A stretch of DNA of 64,000 nt from an uncultured Coriobacteriaceae bacterium (GTDB lineage Bacteria > Actinomycetota > Coriobacteriia > Coriobacteriales > Atopobiaceae): positions 1 to 64,000 of the forward strand of contig CADBYM010000006.1 of the NCBI GenBank assembly GCA_902798915.1, read 5' to 3'. This document shows positions 1-64,000 of the stretch, piece after piece. The translations under genes and the position numbers were made by a program. The notes beneath the pieces are model-generated. The model saw only the letters and a list, made by a program, of their open reading frames with translations. It was not told where the DNA came from and searched no databases. Each line of letters opens with the position of its first letter. Within the stretch, counting starts at the first letter, position 1.

Positions 1-1149
1 CACCACCGCGCTCTCGTATGGTGGTCAAGCCCTCGCGACCATTCTACCCGAGGCGGGCGTGCGGAATCGCGAAATATCAACTCTCTGCAAGAGGGGACTA
101 TATCGGAATATGCGGACGCATGCCCGCATTGCGGTTTCAAGGGAAACAAGAGCACCGCTCTTGCAGTGAGGGAAAAACTAGCAATTCAATCTCGTGCGTG
201 GGCAGACGCATCGTTCACTGAAGAATTCGATTCTGTATTGCCAATTAGTTCTGTGCAGAAGACACGTTTCGACAGTCTTTTTACTAACGCCGAGACTCTA
301 GCGACGGTCGCCCCCGCACTTTATAATGCAGTTAAAGAGATGATACCGGATACAATCGTAGCAGCAAAGATTCCTGGAGAGGTACAGAAACTACTTGACC
401 AAGGCGTAGTCAAATTTGTAACAGATAAGAACGGCGAGATCCTCCCCACCATCTTTAGGGACGGAAGAATGTTCAAGCAAGTACGCCTCGAAGAGCTGAA
501 AACGACACCCGAGCTCGGTAGGGCAGTTGTTGACCTGCAGCAGCAAGCTGCGTTGGCAGAGATTCTGCACGAAGTCCGAGAGGTTCATGAAGCCGTTAAA
601 GAGGTGACAACATCTCTGCATAATGATCGTTTAGCTCGAGTAAATGCCGTACTGCAGCAGCTACAGCAAGCCTCACTTATCACCGATTCAAGGCTTCGAG
701 AAGCAAAGTTGTTACACATAACATCAAGAGCCACCGAGGCGAAGGAAATGTTAATGTACTCATTCGTTGAAGGGATGGTTTTTTTCAGTTCTCGCAGCGG
801 CGAGAAGAATCTGATTTCGATGGTCATGGATACAAAAGCGCAGAAAGAAGCTGACAAACGTAGCCGTGTCCAGTTCCAAACGCTAGCAGCACTGACGAGG
901 GCGGTGCAGGTCGAAGCAACAGCTTACTGTCTCGTAGACGAACGCGAGGCGGCACGTGAGAGCTTGCGGCAATTCTCTGACTTCATTGAGAATAACAGAC
1001 TTAATGACAGGAATACTCTTGTCATGCTTAGCCAATTCAACACAGCAAATCAGGGACAACTCATACACGGCTTTGTAGAACTGCAAAAGAGAATCTCAGC
1101 ATTCTCCGTCCCGGAAGATGAGTTGATAGCTCTTCCAAAAGATAGCTAG
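1..1149 (+). CDS. Hypothetical protein with Zn-knuckle, 5' truncated by window edge
   Basis: The reading frame is open from base 1, so the gene starts outside the window and at least 382 residues are visible. Although an internal GTG/ATG start near 166 is possible, the frame upstream already reads like protein and contains a CPHCGF motif at about 121-138, half of a zinc ribbon. The rest is mostly helical and charged, with Leu/Gln/Glu-rich stretches around 530-680 that suggest a coiled coil, and a hydrophobic patch near 765-790. I do not recognise the family. It is co-directional with the small Zn-ribbon protein that follows after 25 bases, so the two may be co-transcribed. Function unknown. 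Confidence 0.6.
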   Translation, partial: HHRALVWWSSPRDHSTRGGRAESRNINSLQEGTISEYADACPHCGFKGNKSTALAVREKLAIQSRAWADASFTEEFDSVLPISSVQKTRFDSLFTNAETLATVAPALYNAVKEMIPDTIVAAKIPGEVQKLLDQGVVKFVTDKNGEILPTIFRDGRMFKQVRLEELKTTPELGRAVVDLQQQAALAEILHEVREVHEAVKEVTTSLHNDRLARVNAVLQQLQQASLITDSRLREAKLLHITSRATEAKEMLMYSFVEGMVFFSSRSGEKNLISMVMDTKAQKEADKRSRVQFQTLAALTRAVQVEATAYCLVDEREAARESLRQFSDFIENNRLNDRNTLVMLSQFNTANQGQLIHGFVELQKRISAFSVPEDELIALPKDS

Positions 1150-1174
1150 ACAGATACTGAGAAGGATGACATTA

Positions 1175-1387
1175 ATGGCACGGATTTGTAAGACTAAAGG
1201 CTGCAACAACGAGATACCGGACGGTTGGAAACTCCCGTATTGTGATGCGTGTCGCTATCGCATCGCGAAAAGACTCAGGGAGGGTGCCATTGCAGTGGGA
1301 AGTACAATAATCACAGTTGGCGGAGCCGTACTATTAGGTGACAAGATTCCGCTTACCAAAGGGATAAAAAACCATTTCAAGAAATAA
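1175..1387 (+). CDS. Small Zn-ribbon protein with a hydrophobic segment
   Basis: A 70-residue protein starting MARICKTKGCNNEIP. The ATG at 1175 is preferred over the one at 1166 because GAAGGA at 1161-1166 is correctly spaced only for 1175. Four cysteines in a C-x4-C then C-x2-C arrangement (CKTKGC and YCDAC) suggest a zinc ribbon at the N-terminus. A glycine/valine-rich hydrophobic stretch follows (about residues 36-55), probably one membrane segment, and the tail is lysine-rich. It follows the unknown upstream gene closely. No family recognised; a membrane-anchored Zn-ribbon adaptor is only an inference. Confidence 0.6.
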   Translation: MARICKTKGCNNEIPDGWKLPYCDACRYRIAKRLREGAIAVGSTIITVGGAVLLGDKIPLTKGIKNHFKK

Positions 1388-1583
1388 CACTTTTGGCCGC
1401 TCTATGCCGTCAATACATTTGCCTGCATGAGTCAGCGTCTCAGGAGTCAATGGGCACACGGAGACTCGTTAAGCTTCTCCCTTCTCTTTTCGAGCTCGTC
1501 TCTGACGCTGAGGATGACAAAGTATACGACGTCGACGAGCTCGACAGGAGCTTTCACGTTACCTTGGGCGGCCAACATGAAGG

Positions 1584-1617
1584 CAGCCCACCAACCTTCG
1601 ATGAGGTTAGTGGGCTG
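1584..1617. terminator. Hairpin between convergent genes
   Basis: CAGCCCACCAACCT pairs with AGGTTAGTGGGCTG with one mismatch across a 6-base loop. It sits between the plus-strand Zn-ribbon gene and the minus-strand RloC-like gene. There is no T-run on either side, so a bidirectional intrinsic terminator is possible but weakly supported. The rest of 1388-1666 shows no convincing gene. Confidence 0.35.
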
Positions 1618-1666
1618 TCACAAGTTGTCGGAAAGATGGGTTTTGTCTTGACTGAAAAGGGTTGTG

Positions 1667-3859
1667 CTACGGTGCCATGGCGGCATAGCGTCCAATCATG
1701 TCTTCGTAGTGCTGTATGTAACCAGCGCTTTCAAATATGGTTTTCAGTACCCTTCTGTAGACATCAATGCTCTCACCAGTGTTTTGGAAGGTCTCATCGT
1801 CAAAGGGACTGTGAGATCCCGCGTTAGCCCATGCCAGGTACGACCGCGCAATCTCACGGTCCGGGCTTGCCATGCTGGTGATGACGCCGTCGAGGTCAGG
1901 GTCCCCAATGAGCTTGAAGAAGGTTTCTGTTATGCGTCTGGCGATATTCTGAGCGGTTAGGGGATTGCAATCTTCACGGAGAAAATCTTTCCAAAGAAGC
2001 TCGTAAGTGCTGATTACCGGGTTCTTTTCGCAATGTTCAACAACCGAATGATCCCCGCTCTTGCGAACCAGATAATACGATGTTACTGAATTGCCTTCCT
2101 TTTTGCGCACATAGGTGACCTCACGATGGAACGTTATGTTGTGTGTGAGAACGATTAATTGCTCGGTATTCCCGTTGCCGTCACGCGCCTCTTTTGCAAG
2201 CTGGCGCACGAGCGAACTCGTTACGAAAAGCACGTCCGCATCCATACTCGTGATAGGGTCGTCGACAACTACTACGCGCCTATCGGTGGTGCCGCTGCTT
2301 TCGAGGCTGCCATTCATGAGGTAGTAGAAGTACAGGAACGTCAGGAAGCTGGCCTCACCCTCGCTGAGCGTGTCCTCGACAGGAGTCCCGTCCTTCCTCT
2401 CGATCCGATAGGATTTATCGTCCTCGGCAACCACGATCTTGAAACTCGTAAAGCCAAACCTACCGAGAAGCACGTTGATGGCATCGGCGGTTTCTTTCAC
2501 ATTCGTGAGGCCGGCTTCCGCCTTTCGTAGCTCTTCTGTGTTCTGCCTGATTCTGCCGTCGATTTTGCTGATGCTGTTTGTCAGTCCGGCGATCTTGTTG
2601 TTCGCTGTGGTCTCGTTTTTCTGTAGTGGAATAACGCTCGGCCGAGCAGCAATCGCCGCATATCGCCAAAGGTCAGCTACAACATCTGCTTTCTGCTCGG
2701 CACGATGCTGAATCATGTCGTTGTGGTTGCTTATTGCTATTGTAGCGTTATCGAGCAACTGTTGTATTGCATCGCAGATGCCCTTGGCGCTAACAAGGGT
2801 TACTGTGCGACTCGGTTCGTTCTGCTTTTGGTGCAGCAGGGCATTGTTGCTCTTAACGTTGCTATCAAGCTCCGCTATTCGTGCTTCCAGAGAGGGGACG
2901 TCCAGGAAATCTGCATGTGTCGTGAGAATCCCTTTGAGAACGGCAATGATGCCGTCGGCCTCATCTGCGTAACTCTGGGCTGCAGCCTTGAGGTCATCCT
3001 TGTCCTTTTGATATGTTTCGTCGAAGAATGACTCGAAGTCAGCCTTGAGCTTGTCCGTTATCGTGTGTTCCTGGCAGAAGGGGCATACGTCGCCCTCGAT
3101 GTACTTTTGGCCCTGCTCAACCCAGTCGCTTATGCCAAGCCTTGTTATGAGGGCGGCGATGGGGATGTCTTCTTTGCCGACGATAGCCTTGCCGAAAATA
3201 TCTGCACCTTCACAGATAATGAGCCTCTGGAAGTCAATCTGCGGGAGGCCGCTCGCGGTAGTCACGGTGTCGTCAAAAACGATAGCAGCGCGCTTCTCGA
3301 TTTCAGCCATATCAGGTTTGGCGTCATCGTCTTTGACAGCGGCAACATGTTCGAGCAGGCCATCTTTGAATCGCGCCTTTGTGTTGTGTCCCGGCATCTG
3401 TTTCTGAAGTTCTGCCGGTATGGCACTTTTTGTGCTCCAGCAAGCTTCGACGATTTGGGTCTGGGCAGCTTGAAGCTCAGTCCTTGCTTGCTCCAAGTTG
3501 CCCTGTGCGGCTTCCTTCTTGCCCTTGTCCCTTTCGATGGTCTCGGTTAGCTCATCAATCTTCCTCTGGGCGTCAACCATCCCTTTGCCCATGGTGAACA
3601 CGCCGGGCACGGAGGCTTTGTTGGCGAAGTTCGCCGTTATGAAGTTTCGGTTATACACGTACACCCGAACTGGGTTGCCACCATCCCACTGAATTGCGCT
3701 CGAATCGGGCAAGGAGGACTCGTCGGCTATAAGCTGGCTTATTGTCGTCTTGCCTGATCCGTTTGGCCCGAAGAAAAAGCATACACGGTCGAGACCATCA
3801 ATCTTTACTTGTTCGTGACCGAAGGGCGTTCTTAATGGCAGTCGTATGCTTGTAATCAT
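1667..3859 (-). CDS. RloC/PrrC-like AAA_13 ATPase, putative anticodon nuclease
   Basis: 730 residues. An SMC/Rad50-like ABC ATPase: Walker A GPNGSGKTT at residues 31-39, a long central coiled coil, a CPFC zinc-hook motif at about 259-262 and Walker B VVVVDDPITSMD near 532. This is the architecture of RloC, a translation-blocking tRNA anticodon nuclease with a Rad50-like Zn-hook, and its relative PrrC (family AAA_13). The C-terminal part contains R641-x3-E645 and H683 (ARRITETFF ... GSHS), resembling the Arg-Glu-His catalytic set described for PrrC/RloC, although the Glu-His spacing is a little longer. It is the last gene of a four-gene operon, 31 bases after the methylase/nuclease gene. PrrC is known to be silenced by a type I restriction enzyme and to act when that is inhibited, so a back-up role here is plausible. 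The nuclease assignment is inferred; the ATPase family is clear. Confidence 0.85.
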   Translation of the reverse strand: MITSIRLPLRTPFGHEQVKIDGLDRVCFFFGPNGSGKTTISQLIADESSLPDSSAIQWDGGNPVRVYVYNRNFITANFANKASVPGVFTMGKGMVDAQRKIDELTETIERDKGKKEAAQGNLEQARTELQAAQTQIVEACWSTKSAIPAELQKQMPGHNTKARFKDGLLEHVAAVKDDDAKPDMAEIEKRAAIVFDDTVTTASGLPQIDFQRLIICEGADIFGKAIVGKEDIPIAALITRLGISDWVEQGQKYIEGDVCPFCQEHTITDKLKADFESFFDETYQKDKDDLKAAAQSYADEADGIIAVLKGILTTHADFLDVPSLEARIAELDSNVKSNNALLHQKQNEPSRTVTLVSAKGICDAIQQLLDNATIAISNHNDMIQHRAEQKADVVADLWRYAAIAARPSVIPLQKNETTANNKIAGLTNSISKIDGRIRQNTEELRKAEAGLTNVKETADAINVLLGRFGFTSFKIVVAEDDKSYRIERKDGTPVEDTLSEGEASFLTFLYFYYLMNGSLESSGTTDRRVVVVDDPITSMDADVLFVTSSLVRQLAKEARDGNGNTEQLIVLTHNITFHREVTYVRKKEGNSVTSYYLVRKSGDHSVVEHCEKNPVISTYELLWKDFLREDCNPLTAQNIARRITETFFKLIGDPDLDGVITSMASPDREIARSYLAWANAGSHSPFDDETFQNTGESIDVYRRVLKTIFESAGYIQHYEDMIGRYAAMAP

Positions 3860-3890
3860 CGTTCATCCTGTAGCGTTCGATCATCCCGCA

Positions 3891-6800
3891 TTAAATAGCC
3901 TCCAGACATGCCGCATTAAGACGTTCGAATTCCGGAAGTGCCCTGTAGAACTGCTGGAATCTTCTCCGGCGACTGCTAAGCGCGCCGTTTGCCGGGTTCA
4001 GGTAGGAGGCAAGACGTTGATCCTCGGTGCAAGCCCTCTTGATTCTGGCCTGTAGCAGCTTCGTTGCTTCTACGACTCTTGTGTGCCTTTCGTCATTCGG
4101 GTCGTATTCGCTAATTAGGCTGAGGGGCAAGGTGTGGATGTGGCGCTTCCCAAAGTTGCCCTCGGGTTGGAATTCCTTTATCGCGTCGTTTATCGCATCG
4201 CTATTGAGGAGGCCAACGTAGTAGAGCGCTTCGTCTTCGCTGTCCGCACCACGCCAGTAGAGGGTCTGGTCAATGGCCAGCTTATGCGGCTGGCTGATTT
4301 CGTCGCAATTAATTGCCGATGCGCTTATGTTGCTTCCGCCGGCACCATACAAAACACGCCATTTCGAGGTGTCGTGCAGTGTATGCGAAAGCTTGCTTCT
4401 CGTGTCTAGATAGGCGAGATAGCCGCCCTTTTCCTGGTAAAACTCAACGCCGCCCTCGGCACAGTGCTTGACCTTATCAGCAAGCACCTTGTTGCTTCTC
4501 CCAAGTAAGGCGAGGTCTCGATCTATTAGCTCGACGGCGCCTTGTCCGGGGACATACTTCACAGGCAGGAAAGCCCTAACTGGATGGACCGGCGCAAAGG
4601 GCATGACCTGGTTGGAAGTGACCATATCGTATAGCAAGCTGCCGTCAATATTCGTAACGGTACCAACGCTAAAGGTCTTACACTTCTTACCGTCCTTTAC
4701 GGCGAAAGACAGCGGATCACCATTCGTCGGTATTGAGCTAACTGTCCATAGTCGATTTGGTTGTTGTTCACATTTGAAGACAACCGCCGTTCTCGGCATG
4801 CCATCGAAGCCTTGATTGAAGTTGACGGTATCAAGCGCCTTCTCGACGCTTTGGGTGTTGTAAGAAAAGGCCGTCGCCTTTCCATTGGTGATCAATTTGT
4901 ACGTGACCCGTGTTCCCTCGAGGTTGCCGTCGAACACAACACCTGCCACTTCTCTGCTTGCGGAGTCAGTGTGCTCCTTCTTGGCGAAAATGACCGCTGC
5001 GCGGTTGTTGAAGGCCTCTTTAGGCAGCTCCCAGATTTCGGTGAGCTTGAATTCAGTTGATAGCCCCGAACGAAGATAACCACCTGTCCTAAAAGGCTCC
5101 TCATGCCTGCCGTTAAGCATGGAGTGAGGCATGATGCATGCTATTACCCCGCCATCCGAGACGTAGCGCCGTATTGACGCAACGAGGAATATGGTCGCGA
5201 GCTCAACGTGTGGAAAGGAGCTGCCGCGTGGCATGATGCCATGTGAGTTTGCGAGTTTCACAAGCGCGTCATGATAGGGGTTTCCACGCAGCCTGCTGAG
5301 TGCGAGCCATGGCGGATTGGATACGATTCCATTGAAGAACTCCGTGGCGAATGCAGGCTTGAAGGAGTTGCTCAAAACAAAAGGCCAGATGCCGTTCCTG
5401 TCACGGCTACGCAAGTCGCTCAGCACTTCGATGAGGTCCGCAAATGCTGACGTAGCAGCACGATTACTGCTTTCATCGAGTTCGATGCCCATGCGCGTCA
5501 CCAGGTCGGAGAACAGCCTATCGGTCGTCTCGTCATCAACATCAACCCCATCAGTGGCGTAGTCTGCGGCGATGACATCGGCTTTGACCATCATCTCGTC
5601 AAACAGTTGCCTGTATGGTCTGCTAATGAGGAATTGTGGGATCGATATCGTTCTGTCATGTAGATGTGCGACGAGTTCGTTGCCGCCAATGGCGTCATGC
5701 GTACTCACGGGCGTACGCGTGAATAGGGAGTCTGCGTGATACACAGGGATATGCACAGATCCAGTGAAGAAACCCAGGTACTTCTTCATGACGAGCACCC
5801 AGTTGACTTTCGATAGGATGACGGCGAGTGGATCGACATCGAAACCGTAGATTGACTCGCTTAGCATTGCAATCTCGTCGTCTCCCAAGCTCGTCGGGTT
5901 GCCCATTCCCTCGATGAGCTGGGAAAGCGTCTCGACAATAAAGATGCCCGAACCACAGCACATATCCACGAGATGTGGCTTACACCCTTCGAGATCCCTA
6001 ATCGCCTTTCTCACCATTTTTGCCGCTATGGGTTGCGGGGTGGGCGCCTGCCCGAGCAGGATTTTCTTGTCGATTCCCGCCATCTGTGAGATAAGCCCGC
6101 CAAACAGGTCCGTTGTTGCCACGTTCGCGAAATCGTAGACCATGAGGTCGCGCTGCAGCTCTATAGCGCAATCGACAAGTTCATCGATATAAGGTTCGGC
6201 ATTGAGCCAGCCGAAATAGTCATATTCAACAAGGTTTTCGATCCCCAGGGTCACGAAGTAAGTACCATCGAGGATGTCTCGGATTTGCTCAGAGCTTCTC
6301 TCGGGCGCGCTGCCATCAAGTATGTTTGCCGCTATGAGCTTTGCAAGAGTGATGATGTACAGCTCATGCGAGTAGTCCTCGGTGAATCCCGAGCCTGCCC
6401 CGGTAACTCCTTCAACGAAATTCGACCAGAGGCCCTCTACGAGCCTGGCATATCCCGGATTCTTTTCACAGGCATCAATGACTAAATCGCGTATTGTATT
6501 CGTCCTGACCTTAGTGCTTCCGCTGTACAGGCCGAAATCGGACACGAGCGCTTTCGGGGTGAGCTGTTTCGAGCCAATGCGTCCGTAGTACTTGTTGATA
6601 AACCTCTCGAATCTTCCCAGGTTCTCATCGGATGTGTCGGTCATGTCGAGCCGGTCGATCTCGCAAAGCTCCAGGTCGTCTCGTCCCCACAGGCCGTTTT
6701 CGGCCATAGGCCTACCATCGTATTCGATGTCAACTCGGTATGCGTACCAATGCACCGTGTCGGAGAGGATGCCAACGATGTTGTCGCGATCGACGTTTTT

Positions 6801-7160
6801 GTTAAGGAGTCCTGCACAATAGTCTTCGACCTGCTCGTATCCGTGGTCGAATATGGCACCCTGAGTTAGGTTCTTTTCGTACTCGACAGCGGTGTGCCCA
6901 ATCAGAACGTCCGCAAACCCGCTTCTTCGCGTATTGTCAACGCTGTACGTTTCGTTTGCTTCGGCTTTTCTGGCGTGCTCGTCAATCCACCATGGCTTAC
7001 TGGGGAACATCATCGGCAGTCGCGTACAGAAAAGGTAGCGCAGAGGGTCTTCCTTTGAATTGTCCTGTATGTCACGCCCTGCCTGCGTGAAGAAGTCCCT
7101 GGCGGCTTCGTAGTCTAGCTCCGCGCGTAGCTCGTAGTCTTCCATATCCATATTCGTCAC
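3891..7160 (-). CDS. Large nuclease-like/N6-adenine methylase fusion (type IIG or PglX-like)
   Basis: 1089 residues. The N-terminal ~250 residues include FADVLIGHTAVEYEKN near residue 80, then GYEQVEDYCAGLL and a short strand ending in WYAYRVD; this looks like a PD-(D/E)xK-type restriction endonuclease fold with E-Y-E in the position of E-x-K. The methylase core has motif I DMCCGSGIFI near 400 and motif IV VSNPPW near 614, typical of gamma-class N6-adenine methylases. The C-terminal third resembles a target-recognition domain. The size fits type IIG restriction-modification enzymes or BREX PglX, but no other BREX gene is adjacent. It overlaps the upstream methylase by 4 bases (7157-7160), so translation is probably coupled. 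Whether it cuts DNA cannot be read from sequence alone. Confidence 0.8.
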   Translation of the reverse strand: MTNMDMEDYELRAELDYEAARDFFTQAGRDIQDNSKEDPLRYLFCTRLPMMFPSKPWWIDEHARKAEANETYSVDNTRRSGFADVLIGHTAVEYEKNLTQGAIFDHGYEQVEDYCAGLLNKNVDRDNIVGILSDTVHWYAYRVDIEYDGRPMAENGLWGRDDLELCEIDRLDMTDTSDENLGRFERFINKYYGRIGSKQLTPKALVSDFGLYSGSTKVRTNTIRDLVIDACEKNPGYARLVEGLWSNFVEGVTGAGSGFTEDYSHELYIITLAKLIAANILDGSAPERSSEQIRDILDGTYFVTLGIENLVEYDYFGWLNAEPYIDELVDCAIELQRDLMVYDFANVATTDLFGGLISQMAGIDKKILLGQAPTPQPIAAKMVRKAIRDLEGCKPHLVDMCCGSGIFIVETLSQLIEGMGNPTSLGDDEIAMLSESIYGFDVDPLAVILSKVNWVLVMKKYLGFFTGSVHIPVYHADSLFTRTPVSTHDAIGGNELVAHLHDRTISIPQFLISRPYRQLFDEMMVKADVIAADYATDGVDVDDETTDRLFSDLVTRMGIELDESSNRAATSAFADLIEVLSDLRSRDRNGIWPFVLSNSFKPAFATEFFNGIVSNPPWLALSRLRGNPYHDALVKLANSHGIMPRGSSFPHVELATIFLVASIRRYVSDGGVIACIMPHSMLNGRHEEPFRTGGYLRSGLSTEFKLTEIWELPKEAFNNRAAVIFAKKEHTDSASREVAGVVFDGNLEGTRVTYKLITNGKATAFSYNTQSVEKALDTVNFNQGFDGMPRTAVVFKCEQQPNRLWTVSSIPTNGDPLSFAVKDGKKCKTFSVGTVTNIDGSLLYDMVTSNQVMPFAPVHPVRAFLPVKYVPGQGAVELIDRDLALLGRSNKVLADKVKHCAEGGVEFYQEKGGYLAYLDTRSKLSHTLHDTSKWRVLYGAGGSNISASAINCDEISQPHKLAIDQTLYWRGADSEDEALYYVGLLNSDAINDAIKEFQPEGNFGKRHIHTLPLSLISEYDPNDERHTRVVEATKLLQARIKRACTEDQRLASYLNPANGALSSRRRRFQQFYRALPEFERLNAACLEAI

Positions 7161-8998
7161 TCGCTCCTTAGTTTAAGCCTAATGTCGAGCTCATCCCTCC
7201 AACGCGCTAACAGTTCGTCAGCTCGTTCGCTTCCGGCTATCGCCTTCGAAATTACGTTGTCGACACTGTTCTGGGTCGCAGCCGCCTCATTGATGGATCT
7301 TGCATCGGCGAGCTCGGCCCCGTACCGGCTCAGCGCTTCTCTCAGTTCGCCCTTTGGTCCGGGAAGCTCCAACTTGCGCAACGATACGGCCTCGCATTTC
7401 AGAGCGCCGCCGCCCAACACGCTGCAATTTCGCTCCAGCTCGAGCCTGACGTAGGTCGAGTTCAGCAGCGCAAGCGCAGCATGTGATGCCTTCAGATTCG
7501 TGTCATTAACCCAAATTGTGGAGAAGTTGGCGTCTGCCACGATACGTCTGTCGCCAACGAGTTGGTAGGCCCGTACGACGCCGCCGTTGATGCGTGGGAT
7601 CACAAGGTTTGGCAAATGCCTGTCCTTGAGCGCAGGCAGCATGTACCAGTACCGGTCTTTGCCAGGCACGCTGCTGAGAGGCCCGTTTGTCCGAACAGCA
7701 GAAAGGCTCGGTATATGCTGGCGCCGTCCATTCTGGATAACTTCATGTTCCTCGCAATAGCTGATGTATTGCCTCAGGCTCATCAATTCCCGTTCCGGAA
7801 TGACGGAGCTGTCTTCGATTGGCCTGTCGATGAACAGAAGCCGGTATCCAGTCTTTCGCGTCGCGATGGTGTACGCATCTTCGATTTCGTCCTGGTAGCG
7901 CAGCGCAGGCAAAAGAGGCAGACAGCACGCGTTGGCGGGTTCCAATCTGGCGCAATCCGCCCAGATGTCATTGCTGGCCCGTCCGTCTCCGTCCTCCGTC
8001 AGATAGAAGAACCCGTTGGCACCGGTTCGCAGCCCTTGCCCAACGTTAAGCCCCCAGTCGCCAAGCGTGGCCGTTCTACATTCGATATGCACGCGCGATG
8101 CATGATTGACACAACTAAGGTCTTCGTGTCGTGCCCAAACTTGGCCGTCTGAATAGTCCGCTCCGCTTTGGCATAGACTGGTAAACGCCTCGTCGCCGGT
8201 CCGTCCGTCGTATGTTAATACGCCTGCTAAAGAGCGTGTGTTGGCCGCCCACTTCGACAGGCCTATGTGGTGCACGTGCGTGTTATCCGGCTTCGTGTCC
8301 TTGCCGTCGCGCTTGGTGGCAATCAGGAGGTTTGTCTTGACCTGAGCGTCCTGGAACCACGTACGGCTTTCGTCGACGATAATCCGGTCGACCGTGAAAT
8401 CAGCGTTCAGAATGTCATAGATAACGCTGGCGTACTCTCTTTTCAGCCAAGCATCGGGCAGCACCATTGCCAACTTGCCGCCGGGCTTAACTAGGCAGGC
8501 GCAAAGAATCCAGCAAGGCACTGCAAGGTCGGATAGCCCCGAGTACGATTTGGCTCCTTCGAGATACGGAAGTTTTGAACCTGAGATATTGAGCACCTCA
8601 ATGGTTCCGATGAGGCGCTCGCGTATCGCCTCAACTGCGTTCTTGCCGTAAAGAGCGTCGAGGCCCTGATATCTGACATACGGAGGATTCGTTATGACCA
8701 GGTCCCATTCTTGCTTGTTGTAAAGATCGGTAGCCGCCTTGCTCAATGCGTCGCACTTAAGGAAATGACTGCATTCTAGCCTTGACATTGCAGCTTCAAC
8801 TGCCTCGCCATCAATATCGATGCCGTAAAGCCTTTCTTCATGCGCTCCGCGACCCTGCAGGGCTATGAGCATGTCTGCCTGGCCGACCATCGGGTCGATG
8901 GCGTGAATCGAATCGATATCAGCGAGATCTGCGGCGAGTACAAGAAGGTTGGCTACTTTGGGACCAGAGAAGAACTGACCGATTTCCTTATTGCTCAT
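7157..8998 (-). CDS. Gamma-class N6-adenine DNA methyltransferase
   Basis: 613 residues, M.TaqI/Eco57I-like. A degenerate motif I (DPMVGQADML, about residue 36) is followed by an acidic strand (GIDIDGEA) and the catalytic motif ITNPPYVRYQ near residue 102. The C-terminal half contains GLRTGANGFFYL near 321, a sequence style typical of target-recognition domains of this class. Product would be N6-methyladenine in duplex DNA. It overlaps the preceding methylase gene by 4 bases and the following one by 4 bases. The weak motif I (no FxGxG) is unusual and might mean this subunit needs a partner. Confidence 0.85.
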   Translation of the reverse strand: MSNKEIGQFFSGPKVANLLVLAADLADIDSIHAIDPMVGQADMLIALQGRGAHEERLYGIDIDGEAVEAAMSRLECSHFLKCDALSKAATDLYNKQEWDLVITNPPYVRYQGLDALYGKNAVEAIRERLIGTIEVLNISGSKLPYLEGAKSYSGLSDLAVPCWILCACLVKPGGKLAMVLPDAWLKREYASVIYDILNADFTVDRIIVDESRTWFQDAQVKTNLLIATKRDGKDTKPDNTHVHHIGLSKWAANTRSLAGVLTYDGRTGDEAFTSLCQSGADYSDGQVWARHEDLSCVNHASRVHIECRTATLGDWGLNVGQGLRTGANGFFYLTEDGDGRASNDIWADCARLEPANACCLPLLPALRYQDEIEDAYTIATRKTGYRLLFIDRPIEDSSVIPERELMSLRQYISYCEEHEVIQNGRRQHIPSLSAVRTNGPLSSVPGKDRYWYMLPALKDRHLPNLVIPRINGGVVRAYQLVGDRRIVADANFSTIWVNDTNLKASHAALALLNSTYVRLELERNCSVLGGGALKCEAVSLRKLELPGPKGELREALSRYGAELADARSINEAAATQNSVDNVISKAIAGSERADELLARWRDELDIRLKLRSE

Positions 8999-10794
8999 GT
9001 TATTGCCCCGGATGTCGCAAATTTCTCGTAGGCATCTCGGGCGTCAAGCTCCACGCGTATTCCGTTTTCGAGGCAGTGATTAACGTAAGCGGCATATGCT
9101 TCTCGCGGGCCGTTGGGTTGTGCGGGAGTGTCGAGTTCAGCCTCGCTTCCGATAGGTTTGCTTGGTTTGTGTTCAGTCTTGCCAAGCAGGATAAGAGAGT
9201 CACCTTTTACGCCACCTGAGGAGACCACCTGTTTGAAGCTCTCTTGGGACTTCGCGAGATGCGTGGTTGTAACCACGTCGAGCCCCGCGTCTTCTATTGC
9301 CGAAGCGAGAGCTTGCCACACGTCTGCTTTTGACGAGTGGAATACGAGCGTCATGAGTCCTTCGTCTTTGAGAACGCGCTTGGCTTCGGCCAGAGAAGTC
9401 ATGATCATGTGACCGTACGTATCAGCATCTTTGTCTTGTGAAGGGCTGATGATCGCTTCATCAGAGCGGTCAGTGGTCGCATCCAGCCACAGCTCGTTGA
9501 TTTGATTTACCTCAGCGTATGGGATGAAGTCGCCAAATGGCGGATCGGTGAAAACGTACGAGATTGTCCCGTCGCCCTCCCGTAGTCTACCGCTGCTTTG
9601 GTTGACTACATCGACATGCCCAGTACAGCCGTTTACGTACGAGAAGGCTCTTGCGAAGGGCTTTATCTTTCGCTGCAATCCCTTGAGGATGTTCTTTTCT
9701 ACGGGTAGGTTGCTAACGTAAAGCACACCACTTTGGGCGCCTGTCAGTACGAAATCTGACGAGTTGTGCTTGGCGACCACCCTCGTCATGAGCGTTGCGT
9801 GCGTAGCGTTGTAGCTGAGTATTAGGAGGCGTAGCGCGTCACGAATGTCTTTCTCGTAAGCTTCAGTCTTCTTCCATAGCGCCTCGATAATGAGAAAGTT
9901 GCGCTTCGTATAGAAGTGGTGCAGATGTGATATTCCCTTGTGATAACCGGCCCTGTGTAGCTCGCCCCATTCGATTGGCTGGGGCTTTGTATCCTCCGGA
10001 TAAGCAAGGGCTTCGATTCGGGCGACATCATCGAAATCTGCTGTATCAGCGACACGTCGCCAGTTTCTCCCAGCGGTCTCGCCGTAAACAAGAACCGGCA
10101 CCCTCCGACGGCTGCTTATGCTTTCGCCGAGCAAATCATCGTATTTCTCTTCCACCGAGAATGCGTTGTCGCCCGTCGATACGGCTGTGCCGCAGTGAGG
10201 ACAATTACCATTCGAATTGATTCTTAGAGGATCCCAGTTGACCATGCCTTCATAAAACGTGAAGTCACAGCCGCATTGCTGACAAGTGAGAACGCTTGAC
10301 CAGATTACATGACGAATGGTACCGATACGCCCTTGGTCATCTACGGCCTGGTACAGATCGCCAAGCTCGGCATTCACGTCTCGTAAGAGCTTTTCAGCCG
10401 CCTTGACGAAGAGGTTCGACGAGGGAGGGCAAGTCATAACGCGTGCTGCAAATGTGCCGTAAGTGCTTATGTCATAGAGTACGGCATTCCTTGGTCCCCA
10501 TTCGGGTTCTACGCCAAGCTTCTCTGCAATACTCAACATGCTTGGAGTAGGGTGCTCGCACATTTGGGCGGCCAGCCCAGTTGCACCGCTTCCCGAGAAT
10601 GAGTCGAGTACAGTATCGCCAGGATTGGTGTGCGCAGCGATGTAGACCGCAATCGATTCAGGGGCTATCTTGGTTGGATATGCGTAGGTATTGAAGAAGA
10701 CACCCGAGCGGAACGACGGCAGCGCACGCCGGTACAGTGTCGTTAGGTCGTTGTGCATGGCTCGGAAGTCACTCCAATCAAGTCGAATAGTCAC
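8995..10794 (-). CDS. Zn-ribbon-containing DNA methylase (COG1743-like)
   Basis: 599 residues. Motif I is DSFSGSGATG (about residues 63-72) and motif IV is FTDPPFGDF near residue 416, as in DNA amino-methyltransferases that use DPPF/DPPY. Between them two CxxC pairs (CQQC near 170, CPHC near 197) form a zinc ribbon, which matches the COG1743 adenine-specific methylases with Zn-ribbon. It is first in the four-gene operon. The start is uncertain: GTG at 10794 gives the full length, while an in-frame ATG at 10758 would still keep all motifs. Neither has a strong Shine-Dalgarno. The AT-rich stretch just upstream (10795-10830) is the likely promoter region; 10795-11020 otherwise holds no gene. Confidence 0.85.
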   Translation of the reverse strand: MTIRLDWSDFRAMHNDLTTLYRRALPSFRSGVFFNTYAYPTKIAPESIAVYIAAHTNPGDTVLDSFSGSGATGLAAQMCEHPTPSMLSIAEKLGVEPEWGPRNAVLYDISTYGTFAARVMTCPPSSNLFVKAAEKLLRDVNAELGDLYQAVDDQGRIGTIRHVIWSSVLTCQQCGCDFTFYEGMVNWDPLRINSNGNCPHCGTAVSTGDNAFSVEEKYDDLLGESISSRRRVPVLVYGETAGRNWRRVADTADFDDVARIEALAYPEDTKPQPIEWGELHRAGYHKGISHLHHFYTKRNFLIIEALWKKTEAYEKDIRDALRLLILSYNATHATLMTRVVAKHNSSDFVLTGAQSGVLYVSNLPVEKNILKGLQRKIKPFARAFSYVNGCTGHVDVVNQSSGRLREGDGTISYVFTDPPFGDFIPYAEVNQINELWLDATTDRSDEAIISPSQDKDADTYGHMIMTSLAEAKRVLKDEGLMTLVFHSSKADVWQALASAIEDAGLDVVTTTHLAKSQESFKQVVSSGGVKGDSLILLGKTEHKPSKPIGSEAELDTPAQPNGPREAYAAYVNHCLENGIRVELDARDAYEKFATSGAIT

Positions 10795-11020
10795 GTACAG
10801 TACAATCTAATAATTCTACCACCCAAGCGATTCCCACCAGTCGGCGGTCTTGGTTAAGGCGGCGTAAGAACGCAATCAGTCAGACGGACTCACTCATTAC
10901 TGTAGCCCAGCCAGATCGTGTCCGTCGCGTTGTCGAGTTCATCTGCCGTGGCCGCAACGCAACAGGGGCGACCCGCAGGCCGCCCCCAGGTGATCGCGTA
11001 TTCGGTTGTGCCGGCGCCGG

Positions 11021-11281
11021 CTACTTGACCAGCTTGAAGCCAACCCTGCCGTCGGGGCCCGTGGCGTACACCCTCGTGGCCATCGCCGCGTTCATCTCCT
11101 CCAGGCTCTCCCACGCCCCGAAGGCCCACAGCAGGTCCTCCAGCATGGTCTGGTCGGAGGGGACGAGATCGGGGTCGACGCCGTCGAGCATCTGGCCCAG
11201 GGTCATGGTGCCGAGCCCCTCGCAGTGGTAGACGGTGTCCAGGTCGGGGAGCTTGAAGGCTGTGGCGGTCGCGGTGCTCAT
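11021..11281 (-). CDS. Small protein downstream of portal remnant
   Basis: 86 residues, starting MSTATATAFKLPD, with a good ribosome site (GAGGA five bases before the ATG). It follows the portal-protein remnant on the same strand by 12 bases, which suggests it belonged to the same phage module. Composition is acidic with a central helical segment (MLEDLLWAFGAWESLEEMN). I do not recognise the family; it may be a phage morphogenesis or accessory protein that has survived intact. Confidence 0.55.
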   Translation of the reverse strand: MSTATATAFKLPDLDTVYHCEGLGTMTLGQMLDGVDPDLVPSDQTMLEDLLWAFGAWESLEEMNAAMATRVYATGPDGRVGFKLVK

Positions 11282-11293
11282 GGTGTCCTCATT

Positions 11294-11556
11294 TCAGGCG
11301 CCCCTGGTGACGCCCACCTCGCGCATGTCCTGCTCCTTCTCTGGGCCGCGTCCTAGACGATGCTGTCATCAAATTGGACATGAATCTCGCCCTCGTCGGG
11401 GATGCCCTCGCCGATGGATTGCGATGCGTGCATGACCGCCCTAGCTATCGAAACGATCGAGCCCTTCAGACTGTTCTCACGCCGACTGATGTTGCGCTGA
11501 GAGCTGAGTTGTCGAAACAGAACTGCAGATAATTCTCTCAATGCTTCGGCACACAA
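11294..11556 (-). pseudogene. Phage portal protein C-terminal remnant, frameshifted
   Basis: The first part encodes a segment ending EGIPDEGEIHVQFDDSIV and then a stop at 11353-11355. A shift in frame immediately after it continues with GPEKEQDMREVGVTRGA to a TGA at 11294-11296. Together these match the C-terminal pattern of SPP1-type phage portals, in which an FDDSI strand is followed by an acidic, (E)K(x)QDM-type helix. Everything N-terminal of about 11556 is missing, and the start there is not a genuine gene start (a TGA lies directly upstream). It lies in the expected order after the terminase remnants on the same strand. Confidence 0.6.
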
Positions 11557-11776
11557 TGCTCATCCGACCCGCAATTGCTCATGGCGATAAGGCCTTTGAT
11601 TTGCCGATGATGATAACGTCTTCCACCATCATTCCCCGTCACGATCCCGCGCGCCAATACATGCCCGCCGAAAACCAATTGCCTGAACCAATCAGTTAGC
11701 CGATAGTCTGAAGTGCACATTTGCGCAGGCACCATTCGTCAGAGGCACCAAACTATCGCACGGAAAGAAGACAGCC

Positions 11777-12328
11777 ATGTACATTAACGATAACGCTCTT
11801 AAATGGTACGAATACGCCCTTAGGACTGGCGATGACTCGGTTGCCAGATTCATGATGAATTGGATCGCCTTCAACTTCATGTACGGCGAGTACCGTAAAA
11901 AGGACGATGAAGGTGAGTGGAATTCTGAGAGGGAGCGTATATCTCTACTCTGTCATGACAAGTATCGCGATCTCACAATATACAACCCGTTCGTCGAAGA
12001 CCGCGAAGCCACAGAAACACTCATCGAGCTTCCCGTCGTAAAGGGGAAACGTTTTCCGGAATGGCGAGGGGGGCCACACTTGCCATATGACCGTACTAAG
12101 AAGCCCTATGAGATGACACCAGCCGAGCTCTGGGGGGTGACTAGCTTGGGCAGTGGGCTCAAGCGGGTTGAGTGTCTCCTTCTAACTCTGTACCAAGTGC
12201 GCTGTAACCTATTTCATGGTTCAAAAGACCCCACCTTCATACGTGATCTCGAGTTAGTAGAGTCGGCGGGGATAGTCTTGGAAGGCTACATGAAAGCGTT
12301 GCTACACATAGACTCTTCTCCCCGTTAG
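11777..12328 (+). CDS. HEPN-domain protein (putative RNase)
   Basis: 183 residues, all helical in appearance. The C-terminal half carries R142-C-N-L-F-H147 within VRCNLFHGSKDP, exactly the RX4H motif of HEPN domains, which in many toxins and defence proteins is the metal-independent RNase active site. A purine-rich site (GGAAAGAAG) precedes the ATG. The gene is on the opposite strand to, and lies exactly between, the large-terminase and portal remnants, and its stop codon abuts the terminase remnant. No antitoxin (such as MNT) is adjacent. RNase activity and a defence role are inferences from the motif. Confidence 0.7.
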   Translation: MYINDNALKWYEYALRTGDDSVARFMMNWIAFNFMYGEYRKKDDEGEWNSERERISLLCHDKYRDLTIYNPFVEDREATETLIELPVVKGKRFPEWRGGPHLPYDRTKKPYEMTPAELWGVTSLGSGLKRVECLLLTLYQVRCNLFHGSKDPTFIRDLELVESAGIVLEGYMKALLHIDSSPR

Positions 12329-12329
12329 T

Positions 12330-12644
12330 CGATGGATCAACCCTCAGCACGTCGTCAAGCATGGCATTTCTGACCGCATCATTGCTGTGATCGTTCCCGT
12401 CCGGTATGTCATCAATCTTGTTACTCTCCCTGCCGCGCTCGATTTCCTTCAACGTGAACTCGGAGAAGGTCAGGGGGCACCTGTTGGGGTCGATAACGAT
12501 TTCGCGCGAGCCGCCCAGCCACTCATAGGACAAGTGCTTTATCCCAGCATTCCTGCCCGCGTGGACGCGAATCCCGAGCTCGCGCCTCCAGACTTTCATC
12601 TGCACCTTCGAGTCATGCGTGTCATCGGAAAACGATCTGGTCAT
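12330..12644 (-). pseudogene. Phage large terminase C-terminal remnant
   Basis: About 105 residues with strong match to the C-terminal nuclease part of phage TerL: SYEWLGGSREIVIDPNRCP, then TFSEFTLKEIER, then PDGNDHSNDAVRNAM. This is the conserved ending in which a DP-RCP loop is followed by a DNHSIDAxRYA-type metal-binding helix. The ATPase half is absent, and the matching sequence stops where the HEPN gene ends. It is translated minus-strand after the small-terminase remnant, as in an intact phage packaging module. Confidence 0.7.
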
Positions 12645-12766
12645 GGGTAGGGCTCGCCGTTGGCGTCGTCCGCATAGGTGAGAGAATCGACCACGATCTC
12701 TCCCGTGTCTGCGTATCCGCCGGCATGGTCTTATTCGCGGAGTGCTCCTCGAAAAAGAGAAGGCAC

Positions 12767-12930
12767 CTAGCGACGCCTCGCCGCGTCCTTGATGGTCGTG
12801 AGCAGGGATTTCTTGTAGTAGACCTCGGCTTTTTTTATCTCTTCGTATAATGCGCGCTTCACTCCGCCCTTGGCGTCCTCACCCTCCTTCAGTCAGTGGT
12901 AGAAGGTGGAGGGGTGCACGCCGATGCCCG
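12767..12930 (-). pseudogene. Phage small terminase remnant with internal stop
   Basis: Reads RAGIGVHPSTFYH, a TGA at 12893-12895, then LKEGEDAKGGVKRALYEE and KKAEVYYKKSLL to a stop at 12767-12769. Small terminases and related helix-turn-helix phage proteins read STFYxWLKEGE here, so the TGA replaces the conserved Trp codon TGG. N-terminal residues are lost under the next gene on the other strand. The 120 bases between this and the large-terminase remnant show another short open stretch without recognisable identity. Confidence 0.55.
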
Positions 12931-13418
12931 CGCGTCACAAACTAGACCTAACGCGTGATACGATGCTGCTGTTTACGCGATGCGATGGGACAGGCATGGG
13001 GCTGGGATACTTGGGCAGGTGCCATTTGGAGGCCGAGGACGGCGAGGCCGCCGTCTACTCGTACACGGGAACGAACGCCAACCTACCGCGCGACGACTGG
13101 GACAGACTGGAGTCGATCGCCGGATCCTTCACGATACGCAAGGACGCCTTGGAAGAGCCCGAGGTCCACGTGAGGCGCGTGCGCAAGCCCAACGGGCGAA
13201 GGGTCATCGAACAGAAGGTCATCACCCACTTCCCCAGCCTTCACGACCACTTACGGGACGGCGGCATTGTGGTGGACGATCTGTGCGGCGCAGACAAGAT
13301 AGAGTTCAAGGGAACGGGCAACCCGCTCCCTCGAATCGTTTGCCGACTGCTGTATGCGGTCTACAAGTCGTACATGCTCAACGGCAAGCTGCCGGAGGAC
13401 GAGGCGTTCATCCAGTAG
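12924..13418 (+). CDS. Hypothetical protein
   Basis: About 164 residues if started at the ATG at 12924; a GTG at 12906 or ATG at 12963 are alternatives and none has a clear ribosome site. The protein has a mixed alpha/beta look (YLGRCHLEAEDGEAAVYSYTG; VDDLCGADKIEFKGTGNPLPRIVC) and a C-terminal helix. No family recognised. It lies head-to-head over the small terminase remnant, so it either arrived later or is itself a cargo gene of the decayed prophage. Confidence 0.45.
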   Translation: MPARHKLDLTRDTMLLFTRCDGTGMGLGYLGRCHLEAEDGEAAVYSYTGTNANLPRDDWDRLESIAGSFTIRKDALEEPEVHVRRVRKPNGRRVIEQKVITHFPSLHDHLRDGGIVVDDLCGADKIEFKGTGNPLPRIVCRLLYAVYKSYMLNGKLPEDEAFIQ

Positions 13419-13588
13419 CCCTGCGCTCGCGTCTGGTTTTTGAACCCGCATTCCCAGCACCTCTGACTGCTATGTATGCGCATGCGGTCGCGCTCGCGGC
13501 GAATCGCCGCCACCTCCGCCTCGCTGTCCTTCTCCTCAGCCTCGCGCCGCAGGATCTCGTTGAAGGCCACCACATCACCAATGTGCAT
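13361..13588 (-). other. Possible short coding remnant with CxxC
   Basis: A 75-codon frame starts MHIGDVVAFNEILRRE, continues with an acidic helix and a CWECGF motif, and overlaps the 3' end of the plus-strand hypothetical gene. The first 50 residues look protein-like and the order on the minus strand (before the small terminase remnant) would fit another phage fragment. The last part is probably not coding. Kept only as a low-confidence remnant. Confidence 0.25.
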
Positions 13589-13790
13589 TCGCTCAGCACA
13601 TGAGGGCAGAGTATCGTCTGTCAGTGCGGCCTGGCGCCTACTATGCCACAGTCGGAACGCTCTAGGGGCAACGTGAACGTCTCGATGACAACCACAGATG
13701 CCATCCCCTCAGGCTCTTCTCTGTCTCGAAGACTACAATATAGGCAACAGCACCCGGACATCGCATCGAGAACACGAGGGAGACTCAAAC

Positions 13791-14519
13791 ATGCAGAACA
13801 GGTACACGGGCGACATAGGTGACTTCAGCAAGCTCGGGCTGCTGCGGGTGCTACGTGCCGCGGGATTGTCCATCGGCCTCAACTGGTACCTCACCCCGGA
13901 CGAGACGCACAACAATGACGGCGGCCACACTAAGTACCTCTCACAGGAGGAGTTCCTCAGGTGCGATCGACCCCTCGCACTGGAGCTGAAGGGTATCCTC
14001 GACAGCGGGAAAAGGGAGGTACGCCTGCTGGAGAGCGACGACATCCTGGAGGCGACGTTCTTCTCGGAGTGCCTCGACTTCACGGGCATGCGGAAAGCGG
14101 AGAGGGCGGAGTTCCGGGAGGCATGGTACAACCGGTCCCTTGCCAAGCTGTCTGGCCGGGACGTCGTCCTCGTCGACCCGGACAACGGCCTCGTCGTTCC
14201 CTCGGCCGCTGGGAGGCCGAAGGAGAACAAATACGTGCTCCCCGAGGAACTCGCCGGCTACTACGCCCGGGGCTCCAGCGTGATCTACTACCAGCACAAG
14301 GCAAGGCGGAAAGACGAGTTCTACGTCAGGCAGCACCGCGAGCTGGTGCACGGCCAGCTCTTCCCGGACGCGGAGGGACTCGCGCTTAAGTTCACGCCCA
14401 CGTCCCAGCGGTACTACCTCTTCGTCATCCAGCCCCGGCACAGCTCAATCATCAAGGCCGCCGTGGACGAGATGCTCGCCACCAGCTGGGGCGAGCACTT
14501 CTGCCTGCTGCGAGGTTGA
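13791..14519 (+). CDS. NRYTGDIGDF-family hypothetical protein
   Basis: 242 residues starting MQNRYTGDIGDFSKLGLLR, a highly characteristic N-terminus of a conserved bacterial family of unknown function often seen in mobile regions. A GAGGGA ribosome site sits eight bases before the ATG at 13791; the longer frame upstream is not needed. The protein has a VVLVDPDNGL strand in the middle and a YYQHKARR segment, giving a Rossmann-like impression but no glycine-rich nucleotide loop. A short sequence resembling its C-terminal part recurs at 25693-25741. Function unknown. Confidence 0.75.
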   Translation: MQNRYTGDIGDFSKLGLLRVLRAAGLSIGLNWYLTPDETHNNDGGHTKYLSQEEFLRCDRPLALELKGILDSGKREVRLLESDDILEATFFSECLDFTGMRKAERAEFREAWYNRSLAKLSGRDVVLVDPDNGLVVPSAAGRPKENKYVLPEELAGYYARGSSVIYYQHKARRKDEFYVRQHRELVHGQLFPDAEGLALKFTPTSQRYYLFVIQPRHSSIIKAAVDEMLATSWGEHFCLLRG

Positions 14520-14872
14520 ACAAGTAATGGACGGGCGAGACAGTGTCTGAACAACTATCGAGCATCCGTTTCCTACGAGGTGGTGCGTCCTCAGGTTTCG
14601 CCATCGGATATCCACTTGCTCTCCCGGAACACAAGAGTCAGCGCCAGCAGATCACCTATCAAGGTCCGCCCCCACAGTCAGCCTCCCAAGGACGCACGGA
14701 GCATATCTCATCCATTAGCTGCATCACAGTAATCATTTGAGTGATATGCTGAAGCGCAGTGGGTAGAGGCAGGATGATGCATGGCAGCGTGCACCTGATT
14801 GGGTCCTCCCCCGTTGCCAGTCAATTCCCAAAGCGGCAGATGCTGGCACGATGTTCTTAGGAAGGAGCAGAA
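14520..14872. other. Intergenic region before ecsC-like gene
   Basis: About 350 bases without a convincing gene. The only signal is an extended -10 (TGATATGCT, 14742-14750) and a good ribosome site (AAGGAG) ahead of the next gene. Confidence 0.4.
14741..14753 (+). promoter_or_regulatory. Extended -10 promoter element, copy 1
   Basis: GTGATATGCTGAA contains TG-n-TATGCT, a good extended -10 hexamer. The same 13 bases occur again at 19343-19355 before the macro-domain gene, so both genes may use the same promoter type. No clear -35 is seen in either case, as expected for extended -10 promoters. Confidence 0.4.
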
Positions 14873-16213
14873 ATGGGCTTTTTTGAAGACGCTCTTGGAG
14901 GAATCGCGGAAGGCCTCGGTGCTGCAGCAAGTACGGTTGGAGAGGCGGCTACGACCGTCGCCGGTGCAGTCGGTGGTGCTGCTGGCGCAGCAGCGGATGC
15001 TATTGGCACCACTGTGAGCACTGCCACCTCTGACCTTTACTCTTCATTCGGGGGATCTGTTGGCATCGAGCAGGGAGACAACCTCAAACTCAAGGACGGC
15101 TCTTACCTCCTTCCGGAGCCCGTAATAAACGATGAGGAGTCACACGAGCTCGATGTGTTGACTAAGCGTTACGACAAGCTCAACAAGCCGGGTCTCATTG
15201 TTCGTGCAGGCGACGCATTAGGTCAGGTCATGCCGGACTTCGTGAAGGATGCTTTTGATAACGCTGGAGAGACGATATCGAGTGCCGAACTATTCAAATC
15301 TGCCATGAAGATTGTCGCAGAAGGGTTTGGAGCAATCGAGAAGCAAGCCGCCAGTGCATCCGTGAGTTCAGATTACGTTGTCAATCAAATTAACAGGGGC
15401 AAGCAGGAACAGAAAGTATCGAGCATCGAGGAGATATGCCTCCTGAGGTCCAACGATGTCGCTCGGGTTGCTGGGGCAGAGCGTGCGGGACACCTCAGTC
15501 TCGCGTTTGTCGAAGGTGCGGCTACCGGCGCGCCTGGTTTTGCGGGCATACCTTTCAATCTGGTGCTGTCGACATTCCTGTTCTTCCGCGCCGTTCAGTC
15601 AATGGCGATGTTTTACGGCTACGACGTCAAAGGCAATCCCGACGAGATGGTGGTAGCGGGTGAGGTCATCATGGCCGCGTATGGGGCGGGAGAACAGGGA
15701 CCCAACGGCTCTGTCGCAGCAGGCTACGTCGGCAAGATAATGGCGATAAGCGAGGCTGAGGTGGCGAAGCAGGTTGTTGGTAAAGGGTGGACCGCAATGG
15801 CGAGCCGTGGCGGTGTCACACTCCTCCTCACGCAGATGCGGGCTCTTGCGCACGCTTCGGCTAGGAAGGCCTTGGTAAACGCAGGCGAGCAAGGATTAGA
15901 AAAGAGCGTGTTTGCGAGCGTCTTCACCCAAATCGGAAAGAGGCTAACTCAGAGCGCCATCAAAGGCGCAGTGCCCATTGTCGGCGGCGTTATCGGGGCC
16001 CTCTTCGACTCGGGTGTGATGGGTCGCATGCTCGACTTTGCGGAAGTGTTTTATCACAAGCGCTTCATCTTGGAGAAAGAGTTGCGAGTGCGCAGCCTCG
16101 CTGAGGGCACCCCGTTCTATGAGGTGGTGGAAGAAGTATCTGATGTCGACACCGACGCAGTCGTCGAGGAAGCGGAAAGGATTGTCGAAGAGGAAACCGA
16201 GACGAGTGAGTGA
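14873..16213 (+). CDS. EcsC-family protein
   Basis: 446 residues with AAGGAG ribosome site. The first ~45 residues are very rich in Gly/Ala and amphipathic (GLGAAASTVGEAATTVAGA). The body carries the EcsC-family pattern: GAATGAPGFAGIPFNLVLS membrane-like helix, a MAMFYGYDV segment, and two further Gly/Ala-rich hydrophobic stretches near residues 325-385, then an acidic C-terminal tail. EcsC proteins accompany some ABC transporter operons (ecsABC) but most members, like this one, are stand-alone and uncharacterised. The stop codon abuts the stop of the convergent mcrC-like gene. Confidence 0.75.
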   Translation: MGFFEDALGGIAEGLGAAASTVGEAATTVAGAVGGAAGAAADAIGTTVSTATSDLYSSFGGSVGIEQGDNLKLKDGSYLLPEPVINDEESHELDVLTKRYDKLNKPGLIVRAGDALGQVMPDFVKDAFDNAGETISSAELFKSAMKIVAEGFGAIEKQAASASVSSDYVVNQINRGKQEQKVSSIEEICLLRSNDVARVAGAERAGHLSLAFVEGAATGAPGFAGIPFNLVLSTFLFFRAVQSMAMFYGYDVKGNPDEMVVAGEVIMAAYGAGEQGPNGSVAAGYVGKIMAISEAEVAKQVVGKGWTAMASRGGVTLLLTQMRALAHASARKALVNAGEQGLEKSVFASVFTQIGKRLTQSAIKGAVPIVGGVIGALFDSGVMGRMLDFAEVFYHKRFILEKELRVRSLAEGTPFYEVVEEVSDVDTDAVVEEAERIVEEETETSE

Positions 16214-17488
16214 TCATCGTCGCTCCACTAGAGTACTGATCGATTCGATGAGTGCCCTACCACCCACACGCATATTGCCCAGGAAGCGTTCTGGTGATTT
16301 GAGCAGCCCCGTTATTTCCTCGAGCCTATCCGTGATCGCCCCAAACTCCTGCCCGAGGTCGAGTGTCCAAAGGTAGAAGTCGCGCCCGGTCTCGTTCCAG
16401 TGCGACTGACGGTCCTCCTCCCTGGCGGTGAGCGCATACAGCAGCATGCCCGATACGGGTCTGCCCGAAGCGTACTCCTCGTGAAGGACGTAGGAGAAAA
16501 TCTGGTTCATGTTGGCGGGCGAGGCAATCTCGCGCTCGTGATGGGTCTTGAGGATACGCCCGTAGCACTTACAGTCGACGATGAGCGTGGCATCCTTGCC
16601 GACAAGCGTAACGTCTGTGTAAAGCCTCGGAAGGAATCCGGGGTCGTCACCAGCAACAGAACGTTTCACTTCCTTGGCCGACGGTCGCAACTCAGGATGA
16701 TGCCTTTCGAACCATGCCAGGACGAACGCCTCATAGAGCGCGAAGAGCTTTTGTGAGTCTTTGAATGCTGCCAGCTTTGTTTCGCCTTCATCTTGCGTGA
16801 GCAGCATGGACTCCACGACCATGTAGCACACGTTCATCAGAAGCTGGTACGAACCATTGTTGCGGTGATAACGCAGCCTACCCCATTCGATGCGCTTGGG
16901 GTCGAGGTTGTCGACATCCCGCAAGGCTAGCAGGAATCTCTTGAGCGCCTTCCTGCACTTTCGATCCACGAGGTCCGAAGCGACGAGCAAACCTCCGACG
17001 GTCTTTAGAATCCGGTTCTTGTAGGTGTTCTCATTGAGCTCGTCCCACTCGCAGGCGACCCTGCTTGAGTTCCTTGCGGCGAGCCTCGCCGTCGAGCGGG
17101 CGTCAATCCTACCCCGGACGCCGAGGATGTCCTCCCTGACCACAGAGTAGCCACGCTCGAACCCGCGTTTGCGCTGCAGGTCTATGCCCATCGAAAGGAT
17201 GGCCGCCATGAGGTCTTCGACCCCATCGAAGTCTTCTGTCTCAAGCCGGGTGTATTTGTCAATTAGGTCCTCGGGCATGCCCGCTTCGGCTGGGCTTGTC
17301 TGAACAGCCTCAATGGCCATCTCTTGGGTGGTGTGGACATTTAGCGTGCCAACCAAGTAGCTGTCATGGTCAATCCGTACGCCTGGCACACGGCTGGCAG
17401 CCTCGATGACTTCCTCAATCTTTAGGGGATGCTCGTCCGCGAGGTTTGCAACGGCGTCCTTTGCTCTTATCGCCGCATCTCCTGTCAT
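16214..17488 (-). CDS. mcrC: McrC-family protein without McrB
   Basis: 424 residues from the ATG at 17488. The core matches McrC (5-methylcytosine restriction subunit): EDLMAAILSMGI and KRGFERGYSVV, then LGVRGRIDARST, WDELNENTYKNRIL, LYEAFVLAW and the nuclease motif LYTDVTL ... TLIVDCKCYGR (PD-(D/E)xK, about residue 303). Known McrC supplies the endonuclease and needs the GTPase McrB, normally encoded just upstream. Here the upstream minus-strand gene is an AlbA_2 protein instead, and no GTPase is found within the window. The frame upstream of 17488 is open to 17686 but reads like intergenic sequence with an unconvincing TTG start. Confidence 0.75.
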   Translation of the reverse strand: MTGDAAIRAKDAVANLADEHPLKIEEVIEAASRVPGVRIDHDSYLVGTLNVHTTQEMAIEAVQTSPAEAGMPEDLIDKYTRLETEDFDGVEDLMAAILSMGIDLQRKRGFERGYSVVREDILGVRGRIDARSTARLAARNSSRVACEWDELNENTYKNRILKTVGGLLVASDLVDRKCRKALKRFLLALRDVDNLDPKRIEWGRLRYHRNNGSYQLLMNVCYMVVESMLLTQDEGETKLAAFKDSQKLFALYEAFVLAWFERHHPELRPSAKEVKRSVAGDDPGFLPRLYTDVTLVGKDATLIVDCKCYGRILKTHHEREIASPANMNQIFSYVLHEEYASGRPVSGMLLYALTAREEDRQSHWNETGRDFYLWTLDLGQEFGAITDRLEEITGLLKSPERFLGNMRVGGRALIESISTLVERR

Positions 17489-17672
17489 CTTGCCTAAAGA
17501 ACCTAACGATATCCCACAGGAGGGGCCCAGAAGATTCGAGACTCTGGGTACCCGACCCGGTTCTGGGGGCGTATGGGGACCAGCTCTGTCTGGAAGGATT
17601 CGACGAACAGTGAACCGCTGCTTGGCGTGCCCCCCAGCGGAGGGCGGCTTTCGAAGCGCAGTATACCCCTCC

Positions 17673-17706
17673 GTTCTAGAAGTCAAATCGTTCTAGAAGT
17701 CAAATG
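17673..17706. repeat. Tandem 17-bp repeat with TTCTAGAA palindrome
   Basis: Two adjacent copies of GTTCTAGAAGTCAAAT plus one variable base. On the minus strand each copy supplies a TTGACT -35-like hexamer, and TATACT follows the inner copy by 15 bases. It lies 185 bases upstream of the mcrC-like start, so it may be that gene's promoter/operator. The remainder of 17489-17803 has no gene. Confidence 0.6.
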
Positions 17707-17803
17707 CTGGCTAATGGGAATCGGAGAGATGGCAATACTTGATTATCTACGATTCGGAGATGTCCGTCTTCTTGCGCCTAGCCATCGTGTTGCTCCTTGC
17801 TCA

Positions 17804-19339
17804 TCACAATCCATTGACGCCTTTGGCCGGCCCATCTCTTCGTATATATCCCTCCTGCCTGAGGCTGCGCAGTTGGTACTCAATGGCACGCTGGGATAGG
17901 CCGAAAAGATTTGCCATCTCTTTCGCTGAAGCTTTCGGGTTGCTTCGGAGATAATGCAGTACTTTCTCCGAAGTTTTCTCCGAAGTACTGCCTATGTCTT
18001 CGGGGATTTCTTGTGCGTTTGTGGTAGTTTTCTCCGAAGTTTTTCTGGTAGCCGCATCCTCATGGTCGCGGATGAAAGCGAACTCCTCGTTGATCGGACA
18101 CGTGGCCATCGTATAGTCGTCTGAGTCGTTGAGCGGCTCGAACATCAGTGGCGGGTTGCCGTTGTCCGCCATGGCGTGCTTGGCGCGACGAATGCCCGAA
18201 CCATAAGACTGGATGAGGCCCAGCGCGAAGAACATCTCCTTAATCTCGGGGTTCAGATACTCCCTATCGCGGAACTCCTCCCGCGTGTTCATGTCTTCAA
18301 TGGTCACGGGCGGCAGAGGGCGATTGTGATTGATGAACGAGAGCGAGTTCTCGTACACATAGACGCCCACATACTCTTTCTTGTCGTACTCCTTGTGCAT
18401 CACAGCGTTTGTCAGCAACTCGACAAAGGTCGTGCGAGGCCAGTTGTACACCATGCGGTGCCCAACGAACTCCTCGCTTCGCACGGTGTACGAACGCTGG
18501 ATGACCTCCTCGAAGAAGTCAATCGCCCTGAGCACCTGCATCCATATGGGTCCGTCGAATACCGTCGCCTCCATGCGGTCGGTGTCCTTGGCCTCGCGGA
18601 TTATCTCCACGCGCGCATATGGGATGAAGTCCTGGGGTCGATTGGCAAACATGAGCACGGCGAAGTTCTTGGCACGATGGCCCCCGTACTCGCTGCCGCT
18701 CACCAGCCCGAGCGCCTGCGCCATCTCGAGCTTGGGAAGTGCGCGGACGTCCTGCGCCGCATTCGTACGGACCAAGTACTCCCGCATCCACTCGTAGTTG
18801 AGATCGTCAAGGGTCGCCGTCTCGTTGAGCTCCGAGCTGAAGTGGAAGTCTGCGAACTTCTTGAGCAGCTCGAACTCCTCGCGCTTGTTTGGAAGCCGCG
18901 TGTCTCGGCGCACGCGAATGTAGCGACCGGCCCTGAGCCTGATGCCCTTGTCCCACTCTGCCTTCGCGCTCGTCTCATATGGTCCGTCGGATCCGGGCTC
19001 GACCGCAATGACCAGGCACGTTCTCCTGTCGACCGTTATATCGAGCAGATGGTAGGAGGCGTGAGGGTGTATCTCCGCAAGCAAGCTCTTGATGCCATTC
19101 TCCGTTGTCTCGAGCAAAGCGTCATCGATGCCGATGACAGGTCGCTTCGGCACGACTTTCTCCCCGGTGTCTTCGTCCATCTCCTCCACGCCGATGATGA
19201 TAAGGCCGATCTCGCGATTCATGTAGTTGTTGGCGTAGGCGCATGCCGTCTTGAGGATCGAGGCCTTCTGCTGTGCCGACTTCTTGTACTCGATGAAGTC
19301 ACATTCGACTCGCCCCAGCTCGACAACCGCTTGTGCCAT
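17804..19339 (-). CDS. AlbA_2 (Schlafen-like)/HATPase/winged-helix protein
   Basis: 511 residues. The N-terminal ~150 residues match the AlbA_2/Schlafen module: ECDFIEYKKS, then KTACAYANNYM and LIIIGVEE. A middle region has WPRTTFVELLTNAVMHKEY near residue 300 and the GSGIRRAKHAM box, as in HATPase_c_4-type ATP-binding proteins. A linker with short S-E-K repeats (about residues 440-465) leads to a winged helix (KASAKEMANLFGLSQRAIEYQL). Such proteins are annotated as ATP-dependent DNA helicases or transcription regulators, without secure function. It is divergent from the macro-domain gene 57 bases away. ATG 19339 is preferred to the adjacent GTG. Confidence 0.8.
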   Translation of the reverse strand: MAQAVVELGRVECDFIEYKKSAQQKASILKTACAYANNYMNREIGLIIIGVEEMDEDTGEKVVPKRPVIGIDDALLETTENGIKSLLAEIHPHASYHLLDITVDRRTCLVIAVEPGSDGPYETSAKAEWDKGIRLRAGRYIRVRRDTRLPNKREEFELLKKFADFHFSSELNETATLDDLNYEWMREYLVRTNAAQDVRALPKLEMAQALGLVSGSEYGGHRAKNFAVLMFANRPQDFIPYARVEIIREAKDTDRMEATVFDGPIWMQVLRAIDFFEEVIQRSYTVRSEEFVGHRMVYNWPRTTFVELLTNAVMHKEYDKKEYVGVYVYENSLSFINHNRPLPPVTIEDMNTREEFRDREYLNPEIKEMFFALGLIQSYGSGIRRAKHAMADNGNPPLMFEPLNDSDDYTMATCPINEEFAFIRDHEDAATRKTSEKTTTNAQEIPEDIGSTSEKTSEKVLHYLRSNPKASAKEMANLFGLSQRAIEYQLRSLRQEGYIRRDGPAKGVNGL

Positions 19340-19342
19340 CAC

Positions 19343-19355
19343 GTGATATGCTGAA
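19343..19355 (+). promoter_or_regulatory. Extended -10 promoter element, copy 2
   Basis: Identical 13-mer to 14741-14753, with TATGCT at 19347-19352. It lies 45-50 bases ahead of the macro-domain start and in the divergent promoter region of the AlbA_2 gene. Confidence 0.45.
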
Positions 19356-19396
19356 ACGTGCTTATACCGTCTGAACCATTAACCCTAGGAGGAGTC

Positions 19397-20215
19397 ATGG
19401 ACTTCAAGGTTGAACGTAACGACATCACAAAGATGGAGGTCGACGTTGTGGTGCTTCCCGCAAACTGGAGACTCGTCGAGGGCACGGGAGCCTCGATGGC
19501 GCTGTTCGAAGCGGCTGGCCGGGAAGAGCTCAAGGCTGAGTGCGCCATGAGGTTTGAGGGGGCCAAGAAGCGAAACCAGCGGCTTGTGCCTGGCGTGTCG
19601 ATCCTCACTCACGCTTATGCGCTTCCTTCCAAGGCCATCATGCACACCATCGTGCCCAAATGGCGAAAGGACAATTCGCGCAAATGCTATGAGGACCTCT
19701 GCAAATCCTACGCGTCCGCACTCGTGCTCGCAGACGAGATGGGGTTCGAGAGCATCGCGTTCCCCGTGCTGGCCTCCGGCAACAACGGCTTCGACGCAGA
19801 CCTCGCCATCGACATCGCGACTGAGTCCCTCAAGCAGTACCAGCCCAAGCACAAGCTGTCGCAGGCATACCTGGTCACCTTTGACAGCAGCATAACGCAG
19901 AAGATGAGGGACCGGGGATACGAGGTAGAGGAGGTCATCGACCAGATGCACGTGCTCGACCAACAGGTGCATCAGGCGGACGTGGTCAAGAACGACGAGC
20001 ACTGGGGAGATCGCTGGAAGCCCGAGAAGACACCCGCGCAGAAGCTGTTTGACGATGGCATGAAGTGGATTCATACGCCCGAGAACCAGAAGATGGTCCT
20101 GAACATGGCCATGGGAGTTGCTATGGCCGTGCTCCCCGGAGGAGGTGCTGCTGGAACAGCCAGAAAGGTTTTGGGAGTCATCGCTCCGTTCGTCCGCGGC
20201 AAGGGCGGCAAGTAG
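19397..20215 (+). CDS. Macro-domain protein
   Basis: 272 residues from the ATG at 19397, which follows a perfect AGGAGG; the longer frame from 19358 is rejected. Residues 1-~165 form a macro domain: VVVLPANWRL in the position of the N-A-A-N ribose loop, then SIAFPVLASGNNGFDADLAI matching the IAFPLLSSGxxG phosphate-binding loop. The first loop lacks the usual Asn-Ala-Asn, so ADP-ribose hydrolysis may be lost although binding could remain. The C-terminus has a hydrophobic Gly/Ala segment (MGVAMAVLPGGGAAG), a possible membrane anchor, and a basic tail. Macro proteins bind or remove ADP-ribose. Confidence 0.8.
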   Translation: MDFKVERNDITKMEVDVVVLPANWRLVEGTGASMALFEAAGREELKAECAMRFEGAKKRNQRLVPGVSILTHAYALPSKAIMHTIVPKWRKDNSRKCYEDLCKSYASALVLADEMGFESIAFPVLASGNNGFDADLAIDIATESLKQYQPKHKLSQAYLVTFDSSITQKMRDRGYEVEEVIDQMHVLDQQVHQADVVKNDEHWGDRWKPEKTPAQKLFDDGMKWIHTPENQKMVLNMAMGVAMAVLPGGGAAGTARKVLGVIAPFVRGKGGK

Positions 20216-20256
20216 CCCTTGTCCTATCTCACACCGCCACCCGAAAGGCACTCACC

Positions 20257-20724
20257 ATGAACGTCGAGCGCGCAACCACAGACGACATCGCCGAGCTCGT
20301 GGAGCTCCGGCTCGCCTACCTCACGGAGGACAGCGGTCCCTTGGACCGCGACGTGGCGGACTCCATCGCCAGGGCCCTCCCGGGCTACTACTTGGAGCGC
20401 CTGGGGAGGGATCTTTTCGTCTACGTGGTCCGGGAGGGTGGAGCCATCGCCTCCTGCGCCTTCCTCCTCGTCGTCCACAAGCCCATGAGCCCCGCCTTCC
20501 CCACCGGCAGGACGGGCACCGTGCTCAACGTGTACACCCGGCCGGCATGGCGGAGACGGGGCATGGCAAGGGCGCTGATGGAGGCGATGCTCGACGACGC
20601 GCGGGAGATGGGCCTCTCCGTGGTGGAGCTCAAGGCCACCGACGACGGCCGCCCCCTCTACCTCAAGGTTGGGTTTGTCGATGACACGTCCAAGTACCAC
20701 AACATGAAGTGGACCAACCTGTAG
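20257..20724 (+). CDS. GNAT-family N-acetyltransferase
   Basis: 155 residues from ATG 20257. It has the GNAT fold order: N-terminal DDIAELVELR helix, strand with GGAIASCAFLLV, acetyl-CoA loop WRRRGMARALM (R/Q-x-x-G-x-A) and C-terminal LYLKVGFV. Substrate unknown. It lies 41 bases after the macro-domain gene and may be co-transcribed. Confidence 0.85.
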   Translation: MNVERATTDDIAELVELRLAYLTEDSGPLDRDVADSIARALPGYYLERLGRDLFVYVVREGGAIASCAFLLVVHKPMSPAFPTGRTGTVLNVYTRPAWRRRGMARALMEAMLDDAREMGLSVVELKATDDGRPLYLKVGFVDDTSKYHNMKWTNL

Positions 20725-21289
20725 ACTCAACACGAGGCTGAGAAGACGGTCTCTTTTGTCTTAATGAAAGCAAGTGAGACAACACTCGCGCGGCTCTCGC
20801 CGCGAGAAGCCCATCACCATCCATCCGTGAAGTAGACCTGCGTGTCGCCACAATACTTGCATTTGTAGACATCAGCCGTGCTCCCACGACCACCGCCCGA
20901 AGTCTGCACGTACTCATGGCATCCCTTGTTTTTATATTCTTGCCATTTTTCCTAACTTATTACCTAGCCATAGTCCCAACTTTTCTAAGATACCACTTCA
21001 TTTCGAGGAGTTTGTCGCGCGTTTGTTTGGCAAGGATCGCGTTAGGCATTATCGCAAGTGATCGCAAGTATGAGAGGACACAAACAAGGACCCAAGCACT
21101 GTAAGCTCGCCACAGCATTTGCGCAAGGTGTAGGGTGGCAAATTGACAAGCTACCGTATGGCATGACCGGGCCGTTCCCGAATTCCTGCCAGATGAGCAA
21201 CCGCACCTCCCTCGATCTCCTCGCCATAGGGTATCTTGGTTCCGTCCCCACCCCACCTCACACCCCATCCCACAAAGGAGCCGCCAAAC
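20725..21289. other. Intergenic region with decayed coding traces
   Basis: No intact gene. On the minus strand 20822-20965 reads WQEYKNKGCHEYV then a Gly-rich stretch and YKCKYCGDTQVYF to a TGA, a Zn-ribbon-like C-terminus with a stop just upstream. The flanking frame from about 21065 down to 20960 ends in LAKQTRDKLLEMKWYLRK. These could be pieces of one broken gene. The stretch 20930-21110 is clearly more AT-rich than the surroundings. Confidence 0.3.
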
Positions 21290-21739
21290 ATGACACCCGA
21301 AGAGCTGTGGAACGAGTCGGGACTCACCGGAGACTACGAGGCGTGGGCCTTCGGCGGGGCACCGGACAAACTGGCGAAGCTAGTGCTGAGCGGGACAAAG
21401 ACCGCCACCTGCTCGTCGCTGTCGCTGATGAGCCTCGAGGGCGAACCTATGCCCAGGCCCGGCGACTACAGCGTGATTCTTGACGCGGCGGGCAACGCGG
21501 TCTGCGTCATCCGGACTACGAGGGTCTACGTGGAAACGTTCGAGCGCGTGACCGCGGAGCACGCCTTCAAGGAGGGGGAGGGAGACAGGTCCTTGGACTA
21601 CTGGAGACGGGTCCACATGGAGTTTTTCACCGAGGAGCTGGGTATCGCGGGCTTGGCTTTCGACGAGGGCTGCGAGCTCGTGTGCGAAGAGTTCGAGCTC
21701 GCGTATGTCCCCGCTGGCCCCGTGCCATGCCGTCTGTGA
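21290..21739 (+). CDS. ASCH-domain protein
   Basis: 149 residues, AAAGGAG ribosome site ten bases ahead. It has the ASCH pattern: KLAKLVLSGTKTATCSSL (conserved G-x-K-x-(A/S)T), PRPGDYSVILDAAGNAVCVIRT, and YWRRVHMEFFTEEL. ASCH proteins bind RNA or modified nucleosides; some are N4-acetylcytidine amidohydrolases. Close to YqfB/YtfG-like small ASCH proteins, but substrate cannot be assigned. Confidence 0.8.
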   Translation: MTPEELWNESGLTGDYEAWAFGGAPDKLAKLVLSGTKTATCSSLSLMSLEGEPMPRPGDYSVILDAAGNAVCVIRTTRVYVETFERVTAEHAFKEGEGDRSLDYWRRVHMEFFTEELGIAGLAFDEGCELVCEEFELAYVPAGPVPCRL

Positions 21740-21777
21740 GACGCCCGTGACCCTCATCCTTTGGTGCCACTACCTCA

Positions 21778-21876
21778 GCCACTACCTCTGGACGTCCGCA
21801 TCGCCCGCAACGATGTCCCACAGCTGGCTCTCGTCCGCAGGCTCCGCGTAGTCGTTGAGCGTGGAGACCGCGAGCA
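21778..21876. repeat. 99-bp direct repeat, copy A
   Basis: Identical to 24359-24457, offset 2581 bases. Both are the 3' end of the kinase remnant. The unit between the copies contains the AlbA_2 gene and its DUF4391 and winged-helix debris, so homologous recombination between the copies could delete it. Confidence 0.85.
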
Positions 21877-22106
21877 CAGGCACTTTTGCGCATCCCAGCC
21901 GTTGAGCACGCCATAGAGCACGCCGCCCGTAAAGCCGTCGCCGCCGCCGATGCGATCGAGCACCCCTATGGGTCGCTGCTCCTCCACCGCCCAAACGCCA
22001 TCCGCAAGAATCGCCGCGCCTCATCGATGCTTGTTTGCGCTTGCGATGTCGCGCAGGGTAGTTCCCAGGAGTTCGACGTTAGGAAACTTCTCCTTGGTGC
22101 GAATCT
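21778..22106 (-). pseudogene. PfkB-type sugar kinase C-terminal remnant, copy A
   Basis: Minus-strand pieces read EEQRPIGVLDRIGGGDGF and TGGVLYGVLNGWD, the second PfkB signature with the catalytic Asp of G-(A/G)-G-D, as in 2-keto-3-deoxygluconate kinases. The piece upstream (TTLRDIASANKH) runs into a TGA, and the downstream part is out of frame. Only about 110 codons remain. It is 99 bases identical plus about 140 bases near-identical to copy B at 24359-24595, but keeps a 91-base segment that copy B has lost. Confidence 0.65.
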
Positions 22107-22168
22107 GGTTCTCGCGCCGCAGCGTCGGATTGGGGTATTTTGGGACTCTTAAGCAATAGATGCATGAT

Positions 22169-22430
22169 CTATCCTCTCAGCACTTCCCAGCGGCCGTTCT
22201 TGTCTGCGCCCACGCGCCTGATCAATCCGTCTGCCTCCAAGGCACGCAAGCATCTTCGAATGCTGCTCCGTGATACGCCGAGCCTCTTCAGAGACTGTCT
22301 TGACCGAGGCACGCCCGTCCCACGGGCCACTGCGTCGCATCTGCTCGGCAAGCATCCGGCGCAGCTCCGCAGGTTCAATTTGGACGTCCTCGTCCGCCAC
22401 GCACACGCGATACATCCCCCGCATGCGGCG
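22169..22430 (-). pseudogene. Winged-helix C-terminal remnant, probably of an AlbA_2/ATP-binding protein
   Basis: Two overlapping minus-strand frames complement each other: one carries DEDVQIEPAELRRMLAE and the other SRSSIRRCLRALEADGLI then RRVGADKNGRWEV to a stop. The latter is the typical last helix and wing of the winged-helix module that ends AlbA_2/HATPase proteins (GLIxRVGSDKxGxWxV). A frameshift in the middle and no upstream domains make it debris. Confidence 0.45.
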
Positions 22431-22435
22431 TCACT

Positions 22436-22522
22436 TTACTGCGGCGAGAGCTTGAAGTTGCGGTAGGACGCCTCCTTGGGCAGGCGACGCCCGACCTCGG
22501 TCGTGCTCGGCAATCCTAGCAT
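22436..22522 (-). pseudogene. Truncated DUF4391 gene (first 28 residues)
   Basis: A minus-strand frame too short for routine calling: starts MLGLPSTTEVGRRLPKEA, continues YRNFKLSPQ and then stops. This matches the start of DUF4391 proteins, which read MLxLPxxTExxxRxPKxxFY and are several hundred residues long. Its ATG overlaps the stop codon of the AlbA_2 gene upstream (TGC TAG versus ATG CTA), so an operon once continued here and was cut. Confidence 0.5.
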
Positions 22523-24075
22523 GGCGTGTCCTTCGACTCCGGGAGGCAATAGTAGCGGCCCCTACGCTCGCCATGGGCCTCTATGAGACCTTCGGCGACC
22601 ATCTGGGCAAGCAGTTGCCGCGTACGGGGAGGCTTGATGCCTAGCTCCTCCGCAATCTCGTTGGTCTGAGCATGTCCACGCAACGAAAGTAATCCCATGA
22701 CCCTCTGCCGATGCTCCGCAACTTTGTCGCTGATTATGTCGCTGATTTTGTCGCTGATTCTTCCATTATCGCTACTTTTGCCAACTGCTTCTTGGGATGC
22801 CACCTCCCCGAACGCCGGGTGCCTGCGAAGGCGCGTGATGAAGTAGCTGTGCTCCTCATCGGTCTCGAACTCTGGCAGCGGTGACCCGTTGTGCTCTAGC
22901 GCCCTCAGGATTTTGCGAAATCCCGTGTTGCGGCCCTCGGTAAGATGAATCTCCTTTAGGAACTCTCCTATGCGACGGTTGCGGTAGTGCCTGTTCGTCA
23001 CGCGGAACGTGCGCAGGCCCTCCAGCGTCACCGAGCGATCGGGCCCGGGAAAGCTCACTATCTCCAATGTGTCACCGTCCACGCGCACCTCGATGGGCTC
23101 GCGAACGTCGTAGCCCTTGTGGTACACGGCGTTTGCCAGCGCCTCCTCGATGGCCACATAGGGCCAGTTGAAGTAACGGTCCGCCTCCGCACGATCCGGG
23201 TGCTTGAGCACGCGCTCCTCGAGCACGTTGTTGCGTATGTAGAGCAGTGCCTCCCGAAGCTGCTGGTGGAGCGGCCCGCGAAAGATGCGCTCCACGATTC
23301 TGTCTCCACCCGTTCCGTCGGGGAACTGCACGACGTCTATCTGGGCGTAGGGTATGTACTTCTCGGGGTTCATCGAGAAGAACATGAGCCCCACGTTGCG
23401 CGGTTTGACGTACTCGGGGGTGATGGTGCATATGCCCATGTCTCGACAAAGCTCCTCGAAGGGCAAGGCATCCGCCTCGTCGGCAAGGGCACTGCCCGTC
23501 TCGGCGAGGTAGGCCTTTATGAGGGTGATGTTGAGGTCGGACATGCTCGCCTCGTGGTTGGTGCGATCGTCGAAGGGGATGCGGCTCGCCAGCGCAAAGA
23601 GGTCTTGAAGCTCTTGCCCTTGGGCCAACACCGTGCTCGACATCTTTCGGATGAAGTAGGCACGCTCCTTGCTAGGAACCACCTTCCCCTTTTCGTGGGT
23701 AAAGCGGGCAGGACAACTATAGGGCCTCCACGAGCCGTCCGAGCACTGCGCGACGACGAGCGTCTTGCCCCCGTATTCCACGGGAGCAACTACAGGTAGG
23801 TACTCGGGGGTGATGAGCTTGCACTTGTTGAGCAGGTCCTTCATGACGTCGTCGACGTCGTCCTCGGGGATGCCGCGAACGGGAAGGACGGGACGCCCAG
23901 ATTCCTCCTCCACGCCGATGACGAGGTAGCCCGTGCCCCAGTTGTCTATGTCGTTGGCGAAGGCACAGATCGTCTTGAGCGAGGCGGCAGGATCCCACGT
24001 CGCCTTGTACTCGATGCGCGCCCATTCGACCGTGCGACCACTAAGGAGCGACTCTATGCCGACGAGTATTGCCAT
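22516..24075 (-). CDS. AlbA_2 (Schlafen-like)/HATPase/winged-helix protein, second copy
   Basis: 519 residues; GGAGGG ribosome site eight bases before the ATG. Domains as in the protein at 17804-19339: AlbA_2 (RIEYKATWDP, CAFANDIDN, YLVIGVEEES), middle ATP-binding-like region (WPYVAIEEALANAVYHKGYD near residue 303; GRNTGFRKILRALE), a linker of S-D-K repeats (ISDKISDIISDK, about residues 435-447) and a C-terminal helix-turn-helix with a MarR-like wing (AEELGIKPPRTRQLLAQMVAEG). Possible roles are NTP-dependent regulation or defence; none proven. It overlaps the truncated DUF4391 frame at its 3' end. Confidence 0.8.
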   Translation of the reverse strand: MAILVGIESLLSGRTVEWARIEYKATWDPAASLKTICAFANDIDNWGTGYLVIGVEEESGRPVLPVRGIPEDDVDDVMKDLLNKCKLITPEYLPVVAPVEYGGKTLVVAQCSDGSWRPYSCPARFTHEKGKVVPSKERAYFIRKMSSTVLAQGQELQDLFALASRIPFDDRTNHEASMSDLNITLIKAYLAETGSALADEADALPFEELCRDMGICTITPEYVKPRNVGLMFFSMNPEKYIPYAQIDVVQFPDGTGGDRIVERIFRGPLHQQLREALLYIRNNVLEERVLKHPDRAEADRYFNWPYVAIEEALANAVYHKGYDVREPIEVRVDGDTLEIVSFPGPDRSVTLEGLRTFRVTNRHYRNRRIGEFLKEIHLTEGRNTGFRKILRALEHNGSPLPEFETDEEHSYFITRLRRHPAFGEVASQEAVGKSSDNGRISDKISDIISDKVAEHRQRVMGLLSLRGHAQTNEIAEELGIKPPRTRQLLAQMVAEGLIEAHGERRGRYYCLPESKDTPC

Positions 24076-24113
24076 GTGCCCGTATCCCTCCTTCGACCAT
24101 TCCGTTATATATG

Positions 24114-24323
24114 CTATGTTAACTCAGGCTTGGGACACAAATCACACGTCTCGCTTTGCCTCACCGCCAGGAAGCAGACGAGCTCGAAGTCGTCGAGTCC
24201 TTCCACGTCGTTCTCCAAAAAGCTCGTCGTGCCGCCCCCGAAGAAGCTGTCGATGTCGCTCTCGGCCTTCGCCTCGATGATGGAGCCGACGGCGTCCTTG
24301 AGGAGGCGTGCCTGGCACCGCAT
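24114..24323 (-). pseudogene. Unidentified C-terminal coding fragment
   Basis: A 69-codon minus-strand frame with good coding appearance: LLKDAVGSIIEAKAESDID, FFGGGTTSFLENDVEGLDDF, ELVCFLAV. It opens without a ribosome site just after the kinase remnant, and ends 38 bases before the AlbA_2 start. Probably the tail of a lost gene. I do not recognise the family. Confidence 0.35.
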
Positions 24324-24342
24324 GTCGCGCCTGCCCTCTACC

Positions 24343-25032
24343 TCACGGTTGATTTGTTGCCACTACCTCTGGACGTCCGCATCGCCCGCAACGATGTCCC
24401 ACAGCTGGCTCTCGTCCGCAGGCTCCGCGTAGTCGTTGAGCGTGGAGACCGCGAGCAATGGGCCGCTGCTCCTCCACCGCCCAAGCGCCATCCGCAAGAA
24501 TCGCCGCGCCCCATAGATGCTTGTTTGCGCTTGCGATGTCGCGCAGGGTAGTTCCCAGGAGTTCGACGTTGGGGAACCTCTCCTTGGCGCGAAGCAGCAT
24601 CTCGTGCGCGGCGTCGATGCGGCTCGCGGACCCGTCCAGGGCATCTGTGCCGCCCCCCGCAAAGACGCTACCCTCAGCAGCGGCATCGCTTCTTTCCTCT
24701 CTCGGCGCCTCGGCACCCAGGCAACGCGGGAACAGCACCACCCCGCCAATAAGGACATCCGCCTGGGAGGCAATCTGCGTAAACGCCTGCATCAGTTCCT
24801 GCTCTCGCCCCTTCCAGAAGGAATCGCAGTAGTTGAGGTCAAACGACACCAAGGTGCCGTGCTCCTTTGCTGCGCGAACAAGAGCGAAGCAGCATGACGT
24901 GGTCACTGGGCTCATGGATGCAATCAGTCCGGAAAGGTGCAGAATCGCTACGCCCTCCTCTCCAAAGAGGCGGTCGATGTCGTAGTCGCTCACACTCAGA
25001 TATCTGCCGATCCGCCTGCTCGGTCGTTCCAC
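24343..25032 (-). pseudogene. PfkB-type sugar kinase remnant, copy B, internally deleted
   Basis: Residues such as ILHLSGLIAS, VSFDLNYCDSFWKGREQEL and DVLIGGVVLFPR match 2-keto-3-deoxygluconate kinases (PfkB family; family norm about 330-350 residues). The N-terminal ~90 residues are lost beyond 25032, where the frame shifts. At 24457/24458 a 91-base deletion relative to copy A removes the DRIGGGDGF catalytic signature and shifts the frame, so the last 35 codons are nonsense. Non-functional. Confidence 0.65.
24359..24457. repeat. 99-bp direct repeat, copy B
   Basis: Exact second copy of 21778-21876. Similarity then resumes after the 91-base gap, from 24458 to about 24595, at lower identity. 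Confidence 0.85.
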
Positions 25033-25142
25033 ACACGCGGACCACGAAGCCCAAAGCCCGTATCCGCGACGTTGGCCTGCAGTGTCAAAGAAGACGTCCG
25101 TAATGCGCTATAGTTAGCCATATCTAACAGAAAGGCGCTATC

Positions 25143-25649
25143 ATGGCACTTAAGCTAGTCGTCGAGATTCTCGTTATCTGGGCGATCTTTCCGCTCTACG
25201 TGTGGCTCTTCACGCGGCCAAACGGCCCGGTGGACGCCGCATTCTGGTACCCGCAGGAGCTTCAGGACCGCTTTTGCGAGTTGGGCCTCACCACACACGA
25301 GCGCATCGAGCGACGCCACAAGGTGGCGGGCATCACCGGCATCCTTGCCATGCTTGTGATGTACTTCATCTGTATCGTGCTCATTAACGGAACGCGCAGT
25401 TATCTGAGCATATTTGCGCAAACATACTTACTCTTTGAGCTCATGGAGCTCTGGGACGTCCTCGTTATAGACTCCTGGTGGGTAGCAGTGAGCGGATGGT
25501 GGGACATCCCCGGCACTGAGGATCTGATGCATCTCTACAAGGACTGGCGCACCAACGCGCCCGCCAAGTACAGGAAGCTGCTGGCTGCCGGCATCCCCGT
25601 GAGCGCGGTGTTCGCAGGCATCTTTTGGGCGCTCGCGCATGTGCTGTAG
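25143..25649 (+). CDS. Four-helix membrane protein, unknown function
   Basis: 168 residues; GAAAGG ribosome site. Hydrophobic segments at about residues 4-23, 66-86, 89-108 and 148-167 suggest four transmembrane helices, with a conserved-looking WYPQELQDRFCELGLTT loop and a WWDIPGTEDLMH loop. Not a recognised transporter family. It stands alone between kinase debris and the DUF4143 ATPase. Confidence 0.7.
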   Translation: MALKLVVEILVIWAIFPLYVWLFTRPNGPVDAAFWYPQELQDRFCELGLTTHERIERRHKVAGITGILAMLVMYFICIVLINGTRSYLSIFAQTYLLFELMELWDVLVIDSWWVAVSGWWDIPGTEDLMHLYKDWRTNAPAKYRKLLAAGIPVSAVFAGIFWALAHVL

Positions 25650-25728
25650 CTGCCGTTTGGAGGCGAAGCAACACGTCAACGATCCTGCTCATCGAGTGCG
25701 CGACCAACTCTTCCCCAACGCGGAGGAG

Positions 25729-27114
25729 CTAGCGCTCAAGGAACCACCGCCATGCAGGAACAACGTGCGCAGCCCCTTGCATCAGACCTACATCCTCGCT
25801 CTCGCGCAACGTGATTACCGTGCCCTTGTCCACGCCCGTCCTTCTCATGACAGCCTCGAGGGAGCCAAGCTCGCGTTTGCGGGTCTTCTCCGAGGCAAGC
25901 GAGAGCGAGACCTGGTAGAGGGCGTAGGGCGCAGGCTGCTCCATCCCTCCCGCGCACCCCTCCCCCACGAGGAAGTCCACCTTTTGTCTCCTAGGGCCGG
26001 GATCGGTGTAGGAAGAGATCACGTCCGTGCGCCTTCCCGCCATGCGGCGGCGCAGCTCGAGGTATACCGCCGTCTCGAGGCGAAGCCCCACGTCCTCTTG
26101 ACTCGCCCTTGAGACGGCGTATGCCAGACCCGGATCGACGGCGTAGGTCTTCGGCGGGTTCGTGCCCCCGGCCAACGGCTGCCGCGAGTGCTCCCATAGC
26201 TCGAAGTACAGGTAGGCCTGCCTGAAGAGCGCGCAGAGCTCCTGGGCGCGCTCCCACCCCAACCTATAGCCGGACGCCCTGAGCGTCTCGCAGATGCCGT
26301 TGACGGAGAGCTCGCGCGCGGTCGTCCGCAGGATGAGCAGGGCAACTTGGTTGGCGAGCGGGATGGAGGGTCGCGCTAGACGATCCGCGACGTCGCGCGC
26401 CACCACGTCGCGCACGTACCCCTGGAGAATTTCCACGCGCGCGGACGCACTGTCGCGCTGCACCGCCGGGAAGCCCCCGACGACGAGGTAGTCGTCGAAG
26501 AGGGACTCGAGCGCCGTTCGCTCGGACGGGGAGAACTCTCGGCCGGAATCGCCCGCGAAGCTGCGGTTGCGAAGAGAAGCGGGCACCCGGTCCTGGCGGA
26601 ACCGCACGAACTCCGCGAACGACAGCGGGAGCATCTCGTGGGCGTGCGACCTGCCCCTGAACGTCGTGGCAATCTCGTCGGATGACACCTTCGACGACGA
26701 TCCGGTGATCGTCAGGGTGACCTTCTCGGTCTCGGCCACCCGCCTGCACGTGCCCTGCCATCCCTCACAGTCCTGCACCTCATCGAGGAACAGGTAGGCA
26801 CCCTCCATGCGTGCGCTCGGGGCCTGTCTCCAGTACTCGTCGAGCACCTCGTCCATCACGCGACCCGTGAGCGGAAGCCTGTCATCGGAAAAATCGAAGT
26901 AGAGGATATGTTGTCGCGGGACGCCTTGCCCGACGAGCTTGCGCATCTGTTGAAAGAGATAGAACGTCTTTCCGCTTCGCCTCATACCGGTGACAATCTG
27001 CACGCGGTTGAAGCGGGCGGGCTCGGCGAGGGGTTCCATGATCTCGTCGCGCTCGTTGACCGGAGGCAGCTCCTCGGTAAGCCTCGCACGCACGAGTTCG
27101 GCAATAATGTCCAT
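25729..27114 (-). CDS. AAA_14/DUF4143 ATPase
   Basis: 461 residues. N-terminal P-loop ATPase: VTGMRRSGKTFYLFQQM (Walker A about residue 43) and AYLFLDEVQDCEGW (Walker B), followed by LTITGSSSKVSS sensor and LSFAEFVRF, then a DUF4143 C-terminal region with a PD-(D/E)xK-like KVDFLVGEG. This is a widespread family in bacteria and archaea without firm function, often variable between strains. Two ACTTCT-N11-AGAAGT operators lie immediately upstream. Its 3' end overlaps a scrap resembling the NRYTGDIGDF-family gene. Confidence 0.85.
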   Translation of the reverse strand: MDIIAELVRARLTEELPPVNERDEIMEPLAEPARFNRVQIVTGMRRSGKTFYLFQQMRKLVGQGVPRQHILYFDFSDDRLPLTGRVMDEVLDEYWRQAPSARMEGAYLFLDEVQDCEGWQGTCRRVAETEKVTLTITGSSSKVSSDEIATTFRGRSHAHEMLPLSFAEFVRFRQDRVPASLRNRSFAGDSGREFSPSERTALESLFDDYLVVGGFPAVQRDSASARVEILQGYVRDVVARDVADRLARPSIPLANQVALLILRTTARELSVNGICETLRASGYRLGWERAQELCALFRQAYLYFELWEHSRQPLAGGTNPPKTYAVDPGLAYAVSRASQEDVGLRLETAVYLELRRRMAGRRTDVISSYTDPGPRRQKVDFLVGEGCAGGMEQPAPYALYQVSLSLASEKTRKRELGSLEAVMRRTGVDKGTVITLRESEDVGLMQGAAHVVPAWRWFLER

Positions 27115-27122
27115 TACAGCTC

Positions 27123-27153
27123 CTATACTTCTCTTTCATAGGAAGAAGTATAG
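27123..27153. promoter_or_regulatory. Operator 1 upstream of DUF4143 gene
   Basis: Perfect 10-bp inverted repeat CTATACTTCT / AGAAGTATAG with an 11-bp spacer, starting 9 bases upstream of the gene's ATG. It would cover the ribosome site and likely the start of transcription. Confidence 0.55.
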
Positions 27154-27159
27154 ATGTTG

Positions 27160-27182
27160 ACTTCTTCTGTTACAAGAGAAGT
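27160..27182. promoter_or_regulatory. Operator 2 upstream of DUF4143 gene
   Basis: ACTTCT / AGAAGT with the same 11-bp spacer as operator 1. The two dyad centres are 33 bases apart, about three helical turns, so two dimers could bind the same face of the DNA. Confidence 0.5.
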
Positions 27183-27255
27183 AAGTGCTTCTCACCTATG
27201 AGGCCGTAGAGCACATCGCCTATGAACCTAATCGAGCAACCGAAGCCCGCTCCAG

Positions 27256-27328
27256 CTTCTCCCAGACCTCCTGTTTTTCTCCCAAAAAAGTGGTACATTT
27301 GGGAGAAACAGATGAATGCTGGGAGAAG
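27256..27328. promoter_or_regulatory. Concentric inverted-repeat operator of the fic gene
   Basis: Four TTCTCCCA/TGGGAGAA half-sites: inverted at 27257-27264 and 27277-27284, direct at 27300-27307 and 27320-27327. The inner pair (extended to 10 bp) and the outer pair (10 bp) share the same dyad axis at 27292 and neighbouring half-sites are 20 bases apart. The last half-site contains the GGGAG ribosome site of the fic gene, so binding would block translation initiation or the promoter. Confidence 0.6.
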
Positions 27329-27333
27329 TACGT

Positions 27334-28401
27334 ATGCGAGCTTTTGATTACAGCTCATTGAGAGACCGCACGTGGAGCAACGAGATTGTGTCCCATGTTG
27401 CCCAAATACACGAGTTCAAGGGCAAGCAGGAGCATTATTTCGCGGCTAAGCCCACAGCCCTTCGCCGCCTTGTCGAAATCGCACGGATTCAAAGCACGGA
27501 GGGATCGAACAGCATCGAGGGAATCAGGACCACGGGCCCCAGGCTTCGAAAGCTCATCACCGACAAAACCACGCCCAGGAATCGGGATGAGGAAGAGATA
27601 CTGGGTTACCGAAACGTCCTCGACCTTATCCACGAGAGCTACGAATACATTCCCGTACGACCAAGCTATGTTTTGCAGCTTCATCGCGATTTGCTACGCT
27701 ACACGAGTTATTCCTATGGAGGCAGCTTCAAGTCCACACCAAACGAGATAGGTACGGTACTTGCAGACGGCGGGACTAGCACAGTGTTTACACCACTTGA
27801 ACCACGCGAGGTTCCGGAAGCCATCGAACAGCTCTGCAACGCATATAACAGCGCAATTGCCGAGAACGAGGTTGACCCGCTTATCCTTATTCCGTGCTTT
27901 GTACTCGACTTTCTGTGCATCCACCCCTTCAAGGATGGCAACGGACGCATGAGTCGGCTGCTCACGCTGTTGCTGCTATACCGTGCCGGATACCACATAG
28001 GCCGATATATAAGCATCGAGAAGGCAATTGCCGACACGAAGGACTCTTACTATCATGCGCTCGCTGCTGCAGATGTCGGATGGCATACCAGCGAGAATGA
28101 CCCAAAACCATTCATTCAATATATGCTTTCTATTATTCTATCTTGCTATCGCGATCTCGAGTCTCGGATAAGAACGGTCGAAGATGCGGGCGTCCGAAGC
28201 ACAGCATACGACATCGTGAGGCGCTACTCCTTGGAGAAGGTGGGAACGTTCACGAAGAGAGACGCGCTTGAGGGCTGTCCGAACCTAGGGAGCTCGTCAG
28301 TCGAGTCGGCGTTAAAGAAGCTCGTGGATGACGGGACCCTCACGAGGCTTGGGGCGGGAAGAAGGACCCGATATGTGAGAAGAGACTCTTTTGAGCGCTA
28401 A
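27334..28401 (+). CDS. Fic-family enzyme with winged-helix C-terminus
   Basis: 355 residues from ATG 27334, placed by GGGAG eight bases upstream. Fic motif HPFKDGNGRMSR starts at residue 197, complete with catalytic His and phosphate-binding Arg. The N-terminal helix carries SNSIEG near residue 60, the (S/T)xxxE(G/N) auto-inhibitory motif, so this is a class II Fic protein. The C-terminus looks like a winged helix (KRDALEGCPNLGSSSVESALKK), which may bind the operator upstream. Fic enzymes usually transfer AMP from ATP to Ser/Thr/Tyr hydroxyls. Likely autoregulated. Confidence 0.9.
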   Translation: MRAFDYSSLRDRTWSNEIVSHVAQIHEFKGKQEHYFAAKPTALRRLVEIARIQSTEGSNSIEGIRTTGPRLRKLITDKTTPRNRDEEEILGYRNVLDLIHESYEYIPVRPSYVLQLHRDLLRYTSYSYGGSFKSTPNEIGTVLADGGTSTVFTPLEPREVPEAIEQLCNAYNSAIAENEVDPLILIPCFVLDFLCIHPFKDGNGRMSRLLTLLLLYRAGYHIGRYISIEKAIADTKDSYYHALAAADVGWHTSENDPKPFIQYMLSIILSCYRDLESRIRTVEDAGVRSTAYDIVRRYSLEKVGTFTKRDALEGCPNLGSSSVESALKKLVDDGTLTRLGAGRRTRYVRRDSFER

Positions 28402-28460
28402 GCAGGGTGTGGCAAAACCTCGAAGGAGCTCAAGGCATTTCGACCGGACAAGGGGCAGCC

Positions 28461-29099
28461 ATGTCAACGCATACTGATCAAGCGAACGAGAGCCTGCGCG
28501 ATGGCATCATCTTCATGGTGTCTCTTGTTCTCGGAATCGCCCTCACCTGCTTCCTCTTCACACAGGCCTTCCACTTCCTCAAGGACTCTGAGTGGAGGAC
28601 TGCCGCGGACGACGAGCTTGAGCGTGTGACACACATCGACCAGACGGACCCCGCCACGCTGACCCCACATCAGGGGCTTCCCTACCTCATCGCCGACGAC
28701 AACCTTTGCCGCATCGAGATAACTGGCGTGGTGTACATGGTCGACGAGGAGGACTACCACGGTTACGGGCACACCCTCTCGCAGGGTGGATACAAGTTCG
28801 AGCTCACTATCGAGAACAAGTCGCAGCACCTCACCATCGGCGCGGGCATCTGGGAGGAGCCGTGGGTGGCAGCGGGCGAGGACAGCCACGGTGAATACTT
28901 CGAGAGCATGCCCGTCTCGTACCATGGCTTCATGGACAAGATCGATCCCGGCGAGACCGCGAGCGGGAGCTTTGCCCTGTTCAGCCGAGAGCACAACTTC
29001 CTGTATTCGGTGAGTGCGCTCTATGGGACATTCGAGATCTGCGACGAGCACAACAAGACCATTGCCACCTACCCGTTCTCGTATGTAGAGGAGCAATGA
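28461..29099 (+). CDS. Membrane-anchored protein with a shared extracytoplasmic domain
   Basis: 212 residues from ATG 28461. One transmembrane segment near residues 18-38 (FMVSLVLGIALTCFLFTQAF), then an extracytoplasmic domain starting QGLPYLIADDNLCRIEITG and ending TYPFSYVEEQ. The same pattern (GLPYVVMDDELCTIIFTG ... TYPFSWKAEE) recurs in the lipoprotein at 29832-31637, so the two share a ~130-residue domain with two conserved cysteines. Function unknown. Confidence 0.65.
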   Translation: MSTHTDQANESLRDGIIFMVSLVLGIALTCFLFTQAFHFLKDSEWRTAADDELERVTHIDQTDPATLTPHQGLPYLIADDNLCRIEITGVVYMVDEEDYHGYGHTLSQGGYKFELTIENKSQHLTIGAGIWEEPWVAAGEDSHGEYFESMPVSYHGFMDKIDPGETASGSFALFSREHNFLYSVSALYGTFEICDEHNKTIATYPFSYVEEQ

Positions 29100-29140
29100 G
29101 ACACACTGACGGGCAGCATCCTCGGGAACCAGAGGCCGGC

Positions 29141-29773
29141 TCACGCACCCACGAGCCGTCCCAACAGCCGCAAGGCCAGCGCGATGCCCCAGGTCGAAAG
29201 CAGCATCGCCGCCAACACGGCCGGCACGGCTTTCACACCCCAGCGCAGGAAGCCATAGAAGTCGTACTCCACGTCGCCTTCCCTTGCGCCATGCAGGAAG
29301 ATGCGGCCAAGATAGAACACCCCATAGAGCGCCGTCGGCGCCATTGCCCAGAGCGTCAGACGCAGCGGTACCTCACCCACCGGCAAAAGGAGGCAGCAAT
29401 CCGCAGCGGCAAGCAAAGGCACGACGAGGTGCAGCCAGAAGTTGCCCCCGCGATACAGGCTCTTCCAGCCATACATGGGCACAAGAAGAAGCGCCGTCAC
29501 CAGGAACGTGAGCATGACTGCCGTCGCAGCAACGAGCTTGAGGGTAACGAGCCACAGCGGAAGCTGCAGACCACTCCCCCCGCAAACAACCAGATAGATG
29601 ACAGACACCACGCCGCAAAAGAGGTTGGAGAGCACCGTGAAGTACTTGAGGCTCTCAATGCCTTTGTGCGAAAGATCCCCCGAGTCGGTTGCCCCCACCA
29701 GAATCCACAGCCACGCAAAGGCCGCGAGCGGCGGAACGAGCGCGTTGATTACGATGCTTGCCAAGGGAACCAT
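29141..29773 (-). CDS. Six-helix integral membrane protein (Pr6Pr-like)
   Basis: 210 residues, with about six hydrophobic helices. The first loop KYFTVLSNLFCG and the WLHLVVPLLAAADCC helix resemble Pr6Pr/FAR-17a-like membrane proteins, whose biochemical role in bacteria is unknown. It lies between the two genes that share the extracytoplasmic domain. Confidence 0.65.
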   Translation of the reverse strand: MVPLASIVINALVPPLAAFAWLWILVGATDSGDLSHKGIESLKYFTVLSNLFCGVVSVIYLVVCGGSGLQLPLWLVTLKLVAATAVMLTFLVTALLLVPMYGWKSLYRGGNFWLHLVVPLLAAADCCLLLPVGEVPLRLTLWAMAPTALYGVFYLGRIFLHGAREGDVEYDFYGFLRWGVKAVPAVLAAMLLSTWGIALALRLLGRLVGA

Positions 29774-29831
29774 GCGCGAGTCTCACCCTTCCACTCTGGC
29801 TTCAATCCCACTCTGGTTTCAATCCCCTGCA

Positions 29832-31637
29832 TTATGGCAGCTCAATCTTCCCCGACGCAATCTCCTTGCCGTCCGCGTCCTTGACGATAAGCGTGCCCTC
29901 GACGGTTTCCAGCGGTGCGTTTCCCAGTGCGCCGGGATTCTTTGCCTTGAGCAGCAAGACGTGACACAGGCCATTCTGGTTATCGAACGGCATGCCGGCG
30001 CCAACAACCTCCATGTCGACCCCGTTGACCCTAAAGTCGTCCTTCGAGTCAAACGAGATGCTTCCCTCTCCCTTGTACCAGCTGTCGTAGCCTATGCCCA
30101 CGATGTCATCACTCGTGCCACGAACGTCCGTCACGGTGAGCGAGTAGACACCCTCCTCGTCGATGGCCTTCTTTTTCTTCTTTTGGTCGATCGACATCCG
30201 ACCTTCGCCGCTCTCCTCTGCCTTCCACGAGAAGGGATAGGTCCCCAAGTCCTCGTACGGCCAATTGGTCGCGTCAGCCACGGAAATGGTGCAGGTAAGC
30301 TCCTCGAGCTCGCCCTTAACGAGCGATACGACGTGTTCGCCGTCCATGCCAAAGAACAAGCCCCAGGCAGTTGCCTGCTCGCCCGGATCCGCAGAGACCC
30401 AGGCACCCGAGAAGTCCTCGACGTCGATCCCGTTTGCGCGGGCATCCTCCGCCTCCATCCGTAGCCTCTTGTCGGACGTCTTGTTGAGCAGCGCGAACTC
30501 AGCGACGGGGTGTTCGCCTCCCATGTGGTACCCCGTAAAGATGATGGTGCACAACTCGTCGTCCATGACCACGTAGGGCAGCCCCACGTGTGGCTCCACG
30601 GTAGAGAAGTCGATGCTTGCCTTTTTGGTCGCCTCGGTGTCCTTGGCGTCCTTGGCGTCCTTGGCCTCTTTGGCGTCCGTGGCGTCCTTGGCCTCTTTGG
30701 CGTCCGTGGCGTCCTTTGCCGCATCGCTCTTTGCGCCTTCGTCCTCCTTGGCGTCCGCGGCGTCCTTCTTGGCAACCTCGTCCTCAGCATCCTCCTTCGC
30801 CTCGGCGGCCTCCTGCGTCGAGAGCCCCAGCTGCTCTCCCGCAGCCTCGAGGTAGGCGAGCAGCGCCTGCGCGTCTTTGTCGTCACTGAGCTCGCCGCTA
30901 TCCATCATCTCGCTGAGTTCCTTATGGAGCGCCTCATACGCCTCGCGGTTCTGCTTGTCGCTGCCCTTGCCATGCGCGGCCTTCCACAGCTCGGTCTCGA
31001 TGCGATCCCAGATGCGGTTGTACGCCAGTTGGTGTTCGTGCTTGTCGGCAACCTCGGAGCCACCCTCCGCTTCGCTGACGACATCAGCGGCGACCTCCAG
31101 CGCATCGTCAGTCGTGAAGCCGCTGGCTACGGCCGCCGTCTGCACGTTGAGGGGGATTCCGTCGTCCGTGGGAAAGAGCGACAGGCCGCAGAGGGCCTGC
31201 ACGAGCGCTTCCTCGTTCTTCTCCTGCTGCAGCAGCGCGAGCGTAAGGTTCACATTGGCGCCGTAATGCTGGGGATATGCCTTGAGGATCTTCTCGTATC
31301 CCTTTTGCGCCTGACGGTAGTCACCTCTTTTATACTGTGCGTTGGCTTCCTCGAAGTCCTCGGCAAACTCCACAGTGAGCTCTGCTTCCTCCTTATCCTC
31401 GAAGCGAACAGCGCGAGACGCCTCGGCATTCTCGAGCGCCTTCTCTTTGTATGGCACCATCTCGCTGATGTCGCGCGCCTCGCGCCCCTCGAAGAGACCC
31501 TCTTGCGTTTCCGCAACCTCCTGAGCGGCGGGCTCCTCCGCGGCGACGTCCTCCTGCTTGCCGCCGCATCCAGACAGCACCAAGCCTGGCAACACGAACA
31601 AAGAGACGATGATGATTCTTGCGAGCAACGTCTTCAT
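29832..31637 (-). CDS. TPR-type lipoprotein with low-complexity linker
   Basis: 601 residues. Signal peptide with lipobox LVLSGC; the mature Cys is at about residue 24. Then an acidic region, a tetratricopeptide-like stretch (AQYKRGDYRQAQKGYEKIL and NLTLALLQQEKNEEALVQAL), a low-complexity Ala-Lys-Asp linker of repeated DAKEAKDAT units (about residues 285-340), the GLPYVVMDDELC domain shared with the gene at 28461-29099, and a C-terminal beta-rich domain. Lipid-anchored on the outer face of the membrane. Function unknown. Confidence 0.7.
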   Translation of the reverse strand: MKTLLARIIIVSLFVLPGLVLSGCGGKQEDVAAEEPAAQEVAETQEGLFEGREARDISEMVPYKEKALENAEASRAVRFEDKEEAELTVEFAEDFEEANAQYKRGDYRQAQKGYEKILKAYPQHYGANVNLTLALLQQEKNEEALVQALCGLSLFPTDDGIPLNVQTAAVASGFTTDDALEVAADVVSEAEGGSEVADKHEHQLAYNRIWDRIETELWKAAHGKGSDKQNREAYEALHKELSEMMDSGELSDDKDAQALLAYLEAAGEQLGLSTQEAAEAKEDAEDEVAKKDAADAKEDEGAKSDAAKDATDAKEAKDATDAKEAKDAKDAKDTEATKKASIDFSTVEPHVGLPYVVMDDELCTIIFTGYHMGGEHPVAEFALLNKTSDKRLRMEAEDARANGIDVEDFSGAWVSADPGEQATAWGLFFGMDGEHVVSLVKGELEELTCTISVADATNWPYEDLGTYPFSWKAEESGEGRMSIDQKKKKKAIDEEGVYSLTVTDVRGTSDDIVGIGYDSWYKGEGSISFDSKDDFRVNGVDMEVVGAGMPFDNQNGLCHVLLLKAKNPGALGNAPLETVEGTLIVKDADGKEIASGKIELP

Positions 31638-31747
31638 GCTCTTCTCCTCACTCGCTCACCTGCGCGCACCTTGGGTAAAGCACCCTTTTGGCAAACGCCC
31701 TTCCCTCTGGGCGCAGTCGCCTCATTATGCTTTCTGCGCATTAGTAT

Positions 31748-31774
31748 ACCTGCTATCGCGTCGCGATAGCAGGT
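31748..31774. promoter_or_regulatory. 27-bp perfect palindrome
   Basis: Two 13-base arms, ACCTGCTATCGCG and its exact complement, around a single T at 31761. No T-run on either side, so an operator is more likely than a terminator. It lies 110 bases upstream of the lipoprotein and 60 bases beyond the end of the MerR-type gene. Confidence 0.5.
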
Positions 31775-31832
31775 CCAGTCATGCCATTCCCGGCTGTAGA
31801 AAAGTAAGCAGAAGGCAAGGCTACCACGACAG

Positions 31833-32564
31833 CTAAGACAGCAGAGCCTCAATGGCGTGCGCAGCGAATTCAGCCGCCCCTTCGCCTGCGGCAGCGTTGA
31901 TGTTGCTTGTGAATTCCCCACCGCTGCCGTAGGCCCGGCCGAGCTGCGCGAATACCTCGTCGGAACACGTGTAGTAATGCTCGGAGATAAACGCCTGGAC
32001 CGCTCGCGCCTGAGCTTGTGCGTCGGCACTCGCCGGATCCATTCCCTCCGCCGCCATCGTGCCGAACGGCTTGAAGAGGCCGAGCAGCTCATCTCCCAAT
32101 GCCTTGTTGTCCGCGTGCGTGCGACCGGCACTCTTCACCTCGTACTCCTCCCACTCGGGGGTTCGGCCCCATGACTCCTTGGCGCGCCTTGTGTAGTCGT
32201 CAATCTTGCTCGTGTCGAACGCCGAGAAACCCATCGTCGTCGCTCCCTTCTCCTTGATGTCCCGTGCGAGCGTTATGAGGCCCTCGATGTGCTCGCGCCT
32301 AAGCTCGAGCAGCTCAATCTGCTGGTCGAGCACACGCGTCCGGTCAAAGGCGGGGTCATCGATGATGCGGCGTATGTCCTTGAGCGGGAACTCGAGCTCA
32401 CGAAACAGTAGGATTTGCTGCAAGCGAGCCAGGTCCTCGTCGCCATACAATCGGTATCCCGCATCGGTGCGCATGGCCGGACGCAGCAGCCCGATCTTGT
32501 CGTAGTAGCGAAGCGTCCGCACGCTTACACTGGCGAGTTCGCTCACCTCGTGGACCGTCAGCAC
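31833..32564 (-). CDS. MerR-family regulator with TipAS domain
   Basis: 243 residues, GTG start with GAAAGGAG upstream. N-terminal MerR helix-turn-helix (VHEVSELASVSVRTLRYYD) and dimerisation helix; the C-terminal half (GLFKPFGTMAAEG ... AFISEHYYTCSDEVFAQL) matches the TipAS antibiotic-recognition domain. TipA-type proteins bind thiopeptides or related drugs and activate their own promoter, which fits the 19-bp-spacer promoter just upstream. Confidence 0.9.
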   Translation of the reverse strand: MLTVHEVSELASVSVRTLRYYDKIGLLRPAMRTDAGYRLYGDEDLARLQQILLFRELEFPLKDIRRIIDDPAFDRTRVLDQQIELLELRREHIEGLITLARDIKEKGATTMGFSAFDTSKIDDYTRRAKESWGRTPEWEEYEVKSAGRTHADNKALGDELLGLFKPFGTMAAEGMDPASADAQAQARAVQAFISEHYYTCSDEVFAQLGRAYGSGGEFTSNINAAAGEGAAEFAAHAIEALLS

Positions 32565-32689
32565 CTCAGCTCCTTTCCGTCAACCAGCACGCCTTCCCGT
32601 CGACCGGCCGAAAACCCCAGGTTCTCCTGCCAGCGAGCAAATCCCGCATCGACCCTTCGCACATGGCTGCCCCATGGTCCTGCGTACCT

Positions 32690-32720
32690 ACCATAAACCA
32701 TGACGTAACGTCAGGGTCAA
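32690..32720 (-). promoter_or_regulatory. MerR-type promoter with 19-bp spacer
   Basis: On the minus strand TTGACC and TATGGT are separated by 19 bases, and the spacer contains the dyad TGACGTTACGTCA. A 19-bp spacer with an internal dyad is the hallmark of promoters twisted open by MerR-family activators. It points at the TipAS-type regulator, 126 bases downstream, so autoregulation is likely. Confidence 0.7.
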
Positions 32721-32810
32721 GCATAGCTTGGACGTTTTGTCCCGATTGACCCCAAGCAGCATTGCGCACTCGAGCCTCAGTCCCACCACTCCGACCCAAT
32801 CGCTTGAGTC

Positions 32811-33006
32811 GGTACCATTTGGTCGGCGAAAAATGCATGTTTTTCGTCAGTGTAGGTAGTTTTTCTGTATCCATATTTACGGGGTCTGATTTGCACCCTT
32901 CCTACCTGCGCAAACGTGGGTCTTTTATTCATGCTATGGGAGAACCTGCCTCCAAAACTACCTAAACCGTAGAAAAACCTGCACATCTCACGCGGCAAAT
33001 GGTACC
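32811..33006. repeat. 196-bp inverted-repeat element (MITE-like)
   Basis: The ends are a perfect 11-bp inverted repeat (GGTACCATTTG / CAAATGGTACC). The arms remain alignable for about 54 bases, sharing GCA-(T/G)-GTTTTTC and TAGGTAGTTTT blocks. The ~85-base centre holds no convincing gene. No target-site duplication is obvious. Together with the MerR promoter and 33007-33074 this fills the gap between the regulator and the DUF362 gene. Confidence 0.5.
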
Positions 33007-33074
33007 ACCTCGGTTCGCTTCCCCGTCGTGCGTGGTTACGACCACCTCCATGACCTGCGGAACGCAGTCTCAGG

Positions 33075-34133
33075 CTACAAAAGATGCGCGGCAATGGCTT
33101 CCGCCGTGGGCGGGCACCCAGGCACGCATTCGGCGGCACCCGAACAGCAGCGCCCAATGCCCAGACCATCGAGTTCCTTGCCCTGCCATCCCTGACCTAT
33201 ATATATGTCTCGGCCATCGCGTCCCGTCTCATACAACGCACGCACGAGGCTGGCAAAGCAAGCCGAGCATGCCTGGTCCGCATGCACGCCGCGCGTGAGG
33301 CGCGCCACCGTGCCCTTCGGTCGCACATAGCGTGCTGCCGCAGTCGGTTCGTTGAGCATGACGAGGTCGGACTCGTCCCACGCAGCTGCTCCCCCGCCGA
33401 AACGCTCCGCCAACTCGATGTAGGGCACGTCTTCGGAATCGAGGCCCATGAGGGCGCGTCCATAAGCATCCGCCTGCACTGCGTCGGTGCATAGGTACAT
33501 GCGATTCGTCGGCACGGGCGTTCCGCCCTCCTCGAAGCACAGGTCACCACAGATGCTGTCCACGACGACAAGTCCGGGACGCAGTGCCGCCCCGAGCGCG
33601 GCGATGGGTCTCGTCAGGCCGAGCGTGTGGAACCGCCGCTTCTCGCGATCAGGGATGCAGCCCTTGAGGTTCTTGAGGGCACAGGTCATCCTCGTTTGGC
33701 AGTGACCCTTGAGCACCGGCAGGTCCACGAGCAGCCCGGCATTCAGCGCGCGCTCGCACACGTCGATGGGTCCGATGGCGGTCTGCACGGCACGCGTCTT
33801 GTCGCGCTTGAGGTCAAAGAAGGGCACGTCGTATCGGCTGCACACCTGCTCATAGCCCGCGCGGCGCATGGCACGCATGGTGTTGTCGCCCACCCAGCTG
33901 CTCTCGATGACGCTCATGTCGCGCACGCCATGCTCGAAGAAGTACTCGATGCACCCGCTCAGCACACCTGGATGGGTGACGGCACCATCGCTCGCGACGG
34001 CCGAGAGCACAAGATTGGGCTTGAGGGCGACCGAGCCACCCGCGGGCACCAGCTCATGCGCCTGCGCCGCCTCCAGAAGGCGCATCGTCATCACATGTGC
34101 GTCATCGCCGTATATCTGCCATATGGAACCCAT
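33075..34133 (-). CDS. DUF362-family protein
   Basis: 352 residues. Matches DUF362: KPNLVLSAVASDGAVTHPGVL, SSWVGDNTMRAMRRAGYE, PVLKGHCQTRMTCALKNLKGC and LVVVDSICGD. The C-terminal region is Cys-rich (DQACSACFASL and RCCSGAAECVPGCPP), which in relatives can be an iron-sulfur-type segment. DUF362 proteins are uncharacterised; some are fused to ferredoxin domains. Divergent from the patatin gene. Confidence 0.85.
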   Translation of the reverse strand: MGSIWQIYGDDAHVMTMRLLEAAQAHELVPAGGSVALKPNLVLSAVASDGAVTHPGVLSGCIEYFFEHGVRDMSVIESSWVGDNTMRAMRRAGYEQVCSRYDVPFFDLKRDKTRAVQTAIGPIDVCERALNAGLLVDLPVLKGHCQTRMTCALKNLKGCIPDREKRRFHTLGLTRPIAALGAALRPGLVVVDSICGDLCFEEGGTPVPTNRMYLCTDAVQADAYGRALMGLDSEDVPYIELAERFGGGAAAWDESDLVMLNEPTAAARYVRPKGTVARLTRGVHADQACSACFASLVRALYETGRDGRDIYIGQGWQGKELDGLGIGRCCSGAAECVPGCPPTAEAIAAHLL

Positions 34134-34306
34134 CGCTTCCCCCTTACCAAGACTGTGTCTACATCATACGCGGTACGGACTCTCATCGGAACCTGCCATG
34201 CGCGTGGCTTCGCATCTGATGAGAATTCGACGCAATTCGCAAGAGCGGCATTCCATGCGACACCCTCAGCTATCATGCCGTAGGACGTCAAGCTCAGGAG
34301 GAGACC

Positions 34307-35326
34307 ATGGAGTTGCCGCACATAGACCTACCGAATATTGAGTTGCCACACGTTGGTTTGCCGCACGTAGCGTTGCCAAATGTGGAATTGCCCCGCATCG
34401 GTCTGCCCCATGTCGATCTGCCCATGCAGGTGAAGCCCTACTCGAGGATGGACGAGATACCGAGTGGTACCGCATCGGACGTCATCGTGGACGGCTGTCT
34501 CGTCCTCGAGGGCGGCGCCTTCCGTGGATTGTACACGCAGGGGTTTCTCGACGCTATGATGCTGAACGACCTCAATCTGCAATGCGTCATCGGTGTCTCC
34601 GCCGGAGCGTTAAGCGCCATGAGCTATGTGAGCGGTCAGATTGGTCACTCGGCACGCGTCAACATCGGTTATCGTCACGACAGCCGCTACATTGGCGCGA
34701 AGGCATTGCTCCACAGTCGTAGCCCACTCGACGTCGGATTCCTCACCGAGGACCGCGGCGTGTTTGAGCCCCTAGACGAGGAGCGCTTCAACCAGCCCGG
34801 GCGGCGCTTCGTGGCAGTCGCCACCAACTGCCTCACCGGAGAGCCCACCTACTTCGAGCGCGGGAAGTGCAGCGACATCATGCTCGCCACGCGCGCATCC
34901 GCCACCATCCCGCTCATCTCACCCATGGTCGACATCGACGGCACACCTTATCTCGACGGAGGATGCTCGTGCAAGATTCCCTATCAGTGGGCACTCGACC
35001 AAGGCTTCCAGAGGATCCTGGCAGTGCGCACCCGCGAGCGGGAGTATCGGAAGGAGCCGAAGGAGGATGCTACCGCACTCAAGGTCTACCGCGCATATCC
35101 CGAGTTTGCCCACAGGCTCTCTGTGAGCAACTTCTCCTACAACGCCCAGTGCGACGAGCTCGAACAGCTCGTCGCCGAGGGAAAGCTCATGCAGATTGCG
35201 CCTTCCGAGCCGGTTCGCATATCCAACCTCGAAGGTGACCTCGAGAAGCTCGGATCGCTTTACTGGCTGGGATATCAAGACTGCCTCGACCACATGGATG
35301 ACCTCAGGGCCTACTTCTTGGGATGA
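34307..35326 (+). CDS. Patatin-like phospholipase with N-terminal Leu-Pro repeats
   Basis: 339 residues; AGGAGG ribosome site. Catalytic features of patatins are complete: oxyanion loop LEGGAFRGLYTQG, nucleophile elbow GVSAG, and DGG motif in YLDGGCS with the catalytic Asp. Residues 2-~40 are eight tandem pentapeptides of the form L-P-(H/N/R)-(I/V)-x, unusual for this family. Lipid acyl hydrolase of the cytoplasmic or membrane-associated RssA/YjjU type; substrate unknown. The repeats may form an adhesive or membrane-binding strand. Confidence 0.9.
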   Translation: MELPHIDLPNIELPHVGLPHVALPNVELPRIGLPHVDLPMQVKPYSRMDEIPSGTASDVIVDGCLVLEGGAFRGLYTQGFLDAMMLNDLNLQCVIGVSAGALSAMSYVSGQIGHSARVNIGYRHDSRYIGAKALLHSRSPLDVGFLTEDRGVFEPLDEERFNQPGRRFVAVATNCLTGEPTYFERGKCSDIMLATRASATIPLISPMVDIDGTPYLDGGCSCKIPYQWALDQGFQRILAVRTREREYRKEPKEDATALKVYRAYPEFAHRLSVSNFSYNAQCDELEQLVAEGKLMQIAPSEPVRISNLEGDLEKLGSLYWLGYQDCLDHMDDLRAYFLG

Positions 35327-35461
35327 GCGTCCCGAGATCACTCCACAAGACGCCAAGATTCATTGCGCCCACCTAATTGACCTGAGACATACCCACGCAT
35401 TGCGCATACAAGAGATTGCAAGGCCAGCTCCAAAGAAAGGCAAAGACGAAAAGAGGGAACC

Positions 35462-35758
35462 ATGCAGATTAAGGACATTCTTTCGCAAGTTGGAGAAGAC
35501 AAGATTCGCCAAGCCATCGAGTCCGACAATCCCGACGAGCTTCATGAGCTCATGGAAGACGAGGGCATATCGCTGAGCGACGAGCAGCTCGACTACATTG
35601 CAGGCGGAATCCTCAAGCCGAGGGAAGAGGGTCGTCGACTGGTTATCCGTCCGCGTAAGCGGAGGGTCTCGAATGACGAAGAGAACGAGAACGCCAGCAA
35701 GAGCTCGCCGGGAGAGATCATCTGGCCCGACGATCCAAACATCACCGAGCTTCCCTAA
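35462..35758 (+). CDS. Nif11-like leader peptide with double-Gly motif (putative RiPP precursor)
   Basis: 98 residues; GAGGGA ribosome site five bases before ATG. The first 49 residues form an acidic helical leader, with DNPDELHELMEDEGISLSDE then QLDYIAGG, which is the Nif11-like/NHLP leader ending (LSDEELxxVAGG) known from ribosomally made, post-translationally modified peptides. After the double Gly comes a ~49-residue segment that is first very basic (RRLVIRPRKRR), then acidic and Asn/Pro-rich (SPGEIIWPDDPNITELP). It has no cysteine, so no thioether-type product. It is followed after one base by a Fic gene, which could be its modifying enzyme. Precursor identity is inference from the leader. 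Confidence 0.65.
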   Translation: MQIKDILSQVGEDKIRQAIESDNPDELHELMEDEGISLSDEQLDYIAGGILKPREEGRRLVIRPRKRRVSNDEENENASKSSPGEIIWPDDPNITELP

Positions 35759-35759
35759 C

Positions 35760-36671
35760 ATGCAGGACTCACCCGACAGCGCAGTTTTGCCAGATGCCCC
35801 ACGTCTCACGGACATCTGCATCTCCTCCGAGCACAGGCTCCTGAATGACGATATCCTCACGAGATTGCGTCACGACGACAGCATCTCATCCCTTGTTGAG
35901 GACATGCGCAAGGACGAGGCCCTTGCGACGGAAAGGGCGAAGAACCTCGGCGACGTTCGAGTACACCTCGCTTGTCGCCGAGAGATCGTCTTTCCTTTGG
36001 AGGAAGAGGGTATAGAGCCCCCACGAGCGACGTTGAGTCCCGCTGAGTTCTTGCAAGCCATCTACCAGCTTCCCCGCACACCACGGACCGCTTCGCTGCG
36101 CAGGTTGGTGCGCGAGGTCGCGCGAACCTATGCACGAGCGTGCGTGAACGATCTATCCATTCCCACAGAGCCCGATGGCTTCCCTGCCATGTGGGACAGA
36201 ACCATGGAAGGCGAGCCACTCTGGAGTGAGGACCAACCTGCGTCGGCATTTCGCACCAAGGCGGCGAGAATTCTGAGCGGCAGTTCCCCCTCGACCGTTT
36301 TGCAGCAGTGCGCAGACCCAGCCGACTACGAAATGGAGCTTTCGCTCCTGCTGTCCTTCCTCAAAGACAAAACCGTTGCTCTGGAAGTCCGCGCCACCTG
36401 CGGGTACGCGCTCTTCGAGTGGATTCACCCCTTCTTGGACGGAAACGGTCACGTGGGAAGGACGCTTCTCCTCACGCTCTTGCAAGACACCTACTCGCTC
36501 GCCTCGATGGTCTGGTTCTCCCAGGCACTCGTCTGGGAGAGGGGTAGAACCTCCGGCCTCTTCGCCCCACTCCGCAATGGCAACGGCACGCTCGTCGGCT
36601 TTTGCCGCGCCATGCTCGAGCAACTGCACGAAGCGCAGGGACTTGCGCTCGACATGCTCATGGAAGCCTGA
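35760..36671 (+). CDS. Fic-family enzyme, divergent active site (GNGH)
   Basis: 303 residues from ATG 35760, which lies one base after the leader-peptide stop with no separate ribosome site, so translation is probably coupled. The frame is open further upstream through the leader gene but reads as nonsense there. Fic motif is HPFLDGNGHVGR from residue 223: the catalytic His, Asp and final Arg are kept, but the Arg that usually follows GNG (phosphate contact) is His231. N-terminal ~150 residues are unlike common Fic proteins, and no (S/T)xxxE(G/N) inhibitory motif is evident. Substrate may be the adjoining peptide, with AMP or another phosphate donor; this is an inference from operon structure. 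Confidence 0.75.
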   Translation: MQDSPDSAVLPDAPRLTDICISSEHRLLNDDILTRLRHDDSISSLVEDMRKDEALATERAKNLGDVRVHLACRREIVFPLEEEGIEPPRATLSPAEFLQAIYQLPRTPRTASLRRLVREVARTYARACVNDLSIPTEPDGFPAMWDRTMEGEPLWSEDQPASAFRTKAARILSGSSPSTVLQQCADPADYEMELSLLLSFLKDKTVALEVRATCGYALFEWIHPFLDGNGHVGRTLLLTLLQDTYSLASMVWFSQALVWERGRTSGLFAPLRNGNGTLVGFCRAMLEQLHEAQGLALDMLMEA

Positions 36672-36726
36672 CCAACGGCTACGCCGCGGAGCCTCCCCGA
36701 CTTTGGCGGCACAACACCCTAGCCGC

Positions 36727-38127
36727 TCACCACTGCCTGCGCGAAGCAAGGTCACCGTTGTCGGCCGACGCTACGATGCGATAGTACGTGCGCGAGGTGA
36801 GAAGATAGACCAAGAGGTAGAGCGTCCCGTACGCGAGCAGGGTGAGCACGGCACACGTCACGACGAAGCCCAAATCAGTGATGCCAAAGACCATCAAGAT
36901 TTTGCTCGTCATGGGCAGGGCCGCACATAGGTGGCATGCCGCCAGCGCGAGTGGCGGCAGGAACACCAGGGAGATTTGGCCGCGAACTGCCATCGCGACC
37001 TCGTCCTCCGACATTCCGACCTGTCGCATGATGGCAAAGGCTCGGGCATCCTCGTATCCCTCCGACACCTGCTTGTAGTAGATGATCAGGGTCACCACCA
37101 TGAGGAAGAGGATGCTCAGAAAGAGGCCTACGAAGAAGTAGGCACTCATGAGCGAACGGACTTCTGGAGCGCCCTCCCGCATCGCGTCCGAAACTGCCCC
37201 GACGTACATGCAGAGCGTAGTCGAGGCGGTCACGAGCGCCATCGTGGAGAGGACGCATATGGTAGCGAGCCCGGCGGCGTTACGCCTCATGCGGTGAAGC
37301 ATGCTCGCCACGGCAAAGAAGTGCTGGGGCCGATAGTAATACTCCTTGTCGGCACGAAGCCGCTTGAGCACCGCGATGCTCGCTGAGGAGAACAAGCAGT
37401 AGGTCGCCACGATGACCAGCAGCACGGCCGCGAGAAACCTGCCGAGGCTCTGAAGCGGATTGGTAAAGATCGAGATGAAGTAACCGGTTGCCAGGAGCAC
37501 AAAACCCAAGACGGCGACAAGCCGCGAGGTTCGCGGCTCGCGATCGCCGACGTCAGTGCCGTGCAACAGCTCGATGGGCCGCACGAGGCTCACGCGGCCG
37601 AGATTGCTCAGAAGCGTCAGCAGGAGTATGAACCCGTAGACAAAGACTGTGTAGAGAACCGCAATCCGAGGCACCTCAAAGCCGAGCGAAACATCCGCCT
37701 GCACGACGGCGCAAAAGAGGGCGCTGAAGAGTCGCGAGAGTCCGATTCCCAGCACCAGACCGCCACCGATGGCAATCACACCGACGAAGGCCGCCTCCCG
37801 ACGAAGTAGCTTCCTCAGATGGCGCCGCTCCATACCGAGGATGCGGTAGAGGCCAAGCTCATGGTGCCGGCGCTTCATGAGGAAGCTGTTGGTATAGAAG
37901 AAGAGAAAGACCGAGAAGAGGTCGACCGCCAGCACGACGACCGACAACAGACCATGTACGGACGAGGAGCCCGGAAGCTGTTCCATGCCGTGGTTCATGT
38001 TGAGGAACTGTATGTCGTAATGGAGCGCGACAACAACCATGCAGGAAAGCAGGTATGGTAGGTAGGAGCGGGCATTGAGGCGGAAGGATTGCGCCGCAAG
38101 CCTTGCATACAAAAAGCGGCTACGCAT
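36727..38127 (-). CDS. ABC transporter permease (FtsX/BceB-like)
   Basis: 466 residues from ATG 38127, eight bases inside the end of the ATPase gene. About eight to ten hydrophobic helices; KRRHHELGLYRILGMERRHL after helix 2 is the FtsX/MacB-family cytoplasmic signature, repeated in weaker form near the C-terminus (AFAIMRQVGMSEDEV). BceB-type permeases handle antimicrobial peptides and typically have a large external loop; this one is shorter than typical BceB (~650). Likely partner of the upstream ATPase in peptide export or resistance. Confidence 0.85.
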   Translation of the reverse strand: MRSRFLYARLAAQSFRLNARSYLPYLLSCMVVVALHYDIQFLNMNHGMEQLPGSSSVHGLLSVVVLAVDLFSVFLFFYTNSFLMKRRHHELGLYRILGMERRHLRKLLRREAAFVGVIAIGGGLVLGIGLSRLFSALFCAVVQADVSLGFEVPRIAVLYTVFVYGFILLLTLLSNLGRVSLVRPIELLHGTDVGDREPRTSRLVAVLGFVLLATGYFISIFTNPLQSLGRFLAAVLLVIVATYCLFSSASIAVLKRLRADKEYYYRPQHFFAVASMLHRMRRNAAGLATICVLSTMALVTASTTLCMYVGAVSDAMREGAPEVRSLMSAYFFVGLFLSILFLMVVTLIIYYKQVSEGYEDARAFAIMRQVGMSEDEVAMAVRGQISLVFLPPLALAACHLCAALPMTSKILMVFGITDLGFVVTCAVLTLLAYGTLYLLVYLLTSRTYYRIVASADNGDLASRRQW

Positions 38128-38923
38128 TGGACGGCCGATCTCGCCGAGGACGATCGGACCCACGACCAGAGGCGCGACCGACCGTCGCGGCAAGCGCACG
38201 CGAGACGGCCGCATAGAGCTCCTCGGGAGTATGCTCGCCGCGTCGAATCTGACGGTAGACCCGTCCGTCCTTGAGGAAGAGCACGCGCGTGGCATAGCTC
38301 GCCGCGCCCACGCTATGGGTGACCATCACTATGGTCTGGCCGCGTGCGTTCATGCGTTCGAGTGTCGCCAGAAGGCTCTCGGAAGCGCGCGAGTCGAGCG
38401 CCCCCGTCGGCTCATCGGCCAAGAGGATGGACGGACGAGTGATGAGCGCACGTGCCATGGCAACGCGCTGCTTCTGCCCACCGGACAGCTCGTAGGGGTA
38501 TTGGTCCGCGAGCTGCTCGATGCCCAGCACCTTGAGCAACGGCATGAGTCGCCGCTCCATCTCCTCGTGCGGGGTGTTCGCCAGCACAAGCGGCAAGAAG
38601 ACATTGTCTCGGACGGTGAGGGCATCGAGCAGATTGAAGTCCTGGAAGACGAACCCCAGATGCTCGCGACGGAAGGATGCCAAGTCCCGCTCCCGGGCGT
38701 GCGCGATGTCCTTGCCCTCCAAGAGCACTTGTCCCGACGTGGGCGCATCGAGGGCCGCCAAGATGTTGAGCAGCGTGGTCTTGCCCGAACCGCTCTCCCC
38801 CATTATGGCGACGAACTCGCCCCTCCTCACCGAGAAGGACACGTCGCGAAGCGCCTCGACGCCCACGCCAACAAGCCGGGGCCTATAGACCTTCTTGACA
38901 TTCTTTACCTCAAGCAACGCCAT
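38120..38923 (-). CDS. ABC transporter ATPase (BceA/LolD/MacB class)
   Basis: 267 residues from ATG 38923 with GGAAGGG ribosome site. Walker A MGESGSGKTTLLNIL, signature ELSGGQKQRVAMARAL and Walker B ILLADEPTGALDS, with switch His in VMVTHS. The Q-loop reads VFQDFNLLDALTV. This is the MacB/LolD/BceA class that pairs with FtsX-type permeases. The C-terminal ~30 residues are basic and extra to the family. Located directly downstream of the second double-Gly peptide on the same strand. Confidence 0.95.
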   Translation of the reverse strand: MALLEVKNVKKVYRPRLVGVGVEALRDVSFSVRRGEFVAIMGESGSGKTTLLNILAALDAPTSGQVLLEGKDIAHARERDLASFRREHLGFVFQDFNLLDALTVRDNVFLPLVLANTPHEEMERRLMPLLKVLGIEQLADQYPYELSGGQKQRVAMARALITRPSILLADEPTGALDSRASESLLATLERMNARGQTIVMVTHSVGAASYATRVLFLKDGRVYRQIRRGEHTPEELYAAVSRALAATVGRASGRGSDRPRRDRPSNA

Positions 38924-39054
38924 GGGCGCCCTTCCATACGATGGGTCCCGTTCCATCACCTCTGTTGAACGGCACGCCCCTCCGATTCCGAGGTGCGAGC
39001 AGCCGCTTCATGCACTACTTGCGCACCACAGCAGGCCACTTGCACAAAGGGCAC

Positions 39055-39366
39055 CTAGTTGTCCCAGTTTTCCGCAACGTAGCGGAATTTGTCCATCTCC
39101 AGCTGGTACTCCGGACTGTGGGCCCCATACTGACCATAAATCGCGTTGCTGGAATGGATGTATATCTCCATAATATAGTCCTTGTTCTTGCCAGACTTCT
39201 TGGCCTCGGCAATCACATGCTTCATTTCCTCTGCCACAGCCTCTGGGTTGTATGCATCCGGATTATACCCCCCGGCAATACCATCCAGAATCGCATCAGG
39301 AAGCTCGGACTCGACGTCGTTCTCGGTCAATTCCTGAATCAGTTCCTGCTCGGGCTGCTTGCTCAC
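39055..39366 (-). CDS. Second double-Gly leader peptide (putative)
   Basis: 103 residues from a GTG at 39366 with AAAGG eight bases ahead; the longer upstream frame is unlikely. Residues 10-33 read as an acidic helix ending LPDAILDGIAGG, matching the Nif11/bacteriocin-type double-glycine leader ending. The remaining ~70 residues (YNPDAYNPEAVAEEMKHV ... YGQYGAHSPEYQLEMDKF) are Tyr-rich with no Cys. It is upstream of the ABC transporter on the same strand, separated by 131 bases. Precursor status is inference; it could also be a small immunity or signalling protein. Confidence 0.5.
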   Translation of the reverse strand: MSKQPEQELIQELTENDVESELPDAILDGIAGGYNPDAYNPEAVAEEMKHVIAEAKKSGKNKDYIMEIYIHSSNAIYGQYGAHSPEYQLEMDKFRYVAENWDN

Positions 39367-39529
39367 GATATGTACCTTTCGTTTGATGTGCCTTATCATT
39401 GTCCTCATTAATGGTACGCAGGCCGAACACTCGTGTCTCAAAATAGAATGGACCACATGGAAGCGTCCCGACGCCGCCAACTCCCCCGCGTCGCATAGGA
39501 ACCACTACAGAATCCCATACGCTCACGGG

Positions 39530-41655
39530 CTATGCCTTCGGACCCCAGATGACGATGCGCTCCTCAGGCGCGAGGTACATACCGTCGCCCTCCGTCACGC
39601 CAAACACGTCGTATAGGGCATCGTACATCTGCGCGTTCACGTTCATGCGAAGGTGGGCGAGCGGATGTGTGTCCACTAGCTGGTACGGTAGGTAGTCCCC
39701 GGTTATCACCTGTGCCCACCCGATCGATGCCCGATCAAAGAAGCCGACATAGTCGAAGTTGTCGGTCCTCGACGCGAGTTCGAGGCAAGCCTGCATGCCC
39801 GAGAGATCCGCTGCCGCTTCACCGACAACCAGTTGACCGTTGACCATCTGACCCGGCGTGACCTCGATCTTGCCGTAATACAGGGCGAGGGTAGAGCACT
39901 TCAGGACAAATGCGTCCACATCGGCATCGGCATACACGGGATTCGCCACGCCATATGCGTCTGTCTGGGAGCCCGTATAGTCGAAGCCATGGCTGATCTC
40001 GTGCGCGATGGTCCAGCCGGCACCCGCAAGCAGCTCGGCATCGGTCATCTCGTCGATATAGATGATGCTGGAGATAAAGCCAGGCAGGATATTGATGGAA
40101 TTGTTCGCCGGATCGTAGAAGGCATTGTTGAGGGTGGGCGCAAAAGAAAGCCACGTTTCTCCGCCCGAGGCAGGCTGGTTGACCAGCTTGCTCTCGCAGT
40201 CGTATCGGTATTGCTTGAGCTTGAGGTAGTTGGAGAAGAGCGTGCCACCCTCCTCCGTCGGCGTCAGCTCCAGCTCACTATAGTCAAGGTAGCCGTTTGC
40301 GGGCTCCAGCACGTTGAGCGTCATGTTCTCGAGCTTCTCGATGATTCGCCCCTTGGATTCCTTGCCCATCCACCCCGTGCTCTGAACGAGGTCCTTGTAT
40401 GCGTCGACAAGGTCCTTCGAGAGAGCCGTAAGACGAGACTTGCACCTTGCCCCCAGCACGTCGTCGACGTAGGTCTTGGCGACAACGTTGGAGAGCGTAT
40501 CGAGGCTCGTGCAGGCAGTGAAGGCAAAGTCCTCCTCATCGACAACGGATTGGTCGCTCTCCCCCTGCATGGCGCCTTCGGCCGTTGGGTCACGATACGG
40601 GCGCGTCTCGCCGAGCACCCTTGCCTTAGCAGCAAGCTTGATCACGTCCAGATTGTCCTCCGTCCACAGGTCACCAAAGGCCTCGAGCCAGTCCCTGTCG
40701 ACCCAGTACGTCGTTGCTTCGCCCTTTCCCATCTTGTCGAGGGTCTCCTTCAACGGAAAGGAGGGGGCAAGGGCGCACGTCTCGTCAAGCGTGAAGTAGC
40801 TGTCTCGCGCTACCTCTGCCGCATAGCCATAATCGGCATTGAGGTACGTGCTCGTCGCGTCGAGGCATTGCCCGTGCGTCATCTCGAAGGTGAGGAGCTG
40901 CCCCACGGCGTTCTGTGCCTCGCCCTCGCGCATGCCCGCGTTCATGAGGTCGACCGTTGGAGTCTGTGCCATGGTCTGCAGCACGGCATCTAAGTGTTCC
41001 CGCTCCTGAGGATCTTCAGAGTTCTGGTAGTACATGCCGCCATCGAAGAGTGCGTCGCAGAACACGAAGTTCGGGTTGACGTTCACGATGCTAAGGGCAC
41101 GGGTGTCGTTGATGGACACGGTTCCCAAGATGAACGGGCTAAACGGGAAGTCGTCTGCCACAAGCAGCGCGTTCATCTCCTCAATTGTGGTCACCGCGTC
41201 GATGCGATCGAGATACGGCTGCACCTCAGATAGTCCCACCGCTCGCAGGGCTTCGCCGTCGGCCGCCTGTCCATAGAAGATGCGCAGCTGGTCGAGGTCG
41301 TGTCCGGACTTGGACGTGTCTTTGATGATGTACGTGATTGCATCTCGTAGGAGTAATCATCGAGCATCGAGGTATTGTTGCCCTGATGGGAGGAGAGGTA
41401 GTCATAGCAGTAGTGCGCATAGAGGTCGTCCTTGGCCGCGGGCCGCACTGGCGGCAGGTTATCGGAGAGAATCGACGTCACCCAGGGATGCCCGTAGAGA
41501 CTCTCCGCCGCCGGCCCCGTTACCGCCTCGGTTGCCGTACCAGTACCGTCCCCCAAGGGAGTCGCGGAGTCTCCTCCCCCAACGCCGCAAGCCGCTAAGA
41601 CCAGGGACAACACCAACACAACGACCAGCCCTGTCAACTTCCTTGGCTGCCACAT
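39530..41655 (-). pseudogene. pepO: M13-family metallopeptidase lipoprotein, frameshifted
   Basis: The N-terminal part, from ATG 41655, encodes a lipoprotein signal peptide (LVLSLVLAACG) and the start of the M13 (neprilysin/PepO) domain. The frame breaks around 41336-41344: after LDDYSYE one must shift by one base to read AITYIIKDTSKSGHDLDQL, and the second frame then runs to 39530. The zinc site is intact: IAHEISHGFD (HExxH) and GEAAADLSGMQ (ExxxD). Reconstructed length ~708 residues fits the family (~650-700). So either a recent single-base deletion or a sequencing error; if genuine, translation restart at an internal GTG/ATG would give a signal-less enzyme. Confidence 0.85.
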
Positions 41656-41692
41656 GTCGCTCTCATCTCTCAGTGACCTGTCCCCCGGCTCG

Positions 41693-43012
41693 CTAGAGGG
41701 TGAACTCCGCATAGCCCGGGGCAACGTCCGCCTCGTCATCAGGCATGTCCGACGAGGCATGCACGAAATCATCCGAACCAATGAGCCCCGCCACCGTGAT
41801 GCTGGGATTCTGCCACATGATGTCGAGCATCTCGATGAAGTCTCGAATGACCTCGCGCGGCGTGATGTGGCTCTGAGCCCCCACGCGTCCCAGCTCGAGT
41901 TGCAGGAACTCCGCCAAGTCATCCTCCGTGAGGCAGCGCGCATAACCAAAGAGGTCGGCATGAATGTCGGCAAGCTTCTCTATGAGCACGAACAGCTCCT
42001 CGTGCGTAAGCGGCTGTAGGCGAATGACCGGCGCGAGCAGGTCGAGCATACCCTCCCGGCCAAAGCGACCTTGCGTAAGCCGCGAACGCAGGGCCTCGTA
42101 AGAGTACAGACCGCGCCGTCGGTCCTCGATGGCCTGCGGCGTGCCTCCCATGATGATGCCGAGATGCTGGGCACGCCCCTGCATGGCATCGTTGTACATG
42201 GCGAGAATCGTCTCGTAGTTGTACTGGCGACTGATGGCGTTGGGAATCTTGTACAGATTGACGAGCTCGTCTACGAGCACCACAAGGCCCGCATATCCTG
42301 CGCCAACAAGGAAGCGCGCGAGCAGCTTGACGTAGTCGTACCAGTCCTCGTCACCGATGATGGTGGTAACGCCAAGCTCTTGGCGCGCCTCCGTCTTTGT
42401 ACGGTACTCACCGCGGAACCACTTGGTAACATAAGCCTTCGTCTCGTCATCACCCTCAACGTGCGCACGATAGTACTCCGCGAGCAGCCTGGCGAAGTCG
42501 AAGCCATGCACCATCTCGCGCAGGTCGCCAATGACGACGTAGATGCGTCGCTCGACCTCAGTGGCAAAGCTGGGGTCATCGGGCAGAATCCCGTCAGCTG
42601 CGACTGCGGCCTGCACACCGCTGATCCAGCGATCGAGCACGAGGGTAAGGGCTCCTCCCTCGGGCCGTGTGCGCGTAGAGAGGTTGCGCACGAGCTCGCG
42701 ATACGTAGCCAAGCCCTGCCCCTTCGATCCTTGGAGCCGTCGCTCGGGCGACAGGTCCGCGTCGGCAACCACGAAGTTCTTCCCCATCGCGTGATTGCGG
42801 ATCGTCTGGAGCAGGAAGCTCTTGCCGCTGCCGTAACGCCCCACGACGAAGCGGAACGAAGCACCGCCGTCTGCCACGATGTCGAGGTCGCGTAGTAACG
42901 CGCCAATCTCGGCCTCGCGACCCACGGTGATGTAGGGCAGGCCTACGCGCGGCACGACGCCGCCTTTGAGCGAGTTGATGAGCACGGTTGCGATGCGCTT
43001 TGGTACGGGCAT
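41693..43012 (-). CDS. BREX BrxD-like ATPase (DUF2791)
   Basis: 439 residues from ATG 43012, GGAG five bases upstream (GTG 43018 overlaps the site and is rejected). P-loop VGRYGSGKSFLLQ, Walker B GLVVLVDELVNLYKI, and a sensor segment LGIIMGGTPQAIED match the DUF2791/BrxC-BrxD ATP-binding family. BrxD occurs in type 2 BREX, but here no pglX, pglZ or brxC is next door; the upstream partner is a TerB_N-type protein. This TerB_N + DUF2791 ATPase pair is known as a recurring cassette, sometimes with a helicase. Function of the cassette is not established. Confidence 0.85.
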   Translation of the reverse strand: MPVPKRIATVLINSLKGGVVPRVGLPYITVGREAEIGALLRDLDIVADGGASFRFVVGRYGSGKSFLLQTIRNHAMGKNFVVADADLSPERRLQGSKGQGLATYRELVRNLSTRTRPEGGALTLVLDRWISGVQAAVAADGILPDDPSFATEVERRIYVVIGDLREMVHGFDFARLLAEYYRAHVEGDDETKAYVTKWFRGEYRTKTEARQELGVTTIIGDEDWYDYVKLLARFLVGAGYAGLVVLVDELVNLYKIPNAISRQYNYETILAMYNDAMQGRAQHLGIIMGGTPQAIEDRRRGLYSYEALRSRLTQGRFGREGMLDLLAPVIRLQPLTHEELFVLIEKLADIHADLFGYARCLTEDDLAEFLQLELGRVGAQSHITPREVIRDFIEMLDIMWQNPSITVAGLIGSDDFVHASSDMPDDEADVAPGYAEFTL

Positions 43013-43042
43013 GAGCACTCCTTCACCTTAGTGTAGGTGAAC

Positions 43043-43072
43043 AGTATAGACCTTTGGAGAAGAATAGTACAA
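43043..43072 (-). promoter_or_regulatory. Sigma-70-type promoter
   Basis: TTGTAC and TATACT on the minus strand with an 18-base spacer, about 30 bases ahead of the BrxD-like start. It gives this gene a promoter separate from metK and the TerB_N gene. Confidence 0.55.
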
Positions 43073-43116
43073 GTGTACGTACATCGCCTTGTTTGGATGG
43101 CAGCGCTCGCAAGGAA

Positions 43117-44805
43117 CTACCCCTCTTGACCCACCGCCGCGCGCACATCGTCGACATAGTCTTCCACGAGCATCGGTACGTCCCCGTCGAAGTCGAGAAC
43201 CGTATCGCCGACGACATCGAGAAACGCCTCGTTGATGGCATCGACACAAAGCGAGACGGTGAGCGAGTCGAATCCATCCAACGGCCGTCCGTCGAGAAGT
43301 GACCGCAAGAACACACGTTGGCGTTCCTCCAGCTGGATCGTTGAGGAGACCGCCGGAGACCCCGTCTCTTCTGACGGGACACAAACGACCGAAGGTGACA
43401 CGAGACGCGTCCCCGCATGGATTCCCTCATCCTGCATGGGATCGGACGCGCGCTCCTCGTCCGTGAGCAAAGCCTCACGCGTTCGCACGGAAGCCGAGCG
43501 AATCGAGCGTAGTGCGCTGCGGTCAATGGTAATCCGCGCAGCCTCTTGCGCAGCTCGGCGCTCGACCAACTCGGCAATGCGCGCGTCGACGAACTTCTCT
43601 TGGTATTTGGGAAGAGGCTTGTCTTTGAGCTCGTGCTTGTCACCGAGCGCCCTGCGCATGCGCGCATCGACGGCGTGAAGGATGGCACCGATGTCGCGGC
43701 TTCTCTCGGCTCGCCTGCAGGGCATCGTCCGCCACCAGAAGCCCCGCTCACATGTGTAACTCTCCGAAGGACTTACCGCATACGTCACATCCGGATGAAG
43801 ATTCTCCGACCAGAAGAGCGCCCCTGGGAACATCGCGTAGGAAACGCGTGTCGGCGAGCCGAAGAGTCCGTCAACGAAGCCGGTCTTGCGTCTCTTGGCA
43901 CAGTGGGCCACCATATTGGCAAACACGCGGCAGACAACCCATGCCACATCCTCGGCGTATGCTTTGAAGAGGCGCGAGCGATCCGCGCGATATCTCGAAA
44001 GCGTGACTAACGCTTCGAGCAGTTCCTGAGAACTCGGCAAGGCATCCGACGCGCGATTTGGCCAAGTGACGGGTTCGCCACCAGAAAGCAGCGCGCTCTC
44101 GGCATGCCTCAGCACGCTCACGGCCTCAATGCTCGTGGATGCAGCGGTCCCCACGACGAGTTCGGAAGGAAGGCCGTAGTATATAGCGTAGTCATGGGCC
44201 CAGCGCACAACCTGCTCGCGCACCACGATGGCATGAACGTCATCCGCAGCGATGCGTCGCAAAGCCTCGTAGCCCTCAAGGCCCGGTTCAACCCCAATGC
44301 CACAAATCAGCTCGTACGACAGGATGCGCCAGAACGCCGGTGGCGCATCCGTCACGTTGCCCTGGCGCAGCTTCGTACGCCACGAGACGTAACAACGCAA
44401 GTCGTGGTCACTCAGGTCCTCATACGTGGGCGTTCCGCCCCGCATCACAAACTCGTCGGGCTTCCCCTCGTAGTCGTCCTCATGGTCTGCCAACAGACGG
44501 GCCTGCTCGACGAAGAGCTTCGCATTGTCCAGCGTGTACGCGTAGCTCCAGCCGCCGAGCTTCCGGTCTCGAGCGAGCCGCCGCACCTCCCGATACCGCG
44601 CGGGAAGAGGCTCACGATGCACTGGCCTCGGCTTCTGCTGGAAATGCCCGTAGGCGCTCGCCCCCGTACGTAGAATCGGCTCATCCTCATACACGCGCGT
44701 GGCGAACGTACGGGAGCTCTTGTAACGCTCGTCGCCTAGAATCTGCTCCACAATGCGTTGCGCCCTCGACATCTCGTCCCATCTTCGCGCATTCGTCGCC
44801 TGCAT
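43117..44805 (-). CDS. TerB_N/TerB_C-domain protein
   Basis: 562 residues. The N-terminal half matches TerB_N (PF13208): DLSDHDLRCYVSWRTKLRQG, followed by FWRILSYELICGIGV and GYEAL. The C-terminal half has the charged, helical character of TerB_C with KDKPLPKYQEKFVDARI and a final acidic helix. Proteins with these domains are linked by context to tellurite/phage/stress modules, but lack the TerB metal-binding core. Starts 7 bases after the end of metK, so it may be cotranscribed with it. Start codon uncertain (44805 or ATG at 44772). Confidence 0.8.
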   Translation of the reverse strand: MQATNARRWDEMSRAQRIVEQILGDERYKSSRTFATRVYEDEPILRTGASAYGHFQQKPRPVHREPLPARYREVRRLARDRKLGGWSYAYTLDNAKLFVEQARLLADHEDDYEGKPDEFVMRGGTPTYEDLSDHDLRCYVSWRTKLRQGNVTDAPPAFWRILSYELICGIGVEPGLEGYEALRRIAADDVHAIVVREQVVRWAHDYAIYYGLPSELVVGTAASTSIEAVSVLRHAESALLSGGEPVTWPNRASDALPSSQELLEALVTLSRYRADRSRLFKAYAEDVAWVVCRVFANMVAHCAKRRKTGFVDGLFGSPTRVSYAMFPGALFWSENLHPDVTYAVSPSESYTCERGFWWRTMPCRRAERSRDIGAILHAVDARMRRALGDKHELKDKPLPKYQEKFVDARIAELVERRAAQEAARITIDRSALRSIRSASVRTREALLTDEERASDPMQDEGIHAGTRLVSPSVVCVPSEETGSPAVSSTIQLEERQRVFLRSLLDGRPLDGFDSLTVSLCVDAINEAFLDVVGDTVLDFDGDVPMLVEDYVDDVRAAVGQEG

Positions 44806-44811
44806 GGCAGG

Positions 44812-46053
44812 CTAGGCCAAGGCGGCCCGCAGCTCCTCAACCCGGTTGGTCCTCTCCCAGGTAAAGTCTGGATCCTCGCGTCCGAAGTGGCCGTAGGCGG
44901 CAGTCTTCTGAAAGATGGGACGCCGCAGGTCGAGGTCGCGTATGATGGCACCGGGACGCAGGTCGAAGACCTCAACCACTGCACGCTCGAGCTTCCGCTC
45001 GTCCACAGTTGCCGTCCCAAAGGTATCGACCATCACCGAGAGCGGATGGGTAACGCCGATGGCATAGGCGAGTTGCACCTCGCAACGACGAGCAAGTCCC
45101 GCCGCAACGACATTCTTAGCCACCCAGCGTGCCGCGTAGGCCGCCGAGCGGTCCACCTTCGTGCAATCCTTGCCGCTGAAGGCGCCACCACCATGACGAC
45201 CCATGCCACCATATGTGTCTACAACAATCTTCCTGCCCGTCAGACCTGTGTCGCCCATAGGTCCACCCACCACGAAACGCCCCGTGGGGTTGACGTAGAT
45301 CTCCGCGTCCCTCCATGCGATGCCCACTCCATCGAGCACGGGAGCAATGACGTGCGCCAACATGTCGGCCTTGATCACGTCCATGTCTTCAATTTCGGGC
45401 GAATGCTGAGTTGAGACCACCACCGCCGTCACCTCGACGGGCTCGTCGTCCTCGTAGCGCACCGTAACCTGCGTCTTTCCGTCGGGGCGAAGATACCCAA
45501 GGGTGCCGTCCTTGCGCACGGTGGCAAGCCGCTCGGCCATACGCTGTGCCAAGAAGGCTGGCATCGGCATAAGCGTCTCGGTCTCGTCGGAGGCATAGCC
45601 AAACATCATGCCCTGGTCGCCAGCGCCGATGCGCGCTATCTCGTCCTCGTCCGCATGCGCGAAGGTACCATCGACCCCCTGCGCGATGTCGGGACTCTGT
45701 TCGTGAATCATGTTGATGACGCCGCACGTCTCGCAGTCAAAGCCAAACTTCGCGCGGTCGTACCCTATGCGTCGAACCGTGTCGCGCACGATCTTCTGAA
45801 CGTCGACATATGCCTGGGTGCGAATCTCGCCCGCGACGATGACTGTCCCAGTGGTAAGAAACGTCTCGCATGCGCAACGGACATCCGCGAGTGAGGCCGG
45901 CACACCCGTAGGCGAGACGTAGCCCTCGGACTCGAGACGTGCCTCCTTCGCCAAGATTGCATCAAGTACGGCATCGGAAATCTGGTCCGCCATCTTGTCG
46001 GGATGTCCTTCCGTCACGCTCTCTGACGTAAAGAGGTAGCTACGCTTCTCCAC
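44812..46053 (-). CDS. metK: S-adenosylmethionine synthetase
   Basis: 413 residues from GTG 46053 (GAAAGGA seven bases ahead). Contains all signatures: [26 protein letters not shown], and [19 protein letters not shown] with the catalytic lysines and aspartates. Converts methionine and ATP to S-adenosylmethionine. No S-box riboswitch is seen in the short 5' region. Leads into the TerB_N gene. Confidence 0.97.
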
Positions 46054-46120
46054 AGCAAAGTCCTTTCGCAAAATCTTGAGCTAACAAGAGCAAGTGTAAC
46101 GCATGGGAAGCACCCTGCGG

Positions 46121-46825
46121 CTATGCACCAGCGCCGATACCATGAATGACCATGTCGAGAACGTCACCCGTAAAGCCAGCACCCTGCTCGTCCCCGCTCA
46201 TCAAACTAAGCGCTCCAAACGTGAAGGCGCCACAGATCGCGGTCGCACAAATCCCAGTGTCGATGTTGGTGCGTATCGTGCCATTCGTCTTCGCGTTCTC
46301 TAGGAGCTCGGCCAACACTCCCACGATATGCATCACATGCATGTCCTCACGACGAATCGCGCCCTCTCGGGACTGTACCAGCTCGCGCACGATAGCCATA
46401 GGCAAAGGACTGCCACTTGTCGCCCGCTTCGCAAACTCGCTGCAGACGTCCATCAGCGCCTGTTCCGGCGACTCGGCCTGCTCCACAACGGAGTCGACTC
46501 CCGCGACCAAGTCCTCAACCGCAGCATCGAATATGGCGTTGACCAAATCCTCTTTATCGGAGAAGTAGTAATAGAGAGCACCCTTCGACATGCCGCATCG
46601 ACGTGATATCTCGCTCATCTGAAAAGCCGAGTTACCGCGTTCAACCATCAGCTGGGTCGCGGTATCCATGATACGCTTGCGCGTGCCGGCACTTTTGCGC
46701 GTCTTTGCGGTCGCACGCAGACGCTCCTTCTGCCGCACCGCATGCTCGCCCATGCGCGCGTGCAACGTGCTCTGAGCACGAATCACTCCGCCGATGATTT
46801 CGGCTGTTCGGTCATCATCAGACAT
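46121..46825 (-). CDS. TetR-family regulator
   Basis: 234 residues. N-terminal helix-turn-helix: RIMDTATQLMVERG, MSEISRRCGMSKGALYYYF and KEDLVNAI, canonical TetR. A ~45-residue charged extension precedes it, unusual, and the true start may be inside it. Ligand-binding C-terminal part not assignable. No adjacent efflux gene; neighbours are metK and tRNA-Ala. Confidence 0.85.
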   Translation of the reverse strand: MSDDDRTAEIIGGVIRAQSTLHARMGEHAVRQKERLRATAKTRKSAGTRKRIMDTATQLMVERGNSAFQMSEISRRCGMSKGALYYYFSDKEDLVNAIFDAAVEDLVAGVDSVVEQAESPEQALMDVCSEFAKRATSGSPLPMAIVRELVQSREGAIRREDMHVMHIVGVLAELLENAKTNGTIRTNIDTGICATAICGAFTFGALSLMSGDEQGAGFTGDVLDMVIHGIGAGA

Positions 46826-46963
46826 GGCAATCGATTCCCCCTATTCCTTGACCCGATACCGTATGATATCGCGACGCGCAAGCCCCACCACAACTCAATG
46901 CAAACAAATTCGATGAAAGCCGTTGACACGGCGCCACATTACTGCCAAAATGTTCGTTGCTTC

Positions 46964-47039
46964 GGGGATGTAGCTCAGTTGGGAGAGCGCTGCCTTCGCA
47001 AGGCAGAGGCCGAGGGTTCGAATCCCTTCATCTCCACCA
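46964..47039 (+). tRNA. tRNA-Ala (CGC)
   Basis: Complete cloverleaf: acceptor GGGGATG/CATCTCC, D-arm GCTC...GAGC, anticodon stem CTGCC/GGCAG with loop TTCGCAA (anticodon CGC), T-arm GAGGGTTCGAATCCCTT, encoded CCA. The acceptor has G3:T70, the identity element of tRNA-Ala. Confidence 0.97.
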
Positions 47040-47048
47040 AATCATCTG

Positions 47049-47076
47049 GGACCCAGCAACGCTGGGTCCTTTTTTT
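47049..47076 (+). terminator. Rho-independent terminator after tRNA-Ala
   Basis: GGACCCAGC - AAC - GCTGGGTCC stem-loop followed by seven T. It ends 10 bases before the next start codon, so the radical SAM gene must have its own signals or be read through. Confidence 0.9.
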
Positions 47077-47086
47077 GAGGTGGACC

Positions 47087-48025
47087 ATGAGTGTTAGCTT
47101 CGCTGCCTACGAGCACTGTACGCTCTGCCCACGTCGCTGCGGTGCAAGCCGCGCGGAAGGAATGACGGGCGTCTGCGGCTGTACGTCAACTTTGCGTGTC
47201 GCGCGCGCCGCGCTCCACTTCTGGGAGGAACCGCCAATCTCCGGCGAATCCGGCTCGGGCGCCATCTTCTTCTCGGGTTGTCCCCTGCGTTGCATCTTCT
47301 GCCAGAACGAGAGGATCTCACACGAGGGCTATGGCATCGAGGTGAGCGCCCAAAGGCTTGCAGAGATGATGCTCGAGCTTCAGGCGCAAGGTGCCCTCAA
47401 CATCAATTTGGTGACGCCTATGCACTACGCACCGCACCTATGCAAGGCCATCCGCATCGCACGTGGCGAGGGACTCTTCGTCCCGATCGTCTGCAACACA
47501 TCGGGTTACGAAACGGCCCAGCTGATTGACGAGATGGGTGAGTTCGTAGACATTTGGCTCACCGACTTCAAGTACGCCTCTTCCTCCCTCGCACGAGAGC
47601 TCTCGGCCGCAGCGGACTATCCTCAGGTTGCAAGCGAGGCGCTCGTCTCGATGCTCGCCTCGCTCCGGCGGCAAGGGGGACGGGCGCTCGACGAGGACGG
47701 CGCCATGACGCGCGGCATTATCGTCCGCCACCTCGTCCTGCCTGGTCACGTCGACGACTCGATGGCCGTCATCGATCGCGTGTGGAAAATCGCAGGCAAC
47801 GAGGTCGACTTGTCCATCATGAATCAATACACGCCCAACAAGCGTTGTCGCTCCCGCTCGGGTCCACTCGCCCATGGCTTGGACGAAGATGAATATGACC
47901 TCGTCGTGTGTCGTGCCGACGAGGTCGGATTCCAGAACATCTGGTGGCAGGAAGGCGGCACCGTCTCGGAGAGCTTCGTCCCCGACTTCGACGCCACGGG
48001 CGTACTCAGCCCCGCATGCGACTAG
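47087..48025 (+). CDS. Radical SAM protein (PflA-like)
   Basis: 312 residues from ATG 47087; the frame runs further upstream through the tRNA gene, which cannot be coding. CPLRCIFCQN at residues 65-72 is the CxxxCxxC ligand set for the 4Fe-4S cluster that cleaves SAM. The N-terminus CTLCPRRCG is a second Cys cluster, as in the stand-alone radical SAM proteins annotated as pyruvate-formate-lyase-activating homologues (COG1313). Substrate protein unknown. Confidence 0.85.
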   Translation: MSVSFAAYEHCTLCPRRCGASRAEGMTGVCGCTSTLRVARAALHFWEEPPISGESGSGAIFFSGCPLRCIFCQNERISHEGYGIEVSAQRLAEMMLELQAQGALNINLVTPMHYAPHLCKAIRIARGEGLFVPIVCNTSGYETAQLIDEMGEFVDIWLTDFKYASSSLARELSAAADYPQVASEALVSMLASLRRQGGRALDEDGAMTRGIIVRHLVLPGHVDDSMAVIDRVWKIAGNEVDLSIMNQYTPNKRCRSRSGPLAHGLDEDEYDLVVCRADEVGFQNIWWQEGGTVSESFVPDFDATGVLSPACD

Positions 48026-48052
48026 ACGGCCGTCGGGAATGCCCCCATGCTT

Positions 48053-50698
48053 CTAGCCCGCATCGGTTCCGGAATCCTCATCGGTATCGGATTCCGACTT
48101 CTTGGTGGAGCTTGAGCCAGTGTCCTCATCTGAACTCGTACTTTCGGCATCCGAGTCGGAATCTGAGTCAGAGTCGGATTCTAAGTCGGAATCCGACTCG
48201 GAGTCTGATTGCTTATTTGCAGTCGAATCTGAGTCCTTCTCGACGCTGGCTACGGCGTCAGCATCCTGATCGGCCTCGTCCAAGCCATTCTCTTCAGTCT
48301 CATAGCTCCCGAAGTTATTCTCATCGTACGACTCGTCTTCGTCCACTTCCTCAGAGTCCTCCTCATCGCTCTTTGATGAGTCGTCTTCCGCGACCTTCAC
48401 CTTCTCCTTGATCAGGCTCACGTACGCAGAGATGCCCTCCTTGCTCAAGTGTATGCCGTCACTTTCGAACCAGTCGTTATGGTCTTGCGACGCAGAGAGC
48501 CAGTCGATAATCTTTACATTATCGTGTGAGTTGGCCACGTTCTTAATCATTTCGTTGTTGGGGTTCTGCCAAGCGCCTCCGCGCACGTTGATAATCCACA
48601 GGTCCTTGTCGTTTCCCACCGCATTGACAAAATCGCTAAGGTCGTTGGCAGAGAGCTGCTCCTCGTTGCCGATGCTCAGCACCACCGCGTCTCCTACGAC
48701 CTCCTGCTTGTCGTACGTCTCGTAAGCCTTCGTGACGTCTCGCGGGCTTCGTCCGTCAGCAGTGTCCACGATGCCCTTGGGGAAGGCCTTGGCAAGCTCG
48801 TTTGCCGCCTGCAGACACACGGTGTCGCCCATGATCGTCACGCTGTAGACCGTATTGGTGTCGTTGGGCACCTCGTAGTCCATTGTGTCGACTATCAGCT
48901 TGGCAAAGGCGTCACGTCCGTCCCACGTCAGATGGATGCCGTCCTCAATGAGCCAGTCCTCGTGCCCTTCGGTCGCGCTGTTCCAGTCTATGAGGTGCAT
49001 GTTTTCGTTCTTGGAGACGTATTCGTCAATGAGCGCATTGTTGTCGATGTCCTTGGCGTTGGGGCTGCGCAAGTTGACGTACCACAGCTCACGCTCGTCA
49101 CCAACCGCATCGAGGAATGCCTTCATGTCCTCGTCGGTCAGCACGCCGTTGGTCCCGATGCTTATGACGACCTGGTCACCGACCACGCCCTCATCGATGT
49201 AGTCCTGCAACGACGCAAGCGCCGCAGGGGCCTGCCGCTCGCCCATCGTGTCGATGAGTCCGTGTGGGAATGCCTCGTTGAGCTGTTCGTTTGCACCGAG
49301 CGAGACGGAGTCGCCGATGAGGACCACGTCATACACGCCGTCTTGCAACGGCTTCTTGAGCGACGCCTGCATGACGCGACGCTCCTCAGGGCGGTCGCCC
49401 GCGACCGTCACCGGCTCGACGAACACGAGCCCATAGGTGGTAATGGCAGCACCAAGCAGTGCCACGACCGCAACCGGCAACACCGGCTCGAACTTAGCAG
49501 GAAGAAACGGAACCAAGCGCGACGGTCGCTCATGCCTCGACCTCCGCTCTCCCTTTGCACCTTCTTTGTCTGCGCCTTCCCTGGAGGGGCTCCCCAGCTT
49601 GCGCAAAGGCGCCTCTACGAAGCGATACGAAAGCTCGGAGATGCCGAGGATGATCGCAAACTCAAAGAGCAGCTTCCACCAAGGGGGAGGCGTCGTGGCA
49701 TTGAGCGGATTCATGAGCTCGAGGATGGGATAATGCCAAATGTAGATGGCGAACGAGCGCGACCCCAACCACGCCAAGGGTTTGAAGGAAAGCGCCAAGG
49801 CAAAGATGCTGCCTGCCGGCACGAGACCTGCAATTGCACCGACCGAAAGGATTGAGCAAATCAAGAAGCCGGCATAGTAGTAGAAGGATGTGTACCCTTC
49901 CGTAAAGAGCATCATCAGGACGAGCCCGAGAACGCACAAGGGGCCAATGATGATGGGAACCAGGCCCGCGAAGCCATCCATACGACTCGCCCTGCTCTTG
50001 CTCATGCGATTCATTGGCCACACAACCGCCAGCCAGCAGCCAAGGAGAAGGCTCATGGCACGCGTATCGGTCCCATAATAGGGACGCGATGGATCAGCGC
50101 CTGGAACATACAATATCGCCATCAATATGGCAGAGAGCGCCGCCGCGATCAGGATTCCCACACGAACCCTTTTGCGCTTAATGCGTTTGCGCATGAGCAG
50201 ATAGAAGATGGGCGGCCAGATAAGATAGTATTGGGCCTCGATCGCGAGCGACCAGAAGTGCGTAAGAGGCGAGGGATTGCCCGCCGCTGCAAAGTAGGAC
50301 TCGTTGCTCAATATCTTCGTCCAGTTGATCACCATCAACAGTGCGGGGATGATGTCCCCCCGCATCTTGGTAAAGAGCGCGGCGTCGCACAGCGCACAAA
50401 CGGCACCAGTTACCAGAACGAAGACGATGCACGTAGGCATGATGCGCGCAACGCGCCGCTTCCAGAAGGAGACAAGGTCAATCGTGCCACGCGTCGAGCT
50501 GAACTCGCGCATCAACCCCGATGTTACCAGGTATCCCGAGAGCACGAACAGCACCGTCACGCCCAGCAACCCGCCACCACACCAGTTGAGCCTCATGTGA
50601 TAGCCAACGACACCGAGGGCGCAGATTGCCCTTAAACCATCGAGCGAGGTGACGTAGCGAGAACGCGGCTTCTTATGCCTCTCTCTGCCCCTAGCCAT
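48053..50698 (-). CDS. OatA-like acyltransferase with two SGNH domains and Ser-Asp tail
   Basis: 881 residues from ATG 50698. N-terminal acyltransferase-3 domain with about ten membrane helices (HMRLNWCGGGLLGVTVLFVL near the start; LTHFWSLAIEAQYYLIWP), typical of peptidoglycan or polysaccharide O-acetyltransferases. After it come two homologous extracytoplasmic segments: SGNH-1 has IGDSVSLG (Ser about 463) and EDGIHLTWDG (about 586); SGNH-2 has MGDTVCLQ (about 624), so the nucleophile Ser is Thr, but keeps SDGIHLSKEG (about 748). The last ~70 residues are low-complexity Ser/Asp/Glu. Family norm is ~600 residues with one SGNH domain. Probably O-acetylates cell-wall polymer at the outer face. 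Confidence 0.85.
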   Translation of the reverse strand: MARGRERHKKPRSRYVTSLDGLRAICALGVVGYHMRLNWCGGGLLGVTVLFVLSGYLVTSGLMREFSSTRGTIDLVSFWKRRVARIMPTCIVFVLVTGAVCALCDAALFTKMRGDIIPALLMVINWTKILSNESYFAAAGNPSPLTHFWSLAIEAQYYLIWPPIFYLLMRKRIKRKRVRVGILIAAALSAILMAILYVPGADPSRPYYGTDTRAMSLLLGCWLAVVWPMNRMSKSRASRMDGFAGLVPIIIGPLCVLGLVLMMLFTEGYTSFYYYAGFLICSILSVGAIAGLVPAGSIFALALSFKPLAWLGSRSFAIYIWHYPILELMNPLNATTPPPWWKLLFEFAIILGISELSYRFVEAPLRKLGSPSREGADKEGAKGERRSRHERPSRLVPFLPAKFEPVLPVAVVALLGAAITTYGLVFVEPVTVAGDRPEERRVMQASLKKPLQDGVYDVVLIGDSVSLGANEQLNEAFPHGLIDTMGERQAPAALASLQDYIDEGVVGDQVVISIGTNGVLTDEDMKAFLDAVGDERELWYVNLRSPNAKDIDNNALIDEYVSKNENMHLIDWNSATEGHEDWLIEDGIHLTWDGRDAFAKLIVDTMDYEVPNDTNTVYSVTIMGDTVCLQAANELAKAFPKGIVDTADGRSPRDVTKAYETYDKQEVVGDAVVLSIGNEEQLSANDLSDFVNAVGNDKDLWIINVRGGAWQNPNNEMIKNVANSHDNVKIIDWLSASQDHNDWFESDGIHLSKEGISAYVSLIKEKVKVAEDDSSKSDEEDSEEVDEDESYDENNFGSYETEENGLDEADQDADAVASVEKDSDSTANKQSDSESDSDLESDSDSDSDSDAESTSSDEDTGSSSTKKSESDTDEDSGTDAG

Positions 50699-51006
50699 GC
50701 AACCCCCACTCCCCTTCCGGTTTGTCCATATCGTTGCGTCGCCACGCCGATAAACGCGACGGGAATGCAGCCAACAAAAGCGCCCCTGCGGTTGCGATAA
50801 TGAACCCACCTCTCAAAGGTGGGTGTCCTCGACGCCTGTTCCAGCTTCCCCATCAACGGAGGATTCCTGTACTAAGCACGAGATATGGACTCCCAAACAA
50901 CACTTGTCGGTTCACCCAGTTTGCACCGCAGGGAACGCTGTCTTTATACTACGGCTTTCTTTGTGGAAGAACAGTCTTGACATGCCGCCAATGTGCGAAA
51001 AAATAG
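50699..51006. other. Divergent intergenic region
   Basis: About 300 bases between the acyltransferase and the WecA/TagO-type gene. It contains one strong hairpin (ACCCACCT-CTCAA-AGGTGGGT, 50804-50824) without a T-run; no gene or RNA recognised. Confidence 0.4.
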
Positions 51007-52251
51007 ATGGATGGTGTCATGAGCAGCGTTCATTGGGGGTGTGCGTCAAACATGAGGTGGTGGATACCCTTCGTGACCCTCTTTGCCACGGCACTCGTCA
51101 CGGCTCTGGCAACTACCCCACTTGCTCGTCGACTCGCTTGGAAGCTCGGCTCGGTCGACTATCCTGGAGGCAGGCGCATCAACTGCAAGCCCCTCCCCCG
51201 CATGGGGGGCATTGCCATCTTCTGCTCCATCGTGATGGCCATCCTCGTGCAGGTACTAGGCACAGTGTTCTTTGGCTGGCCATCCCTCTCGCCGTTCGCC
51301 GCTCGTCCGGCCATGGCCTTGCACTACCCGCTGCTCTTCTTGGGACTCTGCGTCATGTTTGTGACGGGTTTGCTCGATGACTTCTACGAGCTCAATCCCA
51401 GGCAGAAGCTCGCCGGACAGCTTGTGGCTGCAACCATTGCCGTTTGTGGCGGACTCATTATCGACGTGGTGGTCAATCCGTTCTCCAACGAGGGCATCTT
51501 CCTCGGATGGTTCGCCTACCCACTCACCATCGGATACCTCGTGGCCTATGCGAACATCTTTAATCTCATCGACGGACTTGACGGCCTCGCCTCAGGCATT
51601 GCCTGCATCGCAAGCGTCACCATGTGGATCGTCTCCACAATGGCCGGCCACCTCGATGCCGCAGCACTCGCCATCATCATCGCTGGAGCCACGCTCGGCT
51701 TCCTGCGCTACAACTTCAACCCCGCATCAATAATCCTCGGCGACTCGGGTTCGCTCCTCATCGGGTTTCTCTTGGGTGCGGTCTCCTTGCTTTCCGTGCA
51801 GCGCGTGGCAGGTCTCACCTCGATCATCGTCCCGCTCGTGATTTCGGGCATCCCCATCATGGACACCTTCTCTGCCATCGTGCGACGCGGCCGCGCTCAC
51901 GTAAGCATCGGCCAGGCCGACAAAGGCCACATCCACCATCGGCTCATGTACGAGGGCTTCAACCAGCGCCAGACCGTCCTCTTCATCTATCTCTGGACCG
52001 CTATGCTCAGCGTCGGGTCCATCGTGATGACACAGGTCGAAGTCGTGCCTCGTATCGCCATATTCTGTGCGCTCATCATCGCATCGGCCGTCTTTGCCAT
52101 GCGCCTGCATCTCTTCCGACCGGTTCTTCTTCACTACCACAATCCCGTGACCGGCACCGACGAACTTGTTGCTCCACAGGACGAGGCATTTGAAGAGGCT
52201 GCCGAGCAGTTCGAGGAGAGCCATCCGCTCTTTCCTAACGTCGGCGACTAG
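51007..52251 (+). CDS. Undecaprenyl-phosphate GlcNAc-1-phosphate transferase (WecA/TagO-like)
   Basis: 414 residues with ~10-11 transmembrane helices. Polyprenyl-phosphate N-acetylhexosamine-1-phosphate transferase signatures: FVTGLLDDFYELNPRQKL (catalytic DDxxE-like), NIFNLIDGLDGLASG, ILGDSGSLLIGFLLG and KGHIHHRLM. It starts wall-polymer, teichoic acid or arabinogalactan-type lipid-linked synthesis by transferring GlcNAc-1-phosphate to undecaprenyl phosphate. Start uncertain: ATG 51007, 51019 or 51052 all possible. Confidence 0.9.
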   Translation: MDGVMSSVHWGCASNMRWWIPFVTLFATALVTALATTPLARRLAWKLGSVDYPGGRRINCKPLPRMGGIAIFCSIVMAILVQVLGTVFFGWPSLSPFAARPAMALHYPLLFLGLCVMFVTGLLDDFYELNPRQKLAGQLVAATIAVCGGLIIDVVVNPFSNEGIFLGWFAYPLTIGYLVAYANIFNLIDGLDGLASGIACIASVTMWIVSTMAGHLDAAALAIIIAGATLGFLRYNFNPASIILGDSGSLLIGFLLGAVSLLSVQRVAGLTSIIVPLVISGIPIMDTFSAIVRRGRAHVSIGQADKGHIHHRLMYEGFNQRQTVLFIYLWTAMLSVGSIVMTQVEVVPRIAIFCALIIASAVFAMRLHLFRPVLLHYHNPVTGTDELVAPQDEAFEEAAEQFEESHPLFPNVGD

Positions 52252-52269
52252 CGAACGACCCCCATTGCA

Positions 52270-52312
52270 AAGGGCGCACGGCTTGAGCAATCTACTCAAG
52301 CCGTGCGCCCTT
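52270..52312. terminator. Bidirectional hairpin terminator
   Basis: A perfect 18-bp stem (AAGGGCGCACGGCTTGAG and complement) with loop CAATCTA, placed between the convergent tagO-like and rplT genes. AA/TT ends give short U-tracts either way. Confidence 0.85.
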
Positions 52313-52339
52313 CAGTGCTCATCGATATATGCGGCAGCG

Positions 52340-52702
52340 CTACTCCTGATCGAGCGCCTTCTTTGCGACGGCGGCCAAATCGGCGAAGCCCTTCTCGTCC
52401 TCGTACGCGATGGCAGCTAGGACCTTACGGTCAAGATCGATGCCCGCAAGCTTCAGACCGTGCATGAAGCGGCTATACGAGAGATCGTTCATGCGAGCGG
52501 CAGCGTTGATGCGCTGAATCCAGAGCCCGCGAATGTCGCGCTTCTTGTTGCGACGATCACGGTACTGATACTGCAGGGAGTGCTGCACCTGCTCCTTCAT
52601 ACCACGGAACGTACGTGAACGTACGCCGTAATACCCCTTCGACCGCTCCTTCAGGGTGTTGCGCTTCTTGCGACCTGCGACGGCGCGCTTGATTCGTGCC
52701 AT
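52340..52702 (-). CDS. rplT: 50S ribosomal protein L20
   Basis: 120 residues starting MARIKRAVAGRKKR at ATG 52702 with GAGGAG upstream. Typical L20 sequence (KGYYGVRSRTFR, DRRNKKRDIRGLWIQRINAAAR). Binds 23S rRNA early in 50S assembly. Last gene of infC-rpmI-rplT. Confidence 0.99.
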   Translation of the reverse strand: MARIKRAVAGRKKRNTLKERSKGYYGVRSRTFRGMKEQVQHSLQYQYRDRRNKKRDIRGLWIQRINAAARMNDLSYSRFMHGLKLAGIDLDRKVLAAIAYEDEKGFADLAAVAKKALDQE

Positions 52703-52747
52703 ATTTATCAACTCCTCAAATCAATGCAAAGACATGCAGGGCAGCTG

Positions 52748-52945
52748 CTAGTTGTTGCCCATCCTCTGGCTAACGACCTTGGCATCGCCCTTCGTGAGCT
52801 CCGTCTCCTTGCGGAAGCCGCGGATGCGCTTGGGCGACTTCTTGGTAAGGATGTGGCTCTTGAACGCCTTCGCACGCATCACCTTGCCGGTGCCCGTACG
52901 ACGGAAGCGCTTCGCGGATCCCTTGTGCGTCTTCATCTTAGGCAT
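52748..52945 (-). CDS. rpmI: 50S ribosomal protein L35
   Basis: 65 residues, [20 protein letters not shown], typical L35. Between infC and rplT in the canonical order. Confidence 0.99.
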
Positions 52946-52987
52946 TAGTAAACTTCCCTTCTACTTGTTGCTGTCCCTGCCGTCCAC

Positions 52988-53527
52988 CTAGGCTTCTTCC
53001 TTATCGAAGGCGCCTTTGATGGGGGCAACGAGCATATGCATGTTGCGACCTTCCATCTTTGGCTTCTGCTCGACCGTGGCATAGGGACGCAGGTCCTCAG
53101 CCAGCCTGTCGAGCACGTTGAGCCCCTGTTCCGGATGCGCCATTTCGCGTCCACGGAACATGATGGTGATCTTTACTCGAGCACCCTTGCGCAGGAATCG
53201 CATGACGTGGTTCTTCTTGGTCTCGTAGTCTCCCACGTCGATCTTTGGACGGAACTTCATCTCCTTGACCTCGACCCGCACCTGCTTCTTGCGTGCTGCC
53301 TTGGCCTTGCGATCCTGTTCGTACTTGTACTTGCTGTAGTCCATGACCTTGCATACGGGTGGCTCTGCGTTCGGAGCAATCTCCACAAGGTCCATGTTCT
53401 GCTCGCGCGCGATGCGCAATGCGTCACGCACGCCAAAGAGACCAAGCTGCGTGCCATCGGCCGCAATGAGTCTGCACGTCCTCGACGTGATCTCTTCGTT
53501 AATACGAGGGCCCTCGTTCCTGGCTAT
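52988..53527 (-). CDS. infC: Translation initiation factor IF-3, ATA start
   Basis: 179 residues if started at ATA 53527, giving the conserved N-terminal domain (GPRINEEITSRTCRLI, GTQLGLFGVRDALRIA) before the C-terminal domain (VCKVMDYSKYKYEQ, KEMKFRPKIDVGDY). GAGGAAGG lies eight bases upstream of the ATA, and a TAG two codons upstream in frame excludes a farther start. The first conventional start (GTG 53431) would cut off the N-terminal ~30 conserved residues. infC is known to use rare start codons (ATT, ATA, ATC) so that IF-3 represses its own translation. Confidence 0.93.
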   Translation of the reverse strand: MARNEGPRINEEITSRTCRLIAADGTQLGLFGVRDALRIAREQNMDLVEIAPNAEPPVCKVMDYSKYKYEQDRKAKAARKKQVRVEVKEMKFRPKIDVGDYETKKNHVMRFLRKGARVKITIMFRGREMAHPEQGLNVLDRLAEDLRPYATVEQKPKMEGRNMHMLVAPIKGAFDKEEA

Positions 53528-53590
53528 CTTCTACACCTTCCTCTCGTTGCGATGCACACATCGCCTTCGTAGCGGCGGTCGCCGCGCCAA

Positions 53591-53625
53591 TAAAAAACTC
53601 CCCGCGCCTAAGCGACACCAGGGAG
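53591..53625 (-). terminator. Attenuator in infC leader
   Basis: On the minus strand CTCCC ... GGGGAG closes a stem-loop followed by TTTTTTA, 65 bases upstream of the infC start. A transcription attenuator in the leader of infC-rpmI-rplT is known from other bacteria (L20 leader), so this is a likely regulatory site. The region 53528-53803 otherwise contains no gene. Confidence 0.6.
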
Positions 53626-53803
53626 ACAATGCCATGCGCACACCCACGCACGGAGACAGGATATTGTCTGACCCGGCAGCAACTCATTGGCGCCACTCAG
53701 GTGGGGACGGCATACGCTATCCCACTTTTGCCTTGAAGATAATAGCGCGTTGGAAAAGATATGGCAAGCGGGTATTGTGGACATAAGGTGAGGTACACTT
53801 CCC

Positions 53804-54406
53804 ATGCAACTATTGGAAGGCAACAAGGGGGCATCAGCTTTGAATGCGAGGAAGACCGTTCTTGCCGCGCTGCTCCTCATCCTTGTTCTTGTGGCAGGCT
53901 GCAAGGAAGAGGTATCACCGCCCACGCCGCCTGCACCGCCCGTCCCCCCCACCGCACGTGTCTCGATTGCGCCACAGGTGCACGAGCTCTCCGCGAGCGT
54001 CGACGAGCGACTTCTCCCCGATGCCTTTGCCCGTTGGTATGACGCATACACTGCTTCGCGCATCATCGAAATCCAGCTCAATGACCGTGAGCCTGTAGAC
54101 TTCGGCTCATGGTCCGCACGCCGCGAGTATGGTGCGGAGGACGCGGCCTCAGACGGTGCCCTCACAGAGTGGGCCGAATCCTACTTTGTCACCCATGACT
54201 GGTCGACTTACGGGCAGGACATCCTCTCCATGCAGCCAGGCGATACGGTGTCGGTCAACGGCCACCAGGTGACGATTCAACGCATCTTCAACTATCCCAA
54301 GGATGGTTACTACGAGGAGATTATGAACCTAGCCGGAGAAGGGATGCTCGTCTTCCAGACCTGCTATCCAGATTCTTCGTTCAACCGCATTGCCTATGGA
54401 AGTTGA
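53804..54406 (+). CDS. Lipoprotein with sortase-like domain
   Basis: 200 residues. Signal peptide and lipobox LVLVAGC, then a Pro-rich linker (PPTPPAPPVPP). The rest resembles a sortase beta barrel: SYFVTHDWSTYGQDILSM with a possible catalytic His, GDTVSVNGHQVTI, and EGMLVFQTCYPDSSFNRIAYG, with Cys and Arg as in TLxTC...R. Sortases are transpeptidases that join surface proteins; a lipid-anchored version this short is unusual. Start may be the ATG at 53804 or a TTG near 53840 behind AAGGGGG. Function inferred only from motif order. Confidence 0.55.
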   Translation: MQLLEGNKGASALNARKTVLAALLLILVLVAGCKEEVSPPTPPAPPVPPTARVSIAPQVHELSASVDERLLPDAFARWYDAYTASRIIEIQLNDREPVDFGSWSARREYGAEDAASDGALTEWAESYFVTHDWSTYGQDILSMQPGDTVSVNGHQVTIQRIFNYPKDGYYEEIMNLAGEGMLVFQTCYPDSSFNRIAYGS

Positions 54407-54444
54407 GAAAGACTTCTGCTATAGTAGTCCATGTGATTTCGCAC

Positions 54445-54529
54445 GCCCGAGTGGCGGAATTGGCAGACGCGGAGGTCTCAAAAACCTTTGTCGAAAGACG
54501 TGTGGGTTCGAGTCCCACCTCGGGCACCA
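54445..54529 (+). tRNA. tRNA-Leu (CAA)
   Basis: Acceptor GCCCGAG/CTCGGGC, anticodon loop CTCAAAA (anticodon CAA), long variable arm as expected for tRNA-Leu, T-arm TGGGTTCGAGTCCCA, encoded CCA. Confidence 0.96.
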
Positions 54530-54543
54530 AGCGCTTTGTGAGG

Positions 54544-54577
54544 GACCCTGCCGATGTGGTCGTCAGGGTCTTTTTTG
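54544..54577 (+). terminator. Terminator after tRNA-Leu
   Basis: GACCCTG ... CAGGGTC stem and six T. It ends 10 bases before the convergent MBL gene stop. Confidence 0.85.
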
Positions 54578-54586
54578 TTGACTCGA

Positions 54587-55216
54587 CTATTGCAACCAAG
54601 GGTTAGTGGCAAGCTCGCACTCCATGGTAGTGGCAGGGCCATGCCCACAAAGCAACGCGGTGTGAGGCGGAATGAGCATCTTGAGCCGAGACAACGTCTG
54701 CGCCATGACCCGCGGGTCGCCGCCAACGAGATCGGTCCGTCCACACGAGCCGGCAAAGAGCGTGTCTCCCACAAATGCGTAGTCATCACACAACAGCACG
54801 ATGCCGCCTTCGGTATGCCCCGGAGCGTCTACAACACGTAACTCCACACTTCCCACACGAACCACGTCGCCCTCAGAAAGCAATCGATCGGGAGCGGGGG
54901 CATCCTTAAGTCCGCCCGAGCGCACATCAAAGACGTGGGAGGAGAGCTCGAGCGCATGTTGCGCACGCTCAGCATCGCCCACAGAAATTGCGAAGGGGGC
55001 ACCGGTCGCCGCCTTGAGGGCATGCACTCCACCCACATGGTCGTGGTGGCCATGTGTCGCCACGATGCCCACGACGTTGACGTCGCGAAGCGCCTCTGCA
55101 ATGCGCGCTCCGTCCGCGCCCGGATCCACTACCAAGCACTCACCCTCGCTCACCAAGGCATAGCAGTTCGTAGAGAGGTTTCCCACGACGAACTGTCGAA
55201 TTCCATCCCTCACCAT
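54587..55216 (-). CDS. MBL-fold hydrolase (glyoxalase II-like)
   Basis: 209 residues. Metal site THGHHDHVGG (HxHxDH), then DAPGHTEGG, FVGDTLFAGSCGRTD and CGHGPATT, i.e. the full metal-ligand set of hydroxyacylglutathione-hydrolase-like proteins. Substrate unknown since such actinobacteria usually lack glutathione. Starts one base after the rel stop, so co-transcribed. Confidence 0.9.
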   Translation of the reverse strand: MVRDGIRQFVVGNLSTNCYALVSEGECLVVDPGADGARIAEALRDVNVVGIVATHGHHDHVGGVHALKAATGAPFAISVGDAERAQHALELSSHVFDVRSGGLKDAPAPDRLLSEGDVVRVGSVELRVVDAPGHTEGGIVLLCDDYAFVGDTLFAGSCGRTDLVGGDPRVMAQTLSRLKMLIPPHTALLCGHGPATTMECELATNPWLQ

Positions 55217-55217
55217 G

Positions 55218-57560
55218 TTACCCCCTCCTCTTCATTTGGCCCGCACCCTCCCCGGGCATGAGACGGCGCGCATCAAATACCGACGGAACCCGGCTGATGG
55301 ACGAGAGGAGCGTATCGAGGAGGTTCGCGTCGCTGATGGCCACCAAGAACCGCAAGCGCGCAACGCCCTCGCGTGTGATTGAGGTGGAGGCGGCAAGAAT
55401 GTTCGCCCCCGCATCAGTGACCGCGATGGTTATGTCCTTCAACAGCCCCATGCGATCCGACGCCTCGATGACAATCTCCACATTGAATTCGGTCGCGCCG
55501 GAAGCATCCCACTCCACCTCAATGAGACGCTCGGGATTGAGCATCAGACCCTTCACATTGGGACAGCTGATGCGATGCACCGAGACGCCACGACCACGCG
55601 TTATGAACCCGACGATGTCGTCACCGGCAACGGGATTGCAACAGTGCGCGAGGTGCACCAGTAGGTCTGGGTCGCCCTTAACCACCACGCCACAGCTCGA
55701 TCGCTTCTTGTTGTGCTTCGTCGCCGGCGTGCGCGCCACGCGAAGATGCTGCTCGCCATCCTGCATCAGCGCGTTTGTCTGACGCTCCTCAGCCTCCTTG
55801 CGTGCTTGGGCCAGTTGCTCGGGCGAGCCTGCCTCCAACACAGCCTGGATGCGATTTGCGACCTGCTTGACAGATGACTTGCCCAAGTGTATCGATTGGA
55901 ACAACCGCTCCGGCGTCCGCGCGTCAAATTGGGCGAGCACCTGGTCGATGGCGCGCGTGGTTCGTTTGGTCGATATGCCATAGCCGCGCTTGCGCAGCTC
56001 ACGGGCAAGCTCAGCGCGTCCCTGCTCCGCATCGTCTGCCTTGCTCATCGTGGCAAAGTACTTGCGTACCTTCGAGCGCGCTGACGGTGTGACGACGATG
56101 TTCATCCAGTCGCGCGAAGGCCGGGCGTTCTTGTTGGTAAGCACCTCTACACGATCACCCATCTGCAGATGATACGTGAGCGGGACCACTGACCCATTGA
56201 CCTTGGCTCCCACGCAGTGGTTGCCCACCTCGGTGTGGACGGCGTAGGCGAAGTCGAGCGGCGTCGACTCGCGACGTAGGCTCATGACCTCGCCCTTGGG
56301 CGTGAAGACGAATATCTCTCCCTCAAAGAGGTCCACACGCAGGCTGTTGAGGAACTCGTGCGGGTCGTTGAGCTCGTCCTCGCCCACCCAGTCAAGGCTC
56401 CTGCGGATGTGATTGATGGTCGAGTCTATGTTTCGGTCGTCCTTGGACATCTTGCCCTGAGACCCACCCGTCTTTTTGTACAGCCAATGTGCCGCAACGC
56501 CATACTCTGCGTGTTCGTGCATTTCTGCCGTACGAATCTGGACCTCGATGGGCCGGGCGTCTGGCCCGATGACGGTAGTGTGAAGCGACTGGTACAGGTT
56601 GGCCTTGGGCGTCGCGATGTAGTCCTTGAAGCGACCCGGCAGCGGATGCCACAAAGAATGGACGGCGCCGAGCACCGTATAGCATTCCTCGACCGTGCTG
56701 GTAATCACCCGCAGCGCGATGAGGTCGTAAATGTCGGTGAATTCCATGCCCCTGCGCTGCATCTTCTGATAGATGGACCAAAGGTGCTTGGGACGCCCCG
56801 TAATCTGAAACGTGCCCACGCCCACGCGCTGGAGCTCGTCCGAGAGCGTCTTTATCGCCTCGTCGGCATCCCGCTCGCGTTGCGCACGCGAGTCCTGCAC
56901 CATTCGTGCGATGCGCTCGTACTCCTCGGGCTCCAAGTAAAAGAAAGCGAGGTCCTCGAGCTCCCACTTGATGGAGGAGATGCCGAGGCGGTCTGCCAGC
57001 GGTGCATAGACATCCATCGTCTCGCGCGACTTGAACTCCCGTTTGTAGGGTGGGAGTGCCGCAAGAGTGCGCATGTTATGGAGGCGGTCGGCTATCTTTA
57101 TGATTACCACGCGAATGTCCTTCGACATAGCGAGCACCATCTTGCGTAGGTTGAGGGCCTGCTTCTCGTCCATGTTCGAGACCTGGATGTTGGTGAGCTT
57201 CGTCACTCCATCCACAAGCTCGGCAACCGTGCCACCGAACCGTTCCGTGAGGTCATCAAGCGTGGCAGTCGTGTCTTCAACCGTGTCGTGAAGCAAGGCC
57301 GCACACACGGTATCCGCATCCATGTGGAGCTCCTTCGCCAAGATGAGGGCAACCTCCACGGGATGATTTATGTAGGGCTCCCCAGAACGGCGGCGCTGAG
57401 CACGATGAAACTCTGCGGCAAAGCGATAGGCACGCTCGGTCTTCTCACAGCCCTCTGAGTCCAAGTAGCTTGCGCATGCCGTTTGCAAGAGCCGATAGTT
57501 GTCTGCACCGGGGATATCGTAATCCATTCCCTGCGAAACTCGCGTCTCCCTCACTCTCAT
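55218..57560 (-). CDS. rel: Bifunctional (p)ppGpp synthetase/hydrolase
   Basis: 780 residues, full-length Rel. HD hydrolase domain with intact LLHDTVEDT, synthetase domain (YDLIALRVI ... LPGRFKDYIATPKANLYQSLHTTV), TGS (FAYAVHTEVGNHCVGAKVNG), and C-terminal ACT (NVEIVIEASDRMGLL). It makes and degrades ppGpp in the stringent response. The first Met could be the internal one at residue 12 (MDYDIPG). Confidence 0.97.
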   Translation of the reverse strand: MRVRETRVSQGMDYDIPGADNYRLLQTACASYLDSEGCEKTERAYRFAAEFHRAQRRRSGEPYINHPVEVALILAKELHMDADTVCAALLHDTVEDTTATLDDLTERFGGTVAELVDGVTKLTNIQVSNMDEKQALNLRKMVLAMSKDIRVVIIKIADRLHNMRTLAALPPYKREFKSRETMDVYAPLADRLGISSIKWELEDLAFFYLEPEEYERIARMVQDSRAQRERDADEAIKTLSDELQRVGVGTFQITGRPKHLWSIYQKMQRRGMEFTDIYDLIALRVITSTVEECYTVLGAVHSLWHPLPGRFKDYIATPKANLYQSLHTTVIGPDARPIEVQIRTAEMHEHAEYGVAAHWLYKKTGGSQGKMSKDDRNIDSTINHIRRSLDWVGEDELNDPHEFLNSLRVDLFEGEIFVFTPKGEVMSLRRESTPLDFAYAVHTEVGNHCVGAKVNGSVVPLTYHLQMGDRVEVLTNKNARPSRDWMNIVVTPSARSKVRKYFATMSKADDAEQGRAELARELRKRGYGISTKRTTRAIDQVLAQFDARTPERLFQSIHLGKSSVKQVANRIQAVLEAGSPEQLAQARKEAEERQTNALMQDGEQHLRVARTPATKHNKKRSSCGVVVKGDPDLLVHLAHCCNPVAGDDIVGFITRGRGVSVHRISCPNVKGLMLNPERLIEVEWDASGATEFNVEIVIEASDRMGLLKDITIAVTDAGANILAASTSITREGVARLRFLVAISDANLLDTLLSSISRVPSVFDARRLMPGEGAGQMKRRG

Positions 57561-57578
57561 GCGCCCGGCTCCCCTCTC

Positions 57579-60500
57579 TTATCCGTCCACAATCTTGCCG
57601 AAAGCTGGAACAATGGGCCTGTTGATGCGACAGAGCATCTCATGCGCCGTTGCGGAAAGCACCCAGTCACGGAAGCGGGTGAACTCCCTCACCGAACGCA
57701 TACCCTCACAGTAGCGTATGGACCTTTGCAAGTCCGCATGTGCGGGGCGATCATTCAACCGGAGGCGTCGACCTTCCCCAAAGCCCTCAATGTCCAAGAA
57801 GCCGAGTTCGTCAAATACCGCGATTCCCGCAGCAACGGTCGCACTGTCAAGCTGCACGGACCGATCGTGATACAACACCTTTTGGGCCAAGTCCTCATCC
57901 CCGATGCTCACCAATTGCCCTCCCGCGAGATTCGCCTCGTGTCGCAGGACGCGATACAGTGCCACCAAGTCAGATCGGGCGGGAGCTGCGGAGGAAAGCA
58001 GGGATTCGTTGATGTGAGCGTCATGGCTTCCGAAGAGCAGATGAATCTGCGCGGGACGCCCATCTCTGCCCGCCCTACCGCTCATCTGGTTGAACTCCGT
58101 AGCCCCAAACGGCATGTGGTACAGCACCACGTCACGTATGCCCGGCAGGTTGACTCCCTCGCCAAAGGCACTTGTCGCTATGATGCAGCACAAGCGACCA
58201 TCACGAAACGCACGCTCGATCCTCGAGCGGTGATCCCTCGAGAGGCCCGCATGGTAGAACGAAATGCGTTCGCCAATCTCGGGGTTGCGCGAACGCAGGG
58301 AACGCGCAAGCATCACGGACTGGTTTCGTGAGTTCACATAGACGACGCACTTCTGGCCGGAAGCAACAATCGAGGCAAGGTAGTACTCCCGCTCGTGTAG
58401 CTCGCGTTGGTCGTCAATCGATAGATTCGGGCGCATGGTGCGGTCGACGATCACATCCTCGTCTCGTATGGAGAGAAGGCGGCAAATCTCGCGTGCGATG
58501 GGCGTCGAAGCCGTTGCCGTGACGGCAAGCGCCACGGGATTGCCCAGGTCATCCAGAATGCGACCCAGCTCTTCGTACGCCTCGCGGTTGCCAGACTTCG
58601 CCGCGCCCGCATGGTGCGCCTCGTCAACAACAACAAATCCAACCCTACCAGACTCCGCAAACCGGTTCGTGTGTATGGCCAAGAACTCCGGAGTGGTGAG
58701 CACGACATCTACCGCTCCGCTCCGTAGGGCGTCAAATACTTCCGTACGCTCTTGCGCGCTTGACTCACCCGTCAGCACGCGCACCGAGACGCCAAGTTCA
58801 GCCAAGTCCTCCGTTAGATGGAACGCCTGATCGGAGACCAGCGCCCTAAGGGGGAAGACAAAGACGCTCGCACGGCCCTGCGAGAGAGCAAGACGCGCCG
58901 CATGTATGTGGAAGATGAGCGACTTCCCCCGGCCCGTCGCCATCACACAGAACGTCGAGCGACCTTCCGCTAGACGCGCAAGTGCCTCTTCCTGTGCCGG
59001 GAGAAGCGAGGAGGAGCCGATGAGCTGCGACCGAAGACGGTCTGTGAGCCGCCGCAGCTCCATCCGAGCGCACTTCTCACTCGGATTCGCAGGATTCGCC
59101 TGGCGCTGCGATACGCCGCCTACCTGAAGCGTCTTCGACACACGACGAGTCGGCTTCGACACGTATTTGTCGACCGTGGCGTCGTCTCTGTAGAGGATGT
59201 CGCGCACCATGAGCTTCGCCTGCGTCCTGCCTTGCCAAGTCTCGCTCACCGCATCGACGACGAGGTCCACGAGACCCTCGCAGGCATACGCCTTGCTCAT
59301 GTTGGGGGTTCTGAACATGATGGCTGGAATCGAGCTCGCACCATCCGAGGCAACAAAGCGCAGGTGGTTGGCATCATAGCCAACGCGTGCCCGGTTGCGC
59401 ATGTAGACACCGCACACGCCGACGAGGGGCCGCTTGTTCCCCTGGCCAAAGGGCTGGAGCAACTCTAGCGACTGGATGTCCGACAGGCTCAGCTCGTCGA
59501 GCGAGGCAATTGCCGTAACCTCGCCCTTATCCTCGAACTGGTCCTCGGGTAACTCGGCCATAACCTGCTGTAACCGTTTACGGAACTCGTCGATGCGACT
59601 CTCCTCACAGGTGACGCCAACCGCACCCGCATGACCACCAAAGCGCACCAAGACGTCCGAGCATTGCTCGACGGCATGGAACAGGTCGACCGAACCCACA
59701 CTGCGACCAGAACCGCGTGCAATGCCATCACTGATGGTGAAGATTATGGCAGGTACGTGATATATGCTCACGATCCTGCTGGCCACGATGCCTTTGACGC
59801 CCTCGTGCCAGCCCTCCCCGGCCAGAACGATTACGCGCTCGCCGCCGTAGGACTTGCGGACCACGGCTATAGCCTCGTCGGAGAGCTTCGCCTCGGACTC
59901 CCTGCGCTCCGTGTTGATGCGTTCCAATGAGGCCGCAAGCAGCGCGGCTTGCGCCGGGTCATCCGAGATGAGCAAATCAAAGGCGGCATCGGTGCTGCCC
60001 ATGCGCCCGGCCGCATTCAGACGAGGAATGAGCGAGAAGGGCAGATTGTCTGACGTCACTTGCGTAAGGTCGCACTTGGCCGTAGCGGCGAGAGCGACGA
60101 TGCCCGGGCGCGTCGAGTTGCGCATTCGGGCAATCCCCTCCGCTACGAGCGAGCGATTCTCGCCCTGAAGGATCATCATGTCGGAAATGGTACCCAGGGC
60201 AGCGAGGTCCACATATGACTGCCACAGGTCAGGCTTTCCAAGACGACTTCCGAGGACACAAACGAGCTTGAGTGCGACACCGGCACCTGCCAACTCACGC
60301 GAAGCACAATCGTCCGAAATCTTGGGATCTGTAACGGGAACACCCTGAGGCACGAGGTCACCCAGTTCGTGATGGTCGGTTATCACCACGTCAATGCCCT
60401 GCTCAAGCAGCCATGGCACCTCGTTTGCCGCCGCGATGCCATTGTCCACCGTCACAATGAGCTGTGGGTTGCTCTCCGAGATCACCCGATTCAGCGCCTC

Positions 60501-60890
60501 GCGGGAGAGTCCGTAGCCCTCCCCGAAGCGATGCGGGATGAAGGGATGCGCATTTGCGCCAAACTCCCTCAATGCCAAGGTAAGCAGACACGTTGAGGTC
60601 ATTCCATCGACGTCAAAGTCACCGAAGACAGCGATGCGTTCTCCATCCCTGATCGCACGCTCTACCCGATCTGCGACCACCTCCATACCGGGTATTTCGA
60701 GAGGATCGACCCAGTCACGCTCCAGTGACGGCGCAAGATAGCGCCGTGCCTCATCAAGATCACACACCCCTCGTGCACACAATACGCGTGCCACGAGGGG
60801 CGGGATTCCAAGCTCCTCGCACAGCACTCGTTCAGACTCCCCATTGCAAGGAAGCACTTCCCATCGTTTGCTGTCGAGAAGCCCGCTCAT
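57579..60890 (-). CDS. recJ: RecJ exonuclease fused to RecQ-like DEAD/DEAH helicase
   Basis: 1103 residues from ATG 60890 (GGGGGT upstream). Residues 1-~560 are RecJ: DHH motifs FGDFDVDGMTS, VTVDNGIA, VITDHHELGD, then GAGVALKL, and DHHA1 with VRFGGHAGAVG. From about residue 575 a superfamily-2 helicase follows: MATGRGKSLIFH (Walker A about 652), VVVDEAHHAG (about 755), SAFGEGVNLPGI and QMSGRAGRDGRPA. RecJ degrades 5' single strands while RecQ unwinds; in Escherichia coli these are separate proteins acting together. Here they are one chain. The final ~100 residues carry no recognised motif. Confidence 0.93.
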   Translation of the reverse strand: MSGLLDSKRWEVLPCNGESERVLCEELGIPPLVARVLCARGVCDLDEARRYLAPSLERDWVDPLEIPGMEVVADRVERAIRDGERIAVFGDFDVDGMTSTCLLTLALREFGANAHPFIPHRFGEGYGLSREALNRVISESNPQLIVTVDNGIAAANEVPWLLEQGIDVVITDHHELGDLVPQGVPVTDPKISDDCASRELAGAGVALKLVCVLGSRLGKPDLWQSYVDLAALGTISDMMILQGENRSLVAEGIARMRNSTRPGIVALAATAKCDLTQVTSDNLPFSLIPRLNAAGRMGSTDAAFDLLISDDPAQAALLAASLERINTERRESEAKLSDEAIAVVRKSYGGERVIVLAGEGWHEGVKGIVASRIVSIYHVPAIIFTISDGIARGSGRSVGSVDLFHAVEQCSDVLVRFGGHAGAVGVTCEESRIDEFRKRLQQVMAELPEDQFEDKGEVTAIASLDELSLSDIQSLELLQPFGQGNKRPLVGVCGVYMRNRARVGYDANHLRFVASDGASSIPAIMFRTPNMSKAYACEGLVDLVVDAVSETWQGRTQAKLMVRDILYRDDATVDKYVSKPTRRVSKTLQVGGVSQRQANPANPSEKCARMELRRLTDRLRSQLIGSSSLLPAQEEALARLAEGRSTFCVMATGRGKSLIFHIHAARLALSQGRASVFVFPLRALVSDQAFHLTEDLAELGVSVRVLTGESSAQERTEVFDALRSGAVDVVLTTPEFLAIHTNRFAESGRVGFVVVDEAHHAGAAKSGNREAYEELGRILDDLGNPVALAVTATASTPIAREICRLLSIRDEDVIVDRTMRPNLSIDDQRELHEREYYLASIVASGQKCVVYVNSRNQSVMLARSLRSRNPEIGERISFYHAGLSRDHRSRIERAFRDGRLCCIIATSAFGEGVNLPGIRDVVLYHMPFGATEFNQMSGRAGRDGRPAQIHLLFGSHDAHINESLLSSAAPARSDLVALYRVLRHEANLAGGQLVSIGDEDLAQKVLYHDRSVQLDSATVAAGIAVFDELGFLDIEGFGEGRRLRLNDRPAHADLQRSIRYCEGMRSVREFTRFRDWVLSATAHEMLCRINRPIVPAFGKIVDG

Positions 60891-60901
60891 GTAACCCCCG
60901 C

Positions 60902-62338
60902 TTAGGATGCTTCGGCCGTTGTCGACGGAGCAGTCGCCACATCCGTCGCGATGCCCCAAGATGTCGCATCCTTCTGCATGGCACCTGTTGCCAAGACGCG
61001 CAGAAGCGGTCCCTCAAAGACCAGAATGGCAACGGTACTCGCAATGAGACCGAGCAACACGGAAAGGCCGATCTCGCGCAACAGGGGCATGGGAAGGAAG
61101 AGGAAGACTATGGAGACAACGCCAACGCACGCCACGGGAAGGGCAAACGGCTTCAGGACCGCCGAGACGGCGCTAAGCGATGAACCGCGCACGCTCTTCC
61201 CCGCTTTGGCAAGCGAGAGGAACTTGTCGGCGACGAGCCATGAGGCGCAGACGCCGCAGCCACACGTGAGTCCCCCGCAGACCAAGGTCGTGATGGTGAG
61301 CACGAATACCTCGATGCGCGACGTCACGGCCATGAGGCCGAGCATCAGGATGGCAAGCACCAGCTCGGTGGCAAGGACGACGAGCCCCGTCTTGCGCATC
61401 CTGAGGTAGGCGACAATGCCGATCGCAAGCGCAGCGACAGCTGCGCCTATCGCGATGCCGCGAACCGTTGCCTCGCCCGCAAGCGGACCAATGTCCTGGG
61501 AATCGGAGAGCTTGAGGCTGGTAGAGAGCTGTTTGGACTCGAGGACCGCCTTCAGCGCGCCGGCCTCCTCCTGCGTGAACCCACCCGAGATGGAAACCTG
61601 ACCACCCTCGATGCGCTCCGAAACGCCCGGGGCAGATATGATGTTGCCGTCAACCACGATGGCGATCGCGCCGTTGTCCTCGGCAAGTTCCTCGGTGACG
61701 TCAGCGAAGGTCTTCGCACCTTCCTCGTCAAAGGTAATCGTCACCGCATATACCCCATCGCTCACCATGACGGTTTGGCACGAGGTCACATTCTCGTTCG
61801 TGAGAAACGGCGTATAGGTGCCCTCTTTGAGCACGGCATCCTTGGCCCCAGCGTTAAGCAGCGCCAGCGCATCCGCATCGCCGATCTCGTCCACGCGAAC
61901 GAACTCAAGGACGCCAGCGCCACCAACCGACTCGGCGATACGCTTGCCGTCAACATTCCACGGTAACTTGATGACCACGGAATCGTCACCAGAAGGCTCC
62001 ACCGCATACTCAGAGAGTCCCACGGCACCCAGTCGGCCATTAATGATAGAGACCGCAGCTCCTTGCTCCTCGGGGCTAAGTCCCTTATCTGCCTTCATGG
62101 TCTGTGCCGTGCCCCCCTTGAACCACAGGCCACGTGCGATTCGTTCCTGTACGGGCATCGCAAAGACGATGCTGGCGACACTACACACCAGCACGAACGC
62201 GATGACCGCCATACGCCGACGACGGTCGGCGGCAGTGCGCTTACCACGGTCCTGAGACGAGCGTCTACCCGTCCCCTCAGCCTCATTCCAGCCTGCGACA
62301 CCCGTCTTTCGGGTCGAGGCCTCATTGCTTCGAGCCAT
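60902..62338 (-). CDS. SecD/SecF-like translocase subunit
   Basis: 478 residues. A Ser/Arg-rich N-terminal tail precedes one membrane helix, then a SecD-like P1 extracytoplasmic domain (GGTAQTMKAD, INGRLGAVGLSEYAV, GNIISAPGVSERI), and six C-terminal helices (GIAIGAAVAALAIGIVAYL, LAILMLGLMAV). Uses proton motive force to help Sec export. Shorter than typical SecD (about 530-620) and the fourth and fifth helices are diverged; SecF is not in the window downstream. Ends 11 bases before recJ. Confidence 0.85.
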   Translation of the reverse strand: MARSNEASTRKTGVAGWNEAEGTGRRSSQDRGKRTAADRRRRMAVIAFVLVCSVASIVFAMPVQERIARGLWFKGGTAQTMKADKGLSPEEQGAAVSIINGRLGAVGLSEYAVEPSGDDSVVIKLPWNVDGKRIAESVGGAGVLEFVRVDEIGDADALALLNAGAKDAVLKEGTYTPFLTNENVTSCQTVMVSDGVYAVTITFDEEGAKTFADVTEELAEDNGAIAIVVDGNIISAPGVSERIEGGQVSISGGFTQEEAGALKAVLESKQLSTSLKLSDSQDIGPLAGEATVRGIAIGAAVAALAIGIVAYLRMRKTGLVVLATELVLAILMLGLMAVTSRIEVFVLTITTLVCGGLTCGCGVCASWLVADKFLSLAKAGKSVRGSSLSAVSAVLKPFALPVACVGVVSIVFLFLPMPLLREIGLSVLLGLIASTVAILVFEGPLLRVLATGAMQKDATSWGIATDVATAPSTTAEAS

Positions 62339-62518
62339 TGCAGTCCCTCTTTCGCATACAATAGTCCCTCATATGAGTAACTTATGGAGTTTAGCATGCG
62401 TAGCATGGAAGACACAAGTGCCATTTCGTAAGCCTACATTTTGAGGCGCCTCTATGTGGTTGCCCCCATGGGTAGTGTGTGGAGGACCCGCAACCAGAAC
62501 CCATGGCGCACGGTCTCA

Positions 62519-63658
62519 CTAGAAATCATTCACGGCAGCACTCTGCTCCCAATCGTCCACGAAGGAGGCGTACGTCCCTTTGATGATTGCCTCGCGTGCG
62601 CGTCTCATAAGATCGAGCAGGTAGTATATGTTGTGCTGCGAAAGCAGCTGCGCGCCGACCATCTCGTGCTGCTTCACCAGATGATGCACGTATGCCCGCG
62701 AGAAGCCGCCCGCACAGGCAGGGCATGAGCAGTGCTCGTCAAGCGGACCCGCATCATGCGCGAAGCGTGCGTTCTTGAGGTTCAGGCGCCCCTCACTCGA
62801 GAACGCCGTCCCCATTCGCGCGGTCCTAGTGGGCAGCACACAGTCGAACATGTCGATGCCGCAGGCGACTCCGCGAACAAGCGTCGTGGGGTTGCCCACC
62901 CCCATGAGGTAGCGAGGCTTTCCCTTTGGCATATGCTCGCTCACGAGCGGGGTCAGAGACTCGAACATCGTCTCGTGGCTCTCCCCGACGGAATACCCGC
63001 CTATGCCGTAACCCGGGAAGTCACCGCACTCCTCAAGATGCGCCAGAGAACGAAGTCGCAAGTCGAGGTCCATGCCACCTTGCACGATGCCGAAGAGCGC
63101 CTGATCCCTTCGCGTGTGGGATGCATAGCAGCGCTCAGCCCAGCGGCTCGAGAGCTCTACCGCACGTTCGACGTATGCACGCGGCGACGGGTAGCCCGGG
63201 CACTGGTCGAGCTGCATGACAATATCTGCACCGAGCAACTGCGCGATGCGCATGTTCTCCTCGGGGGTCCAGCGCATGCGCTCACCGCCATAGTCGACCG
63301 CCCTAAACTGCACGCCGTCTTCCGAGAGCTTGAAGTGGTCGCCCAGGCTAAACACCTGAAATCCGCCCGAGTCCGTAAGGATTGGCCCGTCCCAGCGCAT
63401 GAACCCATGCAGTCCACCCATCTCCGCCACGAGCTCCGCCCCGGGTCGCACCGAAAGGTGATACAGGTTTGCAAGCAGAATCTGCGTCCCCAGCTCCTTG
63501 AGCTGGGCAGGCAGCAGCCCCTTCACCGTTGCCTTGGTGCCTACGGGCATGAAGATGGGCGTGGGAACGTCTCCATGGGGTGTGTGGAACACGCCCGCGC
63601 GCGCACTCGTCTTTGAGTCCTGCGCAATGACGTCGTACGTGAACCACTTCTCAGACAT
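62519..63658 (-). CDS. tgt: tRNA-guanine transglycosylase
   Basis: 379 residues. Signature LTDSGGFQVFSLGD (proton donor Asp), GGxxxGE substrate loop, nucleophile region GIDMFDCVLPTRTARMG, and the zinc site CSCPACAGG...HHL. Exchanges guanine-34 for a queuine precursor in tRNAs. Overlaps the upstream HAD gene by 8 bases, so the two are coupled. Confidence 0.97.
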   Translation of the reverse strand: MSEKWFTYDVIAQDSKTSARAGVFHTPHGDVPTPIFMPVGTKATVKGLLPAQLKELGTQILLANLYHLSVRPGAELVAEMGGLHGFMRWDGPILTDSGGFQVFSLGDHFKLSEDGVQFRAVDYGGERMRWTPEENMRIAQLLGADIVMQLDQCPGYPSPRAYVERAVELSSRWAERCYASHTRRDQALFGIVQGGMDLDLRLRSLAHLEECGDFPGYGIGGYSVGESHETMFESLTPLVSEHMPKGKPRYLMGVGNPTTLVRGVACGIDMFDCVLPTRTARMGTAFSSEGRLNLKNARFAHDAGPLDEHCSCPACAGGFSRAYVHHLVKQHEMVGAQLLSQHNIYYLLDLMRRAREAIIKGTYASFVDDWEQSAAVNDF

Positions 63659-64000
63659 ACCTAGTCCCCTCCTTAAGCCCGCCAGACGCGAGCATATTCT
63701 CTATCCATACCGCGACTCCGTCTTTGTCGACGGATGGGCATACCTCATAAGCCGCATTCTTCAACGCGTCATCCGCGTTGTCCACGGCAACGAATCGCCC
63801 CACTGCAGAGACGAGCGGCAGATCGTTGCCCCCGTCACCGAATGCGACGACATGCGCTGGGTCGACACCGAGCAGGTCCATGAGCGCCCGTGCTCCCGCG
63901 CCCTTGGTGACCCCCCGCGCGGTTATCTCGAGCTCGGTGCTACCCATGCGAACCACCTCGAACCGCCCGTCAGCACGCAGGCGTTCTGCCGCCTCCGCGC
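63651..64000 (-). CDS. HAD-superfamily phosphatase (Cof type), 5' part outside window
   Basis: At least 116 residues; the frame continues through the right edge. The C-terminal Cof pattern is present: EITARGVTKGAGARALMDLL, then the HAD motif IV segment VAFGDGGNDLPLVSAVG, and DNADDALKNAA. Cof-type enzymes dephosphorylate small metabolites such as sugar phosphates. The start codon lies beyond base 64000. Confidence 0.9.
   Translation of the reverse strand, partial: AEAAERLRADGRFEVVRMGSTELEITARGVTKGAGARALMDLLGVDPAHVVAFGDGGNDLPLVSAVGRFVAVDNADDALKNAAYEVCPSVDKDGVAVWIENMLASGGLKEGTRYV

Follow-up and report, generated by a model that had tools for sequence, protein, structure and literature searches.

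For PrrC, the accepted model is an abortive second line of defence encoded next to a restriction-modification (R-M) system; the same has been proposed for RloC. RloC was defined as a protein of 658-897 aa with ABC motifs, a coiled-coil insert bearing a CXXC zinc hook, and an R-X3-E-X36-52-H triad in which Ser often precedes His (Davidov and Kaufmann 2008, PMC2610378); its occurrence in or near R-M operons has been reported previously (PMC3710099). The activity that characterises RloC is tRNA anticodon cleavage in which the wobble nucleotide is excised. Two restriction systems are also relevant to the locus described here. In BseRI (site GAGGAG 10/8) the RM protein is accompanied by an m4C-methyltransferase fused to a gamma-methyltransferase, and in BpuSI (site GGGAC 10/14) by two separate companion methylases, M1 and M2 (PMC3874165). 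The BpuSI companions, not the RM enzyme, give most of the protection, and the system is stable only when both are present (PMC3817140).

The window, the whole 64,000-nucleotide stretch that was analysed, is the left end of a 144,708-bp contig from a 3.99-Mb genome of an uncultured Coriobacteriaceae bacterium. It contains four minus-strand ORFs, named A to D in the direction of transcription, and two smaller features at their flanks:

11021..11281, minus strand: 86-aa ORF upstream of A, with a counterpart at locus G078 (72% over 64 aa)
8995..10794, minus strand: gene A, 599 aa, predicted companion methylase
7157..8998, minus strand: gene B, 613 aa, predicted companion methylase
3891..7160, minus strand: gene C, 1089 aa, predicted Type IIG-like restriction-methyltransferase
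1667..3859, minus strand: gene D, 730 aa, RloC by its sequence features
1584..1617, minus strand: terminator-like hairpin of 14 pairs directly 3' of D, the tail containing T

The four genes, two 4-base overlaps and 31-base last gap listed in an initial annotation of the sequence are all confirmed by the ORF coordinates: A and B overlap at 8995-8998 (ATGA), B and C overlap at 7157-7160 (GTGA), and C and D are separated by 3860-3890. The hairpin is only suggestive of a terminator, because terminator-like matches in the region are no commoner than in shuffled sequence. No counterpart of the 86-aa ORF was found at the Adlercreutzia loci, and it may be an extra upstream gene or part of a shared flank. 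The GC content of the four genes (0.52-0.56, versus 0.59 in the remainder of the window) agrees with a horizontal origin of the operon. The nearest operons lie in genomes of the same order, two of Adlercreutzia and one MAG titled Actinomycetes.

On its motifs and modelled fold, C is a Type IIG-like restriction-methyltransferase. It scores 154 bits against PADLOC REase_MTase_IIG, matches an N6 methylase domain, and combines in one chain an N-terminal nuclease, a gamma methylase and a C-terminal target-recognition region. The N-terminal region contains PD-(D/E)xK-like nuclease residues (E67, D84, E93-Y-E95, Q110) and the methylase region the motifs D399MCCGSG and N615PPW; these, together with E37, are kept in at least 90% of 56 orthologues, and the nuclease residues show no variation in 28-29 aligned orthologues. 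The nuclease motif is a conserved variant, D-x8-E-x-E-K (D84...E93-Y-E95-K96), with the lysine one residue after ExE. Type IIG enzymes usually have the form E-x-K (D-E-x-K) and typically cleave near their site with stimulation by AdoMet. BamHI is a known ExE enzyme. With ExE instead of the usual ExK, the nuclease of C could be altered. Diverged solitary plasmid relatives of C carry either E-x-K at that position or, shared with C, the E-W-E-K form, and solitary Type IIG relatives, one of them annotated BseRI, are 22-26% identical to C. An AlphaFold2 model of C (pLDDT 84.6), built from an alignment in which rows from annotated plasmid records were left out, matches DrdV, MmeI, BpuSI (3s1s), BrxX and M.BseCI in the PDB. 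None of C, D and the PLD nuclease described below gave a match when searched as a single sequence against the PDB; a profile search with C gave weak but sensible matches to RM.BsaXI and BrxX. The initial annotation was correct that HsdS/HsdR, BREX and DISARM partners are absent, but its implication that the operon lacks a restriction enzyme was wrong, C being of Type IIG. A new four-part system in which methylases work with no restriction enzyme is not supported: with A and B as companions the organisation is a published one, and the core largely matches the named class of Type IIG R-M systems with companion methylases.

Gene A matches PF01555 and PADLOC PglXI (367 bits), which points to a COG1743/PglXI-type DNA methyltransferase of the permuted beta-like kind, with A or C as its candidate target base. 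Its motif I (D64-SFSGSG), motif IV (D417PPF) and the four cysteines of a Zn ribbon (C171/C174/C198/C201) are kept in at least 90% of 74 orthologues. Gene B matches PF07669/PF02384 with an Eco57I/N6 methylase domain call, and is predicted to be a gamma-class N6-adenine methyltransferase; its motifs are D35PMVGQAD, with A41 where Gly stands in most orthologues, and N104PPY, of which NPPY is kept in at least 90% of 76 orthologues. At one other locus (L045) A and B are fused in frame into a single 1324-aa protein (A part 17-617, B part 629-1323), and C begins 1 nt after the fusion.

Every sequence criterion published for RloC is found in D, which is, by these features, a Rad50-like ABC ATPase with a zinc hook and a C-terminal HEPN anticodon-nuclease domain of the PrrC/RloC type. 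Its 730 aa fall inside the RloC size range, and it scores 481.6 bits against AAA_13 and 731.6 bits against PADLOC PDC-S06 (PDLC04890), a label that denotes a single-gene candidate and not a tested mechanism. The RloC-like character noted initially is upheld residue by residue: Walker A G31-T38 (GPNGSGKT), the CPFC hook at 259-262, the ABC signature LSEGE at 498, Walker B VVVVDDP at 529, LTHN at 571, and the triad R641-X3-E645-X37-H683 with S682 before the histidine. The triad, Ser682, the zinc-hook cysteines and the Walker residues do not vary among 14 relatives. A phage protein annotated as 'RloC' (Javan105) was dropped as a yardstick for the triad, its Glu and His positions being degenerate in the alignment. 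The model of D has a Rad50-like fold, long helices flanking the hook, and a helical C-terminal domain in which the loop with H683 is of low confidence. A profile search of the PDB gave weak but sensible matches to the Rad50 hook and AriA. No second AAA_13 gene was found in the host genome.

The operon resembles each of the described systems in part. Like BseRI it appears to join a nuclease-methylase fusion to two companion methylase activities, and the A~B fusion at L045 has the same order as M.BseRI, a likeness drawn from gene organisation rather than from homology tests; A and B of the window differ in being separate overlapping genes, and A in being a Zn-ribbon COG1743 protein with DPPF. 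With BpuSI it shares an RM protein with two separate companion methylases and the predicted fold of C (3s1s), whereas one BpuSI companion is an m5C methylase and A is of the amino-methylase type, and BpuSI differs further in its FokI-like nuclease domain. D agrees with RloC in size, ABC motifs, zinc hook and triad but is the last gene of a Type IIG operon, whereas the R-M-linked cases described in 2008 were of Type I or III (PMC2610378). PrrC of EcoprrI is likewise an anticodon nuclease encoded beside R-M genes, but it has roughly half the length of D, carries no zinc hook and belongs with Type Ic HsdRMS; D is excluded as a PrrC by its length (730 versus 341-416 aa), its CPFC motif and the absence of Hsd genes from the operon. 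BREX is excluded by the absence of PglZ/BrxC from the operon, and DISARM and MADS by the lack of DrmABC or a mad1-8 set, the hits to these systems being generic methylase and ATPase cross-matches.

When 84,980 genomes were searched with an alignment of A, 378 relatives were confirmed. The survey uses the best 80 loci among them, and 67 of these have at least 5.6 kb of sequence after A. Among those 67, all of A, B and C are encoded at 52, A and B with a PLD/NgoFVII-like nuclease and no C at eight, and A and B with neither at seven. The PLD nuclease also occurs at 19 of the 52 A-B-C loci, leaving 33 with no recognised alternative nuclease. C is divergently oriented at one locus (L058), which may be counted apart or with the A-B-C loci, and three actinobacteria have a McrB-like ATPase/McrC pair in place of C. 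The initial annotation had called for a search for the four-gene order in other genomes. Its first three genes do recur, D being mostly absent, and co-occurrence at 52 of 67 loci indicates that the A-B-C order is not due to chance. According to record titles, A-B-C among the best 80 of the 378 relatives spans more than 10 phyla; the A-relative loci come from Actinobacteria, Bacillota, Bacteroidota, Alpha-, Beta- and Gammaproteobacteria, Desulfobacterota, Chloroflexi, Acidobacteria, Planctomycetota, Gemmatimonadota, Elusimicrobia, Nitrospinota, Lentisphaerae and others. In a mirror-tree comparison over 53 loci the pairwise distances of A, B and C correlate with r = 0.95-0.97, a value that still contains shared species history, and none of 2000 permutations reached the observed r; A, B and C therefore travel together. 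Apart from A, B, C, the PLD nuclease and small regulators, no further gene family recurs at the A-B-C loci. No relatives of A were confirmed in viral contigs, and phages gave a single 20% match.

D is an exchangeable passenger and not a fixed part of A-B-C. Among the 52 complete A-B-C loci (best 80 of 378), an RloC-like gene or remnant directly 3' of C was found only in Coriobacteriia, in the window and at three further loci, two of which are broken; the consistent linkage of the last gene that had been supposed is thus largely contradicted, and a fixed A-B-C-D system is ruled out by the genome survey, where A-B-C mostly occurs without D. At G078 the slot is occupied by another RloC subfamily (753 aa, PDLC04898 676 bits, R655-X3-E659-X39-H699), and nucleotide similarity to the window ends at the end of C. 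In Adlercreutzia G248 the A-B-C proteins are 75-88% identical to those of the window and D is wrecked, residues 26-83 including Walker A being missing and the gene broken further on; in Adlercreutzia G260 about 21 codons of D are left ahead of an oppositely oriented transposase gene. At the other loci an AAA_13 gene was found near A-B-C only upstream at L062 and downstream at L091; L065, L069 and L077 have weaker AAA_13-like ATPases, encoded on the opposite strand. The closest relatives of D (49%) adjoin a 5mC-methylase-like gene and a 355-aa ORF, and others stand alone or beside Type I HsdMSR, PaeR7I-type or BsuBI/PstI-type R-M genes; R-M genes lie within a few kb at five of eight sampled plasmid loci of D relatives.

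Taken together, we conclude with a probability of roughly 0.78 that this is a horizontally acquired, BseRI/BpuSI-like Type IIG R-M operon to which RloC has been added as an exchangeable, second-line abortive effector. C would recognise an asymmetric site and cut unmodified phage or plasmid DNA nearby; A and B would protect the host's own sites, each probably covering one strand as in BseRI and BpuSI, with the methylase domain of C probably taking a minor share. D, occupying an accessory slot after C, would be silent by default until DNA damage or a failure of restriction engaged its Rad50-like ATPase and zinc hook, whereupon it would cleave tRNA anticodons and stop translation, the infected cell dying or stalling before phage release. 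A translation-stopping last resort was already part of the model in the initial annotation, which stands in that respect but had missed the nuclease. D may simply be co-transcribed with A-B-C rather than act with them. That it senses DNA damage alone, rather than the state of the R-M system, is favoured because RloC pairs with unrelated R-M systems and because its ATPase and zinc hook have been published as a means of self-control.

A tighter arrangement can be envisaged in which the methylase/restriction complex physically silences RloC until the complex is blocked by an anti-restriction protein of a phage, whereupon RloC is released. The co-directional genes, the 31-bp gap between C and D, the precedent of EcoprrI with PrrC (PMC2610378) and the presence of two RloC subfamilies in the same slot of related Coriobacteriia operons would all suit such a four-component system. 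Yet A-B-C lacks D in almost all lineages among the best 80 of 378 relatives, two Adlercreutzia have lost D with A-B-C intact, and published work describes RloC as self-regulated through its ATPase and zinc hook, and as often unlinked to R-M genes (PMC2610378, PMC3710099). Relatives of D, moreover, pair with unrelated R-M types or with none, so a dedicated contact between D and C is unlikely, and we consider the four-component arrangement improbable. A defence of the BREX or Pgl kind, in which the methylases mark DNA and exclusion occurs without need of the C nuclease, would account for the PglXI score of A (367 bits) and for the resemblance of the methylase part of C to BrxX; against it stand the invariant nuclease motif of C and the survey, where no PglZ, BrxC, DISARM or MADS partners recur at the A-B-C loci, and we give it hardly any credence.

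A third possibility, compatible with the Type IIG reading and put forward tentatively, is that A-B is a general modification module with an interchangeable restriction arm (the Type IIG protein C, the PLD nuclease or the McrBC-like pair), C being perhaps partly redundant. This would explain the 19 loci with both C and the PLD nuclease, the eight full-flank loci with the PLD nuclease and no C, and the three actinobacteria with the McrB-like ATPase/McrC pair. The PLD nuclease and the McrB-like protein also have a C-terminal domain in common (hhalign probability 87%, E 4e-6), a match that comes from small alignments. Against it, 33 loci and the window have C with no recognised alternative nuclease, and C is therefore the only candidate in the window. 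It seems unlikely to us that one of two more novel proposals is correct, namely that the Type IIG complex silences RloC and lets it go once anti-restriction proteins block restriction, so that a Type II system would carry a PrrC-like alarm with an exchangeable RloC slot, or, as a more modest version, that A-B is an unnamed, very widespread modification module with three unrelated restriction arms and a common recognition domain.

The operon is a combination of known parts and not a new class of defence; each part has been published, as have the pairings of Type IIG enzymes with companion methylases and of RloC with R-M genes. What is added is the combination itself and the wide, apparently undescribed distribution of the A-B-C family, for which no paper on the gene set as such was found in the open-access literature. 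An unexplained-looking three-methylase operon thereby becomes a recognisable restriction system, with the prediction that A, B and C all act on one asymmetric site. The window is also a natural case of a Type IIG system with RloC attached. In related operons RloC has been replaced, has decayed or is truncated by an insertion sequence, and the sister operons with the same A-B-C and another or no D offer a ready comparison for what RloC adds to restriction. A small regulator gene upstream is a feature of many R-M systems, and a small HTH or RHH regulator gene stands directly upstream of A at 24 of the best 80 loci of the 378 relatives.

A PLD nuclease of ~359 residues was found repeatedly beside the predicted companion methylase genes A and B, at 28 loci among the best 80 of 378 relatives of A (including L043, L057, L069, L077, L085, and L101), with the Type IIG-like restriction-methyltransferase gene C present at some of these loci and absent at others. 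It is NgoFVII-like and carries an HxK...SxN motif. In three actinobacteria its place is taken by an McrB-like ATPase, a domain of which resembles the C-terminal domain of the nuclease.

Fusion, decay, or truncation of operon genes was observed at individual loci:

L045, 9959-13933: A and B fused in frame as one 1324-aa protein (BRC1 MAG)
L031, 11338-12402: remnant of the anticodon nuclease gene RloC adjoining a transposase, A-B-C intact (one Adlercreutzia)
L030, 5068-6363: RloC with a deletion and breaks, A-B-C intact (another Adlercreutzia)
L082, 13601-13810: C cut down to its first ~67 residues, A and B intact (Parabacteroides operon)

Additional ORFs are located near the operon in the window; the 183-aa ORF gave no family match.

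11777-12328, plus strand: 183-aa ORF, with an RCNLFHGSK stretch resembling the HEPN R-x(4)-H motif
11021-11281, minus strand: 86-aa ORF upstream of A, conserved only in the related Coriobacteriia operon G078
166-1149, plus strand: 327-aa ORF near the contig end, matching phrog_31650, a phage family of unknown function
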